Origin: Actinomycetota bacterium
Lineage (GTDB): Bacteria; Actinomycetota; Acidimicrobiia; Acidimicrobiales; RAAP-2
Length of the DNA: 49,239 bases
Assembly: GCA_021324355.1 (NCBI GenBank)
Contig: JAJPJD010000020.1
Location: forward strand, 1 to 49,239
Direction: 5' to 3'
The notes beneath the pieces are model-generated. The model searched no databases and was not told where the DNA came from. It saw only the letters and a program-made list of their open reading frames with translations. This document shows positions 1 to 49,239 of the stretch, piece after piece (positions within the stretch are counted from its first letter, which is position 1; every line of letters begins with the position of its first letter). A program made the position numbers and the translations under genes.

Positions 1-423
1 AGGAACCCTCAGGGTGGCCGAGCGGTGAGAGGACCAACGGCAATGAAGAACCGGCGCAGGCTCTGGGGACCTACGTCGGCCCCTGACCGCCAATTTTCCG
101 CACCCTGTTAGTGGCATCTGGCCGTCGCCGACACCGAACGATCGGCACGGTCGGGCGAGGCCTGACGCGAACGGTCGACCGAGCCGTGCTCGACGATCGC
201 CCGCCGGCAACGGTCCCCCAGCCGCCGGCGCCGCACCTGGCGCAACGCACCCCAACGCCAGCCGGTTCCCTGCCCGCGGGCTCCGAGACCAGGCAGGGTG
301 GTAACCTGGCTCGACACCGAGCGAGCTCGTCGGCACCTCAGCGCGGGAGGTCGGGGCGGCGCGCCAGCCCGCCGGGAGCTCGTGGGAGGTCGCTTCTGAC
401 CCGCCCGTCGAGAGGAGTTGCAG
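1..423. other. Leading stretch without a supported gene
   Basis: This stretch precedes the first convincing gene. Open frames on both strands here are overlapping and compositionally driven, and none resembles a known family. The first 100 bases contain a tRNA-Ser/Leu-like D-arm string (TGGCCGAGCGGT, about 15-26) and end in a CCA, but no T-loop motif is present, so no tRNA is called. A possible -10 hexamer (TAACCT) lies near 302. The Shine-Dalgarno of the next gene (GAGAGGAG) lies at about 410-417. Confidence 0.5.
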
Positions 424-693
424 ATGGCACCGTCGCGTTCCACCGTGGGCAAGCTCCAGCGTGACCAGGCCAAGCGGGCCAAGGCCAAGGCCAAGCTGGA
501 GGACCGCTTGGCCCGCCGCTCCGAACCGCGAGCCGACCCGAGCCCGGCCAGCGGCCCGCGCTCGCCCGAGGAGCAGGCCAGGCTGCTGGAGGAGTTCGCC
601 CGTCTCCACCAGGACCTGGAGGAAGGCCGGATCGCGCTGGAGGAGTTCGAGATCCGCCAGGCCGACCTGCGCGAACGGCTGGTGGTCGACTGA
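424..693 (+). CDS. Small charged coiled-coil protein of unknown function
   Basis: This encodes 89 residues starting with MAPSRSTVGK. The N-terminal third is rich in Lys, Arg and Ala, a Pro/Ser linker follows, and the C-terminal 40 residues form a strongly acidic/basic helix (EEQARLLEEFARLHQDLEEG) that should make a coiled coil. No signal peptide or membrane segment is visible. The ATG at 424 is preferred over a TTG at 418 because it sits at good distance from GAGAGGAG. Short proteins with this basic head occur widely in actinobacteria without a known role. It converges on the MBL gene with 12 bases between the stops. A nucleic-acid-binding role would be a guess from charge alone. Confidence 0.7.
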   Translation: MAPSRSTVGKLQRDQAKRAKAKAKLEDRLARRSEPRADPSPASGPRSPEEQARLLEEFARLHQDLEEGRIALEEFEIRQADLRERLVVD

Positions 694-705
694 GGCCGAC
701 CGCGC

Positions 706-1632
706 TCAGCCCTCGGTGGGCCGATCGCGAGTCTCCAGCCAGCGCCGCAACCCGGCGGCGTTGGAATGGACGCCGTTCATGACCTGGAACTTCTCCTGGT
801 GCTCGGGCTCGACCGACCCAGCAGGCGGGTCGAAGCGCCGGGCCAGCGCCTCGGCGATGTCCTCACCCTGCCGGAAGGCGGCCTCGGCGGTCTCCGCCCA
901 CTGGCGCAGGGTCGCGTCCGCCTCGGCCAGGATCTCCTCGGGCCCCTCGAGCAGCCCGTAATGGGCCAGGGCGAGCGCGCTCGGGCGTCGCTCGGCGAAT
1001 CGCCGGAGTGAATTGAGCGCCAGCTCGAGGTCGAAGTCCGGTGGCGGGGTCGAGGGGCGCAGCACCCCAACGTCGGGGAGCCGGACCCCCACCGCGTCAC
1101 CGACGAACAGGATCCCGCTCTCGGAGTCGTGCAGGCCCACGTGGTGCTTGGCATGGCCGGGCGAGTCGACCGCGGTGAGGGTGCGCCCTGGTGAGACCTC
1201 GATCTCCTCCCCGTCGGCCAGGACGTGGAGCCGGCTCGCCGGGGTGGGGTCGAGGCGGCCGTAGAGGGAATCGAGCAACGGGCCGTAGACCTGCGCAGCC
1301 GAGGCGATGAGCCGGGTCGGATCGGCCAGGTGCCGGGCGCCCTTCTCGTGCACGTAGACGGTCGCGTTGGGGTACGCCCGGGCCACGTCGCCCACCCCGC
1401 CGGCGTGGTCGAGGTGGATGTGGGTCACCACGACCCCGGCCAGGTCGGCCGGCCCGAGCCCCAGAGTCGCCAGCGCCTCTAAGACCACCGGCACCGACGT
1501 CTGGCTCCCGGTCTCCACCAGCACCGGGGCGGTCCCCTCGATGAGGTAGCCGGCGGTCACCCGTTGCCACCCCCCGAGCAGGGTGTCGATCTCAATCACT
1601 CCCGGTCCAATGTGGTGCGCGCCGGTCGTCAC
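706..1632 (-). CDS. MBL-fold metallo-hydrolase
   Basis: This is a 308-residue metallo-beta-lactamase-fold hydrolase. The metal-binding signature HIHLDH is at residues 71-76, with further candidate ligands His160 (DSPGH), Asp179 (FVGDA) and His224 (LAHYG), so the two-metal site looks complete. No signal peptide is present, so it is probably cytoplasmic. The GTG start overlaps the TGA of the upstream glucose dehydrogenase gene (GTGA), implying translational coupling. Family members hydrolyse thioesters, lactones or phosphoesters, and the substrate cannot be read from sequence. Its place after a glycosidase and a glucose dehydrogenase makes a sugar lactone an attractive but unproven substrate. 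Confidence 0.88.
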   Translation of the reverse strand: MTTGAHHIGPGVIEIDTLLGGWQRVTAGYLIEGTAPVLVETGSQTSVPVVLEALATLGLGPADLAGVVVTHIHLDHAGGVGDVARAYPNATVYVHEKGARHLADPTRLIASAAQVYGPLLDSLYGRLDPTPASRLHVLADGEEIEVSPGRTLTAVDSPGHAKHHVGLHDSESGILFVGDAVGVRLPDVGVLRPSTPPPDFDLELALNSLRRFAERRPSALALAHYGLLEGPEEILAEADATLRQWAETAEAAFRQGEDIAEALARRFDPPAGSVEPEHQEKFQVMNGVHSNAAGLRRWLETRDRPTEG

Positions 1633-2675
1633 CTACCCACCTCCACCACGACCTTTACGTCGTCAGGCTCCCGATCGAGTGCCGTGGACCACTCCGCAAG
1701 GGGGACCCGGCGGGTGATCAGGCGCTCGAGCCATCCCCGATCGGCCTTGGCCAACGCCGCTGCCCCGGCCTCATAGTGTCGCCGGTTGGCGTTGACCGAA
1801 CCCACCACCGACTCGTTCTCCAGCACCATCGAGCGGTTGAGCGAGCCGGCATCGACGTCGATCGGACGGCCGCCCGAGGAGACCCCGGTCAAGCAGACCA
1901 CCCCGCCCGGGCCCACGTGTTCGATCGCGTCGAACACCAACGACCCGACGCCGGTGCACTCGATGATGGCGTCGGGGGACGGGCAGGCATCTTCGATCGT
2001 GCCGGTGTGGTAGTGGGCGCCCAGGGCGCGGACCAGGTCCGGCTTGCGGCCCCGCTCCATCTGGTCGATGACGTGCACCTCCAACCCCCGCTGGACGGCG
2101 AGGAGGGCCGCCAAGAGGCCGACCGGACCGGCCCCGGTCACCACCGCGGTGGTGGGCGCCCAGTGCGCCCGTGACCCGATCCGCTCGACCTGCTCCCACG
2201 CCTTGGCCACCACGCTGGTGGGCTCAAGCAGTACCCCGAGCTCGCCCAGCGAGGGGTCGACCTTGACCACGAAGTCCGGGGTGATCCGGTACCGCTCCGA
2301 GAGGTAGCCGTCGTGGGCCTTGATGCCCCGCTCGGTGTACTGGCCGTTGCGGCAGAAGTCCCACTCGCCGACCGCGCAGTTGGGGCACGGGACCGGGTCG
2401 GGCCGCCGGACGATGCCGACCACCAGGTCTCCCGGCGCGACCGGGGCGCCCGGGGGCGCCTCCAGCACCCGCCCCAGCGACTCGTGGCCGAGGACCAGGC
2501 GGTCACGGCCGGGGGGCGGCCAGCCGTAGGCGCCGGAGAGGATCTCGGCATCGGTCCCGCAGATCCCGACGGCCACCGTCTCCACCAGGACCTCCCCGTC
2601 GGCCTGGGGCGGCTCGTCGACGTCGGCCAGCGCGGCAGTGCCGCGCTGGCGGGGGACCACGGTCAGAGCCTTCAT
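1629..2675 (-). CDS. Glucose 1-dehydrogenase-type zinc alcohol dehydrogenase
   Basis: This is a 348-residue medium-chain dehydrogenase. The N-terminal GroES-like domain carries the catalytic zinc motifs (GICGTDAEI near 38-46, GHES near 64) and a Cys-rich stretch around PCPNCAVGEWDFC. The nucleotide-binding motif GAGPVGLLAA follows near residue 185. The block GIKAHDGYLSERYRI and the segment VLLEPTSVVAKAWEQ are typical of glucose 1-dehydrogenases, which oxidise glucose with NAD(P) to gluconolactone. The ATG at 2675 has a GAGGAGG site and overlaps the GH15 stop (ATGA). Context with a glucose-releasing enzyme upstream supports sugar oxidation. Other polyols or sugars remain possible as substrate. 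Confidence 0.85.
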   Translation of the reverse strand: MKALTVVPRQRGTAALADVDEPPQADGEVLVETVAVGICGTDAEILSGAYGWPPPGRDRLVLGHESLGRVLEAPPGAPVAPGDLVVGIVRRPDPVPCPNCAVGEWDFCRNGQYTERGIKAHDGYLSERYRITPDFVVKVDPSLGELGVLLEPTSVVAKAWEQVERIGSRAHWAPTTAVVTGAGPVGLLAALLAVQRGLEVHVIDQMERGRKPDLVRALGAHYHTGTIEDACPSPDAIIECTGVGSLVFDAIEHVGPGGVVCLTGVSSGGRPIDVDAGSLNRSMVLENESVVGSVNANRRHYEAGAAALAKADRGWLERLITRRVPLAEWSTALDREPDDVKVVVEVGR

Positions 2676-4657
2676 GGCTTCCTCCTCGAACGGCGGCCCC
2701 CCTGGGTGGGGGCCCGATCGGCCCGGACGTGGAGGCGCTGGCCGTGCGGGCCCCGGCCATCGGCGGCCACGCGGCCGGTGCCCCACATCCGCCACGGGTG
2801 CCGGCTGGCCCGGCCCATGGTGACCAGGGGCGCGCCGAGCGCAGCCACCGTGGGGTGCCGGGCTCCGTCGTCGGTCACGGGCTCGACCTCGTGGCCGGCC
2901 AGCCTGAAAGCGGTGTTCACCAACGAGACGTGCGAGAACGCCTGGGGGAAGTTGCCAACCTGACGCTTGCGGACCGGGTCGTACTCCTCGCTCAGCAACC
3001 CGAGGTCGTTGCGGAGCCCGAGCAGCCGTTCGAACAGCTCCACCGAGTCGTCCACCCGACCGATCATGTGCAGGCAGTCGGCCAGCCAGAACGAACAGGC
3101 GAGGAAGGCACCCTCGCGCCCGGTGAGGCCATCCTCCTCGCCGTCGTCGCTGGTCAGGTAGCGCAGGACGAAACCGTCGTGCAGGAGCTCCCGCTCGACC
3201 GCCTCGACGGTGGAGACCACCCGCGGATCCTCGGGTGGGAGGAAGCCCACCAGGGGGATCATGAGGAGACTGGCGTCGAGTTGGTCGGAGCCGTAGTACT
3301 GGGTGAAGGAGCGCTTCTCCTCGCTGTAGCCCTTGTCGCAGACCTCGGAGTGGATCTGGTCCCGCACCGACCGCCAGCGCTCCAGCGGGCCCTCCAGGGT
3401 CGGCCAGGCCTCGAGGGTCCGCACTGCCCGGTCGAAGGCGACCCACGCCATGACCTTGGAGTGGGTGAAGTGCCGCCTCGGCCCCCGCACCTCCCAGATC
3501 CCGTCGTCGGGCTGCTTCCACCCCTCCTCGAGGAACTCCACCATCCCCCGCTCGAGATCCCACATCGCCCGACTGATGACCCCGTCGAACTGGCACGCGG
3601 TGAACAGCGCGTCCATGACCTCGCCGTAGACGTCCAGCTGGTACTGGCCAGAGGCGGCGTTGCCGACCCGGACCGGCCGGGACCCCTCGTAGCCGGCAAG
3701 CCAGTCGACTTCCCACTCGTCGAGCCGCCGCTCGCCCGCCGCCCCGTACATGATCTGGAGCTTCGAGACGTCGCCGGAGGCGGCCCGCAGCAACCAGTCC
3801 CGCCAGGCCATGGCCTCCTCGTGGTAGCCGCCCCGCATGAGCGACTGGAGCGTGAGGGTCGCGTCGCGCAGCCAGCAGTACCGGTAGTCCCAGTTGCGGT
3901 TGCCACCGATGGCCTCGGGCAGCGACGTGGTGGCGGCGGCCACGATCCCACCGGTCGGTTCATAGGTCAGGGCCTTGAGCGTGATGAGCGACCGCACCAC
4001 CGCGTCGCGATACTCCCCCTCGTAGGTGCACCCGGCCGCCCAGGACCGCCACCAGGCCGTGGTCGAGGCGATCGAGTACCACGGGTCCACCGGCCGAGGC
4101 GGCAGCTCGTGGGAGAGGTACCAGGTGAGGATGAAGGGCACGTTCTGTCCCTCGGCCAGTGTGCATTCGGCCACCGTGGACAATCCCTCGCCCCTGGTCT
4201 CGGCCAGCGTCCACAGGGCCAGCGAGTCCGGGCCGGCGGTCGCGGTCAGCAGGTTCTCGTTACTGGTCACCCACGGCACGACCTGGCCGTAGCCGAAGCG
4301 GATCACCAGCTCTATCCGGACGTCGACCCGGCCCGAGAGGCACTCGACGACCCGGACGACCTGGGGGTGGGCCTCCCGAATCGGCATGCAGTCGGTCAGG
4401 CGCAGCACCCCGGTGGGGGTGGTGAAGTCGGTCTCGAGGACCAAGGTGTCCTCCCGGTACCGGCGCTCGGTCCGGGTGACTGGGCCTGCCGGGGCGATCT
4501 TCCAGTAACCGTTGTCGGTGTCGCCCAGCAGCTTGGCGAAACAAGCGTCCGAGGCAAAGTGGGGCAGGCACAGCCAGTCGATCGAGCCGTCCCGCCCGAT
4601 GAGGGCGGCGGTATGGAGGTCGCCGATCACGGCGTAGTCCTCGATCGGCTGTCGCAC
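2672..4657 (-). CDS. Glycoside hydrolase family 15 (glucoamylase/trehalase-like)
   Basis: This is a 661-residue intracellular GH15 enzyme. The N-terminal beta domain begins PIEDYAVIGDLHTAALIGRD, the (alpha/alpha)6 catalytic domain includes RNWDYRYCWLRDA at 254-266, and GNFPQAFSHVSLVN lies near the C-terminus, all family hallmarks. No signal peptide is visible. Members cleave terminal glucose from alpha-glucans or trehalose; many actinobacterial ones are trehalases, so either substrate is possible. The last roughly 55 residues are a basic, low-complexity tail not typical of the family. The GTG at 4657 follows GGAGG by four bases. The gene begins an ATGA-coupled series leading into glucose dehydrogenase and an MBL hydrolase. 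Confidence 0.9.
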   Translation of the reverse strand: MRQPIEDYAVIGDLHTAALIGRDGSIDWLCLPHFASDACFAKLLGDTDNGYWKIAPAGPVTRTERRYREDTLVLETDFTTPTGVLRLTDCMPIREAHPQVVRVVECLSGRVDVRIELVIRFGYGQVVPWVTSNENLLTATAGPDSLALWTLAETRGEGLSTVAECTLAEGQNVPFILTWYLSHELPPRPVDPWYSIASTTAWWRSWAAGCTYEGEYRDAVVRSLITLKALTYEPTGGIVAAATTSLPEAIGGNRNWDYRYCWLRDATLTLQSLMRGGYHEEAMAWRDWLLRAASGDVSKLQIMYGAAGERRLDEWEVDWLAGYEGSRPVRVGNAASGQYQLDVYGEVMDALFTACQFDGVISRAMWDLERGMVEFLEEGWKQPDDGIWEVRGPRRHFTHSKVMAWVAFDRAVRTLEAWPTLEGPLERWRSVRDQIHSEVCDKGYSEEKRSFTQYYGSDQLDASLLMIPLVGFLPPEDPRVVSTVEAVERELLHDGFVLRYLTSDDGEEDGLTGREGAFLACSFWLADCLHMIGRVDDSVELFERLLGLRNDLGLLSEEYDPVRKRQVGNFPQAFSHVSLVNTAFRLAGHEVEPVTDDGARHPTVAALGAPLVTMGRASRHPWRMWGTGRVAADGRGPHGQRLHVRADRAPTQGGRRSRRKP

Positions 4658-4707
4658 GGTGCCTCCATTGTGGCGCGCCCGGCCGCCCAGCGCGCCCCGG
4701 CCGCCGC

Positions 4708-5880
4708 TCAGTCCGGCGTGCACCCTTGGGTGGATACCCGGGCGGTGCGACCCTCGCCCAGACGGACCTCCTGGAGGACCTCGGGCGAGGTCAGCGCGTA
4801 CCCGACATCGGGGTTGGTGGTCGAGCGGGAGAACACCACCCCCACCACCTGGCCACCGGCGGTGACCAGCGGGCTGCCAGAGTTCCCGGGCTCGACCACC
4901 CCGCTCAGCTCGTAGACATCCTTGGTCACCAGGCCGCGGTCGTAGATGTCCCTCGTCACCGCCGACAGGCGGGTCGCGATCCCGGCCGGCGTGATCGTGA
5001 TCGGCCCGTTCTCGGGGTAGCCCACGATGGCCCCCTGGGTCCCCCGGGGAACTGGTGTCGGATCGAGGGGGAGGGGCCGGCCCATCGGTGCTGCGGTCCG
5101 CAGGAGGGCCACGTCCAGTTGCGGATCGAACAGGACCGGGACGGCCGGATACACCTGCCCGCCCTCGTCGATCTGGGGGTCGGCTTCGCCGGCGACCACG
5201 TGGGCGTTGGTCACCACCAGGCCCGGCGCCACCTCGAACGCGGTGCCCTCTTGAGTCACCCCGCAGGCGCCGCCGACCACTTTCCCCGTGGACCGCAGGG
5301 CCGAGGCCGCGAGCGACCCCGCCTCGGACTGGCTCGGGACTGCGACTGGACTGACCAGCTGGGGGGGGAGCTGGGCGAAGACCGGCGGGATGCCCTCGGC
5401 ACTGAGGAACGCTTGGACGTGGGCGAAGACCGAGGGCACCGGCGGCATCACCTCGTCGACCGTCCGCAGCACGTCGGAGCGGGAGATCGCGCTGCCAAGC
5501 CAGCTGTAACGGGACTGCGAGAGCACGCTCCCCAGCACCCACGCCGACAGCAAGACGGCCACCACCGCGACCGCGACCCCGAGCGCCGAGTCCAGGCCAC
5601 CCAGGTGGTGGCGGCGCAGGGCGACATTGCTCCAGCTCCCCACCACCCGACCGGCCACCCCCAAGAGGGTCGCCGACGCCAGCACCACCACCAGGGTCAC
5701 GATCGACTTCACCGGCCCTGGGCGAAGCGAGGACACCAGCGCGATGGACAGCAGGGTCCCGAGCACCAGCCCCAGCCAGAAGCCGCCGAAGGTGAGCACC
5801 TGGACCAGCGCGCCCAAGCGCAGACCGTGCACCCCGGCCGCCACCAGCGCGACTACCAGCACCAGGTCGACCCAGTCCAC
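4708..5880 (-). CDS. MarP-like membrane serine protease (CvpA plus trypsin-like domains)
   Basis: About 390 residues. Four hydrophobic segments in residues 1-125 match the CvpA/colicin V production domain, followed by a trypsin-like protease domain facing outside. The triad is visible: His227 (TNAHVV), Asp256 (LDVALL) and Ser334 (GNSGSP). Cys206 and Cys387 are positioned like the disulfide pair of mycobacterial MarP, the periplasmic protease needed for acid resistance. The GTG at 5880 (VDWVDLVLVV) is chosen because the sequence upstream uses a rare TTA codon and is not family-like. It lies 50 bases upstream of the GH15 gene on the same strand and may be co-transcribed. The acid-stress role is inferred from family. 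Confidence 0.88.
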   Translation of the reverse strand: MDWVDLVLVVALVAAGVHGLRLGALVQVLTFGGFWLGLVLGTLLSIALVSSLRPGPVKSIVTLVVVLASATLLGVAGRVVGSWSNVALRRHHLGGLDSALGVAVAVVAVLLSAWVLGSVLSQSRYSWLGSAISRSDVLRTVDEVMPPVPSVFAHVQAFLSAEGIPPVFAQLPPQLVSPVAVPSQSEAGSLAASALRSTGKVVGGACGVTQEGTAFEVAPGLVVTNAHVVAGEADPQIDEGGQVYPAVPVLFDPQLDVALLRTAAPMGRPLPLDPTPVPRGTQGAIVGYPENGPITITPAGIATRLSAVTRDIYDRGLVTKDVYELSGVVEPGNSGSPLVTAGGQVVGVVFSRSTTNPDVGYALTSPEVLQEVRLGEGRTARVSTQGCTPD

Positions 5881-5992
5881 CGGCGTCGAGGGTAACCGGT
5901 CGACACCCGGCCATCGCCGGCACCCGAGCCGGCTGCAGCACCGGTACAGTGGCGCCCAACCTGGGGGTTCGTCTCCTTCCGGAGGGGGTCCG

Positions 5993-7165
5993 ATGTCGAG
6001 CGGGAAGCCCCGCCCACCAGCTTCCCGCACCCGATGGGGTCTCGCCGTGGCGCTCGCCCTCATCGCCGCGCCCGTCGCCGCCAGCTCGGCCGGCGCGGCC
6101 ACGCACCACCGGCGGCCCCCGCCCCCGGTGGTGGCGGTGGGTCAGCCGGCACCCGGCTCGCTGACCAGTGCCACCGCGCTCGCCTGCGCCGACGCCAGGC
6201 ATTGCTGGGCGGTGGGACTGAGCCCAACCGGGGTGGCCATCGACGCGACCTTCGACGGCGGGGCGACCTGGCGGAGTGAGGCCCCGCCGGCCGGGCTGAC
6301 CGTGCTGGCCGGGGTGTCCTGCCCGGCCAGGTCGAACTGTCTGGCGGTCGGCGCCGCCGGGGACGCCGGCGCGGTGGCAGTGACCGACGACGGCGGTCGG
6401 ACCTGGGGGCTCGGCCAGGACCCCTCCGGCGCGATCGCCCTGAGCGCGCTCAGCTGCCCGGCCAAGGACCGCTGCCTGGCCTTGGCGACCGATGGCTCGG
6501 CGTGGTGGGCCGCCCTCAGTGTCGACCAGGGCGAGAGCTGGACCCGCGAGGGGGACCTGCCGGCGGGGATGGTGCCGGCCAGCCTCGCCTGTCCAGGACC
6601 GACGCGCTGCATCGCCGTGGGGTCCACGCCCAGCACGCCCGGGAGGGCGGCCGGCGCGGTCGCCCTCAGCACCGACGGTGGCGCGACCTGGGCGCCGGTA
6701 ACCCTCCCCACCGGCGTGGGGATCCTGCGCGCCGTGGCCTGTGCCGCTGCCACCTGCATTGCCGCCGGTACCCCGTCCACCGCCACTACCGGGCTTGTGG
6801 CCGCGCCGGGCCAGCTCGTGACCAGCGCCAACGGCGGCGCGAGCTGGACCATCGTCCCCAGGAACCTCCCCGACGACGCCTACGGCGTGGCCTGTCCCGA
6901 GGCGACCGTCTGCCTGGTGGTCGGCACCGACTGGGTGGGCAAGGATCCCCCACGGCCCACCGGGGCCATCCTCGCGACCCTTGACGGCGGCCGGTCGTGG
7001 CGAGCGGCCCGGCTCCGCTACGTGCCGGTCGGGGTGGCGGCGGTGGCCTGCCCGGTCGTCGACCGCTGCCTGGCGGCCGGAGGCAACGTGCTGGTCACGG
7101 TCACGCTCCCGGTCCACCCGCCCCCGGCCCCGGCCCCCCGGGCCGGGATCGCCGGCGCGCACTGA
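5993..7165 (+). CDS. Secreted BNR/Ycf48-like beta-propeller with paired cysteines
   Basis: 390 residues with a Sec signal peptide (Arg-rich start, hydrophobic core, cut near ASSAGAA at about 36). The mature part holds seven repeats, most at 45-residue intervals. Each contains a cysteine pair (C65/C71, C110/C116, C155/C161, C200/C206, C250/C255, C301/C307, C353/C359) followed by an alternating hydrophobic strand such as WAVG or LAVG. Six Asp-box-like turns (for example DGGATW, DQGESW, DGGRSW) lie between them, as in BNR/sialidase-type propellers. A His/Pro-rich linker precedes the repeats. The ATG at 5993 follows GGAGGGGG. Such proteins are usually annotated as exo-alpha-sialidase-like, but no catalytic residues are evident; a structural or binding role is more likely. 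Confidence 0.8.
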   Translation: MSSGKPRPPASRTRWGLAVALALIAAPVAASSAGAATHHRRPPPPVVAVGQPAPGSLTSATALACADARHCWAVGLSPTGVAIDATFDGGATWRSEAPPAGLTVLAGVSCPARSNCLAVGAAGDAGAVAVTDDGGRTWGLGQDPSGAIALSALSCPAKDRCLALATDGSAWWAALSVDQGESWTREGDLPAGMVPASLACPGPTRCIAVGSTPSTPGRAAGAVALSTDGGATWAPVTLPTGVGILRAVACAAATCIAAGTPSTATTGLVAAPGQLVTSANGGASWTIVPRNLPDDAYGVACPEATVCLVVGTDWVGKDPPRPTGAILATLDGGRSWRAARLRYVPVGVAAVACPVVDRCLAAGGNVLVTVTLPVHPPPAPAPRAGIAGAH

Positions 7166-7240
7166 GCACGACCGAGCCCGCGCACCCGGCCAGCACCCGC
7201 CGGGTGAGCACGGCGAGGCCCGATTTGCTAGGAGTGGGGG

Positions 7241-8107
7241 GTGCAGGTCGGCGTGGTCTTCCCCCAGATCGAGCTCGGGTCCGACCGAGGCGCAGTGCGC
7301 GCGTACGCCGAGGCGGTCGACGAGCTCGGCTACCGGCACCTGCTCGCCTACGACCACGTGGTCGGGGCCGATCCGGCCGTCCACCAGGGCTGGTCGGGCC
7401 CCTACAGCATCTCGGACCCGTTCCACGAGCCCCTGGTGCTCTTCGCCTACCTGGCCGGGTTCACCGACCTCGAGCTGGTCAGCGGGATCATCATCGCCCC
7501 CCAGCGCCAGACCGTGCTCCTGGCCAAGCAGGCAGCCGAGGTCGACGTCCTCTCTGGCGGTCGCCTGCGCCTGGGGATCGGGCTCGGCTGGAACCGGGTC
7601 GAGTACGAGGCGCTGGGCATGGAGTTCTCGAACCGTGCCTCGAGGATCGTCGAGCAGGTCGCGCTGTTGCGAGCGCTGTGGACCACCGACAGCGTCACCT
7701 TCGAGGGGCGCTTCCACACGGTGCGCGGCGCTGGGATCCTTCCCCTGCCGGTCCAGCGACCGATCCCCATCTGGTTCGGCGGCACCGCCCCAGCCGCGTT
7801 GGCCCGGATCGGCCGGATCGCCGACGGCTGGTTCCCGCTGGTCCGCTTCGGTGCCGACCTCGAGCGAGCCCTGGAGGTGGTCCAGTCCAGCGCGGCCAGC
7901 GCCGGGCGCGGACCGATCCCGTTCGAGGGACGGGTCAGCGTCGGCGCCGACCTGGACCGGGTGGCCCGGCACCTCGAGGGGTGGCGCTCGGTCGGGGCGA
8001 CCCACGTGTCGCTGGACACCATGCGCCAGGGGTTCACCTCGGTGGACCAACACATCACCGCCCTGCGGGCCGCCGCCCCGGTGGCGCTGGAGGGCAGCAC
8101 CAGCTGA
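7241..8107 (+). CDS. F420-type LLM-class oxidoreductase
   Basis: 288 residues of the bacterial-luciferase-like TIM-barrel superfamily, closest in pattern to the family of probable F420-dependent oxidoreductases typified by Rv2161c. Visible blocks are the N-terminal VGVVFPQIELG, the LAYDHVVG strand, GGRLRLGIGLGWNRVEYEALG near residue 105-125 and the IPIWFGG strand. Cofactor F420 is inferred from family, and FMN cannot be excluded. The GTG at 7241 follows an AGGAGTGGGG stretch. It lies 75 bases after the propeller gene and may be read from the same promoter. The substrate is unknown. Confidence 0.85.
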   Translation: MQVGVVFPQIELGSDRGAVRAYAEAVDELGYRHLLAYDHVVGADPAVHQGWSGPYSISDPFHEPLVLFAYLAGFTDLELVSGIIIAPQRQTVLLAKQAAEVDVLSGGRLRLGIGLGWNRVEYEALGMEFSNRASRIVEQVALLRALWTTDSVTFEGRFHTVRGAGILPLPVQRPIPIWFGGTAPAALARIGRIADGWFPLVRFGADLERALEVVQSSAASAGRGPIPFEGRVSVGADLDRVARHLEGWRSVGATHVSLDTMRQGFTSVDQHITALRAAAPVALEGSTS

Positions 8108-8154
8108 CCGGGGCGCTCGGTCGAGCGTGACTGAGCGCTTGCGAATTGGAGTCG

Positions 8155-8220
8155 GTTCGCCGACATTTTGGTTTCGCGTTCCTTTGGCTTCGCGTGCCGT
8201 TCATCTCCCCTCGGTACCGT
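8155..8220 (+). promoter_or_regulatory. Likely PHO box and promoter of the pst operon
   Basis: Two adjacent 16-base direct repeats lie at 8167-8182 and 8183-8198 (TTTGGTTTCGCGTTCC, then TTTGGCTTCGCGTGCC, two mismatches). In 11-base phase, GTTCGCC (8155), CTTCGCG (8188) and GTTCATC (8199) resemble the GTTCACC units of actinobacterial PhoP/RegX3 boxes. The last unit falls where the -35 of the -10 TACCGT (8215-8220) should be. The region is AT-richer than its surroundings. Binding by a PhoP/RegX3-like regulator is inference. Confidence 0.5.
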
Positions 8221-8226
8221 GACCGC

Positions 8227-9090
8227 GTGGACCGAGACGACCGCACCGTCGGACCGGGGATCGAGGTGACCTCGGGCCCCGGGCGCTCGGAGGTGGACCT
8301 GGTGCTGGAGGCCATGGACCCCGATGGCGTCCGTCCGGCCGAAGCCATCGCCGCTCGGAACCTCTCGCTCTGCTTCGCCGACAAGCACATCGTGTCGGAG
8401 GTGAGCGTCGGGTTCCCCCGAGGGACCATCACCGCGCTCATCGGGCCCACTGGCTGCGGCAAGTCCACCTTCCTGCGGACCCTCAACCGGATGAACGATC
8501 GGGTCCCGGGGTTCGCGCGCCAGGGCGATGTGGTGCTCGATGGCGAAAGCATCTGGGCCCCTTCCCAGGACCTGCTGAACCTGCGCCGCCGGGTGGGGAT
8601 GGTCTTCCAGCGCCCCAACCCGTTCCCGATGTCCATCCGGGACAACGTGGTGGCTGGGGTGCGGGCCCACCGGATCGCCAAGGGCAAGCAGCTCGACGTC
8701 GTGGCCGAAGAGCGCCTCCGTCAAGTCGGGCTGTGGGACGCGGTGAAGGACCGCCTCGGGGACTCCCCGTTCCGGCTGTCGGGCGGCCAGCAACAACTGC
8801 TGTGCCTGGCTCGGGCACTGGCCGTCGGGCCCGAGGTGCTGCTGCTCGACGAGCCGACCAGCTCGCTCGACCCGATCTCGACCGAGCTGGTCGAAGAGCT
8901 GCTGCGCTCGCTCACTCCGGCGCTCACGCTCATCCTGGTCACCCACAACCTGGGGCAGGCGCGCCGAACCTCGCAGCACACGATGTTCTTGTACCAGGGC
9001 CGACTGGTCGAGCACGGACCAACGCAAGACCTGTTCGAGCGGCCCAAGGATCCCGACACCCTGCACTACGTCACCGGGAGGATCGGGTGA
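8227..9090 (+). CDS. pstB: Phosphate ABC transporter ATP-binding protein PstB
   Basis: 287 residues, the ATPase that powers phosphate import at the membrane. Walker A (GPTGCGKST, 73-81), the signature motif LSGGQQQ (184-190), Walker B (LLLDEP, 205-210) and the switch His240 (VTHN) are intact. FLRTLNRMND and RPNPFPMSI are specific to PstB. The GTG at 8227 lies six bases after TACCGT, fitting a leaderless message, and an alternative ATG at 8314 would give the more usual PstB length. Unusually pstB comes first, before pstS, pstC and pstA, whereas it is most often the last transporter gene. No phoU is adjacent. Confidence 0.93.
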   Translation: MDRDDRTVGPGIEVTSGPGRSEVDLVLEAMDPDGVRPAEAIAARNLSLCFADKHIVSEVSVGFPRGTITALIGPTGCGKSTFLRTLNRMNDRVPGFARQGDVVLDGESIWAPSQDLLNLRRRVGMVFQRPNPFPMSIRDNVVAGVRAHRIAKGKQLDVVAEERLRQVGLWDAVKDRLGDSPFRLSGGQQQLLCLARALAVGPEVLLLDEPTSSLDPISTELVEELLRSLTPALTLILVTHNLGQARRTSQHTMFLYQGRLVEHGPTQDLFERPKDPDTLHYVTGRIG

Positions 9091-9192
9091 CGTCGGCGGC
9101 TGGCGGGAGCCCGACCAGGCCAGCAGGGGGACGCTCGGCCCCGCGGTCGTAACCACCAACACGAACCGAGCGAAGAGCACAAGGAGGAACCC

Positions 9193-10326
9193 TTGACTGG
9201 ATCAACGCGCCCGTGGAACAGGGCACTCGCCGTCGTCGCGGCAGCGGCGCTGGGCCTGGCGGTGCTGGCCGGCTCGGCCAGCGCGGCGAGCGCCAAGGCC
9301 AAGCCGAAGCCCAAGGCGCGCCCGAGCGGGATCGAGAACCCCGGATCGGCGACGATCAGCGAGACCGGGAGCACGCTGCTGTACCCGTTGTGGAACATCT
9401 GGGTTCCCGCCTACCAGCAGCTGTTCCACTCGGTCTCGATCACCACCGCCGGCACCGGGTCGGGAACCGGGATCACCGACGCCGCCAACGGGACCGTCGA
9501 CATCGGCTCTTCGGACGCGTACCTGCCCCCGGCCGACGTCCAGCAGGACCCGACGCTCGAGAACATCCCCCTGGCCATCTCGGTCCAGGTGATCGCCTAC
9601 AACCTGCCGGGTGTGACCGCGCACCTCAACCTGAGCGGCAAGGTCCTCTCCGACATCTACCAGGGCAAGATCACCAGCTGGAACGACCCGGCGATCGCGG
9701 CTGCGAACCCCAACGTCTCGCTGCCCGACATCCCGATCGTGGCCTTGCACCGATCCGATGGCAGCGGGGACACCTTCATCTTCACCACCTACCTGTCGGA
9801 CACCGACAAGGCGGGGTGGGGAACCAAGGTCGGCTACTCGACCAGCGTCCAGTGGCCGACCACGCCGGGGGCGCTGGCCGAGCAGGGCAACGGTGGCATG
9901 GTCTCGGCCTGCGCGAAGACCGTGGGCTGCATCGCCTACGTGGGGATCAGCTACCTGTCCCAGCTGCTCGGTGACGGCCTCACCTACGCCGCCCTCCAGG
10001 ACGGCAAGGGCAAGTACGTCCTGCCCACCCCGGCCAACGTGGCTGCCGAGGCGGCGTACTTCGTGAAGAAGACGCCACCGGACGGCACGATCTCGCTGAT
10101 CGACGGTCCGGTGGAGAACGGCTACCCGATCATCAACTACGAGTACGCGATCGTGAACACCAAGCAGTCGAGTGCCTCGACTGCCCGAGCGATCCGCTCG
10201 CTGCTCGAGTGGGCGGTGAGCCCCAAGTACGGCAACAGCGCGCAGTACCTGAGCCAGGTCAGCTTCCAACCCCTGCCGGCCAAGCTGCTCAAGGCCTCGC
10301 TCGCCCAGATCCACAAGATCCGCTAG
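9193..10326 (+). CDS. pstS: Phosphate-binding protein PstS
   Basis: 377 residues, the extracellular phosphate receptor of the Pst importer. A signal peptide (residues 1 to about 32, ending AGSASAAS) is followed by a Lys/Pro-rich linker. The PstS core starts at ISETGSTLLYPLWNIW and includes TTAGTGSGTGITDA and the phosphate-contact segment HRSDGSGDTFIFTTYL. No lipobox cysteine is present, so it is not a classical lipoprotein. The start is TTG at 9193, decided by a perfect AGGAGG at 9182-9187. Its stop abuts the pstC ATG with no gap. Confidence 0.94.
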   Translation: MTGSTRPWNRALAVVAAAALGLAVLAGSASAASAKAKPKPKARPSGIENPGSATISETGSTLLYPLWNIWVPAYQQLFHSVSITTAGTGSGTGITDAANGTVDIGSSDAYLPPADVQQDPTLENIPLAISVQVIAYNLPGVTAHLNLSGKVLSDIYQGKITSWNDPAIAAANPNVSLPDIPIVALHRSDGSGDTFIFTTYLSDTDKAGWGTKVGYSTSVQWPTTPGALAEQGNGGMVSACAKTVGCIAYVGISYLSQLLGDGLTYAALQDGKGKYVLPTPANVAAEAAYFVKKTPPDGTISLIDGPVENGYPIINYEYAIVNTKQSSASTARAIRSLLEWAVSPKYGNSAQYLSQVSFQPLPAKLLKASLAQIHKIR

Positions 10327-11415
10327 ATGGACCTCGCCGGTACCGCCCCCACAGGGGTCTCCCCGGTGGGGGCACGGCCAGCCCGCCGACCCCATCTCCG
10401 GCGGATCCGCTCGCTCGCCCGGGCCCACGAGCACCACCTGTGGGTCGCGGGCGGGCGGGCGGCCGCGCTGGTGCCCCTGGTGGCCTTGGCGCTGACCATG
10501 GTGGTGCTGGCCTGGAAAGCCTGGCCGGCAGCCAGGGTCAACGGGCTGCACTTCCTGGTCGCGAGCACCTGGAAGCCCGGCAGCACCTACGGAGCGGTGA
10601 CCCGCACCGACGGCGTGGCCCACCCAGTCGGCGCCTCCTACGGTGCCTGGCCGGTCATCGCCGGGACCCTCGAGTCGTCGCTCATCGCGATCGTGATCGC
10701 GGTGCCGGTGTCGATCGGGGCGGCCTTCGCGCTGACCGAGCGGCTGGGCGGGTGGCTGGCCGGGGTCCTGCGCACCGCGATCGAGATCCTGGCCGGGGTG
10801 CCCAGCGTGATCATCGGCCTGTGGGGTGCCCTCACGCTCGGGCCCCTCTTGGCCAACGACGTCTACCCGGTGATCGCCCGGAACATGCCAGACCTCCCGG
10901 CCTTGCGCTTCTTCAAGGGGCCGGTCGGCCACGGCGAGGGGCTGGCCACCTCGGGGATCGTGCTCGCCCTCATGATCATCCCGATCATCGCCTCGACCAC
11001 CCGGACCCTGTTCGCGCAGGTCCCGGCACTGCCCAAGGAGGGGGGCGAGGCGCTCGGCATGACCGATTGGGAGGTCTCCCGCCGCATCACCATGCCCTGG
11101 GTCCGAGCCGGCATCGTCGGCGCCGCAGTCCTGGGCCTGGCCCGGGCGCTGGGCGAGACGATCGCGGTCGCGATGGTCTCGGGCTCCTTACTCAACACGG
11201 TCGCGCCCAACCTCTACGGCACCATGGGGACGATCGCGGCCACCTTGGTCACCCAGCTCGACTCGGCCTTCGTCGATGGCACCGGCTTCGAGGTCCGGAC
11301 CCTGGCCGAGCTGGCGGTGGTCCTGGTGGTCGTCCTGTTGCTGGTCAACACCGCGGCTCGCCTGATCGTCCGGCGGGCCGGGGGCATCGCAGCGCCGGTG
11401 GGGACCGGGGCATGA
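10327..11415 (+). CDS. pstC: Phosphate ABC transporter permease PstC
   Basis: 362 residues with a charged cytoplasmic N-terminus (about 45 residues) and six predicted membrane helices. The segment around ILAGVPSVIIGLWGAL and the EAA-like loop (EGGEALGMTDWEVSRRITMP) that contacts the ATPase are characteristic of PstC. LARALGETIAVAMVSG is the conserved permease block following it. The protein forms the channel with PstA in the cytoplasmic membrane. The ATG directly follows the pstS stop, and the TGA overlaps the pstA ATG (ATGA). Confidence 0.93.
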   Translation: MDLAGTAPTGVSPVGARPARRPHLRRIRSLARAHEHHLWVAGGRAAALVPLVALALTMVVLAWKAWPAARVNGLHFLVASTWKPGSTYGAVTRTDGVAHPVGASYGAWPVIAGTLESSLIAIVIAVPVSIGAAFALTERLGGWLAGVLRTAIEILAGVPSVIIGLWGALTLGPLLANDVYPVIARNMPDLPALRFFKGPVGHGEGLATSGIVLALMIIPIIASTTRTLFAQVPALPKEGGEALGMTDWEVSRRITMPWVRAGIVGAAVLGLARALGETIAVAMVSGSLLNTVAPNLYGTMGTIAATLVTQLDSAFVDGTGFEVRTLAELAVVLVVVLLLVNTAARLIVRRAGGIAAPVGTGA

Positions 11416-12281
11416 GCTCCCGGCGTCGGCGGATCGCCGACTGGGCGTTCCGGGTCTTCACCGTGGCCGCCCTGGTGGCGGTGGTCGGCCCGGTGCTGTG
11501 GGTGGCCGGCGGGGTGGTGGCCCGAGCGATCCCCCACTGGCGCTGGACGGTGCTCACCACCACCACCAACGGGGCATCCGGGGGGCTGCTGAACGCGATC
11601 TTGGGGACCCTCGTGCTGATGGCAGGCGTCCTCGCGATCGCCGGGACCGTGGGGGTCCTCGGCGGCGTCTATTTGGCCGAGCTCGCTGGCACCGGGCGGC
11701 GCGGCCGGCCCCGGGGCGGGGTGCTGCGCAGCGCGACCGAGGTCCTGGCCGGGGTGCCCTCGATCGCGCTGGGACTGGTCGGCTACCTGGCCCTGGTGGT
11801 CCAGTTCCACTGGGGCTTCTCGCTGCTGGCCGCGCTCTTGGTCCTGTCGGTGATGGTGGTCCCCTACATCGCCCGGGGCACCGAGACCGCCCTGCGCCAG
11901 GTCCCGACCGCGTATCGCGAGGGCGCCGAAGCGCTGGGCATGCCTACCGGGTACGCCCTGCGCACAGTGGTCCTGCGCTCGGCGGTCCCGGGCATCGTGA
12001 ACAGCCTCCTCATCGCCCTGGCCATCTCGGGCGGCGAGACCGCCCCGCTGTTGTACACCGCCGGCTGGTACACCGGCACCCCCAAGGCCGCCCTGTTCCA
12101 CCAGCCGATCGGCTACCTCACCTACCCGGTGTGGACCTTCTGGGACTACCCCTCCAACCAGGCCCATTACCTGGCCTTCGACGCTGCCCTGATCCTTTTG
12201 GTCCTGGTCCTGTTGCTGCTGGTGGCAGCCCGGTTGGTGGTCAACCGCTCCCAGCGCCACGCCGAGGTCCGCCAGCGCTAG
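11412..12281 (+). CDS. pstA: Phosphate ABC transporter permease PstA
   Basis: 289 residues, the second permease subunit of the phosphate importer, with six hydrophobic segments. Family features include VLAGVPSIALGLVGYL, the EAA-type loop in AYREGAEALGMPTGYALRTVVL, and ISGGETAPLLYTA near the C-terminus. Translation is coupled to pstC by an ATGA overlap. It is the last pst gene here; the next gene, a MarR regulator, has its own promoter and operator 46 bases on, so no phoU follows. Confidence 0.93.
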   Translation: MSSRRRRIADWAFRVFTVAALVAVVGPVLWVAGGVVARAIPHWRWTVLTTTTNGASGGLLNAILGTLVLMAGVLAIAGTVGVLGGVYLAELAGTGRRGRPRGGVLRSATEVLAGVPSIALGLVGYLALVVQFHWGFSLLAALLVLSVMVVPYIARGTETALRQVPTAYREGAEALGMPTGYALRTVVLRSAVPGIVNSLLIALAISGGETAPLLYTAGWYTGTPKAALFHQPIGYLTYPVWTFWDYPSNQAHYLAFDAALILLVLVLLLLVAARLVVNRSQRHAEVRQR

Positions 12282-12294
12282 GCGCCGCGCGTTC

Positions 12295-12319
12295 TTTAGT
12301 TGCCGCAAGCAATTAAACT
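12295..12319 (+). promoter_or_regulatory. Operator/promoter of the marR-exporter pair
   Basis: An inverted repeat with 9-base arms, TTTAGTTGC (12295-12303) and GCAATTAAA (12309-12317), has one mismatch and a 5-base spacer. It overlaps a -10 hexamer TAAACT (12314-12319) that lies seven bases before the marR ATG. TAGTTGC/GCAACTA-type palindromes are common MarR-family operators, so autorepression is likely. Confidence 0.6.
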
Positions 12320-12326
12320 GGCGCCC

Positions 12327-12809
12327 ATGGCCACCAGAGTTGACGTCGCGCCCGGCGCGCTCGACGCCGTCAACCGAAGCATGCAGGCGTTCGGGCACCT
12401 GGTCTCCCACGGCCGGGTGATCGAGGCGGTGCTGCGCGACGCTCGGATCAACCTCAGTCGAGCCGATGTCCAGGTGCTGGGCACCCTGCGCGAGGCGGGT
12501 GACGGGATCCGCCTGGGGGACCTGGCCGACCGGTTGCAGCTGGACGCCCCGACCGTGACCCGGCGGGTCCAGCAACTCGAGTCCCGCCACCTGGTCCGCC
12601 GGGCTTCGGACCCGCTCGACCGGAGGGCCCAACTGGTCCAGCTCACCGGGACCGGGAACCGCACCATCGAGCGGGCCAAGGCCGCGGTCCACCAGTGGCT
12701 GGCGGAGGTCCTGGCCGGCTGGTCGACCCAAGAGCGGGAGCAGTTCGCCCGGCTGCTCGAGCGCTTCATCCACGACGTGAGCGCGGCGGTCGACGGCCAT
12801 GGCCACTGA
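12327..12809 (+). CDS. MarR-family transcriptional regulator
   Basis: 160 residues with the winged-helix fold of MarR proteins. The recognition-helix region (LADRLQLDAPTVTRRVQQLE, about 69-88) is followed by the wing with the conserved DPLDRRAQLVQLT (about 97-109), and flanking helices form the dimer interface. The ATG at 12327 lies just after TAAACT, suggesting a leaderless message controlled by the overlapping palindrome. Its stop overlaps the start of the DHA2 exporter by 11 bases, the classic arrangement in which a MarR repressor controls a drug-efflux pump in response to a small aromatic ligand. The ligand is unknown. Confidence 0.9.
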   Translation: MATRVDVAPGALDAVNRSMQAFGHLVSHGRVIEAVLRDARINLSRADVQVLGTLREAGDGIRLGDLADRLQLDAPTVTRRVQQLESRHLVRRASDPLDRRAQLVQLTGTGNRTIERAKAAVHQWLAEVLAGWSTQEREQFARLLERFIHDVSAAVDGHGH

Positions 12810-14442
12810 GACCCACCAACTCGAGCCCACGGTGATCGACGCCACCCCGGCGCGCTCGAAGGCCGAGCGGCGCCGATTGCTGGTGGTCATCGGTGCCCTC
12901 ATGCTCGGGATGTTCCTGAGCGCGCTGGACCAGACCATCGTCGCCACCGCCCTGCCGACCATCGCTGGCGACCTCCACGGGCTGAACCACCTGTCGTGGG
13001 TGGTCACCGCGTACTTGCTCACCTCGACGATCACCACCCCGCTGTGGGGCAAGCTCGGCGACCTCTACGGCCGCAAACTGTTCTTCCAGTCGGCGATCGC
13101 CATCTTCCTGGCCGGTTCGATGCTCTCTGGGCTGTCCCACAACATGCTCGAGCTCATCGCGTTCCGGGCCGTGCAGGGCGTGGGGGCCGGCGGGCTCATG
13201 GTCGGCTCCCAGGCGGTCATGGGGGACCTGGTCTCCCCCCGGGAGCGGGGCCGCTACATGGGCCTCTTCGGGGCGGTGTTCGGCGTCTCGAGCATCCTGG
13301 GCCCGCTACTGGGCGGGCTGTTCACCCAGAGCCTGTCGTGGCGGTGGGTGTTCTACGTGAACATCCCCCTCGGGGTGGTGGCGTTGGCGGTGGTCGCGTC
13401 GGTGCTGCACCTGCCCAAGCACCGCACCCCCCACCGCATCGACTACCTGGGGACCGTCCTGCTCGGGACCGCGGTCACCGCGGTGATCCTGCTCACCACC
13501 TGGGGCGGCACCACCTATCCGTGGAACTCGCTGCCGATCTGGGCTCTCGGGATCCTGAGCGTGGTCATGGTGGCCGCCTTCGTGGTGATCGAGCACCGGG
13601 CCCCCGAGCCGCTCATGCCGCCGGCCTTGTTCAAGCTGAAGACCTTCAACCTGGCCAGCGTGGTGGGGTTCTTGGTCGGCCTGGTCATGTTCGGGGCCAT
13701 GATCTACCTCCCCCTGTACCTGCAGACCGTGCACGGGGCCACCCCGACCAGCTCGGGCCTGCAGATGCTCCCGGTGGTGGTGGGCATGCTGATCGCCTTC
13801 AACATCAGCGGCCAGCTCACCTCCCGCCACGGCCGCTACAAGGTCTTCCCCATACTGGGCTGCGCGATCGCGACCGTCGGCCTGTACCTGCTCTCCACCA
13901 TGCAGGTCGGCACCCCGCTCGTCGTCTCGAGCATCTACATGTTCCTGGTCGGCCTGGGGATCGGCTTCGTCATGCAGATCATCGTGGTGATCGTCATGAA
14001 CGTCGCCCCCCAGGAGTACCTGGGCACCGCGACCTCGAGCGCCACCTTCTTCCGGTCGATCGGCGGGTCCTTCGGCGTGGCCATCTTCGGGGCGATCTTC
14101 AACAACCGGCTCTTCTCCGAGCTGCGCCGCTACCTGCCGGCACCGGTCCTGCGGGCCATGCACAGCGTCTCGGGCAACTCAATTGCCAGCAACCCCAAAC
14201 AGCTGGCTGCCCTGCCGGCACCGATCCATCACGGGTTCGTGGAAGCGTTCGGGCACTCGCTCACCTTCATGTTCCTGGTCGGCGTGCCCTTCGCAGCCGT
14301 GGCCTTCCTGCTGTGCTGGCTGATCCCCGAGCTGCCTCTGCGCGACCGGGCGTTCCTCTCGGTGGGAGCCGCGGAGGCCGTTGACGCCTCGCTCATCTCT
14401 GATGAACCGTCCGAGGAACCGGCGGCGGCCCGGGCTCTCTGA
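12799..14442 (+). CDS. DHA2-family (EmrB/QacA) multidrug exporter
   Basis: 547 residues, a proton-driven MFS exporter with 14 predicted membrane helices. Motifs are LDQTIVATALPTIAGDL in helix 1 (motif D1 of the DHA2 family), GKLGDLYGRKL in the first cytoplasmic loop (motif A), and the helix-5 antiporter motif region VFGVSSILGPLLGGLF. A short acidic C-terminal tail ends the protein. It overlaps the upstream MarR gene and is presumably repressed by it. Substrates are likely toxic hydrophobic compounds, but the sequence does not show which. Confidence 0.9.
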   Translation: MATETHQLEPTVIDATPARSKAERRRLLVVIGALMLGMFLSALDQTIVATALPTIAGDLHGLNHLSWVVTAYLLTSTITTPLWGKLGDLYGRKLFFQSAIAIFLAGSMLSGLSHNMLELIAFRAVQGVGAGGLMVGSQAVMGDLVSPRERGRYMGLFGAVFGVSSILGPLLGGLFTQSLSWRWVFYVNIPLGVVALAVVASVLHLPKHRTPHRIDYLGTVLLGTAVTAVILLTTWGGTTYPWNSLPIWALGILSVVMVAAFVVIEHRAPEPLMPPALFKLKTFNLASVVGFLVGLVMFGAMIYLPLYLQTVHGATPTSSGLQMLPVVVGMLIAFNISGQLTSRHGRYKVFPILGCAIATVGLYLLSTMQVGTPLVVSSIYMFLVGLGIGFVMQIIVVIVMNVAPQEYLGTATSSATFFRSIGGSFGVAIFGAIFNNRLFSELRRYLPAPVLRAMHSVSGNSIASNPKQLAALPAPIHHGFVEAFGHSLTFMFLVGVPFAAVAFLLCWLIPELPLRDRAFLSVGAAEAVDASLISDEPSEEPAAARAL

Positions 14443-14505
14443 GCGCCGCGGGGTCCGTTCGCGAGCTCTCGGCGCGGCGCGCGCATGACATGACCAGCAC
14501 GGCGC

Positions 14506-14524
14506 GTCACAATGTCACCGTGAC
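14506..14524 (+). promoter_or_regulatory. Possible autoregulatory site upstream of the bldD-like gene
   Basis: GTCAC (14506-14510) is followed by the inverted repeat GTCACCGTGAC (14514-14524), ending 13 bases before the preferred ATG at 14538. BldD half-sites contain GTnAC, and bldD represses itself in Streptomyces. The spacing here differs from the published consensus, so the match is only suggestive. Confidence 0.35.
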
Positions 14525-14537
14525 GGCGAGGTCGACG

Positions 14538-15062
14538 ATGACCGAGGGCGAGCAGCCAGTCGAGGACTTGACCGACAGCGCCGCCTACGCCAGAGCGGTC
14601 GGCTCGTGCCTGCGGCGGGTCCGACAGCAACTGCGGTTGTCACTGCAGGCCGTCGAGGCGATGTCGGGGCAGGAGTTCAAGGCGTCAGTCCTCGGCGCGT
14701 ACGAACGGGGCGAGCGGGCCATCTCGGTGCCGCGGCTCCAGCGCCTGGCGCTCCTCTACGACGTGCCGGTCGATCTGTTGCTCCCCGGGCCGGCGCGCCA
14801 GGCCCGAGCCGAACCGGAGGCGCCCGACGGCGACCCGGCTGACCTCGAGGCGCAGATCGCCTCGGTGAGCGGTCCCGAACAGGAGCTGCTGCGCCGGTTC
14901 GTGAAGATAATCCAGGCCCAGCGGCGCCAGCGCGGCTCGGGGACCGCCATCCGAGCCGACGACATCCGAGCCATCGAGCTACTGCTCGGGACCAGGCTGT
15001 CCGAGCCGGGGTCGAGGGTCCCGGGCCGCCCCGAGCCGCAGCGCCGGGAGGGCTCGGCCTGA
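14538..15062 (+). CDS. BldD-like developmental/XRE-family regulator
   Basis: 174 residues. The XRE helix-turn-helix domain (about 16-84) contains LRRVRQQLRLSLQAVE, VLGAYERGERAISVPRLQRL and LLYDVPVDLLLPG, which match actinobacterial BldD closely. The C-terminal domain (about 108-152) resembles the BldD c-di-GMP sensor, with IIQAQR and IRADDIRAIELL. The sensor motif RxD-x8-RxxD is only half kept: the second half reads RADD (139-142), but the first reads RRQ and the gap is seven residues. ATG 14538 is preferred over ATG 14490 because the extra 16 codons coincide with a palindrome and are unlike the family. Developmental control or c-di-GMP response is inferred from homology only. Confidence 0.78.
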   Translation: MTEGEQPVEDLTDSAAYARAVGSCLRRVRQQLRLSLQAVEAMSGQEFKASVLGAYERGERAISVPRLQRLALLYDVPVDLLLPGPARQARAEPEAPDGDPADLEAQIASVSGPEQELLRRFVKIIQAQRRQRGSGTAIRADDIRAIELLLGTRLSEPGSRVPGRPEPQRREGSA

Positions 15063-15089
15063 CCCAGCAGGCCGAGCCGGCGGGCTGAC

Positions 15090-15572
15090 TCAGAGCGCAG
15101 CCAGCACCGACTCGGCCGAGCTCACCTCCAGCCCCGGTCCCGGCTCGACGAAGAGCGCGGTCAGCACCCCGTCCTTCACGATGGCGGCGTAGCGCTGGGA
15201 CCGCGTCCCGAGGCCGAAGGCGCTTCCGTCGAGCTCCAGCCCCACGGCTCGGGTGAACTCGCCGTTGCCGTCCGAGAGCATGGTCACCCGGTCCCCAACC
15301 TTCTGATCCCGAGCCCACGCGCCCATGACGAAAGGGTCGTTGACCGCCACGCAGGCGATGGTGTCCACCCCCTTGGCCCGGAGCTCGTCGGCCCGCACCA
15401 CGAAGCCGGGCAGGTGGTGGTCCGAGCAGGTCGGGGTGAACGCGCCGGGGACCGCGAACAGCACCACGGTGCCCTTGCCCAGCACCTCGGTCGAGGACAC
15501 CTGCTTGGGGCCCTCGGCGGTCATGACTCGCAGCGGGACCTCGGGGATCCGATCACCGATCGTGATGGCCAT
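15090..15572 (-). CDS. Peroxiredoxin (Prx5/redoxin type)
   Basis: 160 residues of thioredoxin fold that reduce hydrogen or organic peroxides in the cytoplasm. The peroxidatic cysteine is Cys49 in PGAFTPTCS, the signature of the Prx5 group. Downstream blocks HLPGFV, VAVNDPFVMGAWA and LSDGNGEFTRAVGLELD also match. A second cysteine, Cys74, lies just before the VAVND strand and need not be a resolving residue. The ATG at 15572 has an AAAGGAG site. It is divergent from the ThDP enzyme gene, sharing a 118-base intergenic region. The reductant (thioredoxin, glutaredoxin or mycothiol system) is unknown. Confidence 0.9.
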   Translation of the reverse strand: MAITIGDRIPEVPLRVMTAEGPKQVSSTEVLGKGTVVLFAVPGAFTPTCSDHHLPGFVVRADELRAKGVDTIACVAVNDPFVMGAWARDQKVGDRVTMLSDGNGEFTRAVGLELDGSAFGLGTRSQRYAAIVKDGVLTALFVEPGPGLEVSSAESVLAAL

Positions 15573-15690
15573 CGCACGCTCCTTTTTCGGGACGCTCCGA
15601 GCATTGACCACGCCAGCCTGCTCCGCCAGTCGCCGCCGGCCGATCCTGGGCCCACCCCCTAACATCGGTCCGACCGAGGGGGTGCAGGCC

Positions 15691-17238
15691 ATGAACGGAG
15701 CCCAGTCGCTGGTTCGGACGCTGGTCCGCTGCGGGGTGGACACCTGCTTCATGAACCCCGGGACCTCCGAGATGCACCTGGTGGCCACCCTCGACGCAGT
15801 CCCCGAGCTGCGGGGGGTGCTCACCTTGTTCGAGGGGGTGGCCACCGGGGCGGCCGACGGCTACGGACGGATGGCCGGGCGGCCGGCCGCCACCCTCTTG
15901 CACCTCGGCCCGGGACTGGGCAACGGCCTGGCCAACTTGCACAACGCTCGCCGAGCCCGAACCCCGATGCTCAACATCGTCGGCGACCACGCCACCTACC
16001 ACAAGAAGTTCGACGCACCACTCGAATCCGACATCGAGTCGATCGCCCGGAGCGTCTCTCCGGGCTTCGTGCGCTGGGCCAGTGCGCCCGAGACCGTGGG
16101 GGCCGACGCCGTCGAGGCCCTCCGGGCCGCGCTGGGGCCCCCGGGTCAGGTGGCCACCCTGGTGGTGCCGGCCGACGTGGCCTGGGAGCCAGGCGGGGTG
16201 GTGGCCGGCCCGCTCCCGCCGACCCCCCGGCCCACCGTCGACGACGAGCGAGTAGCCGAGGTGGCCGCCGCCCTGCGGACCGGCGAGCCCGCCCTGCTGC
16301 TGCTGGGCACCGCCGCCCTCAGCGCCGCCGCCCTCCGCTCGGCCGGCCGGGTCGCCGCCGTGAGCGGGGCCCGGCTGGCCACCGAGACCTTCCCGGCCCG
16401 GCTCAGCCGAGGAGCTGGCCTGGTCCCGGTCGAGCGCCTCCCCTATCTGGGCGAGATGGTGGTCGACTTCCTGCGCGACGTCCGCCACCTGGTGCTCGTG
16501 GGGGCCGAGCCCCCGGTCAGCTTCTTCGCCTACCCAGGCAAGCCGAGCTGGCTGGTCCCCGAGGGCTGCCACCTCCACCGGCTGGCCACCGTGGCCGACG
16601 ACGTGCCGGGCAGCCTGGAGGCCCTGGTCGACCAGCTCGGCGCGGGCCGGGCCGCTCCAGTGGTGGCCGAGGCCTGGCGACCCCAGGCGGCCAGCGGCGA
16701 GCTCACCGCCCGCTCGGCCGCCTCGGTGCTCGGCGCGGCGCTGCCCGAAGGGGCGATCGTCTCCGACGACGGCGTCACCTCCAGCCTGGCCTGCGCGCTG
16801 GCCACTGCCGGATGCCCGCCCCACGACTGGCTCTACCTGACCGGCGGCGCGATCGGCCAGGGACTGCCGGTGGCGGTCGGAGCGGCGGTGGCCTGCCCGG
16901 AGCGTCCGGTGATCTCCCTCCAGGCCGATGGCGCCGCCATGTACACCTTCCAGGCCCTGTGGACCATGGCCCGCCTCGGCCTCCAGGTGACCACGGTGCT
17001 GTTCAACAACCGTTCCTACGCCATCTTGAACATGGAGCTGCAGCGGGTGGGAGCCGAGGGGAACGGGCAGCGAGCCGCCGAGATGCTCGAACTGGGCCGA
17101 CCCGACATCGACTTCTGCCAGTTGGCCCGGGGGCTCGGCCTCGAGGCCTGGCGGGCGACGTCGGCCGACGAGCTCGCGGCCGGCCTCGGGGCGGCGCTGG
17201 CGACCCCCGGCCCGACCCTGGTCGAGGTGGTCCTGTGA
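15691..17238 (+). CDS. Acetolactate synthase/benzoylformate decarboxylase-like ThDP enzyme
   Basis: 515 residues with the three-domain architecture of ThDP-dependent enzymes. The catalytic glutamate is Glu48 (TLFEGVATGAADGYGRM). The central domain is shorter than in true acetolactate synthases. The C-terminal ThDP site shows GGAIGQGLPVAVGAA and a diphosphate-binding motif running from ADGAAMYTFQ to FNNRSYAILN, where the usual GDG is ADG. Proteins of this pattern are often annotated as acetolactate synthase large subunit, but no regulatory subunit lies nearby, so a decarboxylase or carboligase acting on a 2-oxo acid is more likely. The ATG at 15691 is nine bases from GAGGGGG. It converges on the MerR gene. 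Confidence 0.85.
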   Translation: MNGAQSLVRTLVRCGVDTCFMNPGTSEMHLVATLDAVPELRGVLTLFEGVATGAADGYGRMAGRPAATLLHLGPGLGNGLANLHNARRARTPMLNIVGDHATYHKKFDAPLESDIESIARSVSPGFVRWASAPETVGADAVEALRAALGPPGQVATLVVPADVAWEPGGVVAGPLPPTPRPTVDDERVAEVAAALRTGEPALLLLGTAALSAAALRSAGRVAAVSGARLATETFPARLSRGAGLVPVERLPYLGEMVVDFLRDVRHLVLVGAEPPVSFFAYPGKPSWLVPEGCHLHRLATVADDVPGSLEALVDQLGAGRAAPVVAEAWRPQAASGELTARSAASVLGAALPEGAIVSDDGVTSSLACALATAGCPPHDWLYLTGGAIGQGLPVAVGAAVACPERPVISLQADGAAMYTFQALWTMARLGLQVTTVLFNNRSYAILNMELQRVGAEGNGQRAAEMLELGRPDIDFCQLARGLGLEAWRATSADELAAGLGAALATPGPTLVEVVL

Positions 17239-17247
17239 CCCGCCGGC

Positions 17248-18039
17248 TCAACGGGGAGCCGGGCTGTCGCCGGAACGCTCCAGGATCCGCGCCAGCCACG
17301 CGCTGAGCCGGGCTTCGACCTGGCGCTCCATGGCGGTGGCCAGCTCGGCCCCCACCGCCTCCTGGGCCAACGGGCGCAGGCGCCGGAGGAGCTCGGCCAG
17401 CCTCCCCACCTCTTCGGCCGGGATCGGCTCGCCCAAGGGCACGAAGACGTGCGCCACCACCAGGTCCACGAAGATCGCGGCCACCTCGGCGATCCGGTCG
17501 CTCAGGGCTCGGCGCGCCGCCAAGAGCGCGCCCACCGGCACCCCGGCCGCGAGCAGCTCGGCACCGACCCGCAGGAGCCGCAGGTTCTCGACCACGAAGC
17601 CCGACCCGTCCCGGCGGACGAACCCGTCGGCCAGCGCCAGCTCGAGCGGGCTGTCCGGCCCCAACGCCTCGACCGGGAGCCCCAGCAACCCGGCGAGCTC
17701 CTCCAGCGAGAGCACCGACGGCGGGTGCTCGGACCACGGGTCGGTGAGAGCGGCCTCCAAGCCGAGGAGGTCTCCCAGGTTCTGGCCGCGCTCCCAGGCC
17801 GACAGCAGCTCGGCGATGTTGGCCAGGGTGTACCCGCGGCCGAGCAGCTGGCCGATCAGCCGGAGCCGGGCCAGATGGGCCGAGGAGTACAGGCCGACCC
17901 GCCCCGACCGGCGGGGCGGTGGCAGGAGCCCGCGGTCCTGGTAGGCACGGATGTTGCGAACCGTCGTGCCGGCCCGCTGGGCCAGCTCGTCGATCCGGTA
18001 CTCGCTGTTGGTCGACTGGCTCACCGGGACATCGAGCAT
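17248..18039 (-). CDS. MerR-family transcriptional regulator
   Basis: 263 residues. The N-terminal MerR winged-helix domain (about 15-85) includes YRIDELAQRAGTTVRNIRAY and the wing residues RSGRVGLYSSAHLARLRLIG. The long C-terminal part is helical and Leu/Ala-rich and lacks the Cys pattern of metal-sensing MerR proteins, so the effector is probably organic or absent. It lies downstream of the Ni/Co transporter on the same strand with 167 bases between; whether it controls that gene cannot be told. The ATG at 18039 has no strong Shine-Dalgarno. Confidence 0.85.
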   Translation of the reverse strand: MLDVPVSQSTNSEYRIDELAQRAGTTVRNIRAYQDRGLLPPPRRSGRVGLYSSAHLARLRLIGQLLGRGYTLANIAELLSAWERGQNLGDLLGLEAALTDPWSEHPPSVLSLEELAGLLGLPVEALGPDSPLELALADGFVRRDGSGFVVENLRLLRVGAELLAAGVPVGALLAARRALSDRIAEVAAIFVDLVVAHVFVPLGEPIPAEEVGRLAELLRRLRPLAQEAVGAELATAMERQVEARLSAWLARILERSGDSPAPR

Positions 18040-18206
18040 GGTTGGACTGCGGTGGCCTCCACGCTGGTAGGCACGGCCCTCACCAGTTGAAACACTCCGA
18101 GCCGACCAGCGCAACCGAAACGAGGGGCCAACCGTCTGGCCCGTAGGTGAAATGGGCGCCGCGAACCCGCCAGGTGCGCCGCTGCTCCGAGCGCCAGTCG
18201 GGCGGC

Positions 18207-19400
18207 TCAGCCCGCCGCCGCGCCCCTTCGACCACCGGGCAGCGGGGCCTCGGACGGTTCTGCGTCCCCGCCATCGGGCGCGGTGCTGGCCAGGATGGCG
18301 GCGTCCCAACGAGCCTCGATGCGCCCGAACCGCCACACTGCCAGTGCCACTGCCCAGGTCATGACGAACAGGCCGACGATGACGAAGCCGGCGGTGTTGA
18401 TGTTGAAGTTGGCCATGGTCGACCAGAAGCCACCCGAAAGGTTGGCTTCCTGACCGATCAGGCCGAGCAGCTCGACCGAGCCGATGATGAACGCCACCGC
18501 GACCGAGAGCCCGGTGACGACCATGTTGTAGTACACCTTGCGGATCGGCCGAGAGAACGCCCAGCCGTAGGCGAAGTTCATGAAGCAGCCGTCCAGGGTG
18601 TCGAACAGGCTCATCCCGGCGGCGAACAGGATCGGCAGCGAGAGGATGGCCCAGAACGGCAGGCCGCTTGCAACCGCGGTCCCAGACAGCACCAACAGGG
18701 CGACCTCGGTCGCGGTGTCGAAGCCCAGACCGAACAAGACGCCGACCGGGTACATCTTCCACGGGGCGTCCACCCGGCGGGCCAGCGGTCCGAAGAACCG
18801 GTTCATGAGCCCCCGCTGCTGCAACTGGCGCTCGAGCTCGGCCTCGTCGTAGCGGCCGGCCCGCATGTCCCGGAAGGCCTTCACGATCGAGGCCAGGATG
18901 ATGACGTTCAGCACGGCGATGACGTAGAGGAACGTCCCCGACACCGAGGTGCCGACGATCCCGGTCACGTTGTGCAAGGTGGAGCTGCCGTTGCGGACCT
19001 GATCGTCGAGGGCCCGGATCCCGAAGTTGAGCAGGACCGCCAGCAAGAACACGATCGTCGAGTGCCCGAGGGAGAAGAAGAAGCCGACGCTCATCGGGCG
19101 CTTCCCCTCCGCCATCAGCTTGCGAGTGGTGTTGTCGATGGCCGAGATGTGGTCGGCGTCGAAGGCGTGGCGCATGCCCAGGGTCATGGCCAGGGTCCCG
19201 GTTCCCAGCCCGAAGGTGGCGCCGGCCGAGAGCCGGTAGTGGTGGGGGATCGCCGCCGCCAGGAGGACGAACCCCAGCACGAACAGGCCCACGACCGTGG
19301 CCGCCATCGCGCCCAGGCGGCCCCACTCGGGACCGCTCAGGGCCGAGCGGGCGGCTCGCAGGCGAGAGGCGGCGGACAGCACCGGCTCATTGTGGACCAA
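18207..19400 (-). CDS. NiCoT-family nickel/cobalt transporter
   Basis: 397 residues of the HoxN/NixA family, secondary importers of Ni2+ or Co2+ with about eight membrane helices. The substrate-binding signature HAFDADHI (78-85, His78, Asp83, His84) is intact, and the family blocks GFFFSLGHSTIVF, LFGLGFDTATE and FAAGMSLFDTLDG are present. A large hydrophilic loop follows the fifth helix. The TTG at 19400 is chosen because TAAGTT lies seven bases upstream on the minus strand, and an in-frame GTG at 19382 is the alternative. No urease or hydrogenase genes are nearby, so the metal cannot be assigned. Confidence 0.9.
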   Translation of the reverse strand: MVHNEPVLSAASRLRAARSALSGPEWGRLGAMAATVVGLFVLGFVLLAAAIPHHYRLSAGATFGLGTGTLAMTLGMRHAFDADHISAIDNTTRKLMAEGKRPMSVGFFFSLGHSTIVFLLAVLLNFGIRALDDQVRNGSSTLHNVTGIVGTSVSGTFLYVIAVLNVIILASIVKAFRDMRAGRYDEAELERQLQQRGLMNRFFGPLARRVDAPWKMYPVGVLFGLGFDTATEVALLVLSGTAVASGLPFWAILSLPILFAAGMSLFDTLDGCFMNFAYGWAFSRPIRKVYYNMVVTGLSVAVAFIIGSVELLGLIGQEANLSGGFWSTMANFNINTAGFVIVGLFVMTWAVALAVWRFGRIEARWDAAILASTAPDGGDAEPSEAPLPGGRRGAAAG

Positions 19401-19407
19401 ATGCGAA

Positions 19408-19413
19408 AACTTA
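19408..19413 (-). promoter_or_regulatory. -10 element of the Ni/Co transporter gene
   Basis: Read on the minus strand, TAAGTT is followed by seven bases and then the TTG start at 19400, the spacing expected of a leaderless actinobacterial promoter. The surrounding bases (19401-19432) are the AT-richest part of this intergenic region. No nickel-regulator palindrome is recognisable. Confidence 0.4.
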
Positions 19414-19469
19414 GCAATAGTGATCAGCTAGCACCTGGCCCCGATGACCAGGCGGCTAACGTCCCGGCC

Positions 19470-19507
19470 GCCCGGGGTTGTCGTCGAGGCCCGGGGTTGT
19501 CGTCGAG
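19470..19507 (+). repeat. Perfect 19-bp tandem duplication
   Basis: GCCCGGGGTTGTCGTCGAG occurs twice without a gap (19470-19488 and 19489-19507), immediately followed by the Shine-Dalgarno of the alkylsulfatase-like gene. It probably arose by slippage and places a second GC-rich block in the 5' leader. Confidence 0.85.
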
Positions 19508-19519
19508 GGAGGAGCCGCC

Positions 19520-20818
19520 GTGCCGACACCGACCATCCGAGAGCTGGCCGAGCGCCATTTCCGAGGCCACGGCGACCTGGTCCACGAGCACCACCCGGTG
19601 GCCCCGGTCCTGCGGCGCCAGGCCGAGGAGATCGACGACGGGGTCCTCTACATCAAGAGCGTCTCGTCCATCACCGTCATCGACAGCGGCGACGGGCTCC
19701 TCCTCCTCGACACCGGCGGCCCGTACGACGCCGACGTGGTGTTCGAGGCCACCCGGCGCTGGCGCCCGAGCACGCCGGCCGCCCTGGCCGTCTTCTCCCA
19801 CCACCACATCGACCACGTCTTCGGGACCGCCCGCTTCGAGGCCGAGGCGGCCGAGCGGGGCTGGCCGGCCCCCACCGTCTACGGCCACCAGCTGATGGCG
19901 TCGCACTTCGACCGCTACGAGCGCACCCGGGGCTGGAACGCCGCCATCAATCAGCGCCAGTTCGGCCTGCCGGTGGACACCTACACCTGGCCGGAGCGGT
20001 TCCGCCGCCCCGACGTGACCTACGACCAGTCCCTCACGATCACCCGGGGCGGCCTCACCGTGGAGCTGCACCACGCCCGAGGGGAGACCGACGACGCCAC
20101 CTGGACCTGGATCCCCGAGCGCCGCCTGCTGCACCCCGGCGACCTGTTCGTCTACTCGGTCCCCAACGCCGGCAACCCCCAGAAGGTGCAGCGCTACCTG
20201 AGCGACTGGGCCGAGGCCCTGCGGGCCATGGCCGACCTCGGGGCCGAGATCCTGGTGTCCGGCCACGGCCTGCCGATCTTCGGCGCCGACCGCATTCGCC
20301 AGGCCCTCGGCCACACCGCCGAGCTGCTCGACTCCTTGGAGGACCAGACCCTCGAGCTCATGAACCGCGGCCTGTCGCTCGACCAGGTGATCCACCAGGT
20401 CCAGGTCCCAGCGCACCTGCGGGACCTGCCCTACCTCCGCCCGGTGTACGACCACCCCCAGTTCCTGGTGCGCAACGTCTGGCGCCGCTACGGCGGCTGG
20501 TACGACGGGGAGCCGGACAACCTGCTGCCAGCCCCTCGGGCCGAGCAGGCGGCCGCCTGGGTCGAACTGGCCGGCGGGGTGGAGCCAGTGGTGGCCCGGG
20601 CCGAGGCGCTGGCCGCCGCCGGCAACCTCCGCCTGGCCTGCCACCTGATCGAGGCGGCGGTGCTGGCCGAGCCGGGGTCCCACGCCGCCCACGCCGCCCG
20701 GACCCGGATCTACGACCAGCGGGCCGACCAGCAGGAGTCCTCCATGGCCCGCAACCTCTTGCGCCACGCCGCCCGGTCGAGCGAGCACCACCAGCGCGAC
20801 CTGGCCGGCCACTTCTGA
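19520..20818 (+). CDS. Alkylsulfatase-like MBL-fold hydrolase
   Basis: 432 residues. The N-terminal MBL domain carries HHHIDH (94-99), then His ligand regions in LHHARGETDDATW and HPGDLF. The C-terminal segment (NVWRRYGGWYDGEPDNLLP and the helical LACHLIEAAVLAEPGSHAAH) matches the dimerisation domain of SdsA1-type alkylsulfatases, which cleave sulfate from alkyl sulfates such as detergents. The SCP2-like third domain of full SdsA1 enzymes is missing, and no signal peptide is seen, so it would act in the cytoplasm. The GTG at 19520 is seven bases after GGAGG. The substrate is inferred from domain make-up. Confidence 0.83.
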   Translation: MPTPTIRELAERHFRGHGDLVHEHHPVAPVLRRQAEEIDDGVLYIKSVSSITVIDSGDGLLLLDTGGPYDADVVFEATRRWRPSTPAALAVFSHHHIDHVFGTARFEAEAAERGWPAPTVYGHQLMASHFDRYERTRGWNAAINQRQFGLPVDTYTWPERFRRPDVTYDQSLTITRGGLTVELHHARGETDDATWTWIPERRLLHPGDLFVYSVPNAGNPQKVQRYLSDWAEALRAMADLGAEILVSGHGLPIFGADRIRQALGHTAELLDSLEDQTLELMNRGLSLDQVIHQVQVPAHLRDLPYLRPVYDHPQFLVRNVWRRYGGWYDGEPDNLLPAPRAEQAAAWVELAGGVEPVVARAEALAAAGNLRLACHLIEAAVLAEPGSHAAHAARTRIYDQRADQQESSMARNLLRHAARSSEHHQRDLAGHF

Positions 20819-20864
20819 TGTGGAACGGCGTGTCAAGTAGCCCTGAGCAGGTTGTTTCCGGGCG

Positions 20865-20885
20865 CGCCGAACCTCTGGTTCGGCG
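20865..20885 (+). terminator. Hairpin downstream of the alkylsulfatase-like gene
   Basis: A perfect 9-bp stem, CGCCGAACC and GGTTCGGCG, closes on a 3-base loop TCT, 46 bases after the stop at 20818. There is no T-run, so it is either a U-less terminator or part of mobile-element structure. Confidence 0.4.
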
Positions 20886-20915
20886 TGGTGATCGCTCGAT
20901 GAGCAGGCGGCGGGG

Positions 20916-20974
20916 CCCCGGTGTCAAGGCCCTTTCGTGTGGTGAAGCATACGATTCTCGCCTTGACACCGGGG
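20916..20974. repeat. 15-bp perfect inverted repeat with 29-base loop
   Basis: CCCCGGTGTCAAGGC (20916-20930) and GCCTTGACACCGGGG (20960-20974) are exact reverse complements. The length and perfection are unusual for chance. It may be a structured RNA segment of an IS110 end or the remnant ends of a small element. Confidence 0.7.
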
Positions 20975-21152
20975 TGGCGGCTGCTATGCGTCCCCGACGG
21001 CAGATCAGGGCGGACGGGCAAGGGCTCGACCATGCGCCGGAGCGATGCAGAAGGGCTCACCGCCATTCTGATGTTCGCGAATCGAGGTCGCATGAGGGCG
21101 TTGCGCAGAGCGTTGCCCCACTCTGATCGCGGCCGGCGAAGGCCGGTTCATA

Positions 21153-21160
21153 GAAGTTTC
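21153..21160. repeat. Left copy of 8-bp target-site duplication
   Basis: GAAGTTTC directly precedes the left terminal repeat, and the same eight bases follow the right terminal repeat at 24084-24091. An 8-bp duplication is the norm for IS1595-family transposition. Confidence 0.85.
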
Positions 21161-21184
21161 GGGGACTATCTAGTTGACGCACCA
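21161..21184 (+). repeat. Left terminal inverted repeat of IS1595-like element
   Basis: Starts GGGGACTATCTAGTTGA and continues CGCACCA. It matches 23 of 24 bases of the right end; the single mismatch is C versus T at position 18. Confidence 0.88.
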
Positions 21185-21208
21185 TGGTGTCTCATGTAGA
21201 CTGTGGGT

Positions 21209-22183
21209 ATGGAGCCGCTGAACCTCGCCACCCTCCCGAAGTACCTTTCCGATGAGGGCGCCGCCTGGGAGCTGCTGGAGCGCCTGCGCTGGCCCGAGGG
21301 CCAGGTCGTCTGCCCCCATTGTGGCGTGATCGACCCAGCGCACTACTTCATCGCTGCCCGTTCCGGTGAGCGCAAGACCCGAACCGGCCAGACCACCTAC
21401 CGTCGCCTGTGGCGCTGCCGCCATTGCCGCAAGCAGTTCAGCGTCTTGGTCGGCACCATCTTCGAGTCCTCCAAGATCCCCGTCTCCAAGTGGCTGCTTG
21501 CCATGTGGCTGTTCAACGCGGGCAAGAACGGGGTGAGCGCCCTGGAGCTTCAGCGCCATCTTGGCGTCAGCTACCAGACGGCCTGGTTCCTCGGCCACCG
21601 GCTCCGCGAAGCCGTTACCCGGGAACCACTGTCGTCGCTCCTGTCGGGGACCGTCGTGGCCGATGAGACGTGGGTGGGTGGCGAGCCGAAGAACCGCCAC
21701 GCCAACAAGCGCGTCGGAAGCAAGCAGGGCCTCACTGACAAGACGCCGGTGGTGGCCCTGGTCCACAAGGAGAGCGGCGAGGTCCGAACCCGCGTTGTGG
21801 CCAACGTGAACGGCGAGAACCTGCGCCAGGTCCTCACCAGCCACGTGGACCCCGCGACTACCCATCTGCACACCGACTCGGCGCAGGTCTATATGCCATT
21901 AGGCAAGAAGTTCGCCTCGCACGGCACGGTGAACCACTCCATCGGGGAGTACGTCCGGGATGGTGTGAGCACGAACGAGGCGGAGTCCTTCTTCGCCCAG
22001 TTCAAGCGGAGCCTTGATGGCACCCACCACAACGTCTCGAAGGACCACCTGCACCGCTACGCCACCGAGTTCGAGTTCCGGTGGAATACCCGAAAGATGA
22101 CCGACGCCGAGCGGGTGCAGAAGATTATCGGTGCGAGTGTGGGCAAGCGGCTCACGTACCGGCCACTGACCGATCGTTCGTAA
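21209..22183 (+). CDS. IS1595-family (ISXO2-like) DDE transposase
   Basis: 324 residues. An N-terminal zinc ribbon (CPHC at 35-38, CRHC at 70-73) is followed by the signature FSVLVGTIFESSKIPVSKWL and a helix-turn-helix region (ALELQRHLGVSYQTAWFLGHRLR). The catalytic domain has Asp152 (VADETWVGG), Asp223 (LHTDSAQVY) and an acidic residue in STNEAESFFAQFKR near 257-259. Full length with no frameshift, so likely active. The ATG at 21209 lies six bases after TAGACT, suggesting a leaderless transcript starting inside the element, 48 bases from its left end. Confidence 0.93.
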   Translation: MEPLNLATLPKYLSDEGAAWELLERLRWPEGQVVCPHCGVIDPAHYFIAARSGERKTRTGQTTYRRLWRCRHCRKQFSVLVGTIFESSKIPVSKWLLAMWLFNAGKNGVSALELQRHLGVSYQTAWFLGHRLREAVTREPLSSLLSGTVVADETWVGGEPKNRHANKRVGSKQGLTDKTPVVALVHKESGEVRTRVVANVNGENLRQVLTSHVDPATTHLHTDSAQVYMPLGKKFASHGTVNHSIGEYVRDGVSTNEAESFFAQFKRSLDGTHHNVSKDHLHRYATEFEFRWNTRKMTDAERVQKIIGASVGKRLTYRPLTDRS

Positions 22184-22373
22184 CGGGCAGATGGTCGTAC
22201 CCAGCCCAGCGCTGGAGTGCGGCCTGAAAAGCTCGTGCTGCGTCCTCCTCGGATCGTTCCACAACGCCCAGGCGGATGGCGCTTCCAGGGGCGCTCACGG
22301 CCAGCCACCGGCCACCAACCCCTCTCCAAATGACTGGCTGGATCTGTTCTATTGGCGTGTCGGTAGTGATCAT
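22152..22373 (-). CDS. 73-residue passenger protein, possibly HicB-like fold
   Basis: A short gene convergent with the transposase, overlapping its last 32 bases. The ATG at 22373 lies exactly six bases after TACATT on the minus strand, strong support for a real leaderless gene. The protein has a beta-beta-alpha look: WRGVGGRWLAVSAP, IRLGVVERS, then a helix EEDAARAFQAALQRWAGY. This resembles the partial RNase-H-like fold of HicB-type antitoxin domains, but no DNA-binding domain or HicA partner is seen, so the resemblance is weak. No function is assigned. Confidence 0.55.
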   Translation of the reverse strand: MITTDTPIEQIQPVIWRGVGGRWLAVSAPGSAIRLGVVERSEEDAARAFQAALQRWAGYDHLPVTNDRSVAGT

Positions 22374-22504
22374 GTGACGAATGTAGCTTCATTATCCCTA
22401 GTAACTGACCCTTTTGCTGCGGGCAGCTCAATCGCATACCGCAACGCATATCAAACAACGGCGAGGATATTGTTCGAGCCATAACGGTGTGGTAGGGTTT
22501 GGGT
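22374..22504. promoter_or_regulatory. Divergent leaderless promoters inside the IS1595-like element
   Basis: This AT-rich intergenic region carries TACATT (22380-22385, minus strand) for the 73-residue gene and TAGGGT (22493-22498, plus strand) for the DUF5343-like gene, each six bases before its start codon. No convincing palindrome was seen between them. Confidence 0.55.
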
Positions 22505-23287
22505 ATGGCCCTCCAAACAGGAGGCACCGGCCCCTATGCACCCGCCGGTGCCATCATCGAAGTGATTGAGCGCTATCGCGATCGAGGACTCCAGACACCG
22601 ATCACTACGGACGTGCTGGAGCGGGTCGGAATCCCAGAGAGCCTGTCGCAACGGACACTCCAGGCGCTTCGGCTGCTCGACTTTGTCGACGCCGACGGCC
22701 AGCCGAGCGCGGAACTGGAACGACTCTCACGGGTGCCGGATGACGGGGAATTCAAGCAGGGCATTCGGGAGCTGTTGACCGCCGCTTACGCGGAGGTCTA
22801 CTCCTACGTCGACCCGGCTACCGACGGGATCGACAAGGTGCGAGGCGCGTTCCGGGCCTACAACCCCCGTAGCCAGCAGGATCGCATGGTCTCGCTCTTC
22901 CTGGGCTTATGCGAGTGGGCCGGGGTCGACACGACCGCGGCAGCGGCGTCCAAGAAGAAGACTCGGGCAGAGAAGGCGCCGGCCCCGAAGACCAACGGCC
23001 CCCAGCGCCCCGCAACCCCGCAACCCCGCAAGCCCCGAGAGGTCAAGGCCGCTCGCGGGGGCGCCTCGTCTGGGCCCGCTGCCTCACCCCTTGGCGATAC
23101 AGCCGGACTCCCACCCGGTCTCGTCGGGTTGCTACAGCAGATACCCCGGGGGGGAGCCGGCTGGCCGGAAGCACGCCGGGACGAGTTCCTGATCGCGTTC
23201 AAGGCGGTCCTGGACTTCTCGGTCCCTGTTCGCGACCAAGAGCCCACCTCGGCCTCGATCGTCGAAGAAGAGGGGGCCGATCCATGA
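22505..23287 (+). CDS. DUF5343-like passenger protein
   Basis: 260 residues. The N-terminal 135 residues look like DUF5343, a winged-helix-like family often found on mobile DNA: SQRTLQALRLLDFVDADGQP, a charged stretch, then IRELLTAAYAEVYSYVD and MVSLFLGLCEWAG. A Lys/Pro/Ala-rich linker (about 138-205) leads to a second small helical module (LPPGLVGLLQQIP, RRDEFLIAFKAVLDFSVPV). No enzymatic motif is visible. The ATG at 22505 follows TAGGGT by six bases. Its presence as cargo suggests an accessory role in transposition or host interaction, but that is speculation. Confidence 0.75.
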   Translation: MALQTGGTGPYAPAGAIIEVIERYRDRGLQTPITTDVLERVGIPESLSQRTLQALRLLDFVDADGQPSAELERLSRVPDDGEFKQGIRELLTAAYAEVYSYVDPATDGIDKVRGAFRAYNPRSQQDRMVSLFLGLCEWAGVDTTAAAASKKKTRAEKAPAPKTNGPQRPATPQPRKPREVKAARGGASSGPAASPLGDTAGLPPGLVGLLQQIPRGGAGWPEARRDEFLIAFKAVLDFSVPVRDQEPTSASIVEEEGADP

Positions 23288-23457
23288 GGAGGTGAGCTGC
23301 CCCCGGACCCTCTAGCGGGCGGGCCACTTTGCGGAGACCTTGCCGCGGTCCGGGGGCGCCCCACCAGGGGCACGTCTTGGTCGACCACCGCCGGCCCTTG
23401 GAAGCTGCGGTGTCGGGTCCGATCCCCGAGTGCTCCACCTATTGTAGGGTGGTCACC

Positions 23458-23622
23458 GTGGTAAAGCGCGAACGCCCAGTTCAGGGGCAGCCCACGCCCG
23501 AGGAGTTCGAGGAGTTCGTCGCCGCGGCCCTGAAGGTGGACCCAAAGGGCCTATCGGGGAAGCATCGGAAGGACCCGGAGAAGCAGGCGACGGTCGTCCG
23601 CCCTCGGAAGCAGGCTCACTAG
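23458..23622 (+). CDS. 54-residue basic passenger protein
   Basis: A small gene with a predicted leaderless promoter, TAGGGT seven bases before the GTG at 23458 (an in-frame GTG also exists at 23449). The protein begins VKRERPVQGQPTPEEFEEFV, continues with an Ala/Lys helix and ends in a basic tail. No family is recognised. It lies 170 bases after the DUF5343-like gene and its stop overlaps the end of the opposing membrane-protein gene by four bases. The small size means the call rests mainly on promoter placement. Confidence 0.5.
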   Translation: MVKRERPVQGQPTPEEFEEFVAAALKVDPKGLSGKHRKDPEKQATVVRPRKQAH

Positions 23623-24041
23623 TACCCTCGCCTGCGGTGGCGAACACCCCTCAACTCCTCCGCCCATCCCAGCCGTTGCTCGCGCAGCTCGTCGGCATGG
23701 CGTTCGCGCATCTCACGCTCGACGGCCAAGGAGTAGTCATGGCGTTCCCTCTGGCGAGCGATTTCGGCAGAGACCTCCGCATCGGGAATGCCCCGCACAG
23801 GCGGACGACCCTTGACGGGAGCCGGCGCGCGCTTGAACGGCGGTAGCCCAAAGAGGGGAGCGAACACAAAGTAAAGACAGACAAGTGTCAAGGCACCGAA
23901 CAGCACGGCCGGCCACCAGGGAAGGGACGACCCTCTTTGAGCGGCGATTGTCCATACTGCAAAGGCGCCCCCGGCAAGAATCATCGCGGGCACTCCCCAT
24001 GCGGCGACCCATGCTCCATGACGGCCCTCTCCTGTCTGCAC
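23619..24041 (-). CDS. Two-helix membrane protein with charged C-terminal helix (passenger)
   Basis: 140 residues. Two hydrophobic segments (about 10-34, and 41-66 including WWPAVLFGALTLVCLYFVFA) are followed by a Pro-rich turn and a long Arg/Glu helix (IARQRERHDYSLAVEREMRE onward) likely to form a cytoplasmic coiled coil. The GTG at 24041 lies six bases after TAGAAT on the minus strand. The promoter sits just inside the right terminal repeat, so the gene belongs to the element. No homologous family is recognised. Confidence 0.65.
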   Translation of the reverse strand: MQTGEGRHGAWVAAWGVPAMILAGGAFAVWTIAAQRGSSLPWWPAVLFGALTLVCLYFVFAPLFGLPPFKRAPAPVKGRPPVRGIPDAEVSAEIARQRERHDYSLAVEREMRERHADELREQRLGWAEELRGVRHRRRGY

Positions 24042-24059
24042 AACGGAATTCTATCGGTG

Positions 24060-24083
24060 TGGTGCATCAACTAGATAGTCCCC
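24060..24083 (-). repeat. Right terminal inverted repeat of IS1595-like element
   Basis: On the minus strand it begins GGGGACTATCTAGTTGA and continues TGCACCA, matching the left end at 23 of 24 positions. Confidence 0.88.
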
Positions 24084-24091
24084 GAAGTTTC
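24084..24091. repeat. Right copy of 8-bp target-site duplication
   Basis: GAAGTTTC, identical to 21153-21160, marks the right insertion boundary. It is followed by GGGGATCGG, which shares its first five bases with the element end by chance or by target preference. Confidence 0.85.
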
Positions 24092-24187
24092 GGGGATCGG
24101 TTCTGCTGCGGCGGTGCTCCGGCGCATGGTGACGTCCTCGCTCACGTCGAGCCCCCCACGCGAGGCGAGCCGGTCGAGCTGGGCATC

Positions 24188-25282
24188 TCAGGCGGTCATC
24201 TCCGCCCACAAGAACCCAGAGAGCTCGCGGGCGATGGCGGTGACGACGGTCTTGCGGTTGGCCTTCCTGGCGTCGAGTCTGCGGAACCGTCCGCACAGGC
24301 GCAGCTGGGCGTTCCAGGACCGGGCGACGACGGCAGGGTCGAGGCCCTCCTGGCGACGCTTGAGCTCGGCACCGACCGACGGTGCCGATCGGTAGACCCA
24401 GGCGGACTCGACGAGTTGGGTGCGCAGATGGGTGTTGCCGGCGTGGGTGATGCCACCGCGCCGTGTCCGCTCCCCGCTCGAGCGTTCCGAGGGCACGAGC
24501 CCGCAGAACCCGCTGAACATCGCCGAGCTGGGAAAGCGTCGCCAGTCGCCGACTTCGGTGACCAAGGTGAGGGCTCCGAGCTCGGTCACGCCCCGATAAG
24601 CGGCCAGGCGGCGGACACTGTGGACGAAGGGCTCTGTGGCGAACCACGTGGCGAGCTCGGCATCGATGGCGTCGACCGCGGCTTCCCGGGCCTCGAGCGT
24701 GGCGCGGTAGTGGGCCAAGGTGGCAATGAGCGCCGGCTCGTCGAAGCGCTGGGAGCGGATCCAGATGTGGTGTTTGAGCGTCCAGTTCTTCCCGTCACGC
24801 CAGACTCGCCCGTGTCGCAGGAGGAATTTGTTGAGCCGGTGCTGGGCCCGGGTGCGGTCGAGCACCATGTCGGCCCGGGCCCGGCACAAATCCCGCACCG
24901 CCTCCTCGCCGACGGTGGGGACCCGCACGGCGCTGAGCTGTCCGCCGCGCAGCAGCAGGGCGAGGCGTTTGGCGTCTCGGCGGTCGGTCTTCACCCGGTC
25001 GGCGGGAGCCACGGGAATGAGCGATGGGGCCACCACCTCACAGCGCACCCCGAGGCGGCTAAGCAGGCGGGCCAGCTCGTAGCCGGTGGGCCCGGCCTCG
25101 TAGCAGGCCACCAGCCGTCGGGGGTCGGGGAAGCGGGCCACCAGGTGCCGGACAGCGTCGGGGTCCGAGGAGATCTTGTCCACCACCGGGGTGTCCGAGC
25201 CTGCCTCGAGCACCGCTGCGGTGATCGTCAACTTGTGAACGTCCAGGCCAAGGAGTGTCGAATCGTGCGGCACACTGATCAT
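24188..25282 (-). CDS. IS110-family DEDD transposase
   Basis: 364 residues with both IS110 domains. The N-terminal RuvC-like DEDD domain shows Asp14 (LGLDVHKLT), Glu62 (YEAGPTG), Asp100 and Asp103 (KTDRRDAKRLA). The C-terminal domain, which carries the catalytic serine in this family, has FSGFCGLVPSERSSGERTRR followed by GGITHAGNTHLR. The gene is intact from ATG 25282 to TGA 24188. IS110 enzymes work with a structured bridge RNA encoded in a non-coding end of the element. A strongly structured segment lies just upstream of this start. Confidence 0.93.
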   Translation of the reverse strand: MISVPHDSTLLGLDVHKLTITAAVLEAGSDTPVVDKISSDPDAVRHLVARFPDPRRLVACYEAGPTGYELARLLSRLGVRCEVVAPSLIPVAPADRVKTDRRDAKRLALLLRGGQLSAVRVPTVGEEAVRDLCRARADMVLDRTRAQHRLNKFLLRHGRVWRDGKNWTLKHHIWIRSQRFDEPALIATLAHYRATLEAREAAVDAIDAELATWFATEPFVHSVRRLAAYRGVTELGALTLVTEVGDWRRFPSSAMFSGFCGLVPSERSSGERTRRGGITHAGNTHLRTQLVESAWVYRSAPSVGAELKRRQEGLDPAVVARSWNAQLRLCGRFRRLDARKANRKTVVTAIARELSGFLWAEMTA

Positions 25283-25283
25283 G

Positions 25284-25361
25284 ACGGCCGGCTCGTTCCG
25301 TATGTGGCTCGGTCCACGTCATCGTGGGCAACCCACGTGATATGCGGATCGAGCCGGCCGT
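25284..25361. other. Structured non-coding end of the IS110 element
   Basis: Nested inverted repeats fold this stretch into one long arm: a 12-bp outer stem ACGGCCGGCTCG/CGAGCCGGCCGT (25284-25295 with 25350-25361), then CCGTAT/ATGCGG (25298-25303 with 25342-25347, one wobble), then CGTGGG-CAA-CCCACG (25323-25337). It lies directly upstream of the transposase start. It could be part of a bridge-RNA-like transcript, a translational control hairpin, or a transposase-binding end; it is shorter than known bridge RNAs. Confidence 0.5.
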
Positions 25362-25388
25362 TCCATACTCACTGAGGCTGCCCGCCCC

Positions 25389-27068
25389 TCAGGTCCCCAC
25401 CACCGCCGGGGCTGGCTCGGCCAGCCGGGCCAGCTCGGCCTCCACCGCCGCCTGGTGGGCCTCCCGGTCCCGCCGGGCCGCCGACCGGCGCCAGCGGCCG
25501 GCCAGCAGCGCCACGGTGGGGAGGAAGGCGACCTCGCCCCCCACGCACACCCACCACCACCGCCGCCACTGGGCCGGGGCGGCGGCCCGGGCCGCCAGCA
25601 CCTGGTGGCCATGGGCCGCGAGGTAGGCCCGGTCGGCCTGCGGGACCCGGCTCAAGGCGACCAGCCGGGACACCGCCTGGGCCGGCGGGACACCGGCTTT
25701 GGCCTCGATCTCCGCGAGGGCCCGGGCGATCGCGGCGTGGTCGCTGCGGTCGGCGCGCAGCGCCGCCAGGGTGGCGGGGTCGATCTGGCGGAGGGTCCGC
25801 ACCTGGGCTGGATAGGCGGCGGTGATGGCCTGGAGCCGGGGCCCGAAGTCGACCACCGGGCTGGCCGAGGTCACCACCGCTGGGATCACCAGGAAGGACA
25901 CCGCCACCACCACCCGCAGGACCCAGCCCCACACCGCCAGGCCGGTGGCCACCAAGGCCGGGTTGCGTCGCTCGAGGGTCTCGGTGAACGCGGCCATCCA
26001 GGGGGCGTAGGCGAACCCCCGGCTGGCCGAGAGCACCGAGATGAGCACGACGAAGGTGTCGTAGGAGGTGTCGGGGTGGGTGGCCCGGGTGGCGAAGATC
26101 GCGGTCATCACTACCGCCGCCAGGGTGCCGGCGACCACGAACGGCTTGCGCACCCCCACCGCGTCGGAGACCAACCCGACCACCACCACCGTGACCGCGT
26201 CGGCGGCCCAGAACCAGTTGCCGAGCCCGTTGGCCTGGGCCTGGCTGAAGCCGAACACCGAGGTGAAGTAGATGACGAAGAACCCCACCGCGGCGTAGTA
26301 GATGAGGAGGAAGACCCCCACCCCCAGCGAGGACACGAGGACCCGGGGGCCGAGCATCTGTCGCCACGGGCGGGCCAGCGCGGCGCGCACGTCGATCCCC
26401 CGGGCCCTGGCCTCGAGGAGGGCCCGCTCCTTTGTCGAGACCATCAGCTGGTCACGCAGACCCGCCGAGAGCTCGCGCAGCGCGGGGAAGGCGACCACGA
26501 ACACCGCCAGGCCCACCACGCCGGCGATGTGGAACTGGTCCTGCCAGGGGTGGAGGTGCGGCAGGGTGTTGGAGGCGACCTCGGAGACGGTGAGGCTGCC
26601 CAGCACCGGCCCCAGGGTCCAGAACCCCATGGCCCGGCCCCGACCGAGCTGGGGCGAGAAGTCCCGGACCAAGGCCGGCGTGGCCACCAGCACCAGGCCC
26701 TCGACGAACCCCACCACCGAGACCATGGCGGCGTAGCCAACCCGGCTGGTCGCGTTCGGGATGCCGAGGGCGGTGGTCAGGCTGGCCGCGAGCAGCCCCC
26801 ACAGGGCGATGTTGGCCCGGCCCCACCGGTCGGCCAGCCCGGCCACCAGGCTGGCGAGCGCGCCGAAGGCGTTGGACACCACGATCACACTCAGGTAGAA
26901 GCGGAAGGACATCTGGAAGTGGGCCAGCACCGAGGGCGAGACCGACCCGCCGACGTACTGCTGGTAGTAGAGGACGACCGTGGTGAGCACCACCAGGGCC
27001 AGATAGCCCGAGCGCCGAGCGGCTCCTGGGTAGTGGTCGAGCTCCCGGTGGAACAGCCGGCGGATCAC
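25389..27068 (-). CDS. MFS transporter with long extracytoplasmic loop
   Basis: 559 residues with about 12 membrane helices. The first cytoplasmic loop has the MFS motif A variant LVAGLADRWGRAN, and a second copy-like motif VSDAVGVRKP follows helix 8. Between the penultimate and last helices lies an unusual hydrophilic insertion of about 110 residues (roughly 415-525) rich in Ala, Arg and Asp, probably outside the membrane. The GTG start overlaps the DinB stop (GTGA), so the two are co-translated. Substrate unknown. The gene converges on the alkylsulfatase-like gene across the mobile DNA. Confidence 0.82.
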   Translation of the reverse strand: MIRRLFHRELDHYPGAARRSGYLALVVLTTVVLYYQQYVGGSVSPSVLAHFQMSFRFYLSVIVVSNAFGALASLVAGLADRWGRANIALWGLLAASLTTALGIPNATSRVGYAAMVSVVGFVEGLVLVATPALVRDFSPQLGRGRAMGFWTLGPVLGSLTVSEVASNTLPHLHPWQDQFHIAGVVGLAVFVVAFPALRELSAGLRDQLMVSTKERALLEARARGIDVRAALARPWRQMLGPRVLVSSLGVGVFLLIYYAAVGFFVIYFTSVFGFSQAQANGLGNWFWAADAVTVVVVGLVSDAVGVRKPFVVAGTLAAVVMTAIFATRATHPDTSYDTFVVLISVLSASRGFAYAPWMAAFTETLERRNPALVATGLAVWGWVLRVVVAVSFLVIPAVVTSASPVVDFGPRLQAITAAYPAQVRTLRQIDPATLAALRADRSDHAAIARALAEIEAKAGVPPAQAVSRLVALSRVPQADRAYLAAHGHQVLAARAAAPAQWRRWWWVCVGGEVAFLPTVALLAGRWRRSAARRDREAHQAAVEAELARLAEPAPAVVGT

Positions 27069-27631
27069 GAGGTGAGCCCGCCCAGGCCGACCAAGCCCCG
27101 GGCCAGCTCGATCTCCCCCAGGTGGCGCAGTCCGTGCTGGTAGATCCAGCACTCCAGCGCGTCCAGCACGGTGATCCCCTCGGGGCCAGCCACCCGGGCG
27201 CTGAAGGTGCTGGCCAGCTGCTCGGGGAGTGGTCGGGCGACCACCACCCGGTCCAGCTCGGCCGGGTCCAGCTCCGCCAGCCACGACTCCACCCGGTCGA
27301 ACACCTGGTGCAGGTACTCGCAGAAGGCGGCGTAATCGCCGATCCGCTGGTGCACCATCTCGGCGACCGTGCGGTGCTTGCCGTGGTCGGCGATGGCCGG
27401 GGCCACCCGCGCCTGCCAGCGGTCGTCCCAGATCGGCGGGGTCCCGGTGATCAGCATGAAGGAGGCGTCGATCATGTTCGCGATGTGGAACAGGCTGAAC
27501 GCGATCGGCAGCACTCCGTCGCGCTCGAAGTGGTTCACGTGACGAGCGTCCATGGTCTCGAGCGCGTCGCGGTACAGCGAGTGCAGCGCGCGCATGCGCC
27601 GCTGGAGCGAGTCGACGATGAGGTCTCTCAC
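27065..27631 (-). CDS. DinB-family four-helix protein
   Basis: 188 residues of the DinB/YfiT-like superfamily, four-helix-bundle proteins that usually bind a divalent metal through three histidines. Candidate ligands are the His in FSLFHIANMID (about 49) and the pair in YQHGLRHLGEIE near the C-terminus. Actinobacterial members include mycothiol-dependent transferases, so a thiol-transfer role is possible but not shown. The GTG at 27631 is five bases from GGAGG. It is the first gene of a pair with the MFS transporter and is divergent from the SRPBCC gene. Confidence 0.8.
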   Translation of the reverse strand: MRDLIVDSLQRRMRALHSLYRDALETMDARHVNHFERDGVLPIAFSLFHIANMIDASFMLITGTPPIWDDRWQARVAPAIADHGKHRTVAEMVHQRIGDYAAFCEYLHQVFDRVESWLAELDPAELDRVVVARPLPEQLASTFSARVAGPEGITVLDALECWIYQHGLRHLGEIELARGLVGLGGLTS

Positions 27632-27771
27632 GCGGCCTCCAGTGCTGGCGAGGGAGCCCAGTCAACCTGGCCCTGGACCTCGCGTCAACTCTGGTTGCGC
27701 GATAGCCCGAGGGCCGGTAGACCATCCGGCAGGCGGGCACAGCACGCCTTGACCACGGAGATGGGACCACC

Positions 27772-28176
27772 TTGCTTGCCAACCGCGGATCGCTGCGACG
27801 CCACGTCGTGGCCGAAGCCGGCGCCGATGAAGTGTGGAGCCTGGTCGGCGACCCGGCCCGGGTCGACCACTGGTTCCCGGGCATCGAGTCGGTACGGGTC
27901 TCGGGCGACGAACGCCAGCTCACGCTGCGCAGCGGGGCGGTGGTGACCGACACCATCGTGACCCTGGACCCGCTCCAGCGGCGCCTCCAGCACACCATGC
28001 GCAGCCCGCTGTGGCGCAGCCACCTCGGCACCATTGACGTGGTGGCGCTGGGGCCGCGACGGTGCCTGGTCGTCTACGGGACCGACGCCGACCCGCCGGC
28101 CATGGCCGTGGTCCTGGCCGGCGCCGCCGGCCAGGCGCTGGGCGCCCTGGCCCGACAGGCAGAGGAGCTCGGATGA
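27772..28176 (+). CDS. SRPBCC-family protein
   Basis: 134 residues with the helix-grip (START/Bet v1-like) fold: a first strand RRHVVAEAGADEVWSLVGD, then the typical turn PARVDHWFPGIESVRVSG, alternating strands and a C-terminal helix (AVVLAGAAGQALGALARQAE). These small proteins bind hydrophobic ligands or act as aromatase/cyclases or polyketide-cyclase relatives; the ligand is unknown. The TTG at 27772 is the only reasonable start and has a weak ribosome site. Its TGA overlaps the sulfatase ATG (ATGA), which suggests that the two work together. Confidence 0.75.
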   Translation: MLANRGSLRRHVVAEAGADEVWSLVGDPARVDHWFPGIESVRVSGDERQLTLRSGAVVTDTIVTLDPLQRRLQHTMRSPLWRSHLGTIDVVALGPRRCLVVYGTDADPPAMAVVLAGAAGQALGALARQAEELG

Positions 28177-29720
28177 CGGGGCGCAAGATCCTGTTCGTCA
28201 CCACCGACCAGCAGCGCTACGACACCCTCGGAGCCAACGGCGGCCAGCTGGCCCGCACCCCGGTCTTCGACCGGCTGGCCGCCGAGGGCACCCGCTACGA
28301 GCGGGCCCACCCCCAGTCGGTGGTGTGCATGCCGTCTCGGGCCACCATGCTGACCGGCCAGTACCCGGCCACCCACGGGGTCTGGATGAACGGCGTGCCG
28401 CTCCCCCCCGACGCCCCCTCGGCGGCCGAGGTGCTCCGGCGCCACGGCTACCGCTGCGCGCTGATCGGCAAGGCCCACTTCGAGCCGCTCCTCGACCCGT
28501 TCCTCCGATTCCCGGAGAACGCCCTGGCCCGCCTGGGGACCCAGCCGCCGGAGGGCTCCCACCGCGGCTTCGAGCACCTGGAGCTGGCCACCCATGGCAG
28601 CCTCGGGCCGCTCCACTACGCCCGCTGGCTGGCCGCCGAGCACCCCGAGGCGGTTGCCGGCTTCTACCGCCCCCTCGACGCCGACTTCCAGGTCAATGCC
28701 GAGGGCGGCGGGGACACCGGTGCCCCGCAGGTCGCGGTGAACCCGGTCGAGCGCGCCCTGTACCACACCGACTGGGTGGCCGACCGGACCATCGCCTGGC
28801 TCGACTCGCTGGGCGACGACGAGGACTGGTTCTGTTGGATGAGCTTCCCCGACCCCCACCACCCCTGGGACCCGCCCCAGTCCGAGATGGCGCGGATCGA
28901 CTGGCGAGAGGTGCCGCTCCCGCCCGGCTACGCCCGCTCGCCCGAGGAGCGGGCCCGCCTCATCGGGACCAAGCCCCGCCACTGGCGGCTGTGGTACGAG
29001 GGGGCGCTGGTCTCCAACTACGAGGCCCCGGCCCGCTGGGTCCCGGCGACCCTCACCGACGACCAGGTCCGAGAGGTGAACGCCCGCAACGCCGTGGAGT
29101 GCGAGCTCATCGACGAAGCCCTGGGCCGGGTGCTGGCCCGGATCGAGCGCCGGGGGTGGGGGCCCGACACCGACGTCGTCTACACGAGCGACCACGGCGA
29201 GCTGCAGGGGGACTTCGGCCTGCTGTTCAAGGGCCCCTACCACGTCGACGCCCTGCTACGAGTGCCGCTTGTGTGGCGGCCGGCCCCGTCCGTAGGCCGG
29301 GCGCCGGCGGTGGTCACCCGGCCGGTCGGCCTCCTCGACCTCGCTCCCACCTTCTGCGCCATCGCCGGGATCGACCCGCCGGGGTGGATGCAGGGCTCGG
29401 TCCTGCCCACCGATGACGCCGACGCCGCTCGGCGCCACTTCGACCAGGTGTTCACCGAGTGGCACAGCGAGCTGTTCGGGGTGGCGGTGCACGTGCGCAC
29501 CGTCCATCGCGACGGCATGACCTTGAGCGCGTACGACCCGGGGACGCTCCACGACGGGACCGAGGGCGAGCTGTACTCGGCCGACGACGGCCCCGTCCAG
29601 ACGGTCAACCGCTGGGACGACCGGGCCTGGCGCTCGACGCGCGACGACCTGCTCGGGGCCCTGCGCGAGCACCGACCGCCCCTCCGCCAGCCCCGCCTCG
29701 AGCTCGAGGCCCCGGTCTGA
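28173..29720 (+). CDS. Type I sulfatase (arylsulfatase/choline-sulfatase-like)
   Basis: 515 residues of the alkaline-phosphatase superfamily. The formylglycine site is Cys52 in VCMPSRATMLTGQYPATHG, the CxPSR motif modified by a formylglycine-generating enzyme. The metal-binding N-terminal TTDQQRYDTLG and the late motif YTSDHGELQGDFGL with a conserved Asp-His pair complete the active site. No signal peptide is visible, so it is cytoplasmic. GKAHFEP fits the GK.H block of the family. Substrate type (choline, aryl or sugar sulfate) cannot be determined. With the alkylsulfatase-like gene it is the second sulfate-ester hydrolase candidate in the window. Confidence 0.88.
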   Translation: MTGRKILFVTTDQQRYDTLGANGGQLARTPVFDRLAAEGTRYERAHPQSVVCMPSRATMLTGQYPATHGVWMNGVPLPPDAPSAAEVLRRHGYRCALIGKAHFEPLLDPFLRFPENALARLGTQPPEGSHRGFEHLELATHGSLGPLHYARWLAAEHPEAVAGFYRPLDADFQVNAEGGGDTGAPQVAVNPVERALYHTDWVADRTIAWLDSLGDDEDWFCWMSFPDPHHPWDPPQSEMARIDWREVPLPPGYARSPEERARLIGTKPRHWRLWYEGALVSNYEAPARWVPATLTDDQVREVNARNAVECELIDEALGRVLARIERRGWGPDTDVVYTSDHGELQGDFGLLFKGPYHVDALLRVPLVWRPAPSVGRAPAVVTRPVGLLDLAPTFCAIAGIDPPGWMQGSVLPTDDADAARRHFDQVFTEWHSELFGVAVHVRTVHRDGMTLSAYDPGTLHDGTEGELYSADDGPVQTVNRWDDRAWRSTRDDLLGALREHRPPLRQPRLELEAPV

Positions 29721-29735
29721 GCCGAAGGACCCCGC

Positions 29736-30104
29736 TCAGCTGCCGTAGGGGCGGGTCAGCACCTCGAGGTTGTGCCCGGAGGGGTCCTCGAAGTAGAAGC
29801 CCCGGCCGTTGGCGTTCAGCTGGTTGGGCTGGTGGTGGCCGGGGTCGGCCCAGTAGGTGAGGCCGCGAGCGCGCACTCGCTCGAAGATGGCGTCGAACTC
29901 CTCCTCGGTGACCAAGAAGGCGTAGTGGCTGGAGACCGCGCCCCAGCGGTCGTCGAAGTCCAGGCTCACCTGGTTGGCGGTCTCCACGCACAGGAACGGC
30001 CCGAACGCTCGGGGCGGCCCCAGGCCCAGGATCTCGGCCAGGAACTCGGCCGACTCCTGTTTGTCCTTGACCGGGACGATGGTGTGGTTCAGCTGGACGG
30101 GCAT
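29736..30104 (-). CDS. VOC-family (glyoxalase/dioxygenase-like) protein
   Basis: 122 residues, one vicinal-oxygen-chelate unit pair. The start LNHTIVPVKDKQESAEFLAE includes His7, a usual first metal ligand, and the C-terminal FEDPSGHNLEVLTRP is the classic VOC ending with a Glu ligand (about 114). A second His occurs in the middle at SSHYAFLV. Such proteins bind a metal and act as glyoxalases, extradiol dioxygenases or antibiotic-binding proteins; the reaction is not identifiable. The ATG at 30104 follows AAGGAGGGG. It converges with the sulfatase and is divergent from the SDR operon. Confidence 0.85.
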   Translation of the reverse strand: MPVQLNHTIVPVKDKQESAEFLAEILGLGPPRAFGPFLCVETANQVSLDFDDRWGAVSSHYAFLVTEEEFDAIFERVRARGLTYWADPGHHQPNQLNANGRGFYFEDPSGHNLEVLTRPYGS

Positions 30105-30216
30105 CGGTCCCCTCCTTGACGCTGCCTCAGTATCGCCGAGCGGGCAGCCGCCGGCTCGTGGACACCGGGCCCCGGCCGGTACGCTCGGTCGTCGGGTCGC
30201 CACGAACGGGGGGCAG

Positions 30217-31104
30217 ATGGAGTTGTCGGGCCGGACGGCCGTCGTCACCGGGGCGGCGAGCGGGATCGGCCGGGCGCTGGCCACCCGCCTCGCCCGAGAC
30301 GGCGCCCAGGTGGTGCTCGCCGACGTGGAGCGGGACCCGCTCGAAGCGGTCGCAGCCGAGCTGGCGGCCGGCGGGGCCCGCGTGCTGGCGGTCCCGACCG
30401 ACGTCTCGGACCGACGTGACGTCGAGGCCCTCGCCGACGCGGCCGACGCGCACTTCGGGCCGGTGCACGTCCTGTGCAACAACGCCGGGGTCTCCGGTGG
30501 CCGCTCGCCGATCTGGGAGGCCACCGAGGACGACTGGGCGTGGGTGCTGGGGGTGAACCTGCTGGGGGTGGTCCACGGGATCTCGTGCTTCGTCCCCCGA
30601 ATGCTCGCCCACGGCGAAGCTGGCCACGTGCTCAACACCTCGTCGGTGCTCGGGCTCTCCACCGGTCCGGGCTCGGTCTACGCAGTGAGCAAGCACGCGG
30701 TGACCCGGCTGTCCGAGGGGCTCTGGCACGACCTGCGAGCCGCTGGGTCCTCGATCGGGGTGTCGGTGCTGTGCCCGGGGATGGTCGCGACCAGGATCGT
30801 GACCGCCGAGCGGAACCGCCCGGCCCGCCTGGTCGATCGGCCGGAGGACCCGACGGCCGCCGCCCGCCGCCACCAGCTGGAGCAGCGGTTCTTGGCCGAG
30901 GGGATGGCGCCCGAGGAGGTGGCTGACCTCGCGGTGGCGGCCATCGTCTCGGGGCGCTTCTACGTCTTGACCCACCCCGAGTCGATCGGCCGCCAGGTCG
31001 AGCGGCGCATGCGGGCGATCCTGGACGGCTGGCGGCCGGCCGACGCCGAGCCGCTCACCGGCGGCCTTCGGTCATCGGCCACCGAACCAAGGAGGTCATC
31101 GTGA
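30217..31104 (+). CDS. SDR-family oxidoreductase
   Basis: 295 residues, a classical short-chain dehydrogenase. The cofactor motif TGAASGIG (about 11-18), the Asp-containing VLADVERD at the end of the second strand (suggesting NAD preference), NNAG, the catalytic Ser in LNTSSVLG and the YAVSK motif are all present. The C-terminal 60 residues extend beyond the core. The ATG at 30217 lies after a GGGGGG site. The stop overlaps the next gene (GTGA), so it is the first gene of an operon with an LLM monooxygenase, an unknown protein and a carboxylesterase. Confidence 0.88.
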   Translation: MELSGRTAVVTGAASGIGRALATRLARDGAQVVLADVERDPLEAVAAELAAGGARVLAVPTDVSDRRDVEALADAADAHFGPVHVLCNNAGVSGGRSPIWEATEDDWAWVLGVNLLGVVHGISCFVPRMLAHGEAGHVLNTSSVLGLSTGPGSVYAVSKHAVTRLSEGLWHDLRAAGSSIGVSVLCPGMVATRIVTAERNRPARLVDRPEDPTAAARRHQLEQRFLAEGMAPEEVADLAVAAIVSGRFYVLTHPESIGRQVERRMRAILDGWRPADAEPLTGGLRSSATEPRRSS

Positions 31105-32354
31105 AGTTCGGACTGTTCTACGAGCTCCAGCTGCCCAAGCCGCCCGGGGCCCCCACCTGGGACCCCGACGCCGAACGCCGCATCTACCACGAGATGCTCG
31201 AACAGGTGGAGCTGGCCGACCGACTCGGGTTCGACTACGTCTTCGAGGTGGAGCACCACTTCTTGGAGGAGTACTCCCACTCCTCGGCGCCCGAGCTGGT
31301 GCTGGCTGCCCTGTCGCAGCGGACCCGCCACATCCGCCTGGGTCACGGCATCGTCCTCACCCCGCCGGCCTACAACCACCCGGCCCGGGTGGCCGAGCGG
31401 ATCGCCGCGCTCGACATCTTGTCCAACGGCCGGGTCGAGTTCGGCAGCGGCGAGTCCTCCTCCGACATGGAGCTGGGCGGCTTCGGGGTCGACCGCAGCC
31501 GCAAGAAGGCGATGTGGGAGGACGCGACCCGGGAGATCTGCACCATGATGGCCCAGGAGCCCTACCAGGGGTTCCAAGGCGAGTTCTTCTCGATGCCGGT
31601 TCGCAACGTCGTGCCCAAGCCCCTCCAGAAGCCTCACCCGCCGCTGTGGGTGGCCGCGTCGCGCCGGGAGACCACCATGGTCGCGGCCCGCCTCGGGATG
31701 GCCTCCCTTGGGTTCGGGTTCGAGACCCCCGAGGAGCTGGGCGAGCGGGCCGAGGAGTACTGGCGGCTGGTGCGCGAGGAGTGCTTCCCGATCGGGCATG
31801 CGATCAACCCGGGGCTGGCTGTGCTCTCGACCTTCATGGCGGCCGAGACCGACGAGGAAGCGGTGCGGCGCAGCGCGCATGGCCCCGGGTTCTTCTCCTA
31901 CTCCCTCGGCTACTACTACAACCCGGTGACCGGCCCCAACCACCGCCCCGGTCAGACCAACCTCTACGACCGGTTCAGCGAGCTGCCGAGTTCGGAGCGC
32001 GACGGCCGGGGCCCGCTGGTCGCCGCTCGCCTCATGTCCCGAGAGCAGATCGCGGCCGAAGAACCCACCGACGAGGTCCAACGGGCCCTGTTCCGAGCGG
32101 CCCGCAGCGGCCAGGCCATCGGGACCACCGAGACCATCCGGCGCAACATCAAGGCCTACGAGGACCACCACCTGGACGTCCTGGTGCTGGTCGCCCAGTG
32201 CGGCGACCGCAAGCACGAGCACATCATGGAGTCGATCGAGCGCTTCGGGACCGAGGTGCTGCCAGAGTTCAAGGAACGCCACGAGGCTGAGCACCGCCCG
32301 TGGCGGGAGAAGCAGCTGAGCGGGGTCGAGCACCCGGTCAACTCCTCGATCTAG
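31101..32354 (+). CDS. LLM-class flavin-dependent oxidoreductase (luciferase-like)
   Basis: 417 residues of the bacterial-luciferase-like superfamily. Blocks include FGLFYELQLP at the N-terminus, the EVEHHFLEEYSHSSAPEL loop typical of luciferase-alpha-like enzymes, LGHGIVLTPPAYNHP and LDILSNGRVEFGSGES. These fit an FMNH2-using monooxygenase more than an F420 enzyme. The GTG at 31101 overlaps the SDR stop. Together with the SDR and esterase next door it suggests breakdown of a ketone or terpenoid-like compound through an ester or lactone, which is inference from context. Confidence 0.85.
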   Translation: MKFGLFYELQLPKPPGAPTWDPDAERRIYHEMLEQVELADRLGFDYVFEVEHHFLEEYSHSSAPELVLAALSQRTRHIRLGHGIVLTPPAYNHPARVAERIAALDILSNGRVEFGSGESSSDMELGGFGVDRSRKKAMWEDATREICTMMAQEPYQGFQGEFFSMPVRNVVPKPLQKPHPPLWVAASRRETTMVAARLGMASLGFGFETPEELGERAEEYWRLVREECFPIGHAINPGLAVLSTFMAAETDEEAVRRSAHGPGFFSYSLGYYYNPVTGPNHRPGQTNLYDRFSELPSSERDGRGPLVAARLMSREQIAAEEPTDEVQRALFRAARSGQAIGTTETIRRNIKAYEDHHLDVLVLVAQCGDRKHEHIMESIERFGTEVLPEFKERHEAEHRPWREKQLSGVEHPVNSSI

Positions 32355-32358
32355 GCCG

Positions 32359-32703
32359 ATGAACCGCCCGGAGAAGATCAAGGACGAGGCGCTGCGGACC
32401 CGCGTCGCCCACGCCTACGGCCAGTTGCGGGCCGGGGACCCGAGCGGGGCGGTCCGCACCCTGGCCGACGCGTTCGTGGACCTGCTGGTCCGCCACCCGG
32501 CGCTGCTCGAGCTGACCACCACCGTGCGCGGCCGGCCGATCCCGCTGGTCACCCGGTGGCCGGCCTTCGGCGCCAACCTGGTCCTCGATCCCGAAGGGGG
32601 CCAACCGCCCCGGGTGGAGCTGGTCCGGGAGCGCTTCGCGCTGAGCGAAGCGCTGACCTACTACGAGTTCCTGGTCGACCTGGCGGTCGACCAGGGCCTG
32701 TGA
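32359..32703 (+). CDS. Conserved-looking protein of unknown function in the LLM/esterase operon
   Basis: 114 residues with no recognised family. The N-terminal half is helical (LRTRVAHAYGQLRAGDPSGAVRTL), and the C-terminal half contains a PLVTRWPAFGANLVLD strand and a final acidic/aromatic helix (LTYYEFLVDLAVDQ). No signal peptide or membrane segment is seen. It starts four bases after the LLM gene and its TGA overlaps the carboxylesterase GTG, so it is firmly embedded in the operon. A small partner subunit of the monooxygenase or esterase is possible but untested. Confidence 0.75.
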   Translation: MNRPEKIKDEALRTRVAHAYGQLRAGDPSGAVRTLADAFVDLLVRHPALLELTTTVRGRPIPLVTRWPAFGANLVLDPEGGQPPRVELVRERFALSEALTYYEFLVDLAVDQGL

Positions 32704-34250
32704 CCGTGGCCGGCGACGAGGCGCCCACCGCCCGCACCAGCCGGGGGGAGCTGGTCGGGGCCAAAGCGGGCGGGGTCTGCGTCTTCCGGGGCGTCCGCTA
32801 CGCCCAGCCCCCGACCGGGCCGCGCCGATTCGCGCCTCCGGTCCCCCTCGAGCGCTGGGACGGCCCCCGCCCGGCGCTCGAGCCCGGTCCGGCCTGCCCC
32901 CAGGGCATGGGCTCGGCCGCCCCGCCGGTCCCGGCCCGGCCGCCGGTGTTCGGCGGGCTGTTCGGGCCGGGCGCCCACGGGACCAGCGAGGACTGCCTGC
33001 ACCTCACCGTGTGGACGCCGGCCTGCGACCGGGGCCGCCGGCCGGTGCTGGTCTTCATCCACGGGGGCGCGTTCCGGCTGGGGACCTCCACCGCCCCCAC
33101 CTACGACGGTGCCAGGCTGGCCGCCCGGGGCGACGTGGTGGTGGTCGCCTGCAACTACCGGCTCGGCCCGTTCGGGTTCCTGCACCTCCCCGAGCTCGGG
33201 GCGGTGAACCTGGGGCTGCTCGACCAGGTGGCGGCGCTCGAGTGGGTGGCGGCCGAGATCGAGTCCTTCGGCGGCGACCCGGCGGCGGTGACCGTGTTCG
33301 GGGAGTCGGCCGGGGCCAAGAGCATCGAGTGCCTGCTGGCCATGCCAGCGGCCAGCGGCCTGTTCCGCTCGGCGATCCTTGAGAGCACCTACGCGCCGGG
33401 CATGGACCCGGCGGTGGCGGCCGACTTCGCCCGGGCGGTGGCCGAGGCCGCCGGGGCCGGCACCGATCCGCGGGCCCTGGCCGAGCTGCCGGCCGACGCG
33501 TTGCTGGGGGCAGTGACCGAGGTCCAACTGCGCTCGGGGCCCAACCTCTGGGGGGGCGCGATCGGGCCGGTGGTGGACGGCACGGTGCTCCCCGAGCACC
33601 CTGTGGCCGCGGCCGCCGCCGGCTCGACCCACCCGGTGCCGCTGGTGGTGGGCACCACCGCGGACGAGGCGCGGCTGTTCGGCTCGATGGCCCCCGGCTG
33701 GCTGGAGGTCGGACCAGCGGAGCTGACCCAGCGGCTGGCGGCGGTGGTGGCGGGGGTGCCGGGCGCGCCCCCGGCGGCCGAGCTCGCCCCCGCCTACCGC
33801 CGTGCTCGGGCCGCTCGGGGCCACAGCAGCGAGCCGGCCGACATCCTCTACGCCGTCCAGACCGACCGGCTGTTCCGACAGCACTCGATCGCGCTGGCTG
33901 AGCGCCACGCCGGCCACCAGCCCCACGTCTGGATGTACCTGTTCAGCTGGTCGGCGGCGGGCGAGACCGCCCTGGGGGCCTGCCACGCGCTCGAGCTGCC
34001 CTTCGTGTTCGGGACCCTGGACGGCCCGACCGCGGCGTTGACCGGCACCGACGAGCGGGCGTGGGCGCTGTCGGCGACCATGGCCGACGCCTGGATCGGC
34101 TTCGCCCGGGACGGCGTGCCGGGCGCCCTCAGCTGGCCCCGCTACGAGCCGACCCGGCGGGCCACCCTCCAGCTCGGCGAATCGGTCGCGGTCCTCGACG
34201 ACCCCGAGGCAGACGAGCGGGCGCTGTGGCGGGACGCCCGCTGGTGGTAG
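32700..34250 (+). CDS. Type B carboxylesterase
   Basis: 516 residues of the carboxylesterase/lipase type B family. The oxyanion-hole region VFIHGGAFRLG (about 118-128) and the nucleophile elbow GESAGAKS with Ser203 are clear. The acidic residue in TTADEARLFGSM and the His in GACHALELPFVF supply the rest of the triad. The EDCLHLTVWTP block (about 97-107) is family-specific, and no signal peptide is present. The GTG at 32700 overlaps the preceding stop. It ends the SDR-LLM-unknown-esterase operon and may hydrolyse the ester made by the monooxygenase. Confidence 0.88.
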   Translation: MTVAGDEAPTARTSRGELVGAKAGGVCVFRGVRYAQPPTGPRRFAPPVPLERWDGPRPALEPGPACPQGMGSAAPPVPARPPVFGGLFGPGAHGTSEDCLHLTVWTPACDRGRRPVLVFIHGGAFRLGTSTAPTYDGARLAARGDVVVVACNYRLGPFGFLHLPELGAVNLGLLDQVAALEWVAAEIESFGGDPAAVTVFGESAGAKSIECLLAMPAASGLFRSAILESTYAPGMDPAVAADFARAVAEAAGAGTDPRALAELPADALLGAVTEVQLRSGPNLWGGAIGPVVDGTVLPEHPVAAAAAGSTHPVPLVVGTTADEARLFGSMAPGWLEVGPAELTQRLAAVVAGVPGAPPAAELAPAYRRARAARGHSSEPADILYAVQTDRLFRQHSIALAERHAGHQPHVWMYLFSWSAAGETALGACHALELPFVFGTLDGPTAALTGTDERAWALSATMADAWIGFARDGVPGALSWPRYEPTRRATLQLGESVAVLDDPEADERALWRDARWW

Positions 34251-34268
34251 GGCCCCGGCCCCCGGCCG

Positions 34269-35177
34269 TCAGCGCCCGGCCAGCGCGGCGCGCAGCTCGC
34301 CGGCCAGGGTCACCGACCGAACCGCAGCCTCGAGCGGGGCCGGCATGGTCCGCAGGATCACGTCGGTGAACCCGAGGTCGGCGTAGGGAGCCAGCTGCTC
34401 GGCCACCGAGGCCGGGTCGCCGTAGGCGACGGCAGCCCGGTCGAAGCCGCGGTAGCCGGCGGCCACCAACGGGTCGCCCACCGCTCGGGCCTCGGCGTCG
34501 GTCTCGGCCAAGAAGACGTCCTTGCGGATCGGGAGCCGGACCGGGGTCCGCTCGAGCACCGCGCACGCATCGCGGTAGCGCTCGAGCTTCTCGCGGGCCG
34601 AGGCCACCGTGAGGTCGGCGTTCGCGTACCAGCAGTCCCCCAGCCGAGCCGCCCGCTCGATGGCTGGCGGGCTGTCGGCCCCGACCCACCACTCCACGCC
34701 CCGGCTGGGCACCGGAGCGATCCGGGCGTCGGCGATGCCGAAGAACTCGCTCGTTACCGCCTCGCCGGCCAACAGGGCCCGCACCACCGCGATCCCCTCC
34801 TCCAGGCGCCGGGCCCGCGCGCCGATCGGCACCCCCATGGCCCGGAACTGCCCCCGGCCGCCGCCCAGGCCGGTCTGGACCACGAACGGACCGGCGGCCA
34901 GCTCGGCCAGGGTCCCGATCTGCTCGGCCATGAGCACCGGGTGCCACAGCGGGACCAGGAACAAGCATCCGGCTGGCCGGTCGTCCCACTCGGCCAGCAG
35001 CCGGCCGAGCACCGGGGTGTTCTGGAGGTAGGGCATGGGCCCGGTGGCGTGGTGGTCGCCCACCGTGAGGACGTCCAGGCCGGCGTCGCGGGCCGCCCGG
35101 GCCTGGCGGACGACCGATGCCACGCCCTCGGCGTCGCCCCGCCGCAGGGCGGTGCCGAGCGAGACCCCAACCCGCAT
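34269..35177 (-). CDS. LLM-class oxidoreductase
   Basis: 302 residues, luciferase-like TIM barrel. Recognisable parts are VGVSLGTALRRGDAEGVASV at the start, VLTVGDHHATGPMPYLQ, the QTGLGGGRGQF segment for cofactor phosphate binding and VEWWVGADSPPAIERAARLGD. The cofactor is F420 or FMN; the pattern does not settle this. The ATG at 35177 has an AAGGAG site. It converges with the carboxylesterase gene with 18 bases between and is divergent from the alpha/beta hydrolase gene. Confidence 0.82.
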   Translation of the reverse strand: MRVGVSLGTALRRGDAEGVASVVRQARAARDAGLDVLTVGDHHATGPMPYLQNTPVLGRLLAEWDDRPAGCLFLVPLWHPVLMAEQIGTLAELAAGPFVVQTGLGGGRGQFRAMGVPIGARARRLEEGIAVVRALLAGEAVTSEFFGIADARIAPVPSRGVEWWVGADSPPAIERAARLGDCWYANADLTVASAREKLERYRDACAVLERTPVRLPIRKDVFLAETDAEARAVGDPLVAAGYRGFDRAAVAYGDPASVAEQLAPYADLGFTDVILRTMPAPLEAAVRSVTLAGELRAALAGR

Positions 35178-35277
35178 GCCGCTCCTTCCGCCGGCTCGCC
35201 ACCTCGAGCCTCGCCGCCCGATTATCGCGGGCCGCGCTCGCCTCGGCGATCCGGCCCCCGCCGTCTACCATCGGCCG

Positions 35278-36051
35278 GTGGCCGAGATCGATCGCAACGG
35301 GGTCCGCCTCTTCTACGAGGTGCACGGCACCGAGCACCCCCGGGCCACCATCCTGCTCAGCCACGGCTACTCGGCGTCCTCGCAGATGTGGGCCCCGAAC
35401 CTGGGTGCCCTGGGGGCCGACTACCGGGTGATCACCTGGGACCTGCGGGGGCACGGGCGCAGCGACTCCCCGCCCCAGCTCGACCAGTACTCCGAACGCC
35501 TGTCGGTCGAGGACATGGCGGCCATCCTCGACGCGGTGGCGGTCGAGCGGGCGGTGGTCGGTGGGCTCTCTTTGGGCGGCTACCTGTCGCTGGCCTTCGC
35601 CCTGGCCCACCCAGACCGGGTGGCGGCGCTCATGCTGTTCGACACCGGGCCCGGCTACCGCCGCGACGAGGGGCGGGCGGCGTGGAACCGAACCGCGATC
35701 GCCCGGGCCGAGGCCTTCGAGGCAGAGGGGCTGGCGGCGCTCGGGTCGGGGGCCGAGGTCCGCCGGTCGGTCCACCGGGACCCCCGAGGCCTGGCCCTGG
35801 CCGCCCGGGGGATCCTGACCCAGCACGATGCCCGGGTGATCGACTCGCTGCCGGCGATCGCGGTGCCAACCCTGGTCCTGGTGGGCGCCGAGGACCGGCC
35901 GTTCCTGGCGGCCGCCGACTACATGGCCGAGCGCATCCCCGGCGCCACCAAGGTGGTCCTGGCCGGAGCCGGCCACGCCAGCAACCTCGACCAGCCCGAG
36001 GCGTTCAACCGAAGCGTGCTCGGGTTCTTGGACCGGCTCGGGCCGGCTTGA
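35278..36051 (+). CDS. Alpha/beta hydrolase
   Basis: 257 residues. The oxyanion region LLSHGYSASSQMW, the strand-loop WDLRGHGRSDSP and the nucleophile elbow GGLSLGGYL (Ser98) are typical. The triad is completed by the Asp in VGAEDRPFL and the His in LAGAGHASNLDQPEAFN. The GTG at 35278 is six bases after TACCAT, fitting a leaderless message. The fold covers esterases, C-C hydrolases and 3-oxoadipate enol-lactonase-like enzymes; this protein is closest in pattern to the last group, but the substrate is unknown. Confidence 0.87.
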   Translation: MAEIDRNGVRLFYEVHGTEHPRATILLSHGYSASSQMWAPNLGALGADYRVITWDLRGHGRSDSPPQLDQYSERLSVEDMAAILDAVAVERAVVGGLSLGGYLSLAFALAHPDRVAALMLFDTGPGYRRDEGRAAWNRTAIARAEAFEAEGLAALGSGAEVRRSVHRDPRGLALAARGILTQHDARVIDSLPAIAVPTLVLVGAEDRPFLAAADYMAERIPGATKVVLAGAGHASNLDQPEAFNRSVLGFLDRLGPA

Positions 36052-37041
36052 GGCCGCGGCGCAGGCGGTCGGGCCGCCCAGCCAGCCCCGCCGGCGGAAC
36101 ACATACGGCAGGCCCAGCACCGCCAGGACCTCCACCCCGATCCCCAACACCCAGAACGACCAGGTGCGGGTCAGCACGTGGTTCACGAGCAAGGAGAAGT
36201 TCTGGCCGAAGAAGCCGGTGATGAACCCCAGGGGCAAGAACACCGTCGCGATGATGGTGAGCTGCTTCATGACCACGTTGCGTCGATTGGACACCGTGGA
36301 CAGGTGGGTGTCCATGGCCCCGTTGAGCAGGTCGCGGTAGGAGTCGACCAGGTCGCTGATCCGGATCAGGTGGTCGTAGAGGTCCCGGAAGTACCGCTCG
36401 TCGTCGGCGGTCATGCCGGGGAGCTGGGACAGCTCGGACACGATGCTGGCGAACATGTCCCGCTGGGGGGTCACCACCTTGCGCAACGAGACCAGGGTCC
36501 GCTTCATCGTGAACAACTCGCCCAGCTGGGCCTCGGTCGGCAGGCGCAGGATGGCGTCCTCCAGCTCGTCGATCCGATCGTCGAAGCAGGCGAGCACCGG
36601 GAAGAAGCTGTCCACCAGCTGGTCGACCACCAGGTAGAGCACCGCCACCTGCGGCGGCGCCAGCTCCTGGGCGCGGTGGCGACCCAAGCGGAGCCGGACC
36701 TGCTCCAGGGCCTCGCAGGGGCCCCGGTGGACGGTGACCACACTGGTCTCCGAGGAAAAGACGTGGACCTCGACCGGCGCCGCGCGCTGGGGCTGCGCCC
36801 CAGAGACGACCAGGTAGGTGAAGCCTTCGTAGTCCTCCACCTTGGGCCGCGGGCCGAAGTGCTCGGCGTCTTCGATCGCCAGGGGATGGAAGCCGAAGGT
36901 GTCGCGCAGCAGGGCCAGCGTCTCGTCGTCGGTGCCGTCGAGGTCGAGCCAGAAGAACGCACCCCGCTGCCGGCGCTCGGCCACCGCCTGGGGGCTGGCC
37001 GCGCTGGCGGTCCCGTCGCGAGCGGTGATGGTGCCGGTCAT
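36052..37041 (-). CDS. corA: CorA-family magnesium/divalent-metal channel (3' end undefined)
   Basis: The conserved protein runs from the ATG at 37041 for about 320 residues. A cytoplasmic alpha/beta funnel domain includes FFWLDLDGTDDETLALL and FHPLAIEDAEHFGPRPKVED, a long stalk helix follows, and two terminal membrane helices flank the pore motif FFGQNFSLLV, with GQN in place of the classical GMN. Homology ends near 36079 (YVFRRRGWL), where a stop is expected, but this frame stays open to 34129, antisense to the hydrolase and LLM genes. The low coordinate given here is therefore arbitrary. A lost stop or a sequence error is likely. It is divergent from the nicotinamidase-like gene. Confidence 0.8.
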
Positions 37042-37105
37042 CCCCCATTCTGCGGCGGTCGGCCGCGCTGGCCGGGGACCGGGGCTCCCGGCCCACAATG
37101 GTCCG

Positions 37106-37696
37106 GTGGCACCGGTGAACTTCGGGCCCGGGGTGGCGCTGGTGGTCGTGGACCTGCAGAACGACTTCGCCGACCCCCGGGGCAGCTTGTATGTCGCCGG
37201 GGCCGAGTCGGTGGTCGGCGCGGTCGGCGAACTGGTCGACCGGGCGCTGGCGGCTGGCTCCCCGGTGCTGTACACCCAGGACTGGCACCCGCCGCACACC
37301 CCGCACTTCGCGCCGGACGGCGGGATCTGGCCGGTCCACTGCGTGGCCGGCACCTGGGGCGCCGAACTGGTCCCATCGCTTGCGGTCGTCGGTCCGGTGG
37401 TCCGCAAGGGCACCGGGGGCGAGGACGGCTATTCGGGGTTCTCGGTCCGAGACGTGAGCACCGGCGAGGTCGTGGCGACCGAGCTCGACCGGCTGCTCCG
37501 CGAGGCCGGGGTCGAGGCGGTGGTGGTCTGCGGCCTGGCCCTCGACTACTGCGTGAAAGAGACCGCCCTGGACGCAGCCCGGCTCGGCTACCGAGTCGCC
37601 GTCCCGCTCCACGCCACCCGGGCGGTCGAGCTGCACCCCGGCGACGGCGACCGGGCGCTCGAGGCCCTCCAGTCGGCCGGCGCCTCGCTGTCGTGA
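37106..37696 (+). CDS. Nicotinamidase/isochorismatase-family amidase (PncA-like)
   Basis: 196 residues. The catalytic triad of nicotinamidases is present: Asp16 (VVVDLQNDF), Lys101 (VVRKGTGG) and Cys149 (LALDYCVKETALDA). The metal site is Asp59, His61 and His67 in QDWHPPHTPHF. GGIWPVHCVAGT is also typical of PncA. It would hydrolyse nicotinamide to nicotinate for NAD salvage. The GTG at 37106 is six bases after CACAAT, consistent with leaderless expression. Assignment to nicotinamide rather than another amide is good but rests on motifs. Confidence 0.88.
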   Translation: MAPVNFGPGVALVVVDLQNDFADPRGSLYVAGAESVVGAVGELVDRALAAGSPVLYTQDWHPPHTPHFAPDGGIWPVHCVAGTWGAELVPSLAVVGPVVRKGTGGEDGYSGFSVRDVSTGEVVATELDRLLREAGVEAVVVCGLALDYCVKETALDAARLGYRVAVPLHATRAVELHPGDGDRALEALQSAGASLS

Positions 37697-37787
37697 CGCC
37701 CGAGCAGCGCCCGGCGTCGCTCCGGCGGGCGGTCCCCAGCCGAGGGGTTTTGGAGCAGTTCTCGACCCTGGCTAGGGTCGGGCGGCC

Positions 37788-39047
37788 ATGACCCGGCGGC
37801 AGCGGCACCCCCGACCCTGGCACGACGGCCGGGACGTGGGCTCGGCGGTGGCTGCCACCATCCCGACCTCGCTGCCGGTGTTCTTGACCGGTGCGATGGC
37901 GGTGCAGATCCGCGACACCCTGCACTTCGGGACCACCGCCTACGGCGTGGCGGTCGCGCTCTACTACTTGGCCGCCGGGACCAGCTCGATCCCGCTCGGA
38001 CGGCTGTCGGAGCGGCTGGGGGGCCTGCGGACCATGCGGCTGGCGGTGCTGGGGTCGTCGGTGGTGCTGGGCCTGCTGGCCGGGGCCAGCCGCTCCTGGG
38101 CCCTGCTGGCCGTCCTGCTGGTGGCGGCCGGGGTGGTCAGCGCGGCCATGCAGCCGGCGGCCAACGTGTTCCTGGTCGGCCGGATCTCCCCCGAGCGCCA
38201 GGGGCTGTCCTTCGGGATCAAGCAGGCGGCGGTCCCCCTCGCCACCTCGCTCGCCGGCCTGGCCGTGCCCGGCCTGGCGCTCACCGTCGGCTGGCGCTGG
38301 GCGTACGCGGTCGGCGCGGCCTGGGCGATCGCCACCGCGGTGGTCCTGCCGCACAGCGTCGCCACCGCCCGCCCGCCCCGGCCGCCCGCTGCCGCCCCGG
38401 CCGGCGCGGTCCTGCCCCGCCGGGCCCTGGTCGTGCTGGCGGTGGGCTTCGGCATGGGGATCGGCACCGCCAGCGCGCTCGCCGCCTTCCTGGTCACCTC
38501 GGCGGTCGACAGCGGGGTCAGCCACGCCAACGCCGGCCTGCTGGTGGCGTTCGGCTCCCTGGCCGCGGTCTGCGCCCGGGTGGTCGTCGGCTACCGCGCC
38601 GACCGCCGGCCGGACACCGGCGGGCGGTCCCACCTGGCGGTGGTGGCCGGGATGCTGTTGGTCGGGGCGGCCGGCTACGGCACCCTGGCGGTGGCGGCGG
38701 CCTGCCACGGCCTTGCGCTCTACGCGCTGGGCGGCGCGGTGGCGTTCGCGGTCGGCTGGGGCTGGAACGGCCTGTTCAACTTCGCGGTGGTCCGCCTGAG
38801 CCCGTCCCGGGCCGGGCGGGCCACCGGGATCACCCAGACCGGGGGCCGCCTCGGCGGGATGGCCGGCCCGTTCCTGTTCGGCGTCGTGGCGTCGCACTCC
38901 TCGTACTCGGTCGCCTGGGGGGCGAGCGGCGCGTTGCTGGTGGTCGCGGCCGGAACCGTGCTGGCCGCCCGGCACATGCTGGTCGCCGGGGAGCCGGCGG
39001 CCGAGCCCTCCCTCGCGGTGCTGCCCGACGCCGGCACCGGCGCCTGA
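37788..39047 (+). CDS. MFS transporter
   Basis: 419 residues with about 12 membrane helices in two halves joined by a Pro/Ala-rich loop (TARPPRPPAAAPAGAVLPRR). Motif A is degenerate (LGRLSERLGGLRTMRLAV). The segment QAAVPLATSLAGLAVPGLAL and the second-half GWGWNGLFNFAVVRLSP are conserved among small-molecule MFS permeases of the CynX/NimT-like kind. The substrate is unknown. The ATG at 37788 lies nine bases after TAGGGT, so the leader is at most a few bases long. Confidence 0.82.
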   Translation: MTRRQRHPRPWHDGRDVGSAVAATIPTSLPVFLTGAMAVQIRDTLHFGTTAYGVAVALYYLAAGTSSIPLGRLSERLGGLRTMRLAVLGSSVVLGLLAGASRSWALLAVLLVAAGVVSAAMQPAANVFLVGRISPERQGLSFGIKQAAVPLATSLAGLAVPGLALTVGWRWAYAVGAAWAIATAVVLPHSVATARPPRPPAAAPAGAVLPRRALVVLAVGFGMGIGTASALAAFLVTSAVDSGVSHANAGLLVAFGSLAAVCARVVVGYRADRRPDTGGRSHLAVVAGMLLVGAAGYGTLAVAAACHGLALYALGGAVAFAVGWGWNGLFNFAVVRLSPSRAGRATGITQTGGRLGGMAGPFLFGVVASHSSYSVAWGASGALLVVAAGTVLAARHMLVAGEPAAEPSLAVLPDAGTGA

Positions 39048-39057
39048 CGGTCCGAGC

Positions 39058-40251
39058 TCAGGCCCCCCAGGTCGACGGGATGCGGACCAGGTCACGGCGG
39101 AGCTCGCTCACCCGGGTCGCCCCGACCAGGCGCATGGTCCGGTCGATGTCATCGCGCAGGATGCGCAACACCCGGTCGACGCCGGGACGGCCGGCGGCCG
39201 CCAGGCCATAGGCCCAGGCTCGGCCAACCATGGCCGCCCGAGCCCCCAGGGCCACGGCCTTGACCACGTCGGCCCCCCGCCGGACACCGCCGTCCAAGAG
39301 CACCTCCACCTGGTCACCGACGGCGTCCACCACCGGCACCAAGGCGGCGACGGTGGGGTCGACCGAGTCCAGCTGCCGGCCGCCGTGGTTGGACACGATG
39401 ATCCCGTCGGCCCCGACGTCGACCGCCCGACGGGCGTCGTCGGCGGTGAGCACCCCTTTGGCCAGCACCGGGCCGTCCCACTGCTCCTTCAACCAGCTGA
39501 AGTCCTCCCAGCGGGCCGGGTACGCCAGCCAGTGCCACAGTGCCTCCAGGCTGCTCAGCGTCCGGCCGTCGACCACCAGGGTGGTGGTGTTGATCAGGTC
39601 CAGGCTGAAGTGGTCACGGGCGGCATCGAGCACCCAGCGGGGATGGAGCACCACCCGGGGGGCCATCTTGGTGACGGTCCGCCGATCGAGCCGCAGCGGC
39701 GGCGACAGGCCGTGGCGGGAGTCCCGCTCCCGGTTGCCTGGGAGCGGGGTGTCCAGGGTCACCACCAGGGCGCGGTAGCCGGCCTTGCGGGCTCGCTCGA
39801 CCAGCTGCTCGGCACCGGCCCGGCCGCCCAGGAAGTACAGCTGGAACCACAGCGGCCCGGTCGCCGCCGAGGCGACCTCGGCGATGGTGTGGCCCGACAT
39901 GGAGCTCAAGGTGGCGATGGTCCCGGCCGCGCCGGCAGCACCGGCCGCGGCCACATCCCCGGCCGGGTCCATCATCCGGGTGAAGCCCACCGGGCTGAGC
40001 AGCAGGGGCATGGAGACCTCGGTGCCGAGCACGGTGGTGGCCAGCTCCGGCGGGGCCCCGGTCACCGCCCCGACCCGGGGCAGAAACTGGACCTCCTCGT
40101 AGGCGGCGACGTTGGCCCGCAGGGTGGTCTCGGCCCCCGCCCCGCCCTCGATGTAGTCCCACACCGGCCCGGGCACCCGACGCCGGGCCAGCCGCCGGGC
40201 ATCGGCGACCGTTCTGATCCGAGCGGCCGCCCGCTCCTCCCCTATGCCCAT
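39058..40251 (-). CDS. FMN-dependent alpha-hydroxy-acid oxidase (LldD/MftD-like)
   Basis: 397 residues of the FMN alpha-hydroxyacid dehydrogenase family. The N-terminus has the usual VWDYIEGGAGAETTLRANV. The FMN and substrate residues include PVGFTRMMDP, WFQLYFLGG, a Lys in GPVLAKGVLT and the catalytic His with Arg in SNHGGRQLD, followed by LLDGGVRRGADVVKA and GARAAMVGRAWAYGL. It could be an L-lactate dehydrogenase or the mycofactocin enzyme MftD; no other mycofactocin genes are in view. The ATG at 40251 overlaps nothing, and it converges with the MFS gene. Confidence 0.88.
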   Translation of the reverse strand: MGIGEERAAARIRTVADARRLARRRVPGPVWDYIEGGAGAETTLRANVAAYEEVQFLPRVGAVTGAPPELATTVLGTEVSMPLLLSPVGFTRMMDPAGDVAAAGAAGAAGTIATLSSMSGHTIAEVASAATGPLWFQLYFLGGRAGAEQLVERARKAGYRALVVTLDTPLPGNRERDSRHGLSPPLRLDRRTVTKMAPRVVLHPRWVLDAARDHFSLDLINTTTLVVDGRTLSSLEALWHWLAYPARWEDFSWLKEQWDGPVLAKGVLTADDARRAVDVGADGIIVSNHGGRQLDSVDPTVAALVPVVDAVGDQVEVLLDGGVRRGADVVKAVALGARAAMVGRAWAYGLAAAGRPGVDRVLRILRDDIDRTMRLVGATRVSELRRDLVRIPSTWGA

Positions 40252-40530
40252 CGCGGCACCCCTGCTGGTTCGGTCATGACCAGAACGCTAGAACCTGGCG
40301 CGCCCCCAACGCCCGGTCCGCCGATTCCTCAGGTGCCGCAGCTCGGCGCGGCCGCCCCCGGACCCAACACCTGCGGCGAGGATCCCCGCCAACCAGCGAC
40401 CGGCCCAGCCACCACCCGAGACGGCGCACCACGACCGGCGTCGGGGCAACGCGGCGATCGAGCGGCAGCATCACGAACCGGCCATGGGTGAGGCGCCGCC
40501 GGCGCGCCACCGAGCGGTCACAGACGGCCA

Positions 40531-40960
40531 TCACAGAATGCCGAAACGCACCACCGAGGCGATCCCAACGATCACGCAGTAGGCGGCAAAGGGATAGAGC
40601 GTCCGGGTCTTGAAGCACCGGGAGAGAAAGACCACCGCGAAGAGCGACGTCGCGACCGCGGCCAGGCTCCCGGCCACGACCTGACCCTGATGCCGTTGCC
40701 GAGAGAGCCGAGCAGGTCGGGGACCTTGAGTGCTCCGGCAGCGAAGATGATGGGTGTCGACAGCAAGAACGCGAACCGCAGGGTGTTCTCCCGATTCAGG
40801 CCGCGAGCCATGCCGCCGACCATCGCCACGCCCTCCCGGCTGATCCCTACCAACAGCGCGAGGGCCTGGGCAGCGCCGACGACGGCCGAGGTCGTGACCC
40901 CGATACGAGCGAGCGCATGCTCACCGGCCCCGTCTATGGCCAATCCCACCACCGTCAATG
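40531..40960 (-). pseudogene. uppP: Undecaprenyl-diphosphatase (UppP/BacA) fragment, truncated and frameshifted
   Basis: The C-terminal half of UppP is recognisable on the minus strand: AQALALLVGISREGVAMVGG, RGLNRENTLRFAFLLSTP, then KVPDLLGSLGNGI. The frame is then lost near 40688, and the expected ending (GQVVAGSLAAVATSLFAVV, followed by FKTRTLYPFAAYCVIVGIAS) continues in the next frame to the TGA at 40531. Adding one C after ATC restores IQGQVVAG. The N-terminal half and start codon are absent. The motif VGISREG differs from the canonical PGISRSG. The intact enzyme recycles the undecaprenyl carrier of the cell wall, so a functional copy is presumably elsewhere. Confidence 0.82.
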
Positions 40961-41067
40961 GACACTGTGCGCACGGTCCCACCGACAGCGCGTGGGGCGG
41001 GTTCCTGTCAGCCGTTCTCCACCACAGTCGAGCGAGCACTGGGCACCCCCGACGGTAGGGTGGGGGT

Positions 41068-41544
41068 GTGCCTGTTGCGTGTGCCGACTGCGGATGCCTG
41101 GTCGAGCGCGGCGTCCGGGTCGAGTCCTGCCACCGGCCCGACTGCTGCTGCGAGGCGCTGCCCACGCGTGACGACCTCGACCGGGTGGCCGCCGCGCTCC
41201 GGCACGCCTTGGAGACCCGCGACCTGGACCAGCTCGGGACGCTGCTGGCGGACGACGTGCGCTGGGGCGACGACGACGCCCCCAACCGCTGCCGCAGCCG
41301 CCGCGACGTGCTCGAGACCTTCCAACGGCTGGTGGCGACAGGGGTGACCGGAGAGATCGCCGAGGTCGAGACCGGACCGGCGGGGGTGCTCTGCCGGCTG
41401 GTGGTTCGATGGCCCGAGTCGGCACCGGAGCGTCGACCGGAGGTCGTCCACCTCTACCGGCTCCAAGACGGCCACATCGTCGAGATCGAGCCGCACCCCG
41501 ACCTCGACCACGGCCGGACTGCGCTGTCGACCATCCCGGCCTGA
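41068..41544 (+). CDS. NTF2/SnoaL-like protein with Cys-rich N-terminal extension
   Basis: 158 residues. The first 30 residues hold seven cysteines (C5, C8, C10, C21, C26, C27, C28), a spacing that suggests a small zinc or metal site. The rest is a SnoaL-like fold: a helix pair (LDRVAAALRHALETRDLDQL), the conserved LLADDVRWGDDDAPN, a strand with GPAGVLCRLVVRWPE and VVHLYRLQDGHIVEIEPHPD at the end. Such folds act as isomerases, hydratases or carriers; the ligand is unknown. The GTG at 41068 is six bases after TAGGGT. Confidence 0.78.
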   Translation: MPVACADCGCLVERGVRVESCHRPDCCCEALPTRDDLDRVAAALRHALETRDLDQLGTLLADDVRWGDDDAPNRCRSRRDVLETFQRLVATGVTGEIAEVETGPAGVLCRLVVRWPESAPERRPEVVHLYRLQDGHIVEIEPHPDLDHGRTALSTIPA

Positions 41545-41583
41545 CGCCACCACCGCCGGGTCCCTTCCGGACCCGGGCCGGGC

Positions 41584-41934
41584 TCAGCGCTCGGCGGAGC
41601 GCTCCTCTCCCGCCAGGTACCGCTGCGGGTCGGCGTCGAACGCCTCGGCGCAGCCGGGCGCGCAGAAGAAGTAGTTGCGCCCCTCGTGCTGGCGAATGGC
41701 AGCCGCGCCAGCCGGATCCACCTGCATCCCGCAGACCGGGTCGATGGCCATCGGGTCCTCCCTTCCTTTGTCTTTGTCGTCACTTCCAGCGTGGACGATC
41801 ACGGTGCGGCCCGCATAGCGAGCCGGATCGGCGTCGAACCGCTCGGCGCACCGATCCGAACAGAACCACCAGTCCGAGCCGGCGTGCCAGCGGTGCGCCG
41901 GCGCATCGGCGACCCGGACCTGCATGCCGCACAC
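41584..41934 (-). CDS. Tandem YHS-domain metal-binding protein
   Basis: 116 residues with two YHS domains. The first has VCGMQVRVADAP and WWFCSDRCAERFDADPARY, the second DPVCGMQVDPAG and YFFCAPGCAEAFDADPQRYL; each contributes three cysteines typical of copper or heavy-metal binding. An internal ATG at 41751 with a GGGAGG site could start a 55-residue single-YHS protein. The frame is open upstream to the GTG at 41934, and the first YHS domain appears to have been the C-terminal end of the adjacent permease before a one-base loss near 41980. It shares a cluster with the permease and a CsoR-type regulator. Confidence 0.75.
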   Translation of the reverse strand: MCGMQVRVADAPAHRWHAGSDWWFCSDRCAERFDADPARYAGRTVIVHAGSDDKDKGREDPMAIDPVCGMQVDPAGAAAIRQHEGRNYFFCAPGCAEAFDADPQRYLAGEERSAER

Positions 41935-43100
41935 CGGATCCAGCGCGAGCGCGGTCGCGCCACCCAGGCGGTCCCGGTTGGGTACAGCCAGTAGAGGTAG
42001 GCGAAGACCGCCAAGAACACGAGGTTGAGGATGGTGGTGGCGTCCCAGTGGAAGCTCGCTGGCGCGATCCGGACCGGGCGCCGGGTCGGCACGAGCCCGC
42101 TGGACGAGAAGATCGCCTCGACGATCAGCCCGGCGACTGCCATGACCCCCCAGAACAACAGGACCAGCCGGACGGTGAGCCGACCCCCGTAGTAGCGGCG
42201 GTAGATGAGGACCAGGGGGGCGGCAACCAGGTCAGCAAAAATGAAGCTGACCACCCCGCCAAAGCTGATCCCGCCCTTCCACAGCGCGGCCGCCAGCGGC
42301 ACGTTGCCGATCGAGCACACGAAGCTCACGAACGCGATCACCGGGCCGACCACCGCGTTTTCGATCGACGTCCACGCCCCATGGCCATGGACGAACAGCG
42401 CGTTCCAGAACCCTCTCGGCACTAACGTCGCGAGGAAGCCGGCAACCAGATACCCAATGGCCATCTCCTTGCGGAGCATGGTGAGGTCGGCGACCGTGTA
42501 GCCGGCCGAGGCCGACCACGTTGCCCGGGAGCGCGGCCCGTTTCGGCCCGGCTCGCCCGCAGCGGGTGCGCCGATCTCGTGGTCGTGTCCCGGGCCCTCG
42601 GCCGCATCCGTCCCACCCAGCCGGCGGCGGGCGGCGTCGAGCAACGCCGGCCGCAGCACCAGGCTGCCGGCCATGGCAAGCAGGGCGATCATGATCGGCC
42701 CGCCGACGAACTCGGCCGCGGTGAACTGCCAGCCGATCAGCACCGCCAGGACGATCCCGAGCTCGATGACCAGGTTGGTCGAGGCGACCATGAACACCAT
42801 GGCCGCGATGAAGTCCGCCCCCTTCTGGAAGAGGCTCTTGGCCATGGCCGATGCCGCATAGGAGCAGGACGACGAGGCCATGCCCAAGGCGCCGGCTCGC
42901 ACCAGCGTCGCCGGCCGGTGGTTGCCCAGCGCTCGGCGCATCCGATCACGTGAGACGAACGCCTGCACCGCCCCCGAGAGCCCGAAGCCGAGCACGAGCG
43001 GCCACAGCGTCTCCCAGAACATGAAGAAGGCCTCGCGCAGCCCCCGGCCGACGTCGACCACGACCCCCCATGCGGTCACGGCCAGCGTCGGTTCAACCAT
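41799..43100 (-). CDS. DUF318/ArsP-type permease, C-terminus frameshifted
   Basis: 433 residues as read. Two halves of about four helices each carry the family blocks SSSCSYAASAMAKSLF and VPLAAALWKGGISFGGVVSF, separated by an acidic/His-containing loop (AAEGPGHDHEIGAP). The family includes ArsP, an exporter of organoarsenicals, and many uncharacterised permeases. Homology stops after AYLYWLY; the last roughly 60 residues are a basic, out-of-frame tail. Adding one base near 41980 restores NRDRLGG and continues straight into the YHS domain, so the intended product is a permease-YHS fusion. The ATG at 43100 follows GAGGAGG. Confidence 0.82.
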   Translation of the reverse strand: MVEPTLAVTAWGVVVDVGRGLREAFFMFWETLWPLVLGFGLSGAVQAFVSRDRMRRALGNHRPATLVRAGALGMASSSCSYAASAMAKSLFQKGADFIAAMVFMVASTNLVIELGIVLAVLIGWQFTAAEFVGGPIMIALLAMAGSLVLRPALLDAARRRLGGTDAAEGPGHDHEIGAPAAGEPGRNGPRSRATWSASAGYTVADLTMLRKEMAIGYLVAGFLATLVPRGFWNALFVHGHGAWTSIENAVVGPVIAFVSFVCSIGNVPLAAALWKGGISFGGVVSFIFADLVAAPLVLIYRRYYGGRLTVRLVLLFWGVMAVAGLIVEAIFSSSGLVPTRRPVRIAPASFHWDATTILNLVFLAVFAYLYWLYPTGTAWVARPRSRWIRCAACRSGSPMRRRTAGTPARTGGSVRIGAPSGSTPIRLAMRAAP

Positions 43101-43205
43101 TGGGGACCTCCTCGAGGCGAGAAGGGTGCCCCCCGAAGTCACGAGCTCCCGGGCACCGTGGCGCACGGTCAGCGGGCCGCGGGCCAGATCGGGGCCTGGC
43201 GGCGG

Positions 43206-43487
43206 TCACGAGCGGACCAGGCGCTTGATCGCTTCGCGTGCCTCGTGCACCTTGGCGTCGGCCTCGTCGCCTCCTCGGGAGACCGCCTCGCGCACGCAGT
43301 GGGAGAGGTGCTCGCCCAGCAGCTCCAGGGCGACCGACTCGAGGGCGCGGGTCGCCGCCGAGATCTGGGTCAGGACGTCGATGCAGTAGGTGTCGTCCTC
43401 GACCATCCGCTGCAAGCCGCGCACCTGGCCCTCGATGCGCCGCAGCCGCCGCAGCACCGCTGGCTTGTCCTCGCTGTACCCCGGCAC
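43206..43487 (-). CDS. CsoR-type metal-sensing repressor
   Basis: 93 residues of the CsoR/RcnR/FrmR family, all-helical tetrameric repressors. The spacing of Cys35 (DDTYCIDVL), His60 and Cys64 (EHLSHCVREA) equals the Cu(I) site of CsoR (36-61-65), so copper is the most likely ligand. RRLRRIEGQVRGLQRMV is the DNA-contacting helix. The GTG at 43487 is favoured over GTG 43493 because it lies five bases from GGAGG. A palindrome upstream fits autoregulation. It is 105 bases upstream of the permease-YHS genes on the same strand and probably controls them. Confidence 0.88.
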   Translation of the reverse strand: MPGYSEDKPAVLRRLRRIEGQVRGLQRMVEDDTYCIDVLTQISAATRALESVALELLGEHLSHCVREAVSRGGDEADAKVHEAREAIKRLVRS

Positions 43488-43502
43488 CGCCACCTCCAGC
43501 TA

Positions 43503-43519
43503 ATACCCTATACGGGTAT
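43503..43519. promoter_or_regulatory. CsoR-type operator
   Basis: ATACCC-TATAC-GGGTAT (43503-43519) is a palindrome with 6-base arms and a 5-base spacer. Such GGGTAT/ATACCC pairs are typical operators of CsoR-family repressors. It lies 16 bases upstream of the csoR-like start and overlaps plausible -10 hexamers, so metal-responsive repression of the cluster is likely. Confidence 0.7.
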
Positions 43520-43550
43520 AGTGTACTGGAGTCGGGGTGCCGGTGCGGCG

Positions 43551-43931
43551 TCACCCGGGGATGAGGGCGATGCCGTCGACCTCCACGTGCGCGCCCAGCA
43601 GCAGTCCCGCGACCTGCACGGTCGTGCTCGCCGGCAGGTCCCCACCGAAGGCGTCGCCGATGGCCCGCAGGTAGTCGGGGGCGTCGGCCAGGCTGGTCAG
43701 GGCGGCGCTGATCCGTACGATGTTGGCCGCGGTCCCGCCCTGGGCCTCGACCGCGGCCACGAGCCGCTCAAAGGCTCGAGCTGCTTCAGCGGCCACGCCT
43801 CCGGGGTCGACTCGGCCGTCGTCATCCAACCCCAGCTGCCCGGCGAGCATCACCCAGCGGCCGCCCCCACTCACGGTCACCGACGTGGAGAACGGCAATC
43901 CCCCTGGTGCGGGGACTCGGTCGATCGGCAT
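43551..43931 (-). CDS. RidA/YjgF-family protein lacking the catalytic arginine
   Basis: 126 residues of the YjgF/YER057c/UK114 fold, forming trimers. Family blocks are the N-terminal FSTSVTVSGGGRWVMLAGQ, GVAAEAARAFERLVAAVEAQG and NIVRISAALTS. In RidA the arginine that binds the imino acid sits in VARLP; here the same place reads VAGLLLG, so Arg is replaced by Gly and deaminase activity is doubtful. It probably belongs to another Rid subgroup. The ATG at 43931 has an AAGGAG site. It is divergent from the LuxR-type regulator with 79 bases between. Confidence 0.85.
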   Translation of the reverse strand: MPIDRVPAPGGLPFSTSVTVSGGGRWVMLAGQLGLDDDGRVDPGGVAAEAARAFERLVAAVEAQGGTAANIVRISAALTSLADAPDYLRAIGDAFGGDLPASTTVQVAGLLLGAHVEVDGIALIPG

Positions 43932-44010
43932 CGCAGCTCCTTCCGGCTCGGGGGCCAGATTCTTGCACCACGCCGTGGTCGCACCGCCGGTTCCGGAGCA
44001 GACTGAGCGG

Positions 44011-46806
44011 ATGGGCGAACTGGCCTGCCCGGTGCTCATCGGGCGCGACGACGAGCTCAGGGTGCTCGAGCAGGCCACTGTCGCCGCGATGGCCGGTGAG
44101 GGTCGCTGCGCCATCCTGATCGGCGAGCCGGGCATCGGGAAGTCTCGACTGGCCCGGGAGATCGCGAACCGGGCGGCCAGGCAAGGCGCCCGCGTCGCCA
44201 TGGGCCGGGCCGTCCCGTCGTCGGCCTCCACCGCCTACGGTCCCATCACCGAGCTGCTGCTCCAGCTCCTCCGGTCGGACCCACTGCCCGATGACCCCAC
44301 CCTGGCGCCCTGGCTCCCGCTGCTCCAGCCGCTCGTGCCCACGCTCACCGAGCCACAGGCTGCCACCCCCGAGGTGTCGCCAACGCTTCGGGCCGAGGCG
44401 GTCGTCCAACTACTCGGCCGGGTGGCAGGGACCGGGATCGTGGCCATTCTGGAAGACCTCCACTGGGCGGACTCCGACACTGTGGCGGTTCTCGAGTACC
44501 TGGCCGACAACCTGGCCTCCATGCCGCTGCTCCTCCTCGTGACCCTGCGCGACACCCCGGCATCGAGCGGGCGGGAGGCTGCCCTGCGGCTACGGAACCG
44601 CCCAGCGGTCAGCTATGTGGCACTGGCCCGGCTGAACGACGATCAGCTCGCAGCAATGGTCCGAGCATGCGTGCCCGACGCTGACGACCGCCTCGTCGAA
44701 CGGATTCAGGCCACCGCCGAGGGCATTCCGCTTCTGGTCGAGGACCTTCTCGCGTCGCCGGGCCTACCCGTCGACTTCACCACCGCGGTTGCGGCTCGGC
44801 TGGCACTGCTCTCCGGTCCTGAGCGGGAGGTGATCGAAGCCGCCGCCGTCCTCGGCCGGCAGTTCGAATGGGAGCTGCTCCCAGCCATCACCGGGCACAA
44901 CGACGCGTCGGTGACCGATGCCCTGGCAGCCGGGGTGGCATCGATGCTCCTCGAGAACCAGGGCTCGACGATCCGGTTCCGGCACGCCCTGACCCGGGAG
45001 GCCGTGCTCCACGAGCTTCTGCCCCCTCGCCAGCGCGACCTGGCTGCCGCCGCGCTCCGTGCGATGACCCTTGCCGGCCCGGTGCTCGGCGCCGACCGGC
45101 GAGCGGTGGCGATCGACCTCGCGCTGCGAGCCGGCGATCGCGGGTGCGCCGGGCAGCTCCTGGTCGAGTCGGGCCAGGAAGCGCTGGGGCGCGGTGCCCT
45201 CGCCACTGCGGTGGACACGCTGGAGCGTGCAACCGAGCTGCTGGCGGGCACCGCCGATCAGACCCGGGCTGAGGTCGAGCTGGCGGCGGCCCTGGCCCAG
45301 GCTGGCCGGGTCGACGAGGCCGCGGCCGTGGGCGCCCGGATGGTCATCCGCCTCGGCGCGGACCCCCGGAGCTCTGCGACCCTGGTCGAGGTCCATCTCC
45401 AAGTCGCCCACGCGGCAATTGCGACGTCTCGGTGGTCAATGGTGCGCCACCACCTCGACGAGGCCGAACGGCTGGCTGCGGCCGACGGTCCCCCATCGGC
45501 CCGCCTCAGCGTCCTGCGGGCCGACCTGGCCATGGCCGAAGACGACTACGAGTCCGCCCGGACACTTGCAAACCGAGCGCTGGTCGCGCCCGATGCTTCG
45601 CCCGACGTTCAGTGCCACGCCCTGGAGGTCATCGGCCGGAGCCAACGCCTGAGCGACCTCGCCGCAGCAGGCGTTGCCTTCGAGCGGGCGCTGGTGACCG
45701 CCCAAAGCGCCGGACTCCCCCACTGGCGGCTGCGCGCCCTACACGAGCTCGGGACGATCGACCTGTTCGACCACGCCGGGTTTGAACGCCTCGTACAGGC
45801 GCATCAGACGGCCCGCGAGACAGGGGCGCTGGTCACCATGGCGGTCCTCGACCTCCAGCTCTCGGCGGCCTTCACCTGCCGCTGGGACCTCGAGGGTTGT
45901 GACGCGCACGCTCGATCGGCCATCGATATCGCCCGGCAACTCGGTCTGGACCAGGTCGGCGCGAAGGCACTCGCGATGCTGTGCGGGAGCGCCAGCATGC
46001 GGGCCGACCTGGCCCGGACGGAGGAGTATGCGGCGTCAGCCATGAGCGCCCTGCCGGACGACAGGATGCTCGAGGGCCTCTGCTTGGCATCGCAAGGGCT
46101 TGCCGTGCTGCTGGCCGGCGATGTCGATCGGGCCATCGAGCCTTGGTCGAGGGGGATCCGGGTGCTGTCACGGCTCCCCCACGCCGAGCCGGCGGCGGTG
46201 CGAGCGCTGTGGCCGCTGCTCCTCGCGGTCCGGGGGGACCGGCAGGCTCGCTCCGCGCTGGAGGAGGCCAGGCGGCTCGGGGTGGCCGCCTTCCGCCTTA
46301 ATCGGGCGGTGCTCGTCTATGGCGACGCCGTGCTGGCCGGCCGCCAGGGGGACCGGAAACGGGCCCAGGACCTGGTCGCGGTGGCCGACCGGAGCTGGAT
46401 CAACTGTGACGGCTGGGCCGACCTGGTCCGGCTGCTGGCGGCACCGGCAGCTGCCTCCGACGGTTGGGCCGATCCTCGCCCCTGGCTCGAGCGGGCGCGG
46501 GCCGGATTCGCCCAGCGCGGCCTCCCCCAGCTGGTCCGCCGGTGCGAGGAGCTGCTCGGCGCGGCGGTGCCGAACCCGTGGTCCGCCATCGGTGTCACCC
46601 GGCGAGAGGCCGAGGTGCTGAGCCTGGTTGGCCACGGGCTCCGCAACAAGGAGATCGCAGCCCGACTCCAGGTGTCGCCGCGCACGGTCGAAAAGCACGT
46701 CGAGTCCATCCTGCGAAAGGTCGGGGCTCGATCCCGCGTCGAGCTGGTCAGTCTGGTGGCCACCGGGACACCCGGCCATCCGGAGGAACCGCCGACCGGT
46801 ACGTAG
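44011..46806 (+). CDS. LuxR-type large ATP-binding regulator (LAL family)
   Basis: 931 residues. The N-terminal AAA-like/STAND NTPase has Walker A GEPGIGKS (38-45) and Walker B around AILEDLHWAD (about 143-152). A long helical TPR-like middle region follows (about 350-830). The C-terminal LuxR helix-turn-helix (about 855-915) is RREAEVLSLVGHGLRNKEIA followed by a helix with SPRTVEKHVESIL. Such proteins activate catabolic or biosynthetic genes in response to a ligand sensed by the middle region. The ATG at 44011 lies six bases after CAGACT. Likely targets are the two cupin genes just downstream or the RidA-like gene, but that is inferred from position. Confidence 0.9.
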   Translation: MGELACPVLIGRDDELRVLEQATVAAMAGEGRCAILIGEPGIGKSRLAREIANRAARQGARVAMGRAVPSSASTAYGPITELLLQLLRSDPLPDDPTLAPWLPLLQPLVPTLTEPQAATPEVSPTLRAEAVVQLLGRVAGTGIVAILEDLHWADSDTVAVLEYLADNLASMPLLLLVTLRDTPASSGREAALRLRNRPAVSYVALARLNDDQLAAMVRACVPDADDRLVERIQATAEGIPLLVEDLLASPGLPVDFTTAVAARLALLSGPEREVIEAAAVLGRQFEWELLPAITGHNDASVTDALAAGVASMLLENQGSTIRFRHALTREAVLHELLPPRQRDLAAAALRAMTLAGPVLGADRRAVAIDLALRAGDRGCAGQLLVESGQEALGRGALATAVDTLERATELLAGTADQTRAEVELAAALAQAGRVDEAAAVGARMVIRLGADPRSSATLVEVHLQVAHAAIATSRWSMVRHHLDEAERLAAADGPPSARLSVLRADLAMAEDDYESARTLANRALVAPDASPDVQCHALEVIGRSQRLSDLAAAGVAFERALVTAQSAGLPHWRLRALHELGTIDLFDHAGFERLVQAHQTARETGALVTMAVLDLQLSAAFTCRWDLEGCDAHARSAIDIARQLGLDQVGAKALAMLCGSASMRADLARTEEYAASAMSALPDDRMLEGLCLASQGLAVLLAGDVDRAIEPWSRGIRVLSRLPHAEPAAVRALWPLLLAVRGDRQARSALEEARRLGVAAFRLNRAVLVYGDAVLAGRQGDRKRAQDLVAVADRSWINCDGWADLVRLLAAPAAASDGWADPRPWLERARAGFAQRGLPQLVRRCEELLGAAVPNPWSAIGVTRREAEVLSLVGHGLRNKEIAARLQVSPRTVEKHVESILRKVGARSRVELVSLVATGTPGHPEEPPTGT

Positions 46807-46897
46807 AGCCGCGGCGCACCTACGTGTTCTTGCCGATGCGCCCGACCGGGCGGCTTGTCAGGCTGTGCGTGAGGACGCTGCCCGGAAGGAGCCAACC

Positions 46898-47416
46898 ATG
46901 TCCGAAGGACGCCAACCGACTCTGCACGTGAGGAGCCTCGAGTCCCCCGATGATCGGCGAGTGATGGAGCACGGTGTCATCGATGTCGCCTCGCTCCCTG
47001 GCGCGACCATTGCCAGGGCGACCTTCCAGCCCGGCTGGAGGTGGTCCACCGACGCCGCCCTAAGTGCCGGCACCGCCTCCTGCCAGGTTGCCCACGCCGG
47101 CTACGTCGTCTCCGGACGCTTCCACGTGCGGATGGACGATGGAGACGAGCTCGATCTCGCCCCGGGCGATGCGCACGTGGTGGGGCCAGGTCACGACGCC
47201 TGGGTGGTCGGAGACCAGCCCTGCGTGATCATCGACATTGCATCGACCGAGCCACCGGGCGGGAAGGTGGGTCGCTGTCCCTGCGGCATCGAGTTCCGAG
47301 TGCCCACCGACAGCCAACTCGACCACCTTGTCGCGGCGATACGCGAGCACGCCCGTGCCTCCCATGGCCACGAGCTGACCAGTGCAGAGGTCCTGGCCGA
47401 GGTGTCGGGCACATGA
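46898..47416 (+). CDS. Cupin-domain protein
   Basis: 172 residues with a single cupin barrel in the first 110. The metal-binding motif is degenerate: the first block is TFQPGWRWSTD with no His cluster, then QVAHAGYVVSGRFHVRMDDG, and the second block is LAPGDAHVVGPGHDAWVVG. A C-terminal helical part follows (GIEFRVPTDSQLDHLVAAIR), with a CPC motif just ahead of it. Function unknown; similar proteins accompany LuxR regulators. The ATG at 46898 has AAGGAG seven bases away. Confidence 0.83.
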   Translation: MSEGRQPTLHVRSLESPDDRRVMEHGVIDVASLPGATIARATFQPGWRWSTDAALSAGTASCQVAHAGYVVSGRFHVRMDDGDELDLAPGDAHVVGPGHDAWVVGDQPCVIIDIASTEPPGGKVGRCPCGIEFRVPTDSQLDHLVAAIREHARASHGHELTSAEVLAEVSGT

Positions 47417-47572
47417 CGCGCTCGGCCAATGCAAAGCCCACCCGACAGCCCCACCGAAAGACTCGCATGCCCGACCATCGGCGCTCGATCGAAGGGGCGA
47501 AGGGGCCAGTCTTGGAGCTACCCGCCTCACTCGACAGTCCCGGATTCCAGCCTCGACCCTGAGGAGCCGTCC

Positions 47573-48058
47573 ATGACCGCCGCCAGCTCACACCCTTACC
47601 GCTTGGCGCGATCGGGCGAGGGTCGGTCGCCGACGGGGAGCCCGCACCTGTTCAAGGCGTCAGCATCGACCACCGATGGCCGCTTCGACTTCTTGGTCGG
47701 GGTGTTCGCGCCGCTGACCGGGCCACCGCTGCACCTTCACATCGAACAGGACGACACCCTCTACGTGCTGCACGGGATCCTCACGGTCCAAGTGAAAAAC
47801 GAAATCTTCGACATCGGGCCGGGTGACTTCCTGAGCATCCCCCCAGGGGTCGCGCACACCTTCGACAACCTGCGCAGCGGCTACCAGCCGGTCGACGCCA
47901 TCAACGTGCTTACCCCTGGCGGCCACTTCGAGCTGTTCGAGGAGATGGCCGCAGTGGAGCCCGGTCCCGACCAGGCACACGCCCTGGCGGTGGCCGCTGC
48001 CCGCCACGGGACTCGCCTGCTCGGACCACCCCTGCGCGTCACACTCGGCATCGAGTAG
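47573..48058 (+). CDS. Cupin-domain protein with intact metal site
   Basis: 161 residues with one cupin barrel. The first motif PPLHLHIEQDDTLYVLHG supplies His, His and Glu ligands, and the second, GPGDFLSIPPGVAHTFDN, the final His, so a metal ion is likely bound. Sequence order and length resemble quercetinase-like small cupins. The ATG at 47573 follows GAGGAG. It lies 156 bases after the other cupin gene with nothing recognisable between. The substrate is unknown. Confidence 0.85.
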   Translation: MTAASSHPYRLARSGEGRSPTGSPHLFKASASTTDGRFDFLVGVFAPLTGPPLHLHIEQDDTLYVLHGILTVQVKNEIFDIGPGDFLSIPPGVAHTFDNLRSGYQPVDAINVLTPGGHFELFEEMAAVEPGPDQAHALAVAAARHGTRLLGPPLRVTLGIE

Positions 48059-48137
48059 ACCACGACTCCAGTCCGCGCGGGTGCACTGGACTCTGGGTCG
48101 CGTCAAGGCAGCAGCCAGGCGCGTTCGTGGCCAGCAC

Positions 48138-49050
48138 TCAACGAGTCGTCAGCGGCCGGAGGCAGTCCGCCATGGCGTCCTGGTGGAAGTGCTCAGCCCA
48201 GCCCAGAGGCATCGAGCCGAAACAGGCGTCACGAATGTTGGGATCGGCACCGAGATCAATGAGTCGGCGCGCATGTGTCGGGTCACCGACCGAGGCCACC
48301 TCGTGGAGGGCGGTCTCCCACGGCTGCTCCATCGGGATATCGGTTCGGGCCAGCGCGTTGCGTCGAATCCCAACTCGACCAGGACCGGAATGGCATCCCA
48401 GGCGCGACGGGCAGCTGCCCATACGATCAAGCCGGGACGCTCAGCTCGAGCTTGTCGAGCTTGCTCGGCGTAGCCGGCCAGCTGGTCGATGCCCGGCCGA
48501 TCGCCGGACAGCACCGCGGCGATGAGACCATCCATCCCCTCGAACGCCAGCGATCGACCACCGTGGTCCTGAAACCACGTCAGCACCTCGGGACAGCCGC
48601 ACAACGCCGCCATCTCGGCGGGGTGCGGCCGTGGAACACCCGCCAGGCGGGAGGCCGGCTGCCAGGATCGCCGAACGGCGTGGCGATGTCGACACCGTGC
48701 TCGGCCAACAGTGCCACCCGAGCTCGCACGATCGCCCACTTCAGCTGGGTACGAAGCAGGTCGTAGGGGGAGTCGATCGCGTGACCGAGGCGAGCCCGCC
48801 AGAGACCACCGTCAGCTCGCCCGAGGCCATACTCGAACAGCAAGACCAGGTGGGAATCGTCGTCGCCGAACTGACGGTTGTAGAGAGCCTGTCCGTCGTT
48901 GGAATCGGCACCGGCGTCAAGCAGCGCCCGGGCTAGGGCCATCCCGTGGGGTTGGGAGGCTGGGAACCGCCGCCGCCGCTCCCCAACGCGCCAGTCAAGA
49001 CAGTGAAGGGCGCGGTCAGACCGGTCAGAGATGGTCCGCGTTGGGGTCTG
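48138..49050 (-). pseudogene. Ankyrin-repeat protein gene with two frame breaks and no start
   Basis: On the minus strand the protein can be followed through three frames. It opens with ALHCLDWRVGERRRRFPASQ then HGMALARALLDAGADSN and FEYGLGRADGG. The frame shifts near 48620 (HGRTP then AEMAALCGCPEVLTWFQDHG). It shifts again near 48361 (ELGFD then NALARTDIPMEQPWETALHE, ending RRLIDLGADPNIRDACFG). Each break is repaired by one added base. No ATG or GTG precedes the conserved 5' part before the TAA at 49051, so the gene is also truncated or starts unconventionally. The products are probably intracellular protein-binding scaffolds. Confidence 0.72.
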
Positions 49051-49239
49051 TTAGACGGCTAGGTGATCCTCGTCTTTACGACTCGCCGACGTGACTATTG
49101 CTTCATCGATTTGGGACGCCTGGGCGAAAGACTGCGTATTCCGGTGAATCCGATCACCTCGTCCGACGATTCCGATCGCGTTGGGTCGGAGGCCGCGTAG
49201 CGGCCGACGCCAGGAACTGGCTATCCCCTGAGGTTCACC
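49051..49239 (-). other. Open frame running off the window edge
   Basis: A minus-strand frame stays open from the window edge to the TAA at 49051-49053, giving about 62 residues that end SFAQASQIDEAIVTSASRKD and then DEDHLAV-like charged residues. The GC content is lower than in the neighbouring genes. It may be the 3' end of a gene beyond the window. No family is recognised, so it is left as an open frame rather than a called gene. Confidence 0.25.

Follow-up and report, generated by a model that had tools for sequence, protein, structure and literature searches.

An IS1595-family transposon whose cargo cassette pairs a DUF5343 protein with a tRNA-like RNA that may act on host translation

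The IS1595 family of insertion sequences includes members that bear passenger genes, such as the ISNha5-like group. Cargo-bearing insertion sequences are known, and we know of none in which a recurring tRNA mimic is accompanied by its own protein partner; a literature search of limited depth returned no description of such a protein/tRNA-like RNA cassette in IS1595 elements. Allo-tRNAs are odd bacterial tRNAs with mismatched anticodons, some of which carry a G3:U70 pair (Mukai 2017, as cited in excerpts of PMC7609411), and the excerpted texts of PMC11415595 and PMC7609411 give this pair as the identity rule of alanine tRNA. In Streptomyces, the tRNA-ProX and ProRSx pair involves dual-identity tRNAs that are thought to cause deliberate mistranslation (excerpts of PMC11415595). 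The element described here lies at positions 21161-24083 of a 49,239-nt stretch of an Acidimicrobiales genome (contig JAJPJD010000020.1), hereafter the window. It shares with the ISNha5-like group a Zn-ribbon and DDE transposase, terminal inverted repeats, an 8-bp duplication and cargo genes, whereas its cargo, unlike theirs, includes a tRNA-like RNA cassette.

The ends and the transposase identify the window element as an IS1595-family transposon with cargo. Compared letter by letter, the 24-bp left inverted repeat (21161-21184, forward strand) and the right inverted repeat (24060-24083, reverse strand) agree at 23 of 24 positions, after which the sequences diverge; similar ends occur in relatives. 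Both are flanked by identical copies of the 8-bp target-site duplication GAAGTTTC (21153-21160 and 24084-24091), an agreement expected by chance about once in 65,000 for one given pair of 8-mers. The 326-aa transposase (21203-22183, forward strand) starts with GTG at 21203, with an ATG also available at 21209, and matches DDE_Tnp_IS1595 (E 1.1e-38) and Zn_ribbon_IS1595 (E 9.9e-14) in Pfam and IS1595 (NF033547, E 8.3e-57) in NCBIfam. Transposase domains, terminal inverted repeats and an 8-bp duplication are thus all present, in agreement with the first-pass annotation, which had proposed an IS1595-like element with a complete transposase, 24-bp repeats differing at one position and an 8-bp duplication.

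An exact duplication borders 58 of the 61 delimited elements in the genome set, the window included. Cargo is usual in the window's transposase clade, with 58 of 60 delimited elements, again including the window, reaching at least 1.6 kb; this count omits L083 as doubtful and L045 because it duplicates L067, and it includes L148 in addition. Delimited relatives with five or more repeat mismatches (e.g., L083, L123, L131, L138, L240 and L247) may be false. The cargo itself differs among the relatives of the window element.

All four non-transposase open reading frames (ORFs) listed earlier are present as described. The 73-aa ORF (22152-22373, reverse strand) diverges from the DUF5343 gene and runs at its 3' end 32 bp into the transposase gene. 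Described as HicB-like-looking at first pass, it has no match in Pfam, NCBIfam (both at E <= 1), PHROGs or PADLOC. Homologues adjoin DUF5343 genes at L065 (50% identity over 58 aa) and L148 (34% over 53 aa), and a weak HicB-like ORF (E 0.13) occupies the matching position at L039; codon-position mismatches of 19/19/31 against the L065 homologue lean toward coding. For the 54-aa basic ORF (23458-23622, forward strand, GTG start), phmmer identifies a homologue in L074 (E 8.4e-15), with codon mismatches of 8/7/23. We tentatively assign the window ORF to a small-protein family of the window's IS1595 clade; it was left out of the family profile, to which its matches are weak (E 0.36 and 0.09), and it was missed by a core profile of five sequences. 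A first profile containing it was discarded for circular support. The 140-aa ORF (23619-24041, reverse strand), membrane-protein-like by eye, matches no family above cut-off in Pfam, NCBIfam, PHROGs or PADLOC and has no homologue at E <= 1e-3 among the loci searched.

The 260-aa DUF5343 protein (22505-23287, forward strand), recognized as DUF5343-like at first pass, matches Pfam PF17278 at E 4.8e-19, scoring 69.5 bits against a gathering cut-off of 27. It also matches the PADLOC phage-defence candidate profile PDC-M34A (E 2.1e-8). An AlphaFold2 model, with winged-helix matches at Z values up to 6.5, tentatively suggests that residues ~12-86 probably form a winged helix. These Z values are middling, and for most of the partner ORFs at other loci the winged-helix reading was made by eye. 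Foldseek returned no match below E 0.001; a resemblance to BrxA (Z 5.7 over 128 residues) falls within the noise of which the search tool warns, and a PDB sequence match at E 0.62 was set aside as chance. The plasmid and phage collections yielded no relative of the window protein, and the plasmid collection none of the L075 protein either. Viral contigs yielded no relative when the window transposase or DUF5343 protein was used as a single query; alignment queries found 1 and 36 loci.

The best-conserved non-transposase product of the element is absent from the earlier cargo list, which comprised proteins only: it is an RNA encoded between the DUF5343 gene and the 54-aa ORF. This unannotated tRNA-like RNA of ~71 nt (23367-23437, forward strand), supported by covariation, has the acceptor GGGGCAC/GTGCTCC with G3:U70 and A73, a short D-like arm, an extended arm with a UUGGA loop, and the T arm TCGGG-TCCGATC-CCCGA. 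It is better conserved than the genes compared between the window and L065: identity reaches 97.1% for the RNA (69 columns, 3 gap columns), against 63.5% for the DUF5343 DNA. A hairpin (23299-23357, forward strand), with an outer stem 23299-23309/23347-23357 and a branched inner part, separates the DUF5343 stop codon from the RNA; it is 86.8% identical to its L065 counterpart over 68 columns (7 gap columns), and the region 23285-23366 folds with z -2.12. Taken by itself, the tRNA-like part folds with unexceptional energy (z -0.06 to -1.78 in four RNAs). No T-run terminator was seen by eye in the window block.

Standard searches pass over this RNA. Rfam gave no tRNA (RF00005) match at E <= 1 in 21100-24150 and no tmRNA (RF00023) match at E <= 1, and the RNA is absent from the 44 RF00005 and 7 RF00023 matches of the genome. 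ARAGORN called no tRNA in the window, relaxed thresholds giving mostly noise, and a stricter four-arm scan missed the RNA. A single snoRNA match of the element (E 0.4) was judged to be chance. The RNA block has no match in the plasmid and phage collections. The RNA is not needed for decoding, since the host has tRNA-Pro (UGG, CGG and GGG), tRNA-Ala (UGC, CGC and GGC) and tmRNA. A role as an att site was rejected, since about 650 bp or more separate the RNA from the ends of the element.

Comparison with other elements bears out one part of the proposed four-gene set. The 73-aa ORF and DUF5343 gene recur side by side, divergently oriented, inside two other IS1595 elements: L065, where the block is inverted relative to the window, and L148, where it has the same order. 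The four genes do not recur together: neither L065 nor L148 directly matches the 54-aa or the 140-aa ORF; by profile, L065 does encode a member of the clade's small-protein family. L074, whose transposase is the nearest to the window's (79-80% identical), carries a DUF3800 gene and matches neither DUF5343 nor the 73-aa ORF nor the RNA model; because its 8-bp duplication has 2 mismatches, the ends of L074 are less certain. Other copies lacking the cargo genes had been named beforehand as evidence against a module, and L074 is such a copy in part, keeping a 54-aa homologue and lacking DUF5343 and the 73-aa ORF. The best-conserved cargo is a cassette that comprises, in order, the 73-aa ORF (reverse strand), the divergent DUF5343 gene (forward), the hairpin and the tRNA-like RNA (forward).

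RNAs of the window's type, here termed Ala-type, were found at nine loci (n = 9), seven with delimited ends. All nine retain G1:C72, G2:C71 and the alanine identity pair G3:U70, while in acceptor pairs 4-7 and in pairs 1-3 of the T stem both partners vary. This covarying cloverleaf-like structure, the invariant G3:U70 and the recurrent UGG were computed directly, as were the element ends, the cassette order and the recurrence at IS1595 transposases. UGG stands in the loop of seven of the nine, the exceptions being L061 and L148, and recurs in leucine-like class II tRNAs at three further transposase loci (L075, L091 and L222). Other RNAs at IS1595 loci carry GCU (the first tRNA of L075), CGC (L039, without G3:U70 by eye) or CCA (L044, where the tRNA directly follows the transposase). 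Altogether, nine distinct Ala-type RNAs (ten loci, one a duplicate) occur among 134 transposase loci (97 + 37, at least two of the 97 being duplicates), which means that the element can do without it. There is no sharp line between these RNAs and odd tRNAs, since ARAGORN reads the L067 RNA as tRNA-Pro(UGG), and it scores 26.8 bits with Rfam tRNA.

A scan for G3:U70 RNAs gave 9 rows in 160 kb of elements, namely six RNAs, alternative readings of two of them and one spurious AT-rich row. In the flanks (422 kb) the same scan gave a single match, to what looks like an ordinary tRNA, and in loci whose ends are not delimited (303 kb) likewise one, at L077, which ARAGORN calls tRNA-Asp; each of three mononucleotide shuffles gave 0. 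When 23 further loci were scanned under relaxed settings, no new Ala-type RNA came up: the three rows returned were the L044 tRNA already known, read from a different start, the tRNA-Asp of L077 and a spurious row. An RNA model, R1, was run on 92 + 36 sources, with L056-L058, L066, L067, L125 and L128 left out (L066 and L067 being duplicates); it scores the window RNA, one of its training sequences, at 96.8 bits. It missed L061 and L148, both found by the G3:U70 scan. Among 396 genomes, 205 match R1 at E <= 0.1, and only the window and G408, which holds the L045 element, exceed 80 bits; all others lie at or below 41 bits. Weak members may have escaped this genome scan, in which only 12 candidates per genome were scored under strict filters. 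Of the 28 next-best genomic matches, 26 are tRNA-Ala, and given these genome scores R1 cannot separate the weak members L062 (40.0 bits), L217 (44.5) and L239 (41.1) from tRNA-Ala. These three are set apart by a compact core and their place behind the transposase; they receive no ARAGORN call and no Rfam tRNA match at E <= 1.

All five full-length members found of the window's DUF5343 subfamily (window, L065, L148, L075 and L039), a group delimited after the alignment had been inspected, are followed on their own strand, some 50-120 nt downstream, by a tRNA or tRNA-like RNA. The DUF5343 loci L145-L147 have no adjacent tRNA or tRNA-like RNA, and at the DUF5343-like matches G399 (one internal stop) and G049 (weak, partial) neither ARAGORN nor R1 detected an RNA. 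G122 is likewise a partial DUF5343-like match. At L059, L061, L062, L217, L239 and L222, the RNA is preceded, at a distance of 47-98 nt, by the end of an ORF that by eye reads as a winged helix, in most cases together with a coiled coil. In total, a DUF5343 or probable winged-helix ORF lies directly upstream of the RNA, on the same strand, in eleven cassettes. At L067/L045, the RNA is present and no ORF of at least 60 aa ends within 200 nt upstream. Nuclease-like genes lie 3' of the RNA at L065 (NYN, E 3.6e-9) and L148 (GIY-YIG, E 0.027, below cut-off), and the L217 partner protein weakly resembles an AbiEi antitoxin (E 0.003, below cut-off).

We lean, at somewhat under an even chance, toward a cargo-bearing IS1595 transposon with a protein-RNA cassette at the core of its cargo, the RNA being an alanylatable tRNA mimic that acts on translation under control of the protein. 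From its sequence features we infer the function of the RNA, that is, charging and an action on translation. The RNA would be co-transcribed with the DUF5343 gene, released by host tRNA-processing enzymes, supplied with CCA and charged with alanine by the host AlaRS. It would then misread or jam CCA/CCG codons, an action suggested because an alanine identity (leucine-like at some other loci) is combined with a loop reading proline codons. The winged-helix protein would hold the RNA in check, and the cassette would then serve as a stabilization or anti-invader module of the element; a stabilization or immunity role of the cargo, as raised at first pass, is possible. More doubtful is a general mobile module in which an IS1595-borne winged-helix protein and a trans-acting tRNA mimic with a UGG loop, either alanine-type and tmRNA-like or leucine-like, rewire or poison CCA/CCG translation. 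IS1595 elements with such cassettes may tamper with host protein synthesis.

Some plant viral RNAs end in tRNA-like 3' structures. The fold considered here could similarly be the cis-acting 3' end of a DUF5343/winged-helix mRNA, stabilizing the message or allowing its switch-off by RNase P/RNase Z, and its position directly behind a protein gene in eleven cassettes and the window block without a visible T-run terminator both fit. We nevertheless regard this as unlikely: a cis structure requires neither the conserved G3:U70 nor the UGG loop, the L067/L045 RNA lacks an upstream ORF of the kind specified, and the L044 tRNA directly follows a transposase. The recurrence of UGG on two unlike bodies, Ala-type and leucine-like, would also suit a decoy that occupies an anticodon nuclease or tRNA-modifying toxin through the UGG loop or the alanine-type acceptor, thereby protecting host or element, and the nuclease-like neighbours at L065 and L148 and the AbiEi-like partner at L217 point the same way; G3:U70 would be superfluous for a loop decoy, however, and no nuclease gene was recognized in the window element, which makes this reading rather unlikely.

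A module of four proteins, for example for toxin-antitoxin or immunity functions, in which the RNA takes no part, would account for the joint occurrence of the 73-aa ORF and DUF5343 in three IS1595 elements (window, L065 and L148) and for the phage-defence profile match; it is improbable given that the four genes do not move together and that conservation is higher for the RNA than for the genes compared. Least credible, and very improbable, is an ordinary or decaying host tRNA caught up as chance passenger DNA. The cargo of relatives is indeed varied and tRNAs also occur in flanks, but the RNA is far better conserved than the neighbouring gene (97% vs 63.5%, window vs L065), G3:U70 is kept in all nine RNAs, and the scan rows are concentrated in elements rather than flanks (9 in 160 kb vs 1 in 422 kb). 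The preferred protein-RNA cassette gives an element family with exact ends, names a partner protein and provides short, testable RNAs. If the RNAs are charged and ribosome-active, transposons would be shown to carry tools that alter the reading of proline codons; if the mobile protein-RNA module is true, part of the irregular tRNA sequences that have been reported in soil metatranscriptomes would have a source in it.

Among known RNAs, the tRNA-like domain of tmRNA (RF00023) shares with the window RNA the G3:U70 acceptor, a T arm directly before the acceptor and, where the anticodon arm would stand, an extended arm. The D-like part UUGG-UCGACC resembles, by eye, UGGUAUCGACC of the host tmRNA, and the L061 RNA was kept as tmRNA in Rfam clan competition (34.6 bits, E 3.1e-10, against a gathering cut-off of 47). 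Unlike tmRNA, the window-type RNA has no mRNA-like part, and its arm is closed by a short loop, in most cases with UGG. With tRNA-Ala (RF00005) it shares G3:U70, A73 and the T arm, whereas it differs in a 35-40 nt core without normal linkers and variable loop, in the extended arm and in the UGG loop; this compact core makes a role as a ribosomal tRNA doubtful. Allo-tRNAs, as excerpted, have 8/4 or 9/3 acceptor branches, whereas the window RNA is 7/5 by pairing. Finally, tRNA-ProX combines proline elements, A34 anticodons and a partner synthetase in the excerpted account (PMC11415595), whereas the window cassette joins a non-proline acceptor and UGG loop to a partner that is probably a winged-helix protein.

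The segment at 21161-24083 of the window is a complete IS1595-family element, whose transposase contains both the zinc ribbon and the DDE domain. Its ends and 8-bp duplication, proposed in the first-pass annotation, were borne out when checked against the sequence. The element is single-copy in its own genome, where the sole other DNA match is a 143-bp stretch within the transposase gene on a different contig. At the right junction (24079-24096), TCCCCGAAGTTTCGGGGA forms a near-palindrome of element end, duplication and flank. An IS110-family transposase (24188-25282, minus strand; Transposase_20, E 7e-18; DEDD_Tnp_IS110, 7.1e-16) lies about 100 bp further right, so the element adjoins another mobile element. 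To the left, an alkyl-sulfatase-like protein of metallo-beta-lactamase fold is encoded at 19478-20818 (plus strand; Alkyl_sulf_dimr, E 4.7e-37).

Relatives of the transposase were drawn from a set of 396 genomes belonging to the phylum (matches at E <= 1e-20 in 36, counting its own; 16 stretches taken), from one scan of genome contigs (best 80 of 93 loci) and from viral contigs (36 loci, plus L148, which was counted with them). Around every transposase, a script sought inverted repeats and an 8-bp duplication. Among 97 loci of the genome set, window included, 61 elements were delimited, with an exact duplication in 58; the 37 viral-set loci yielded 20, exact in 19. After removal of one duplicate and one doubtful element and addition of L148, 60 elements, window included, had a median size of 2508 bp, and 58 measured at least 1600 bp. 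A bare insertion sequence of the IS1595 kind is about 1 kb long. Carrying cargo is thus normal for this transposase clade. The cargo itself varies, with methyltransferase-like, Fic-like, MazF-like and protease-like proteins recognized by eye. The closest relative among the loci found, L074 (3741-6405), has a transposase 79-80% identical but split over two ORFs; it also carries a DUF3800 gene (Pfam E 3.4e-7), and its duplication is imperfect.

Many elements of this clade encode a 40-60-residue protein with a short motif, approximately F-x-x-F-x-x-L-x-x-L-x-x-V-P-K or L-x-P-L-x-x-E-x-A-L-x-x-L-L. Profiles were built iteratively on the genome set and frozen before the viral set was searched. At E <= 0.01 they matched inside 36 of 60 delimited loci and nowhere in their flanks (157 kb inside elements, of 594 kb searched), a count that is partly circular because the profiles were trained there; 14 genome-set loci without delimited ends also matched. 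The frozen profiles matched 16 of 37 viral-set loci at E <= 0.05, 11 inside the element and 5 in loci without delimited ends, and one additional match, at L231, which has a second transposase, fell beyond the delimited element. The 54-residue ORF of the window element carries the motif by eye and has a clear homologue in L074; its membership is tentative, since it scored only E 0.36 and 0.09 when withheld from the profiles. In L051 (4996-5127, plus strand), the motif stands at the C-terminal end of a longer, protease-like ORF and may reflect a fusion.

The window element also carries a tRNA-like RNA, recognized in an alignment of its DUF5343 region with the corresponding part of L065, an element with a 49% identical transposase. 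Downstream of the DUF5343 stop, the two are more similar than within the gene, and indels disrupt any shared reading frame: identity is 63.5% over the DUF5343 DNA, 86.8% over a hairpin part (68 columns, 7 gap columns) and 97.1% over the stretch that follows (69 columns, 3 gap columns), beyond which the two are not alignable. The RNA occupies 23367-23437 on the plus strand (about 71 nt). Its acceptor stem is GGGGCAC/GTGCTCC; the D-like arm has 3 bp and a loop containing GG, the next arm is extended and carries the loop CCUUGGAA, and a T arm completes the structure. Across four sequences, 97.6% of cells in the structure are paired, six pairs change on both sides (matched in 2 of 500 shuffles), and the covariation score of 0.381 is reached by 0 of 500 shuffles and exceeds every slid version (<= 0.135).

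Further members were sought by scanning for sequences that combine an acceptor of 7 bp with a T arm and A73. Across 160 kb of elements, the scan yielded 12 rows, nine with G3:U70; these nine represent six RNAs (window, L059, L061, L062, L065 and L148), alternative readings of two, and one spurious row, which is AT-rich and lies in L138. The 422 kb of flanks gave five rows, one with G3:U70 being an ordinary-looking tRNA, and 303 kb from loci whose ends were not delimited gave seven, one with G3:U70 (L077, a tRNA-Asp by ARAGORN). No G3:U70 row appeared in three mononucleotide shuffles. L067, a duplicate of L045, has an RNA with six of seven acceptor pairs, called tRNA-Pro(UGG) by ARAGORN and scoring 26.8 bits with the Rfam tRNA model, under the gathering score. 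R1, our own model, with the window RNA among its training sequences, exceeded 80 bits across the 396 genomes solely in the window and in G408, the genome with the L045 element; of the 28 next-best loci checked, 26 are tRNA-Ala and the others Met and Lys. Its top two viral-set matches, L217 and L239, directly follow the transposase, encoded on the other strand, and the third is a tRNA-Ala within a viral tRNA array. In L244 (6893-9964, minus strand), an IMG/VR contig, an IS1595-like transposase lies near a 33-tRNA array (ARAGORN) that includes an ordinary tRNA-Ala.

Nine RNAs were compared, from seven loci with delimited ends and from L217 and L239, which lack them. All nine begin the acceptor with the pairs G:C, G:C and G:U, and acceptor pairs 4-7 and T-stem pairs 1-3 covary with their partners, apart from a single G.G mismatch in L067. 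G3:U70 is the alanine identity pair according to PMC11415595 and PMC7609411. The loop contains UGG in seven of nine, L061 and L148 lacking it. Of nine stretches upstream of the RNA that were folded with controls, eight are more stable than shuffled sequences (z -1.73 to -5.68; L067, -0.76); the hairpins of L059, L217, L239 and L222 come from folding without controls. For the tRNA-like part alone, four RNAs gave unexceptional folding (z -0.06 to -1.78), and support for the RNA comes from covariation and conservation, not folding energy.

Within the DUF5343 subfamily of the window, whose limits were set after viewing the alignment, all five full-length members found (window, L065, L148, L075 and L039) have a hairpin downstream on the same strand, with a tRNA or tRNA-like RNA after it. 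L148 repeats the window order: transposase (+), homologue of the 73-residue ORF (-), DUF5343 (+), hairpin, RNA. A search of the 10.5 kb of L039 for IS1595 transposases returned nothing at E <= 1e-3; the cassette therefore exists outside the element too. No tRNA is adjacent at three further DUF5343 loci (L145-L147), and just 6 of the 396 genomes have DUF5343, making it rare. The AlphaFold2 model of DUF5343 is fair over residues 10-150 (mean 68 overall), and structural comparison aligned residues 12-86 with winged helices (Z 4.7-6.5). At L059, L061, L062, L217, L239 and L222, an ORF ends 47-98 nt upstream of the RNA and contains, by eye, a winged helix, mostly after a coiled coil. In Pfam searches with five of these ORFs, the only matches to winged-helix families, both below cut-off, were HTH_12 for L059 (E 0.0087; its best match, also below cut-off, being a gas-vesicle family, E 0.00018) and AbiEi_4 for L217 (E 0.003); L061, L062 and L222 gave no winged-helix-type match. 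Together, these loci provide eleven cassettes, six within delimited elements. At L091, a coil-like protein (Mrr_N, E 0.0012, below cut-off) stands at greater distance from the tRNA. Nuclease-like genes follow the RNA in L065 (4782-5417, minus strand; NYN, Pfam E 3.6e-9; PADLOC HEC-09, E 3.6e-24) and L148 (3442-3801, plus strand; weak GIY-YIG, E 0.027, below cut-off).

Other tRNAs occur at these loci. L075 (43.9 bits), L091 (54.6) and L222 (52.7), of which L091 alone has delimited ends, carry class II tRNAs that are leucine-like by eye and have a UGG loop. In L075 (6501-6684, minus strand), two successive tRNAs lie directly behind DUF5343, one with a class I body and GCU anticodon (C33 by eye), the other leucine-like with UGG. 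L044 has a class II tRNA with CCA; the odd tRNA of L039 is typed as Ala CGC and, by eye, lacks G3:U70; the tRNA of L083 was excluded because the ends of that element are doubtful. In L107, the start of an ORF (element bases 1521-3230, minus strand) resembles a translated tRNA 3' end (GVRFPSPAL) and may mark another tRNA inside an element; the Rfam tRNA model gave no match there at E <= 1.

Beyond the observed anatomy, recurrence, conservation, identity pair and loop of the cassette, we infer that the RNA would be co-transcribed with the protein gene, processed and charged with alanine, that it would affect translation at proline codons, and that the winged-helix partner would control it. The host genome encodes a tmRNA, and its 33 typed tRNA loci include Pro UGG, CGG and GGG and Ala UGC, CGC and GGC. 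What calls for explanation is that a non-proline identity and a UGG loop go together on two dissimilar bodies. If proline codons are misread or jammed, with a stabilisation or anti-invader role included, both features are accounted for, and we advance this reading tentatively. An RNA acting as a decoy would likewise explain the UGG loop but leaves G3:U70 unaccounted for, whereas a cis-acting 3' end is consistent with the position of the RNA and explains neither G3:U70 nor the loop. In a bolder form of the proline-codon reading, these cassettes would make up a class of mobile modules built on tRNA mimics that is new; we hold this form with somewhat less confidence.

With regard to known systems, 35-40 nt separate the acceptor from the T arm, and the D-like part of this core resembles by eye that of the host tmRNA. 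The L061 RNA was retained as tmRNA over tRNA in Rfam clan competition, below the gathering score. The RNA is perhaps more tmRNA-like than tRNA-like, a likeness that serves only as a hint because ordinary host tRNAs, including tRNA-Ala UGC, also score up to 35 bits with the tmRNA model. In the literature searched, no paper mentioned DUF5343 and none combined allo-tRNA and transposase; among the matches listed, none linked IS1595/ISXO2 elements or cargo-bearing insertion sequences to such RNAs. The novelty of a transposon-borne tRNA-mimic cassette is provisional. The closest published counterparts identified are the allo-tRNAs (PMC7609411) and tRNA-ProX (PMC11415595).
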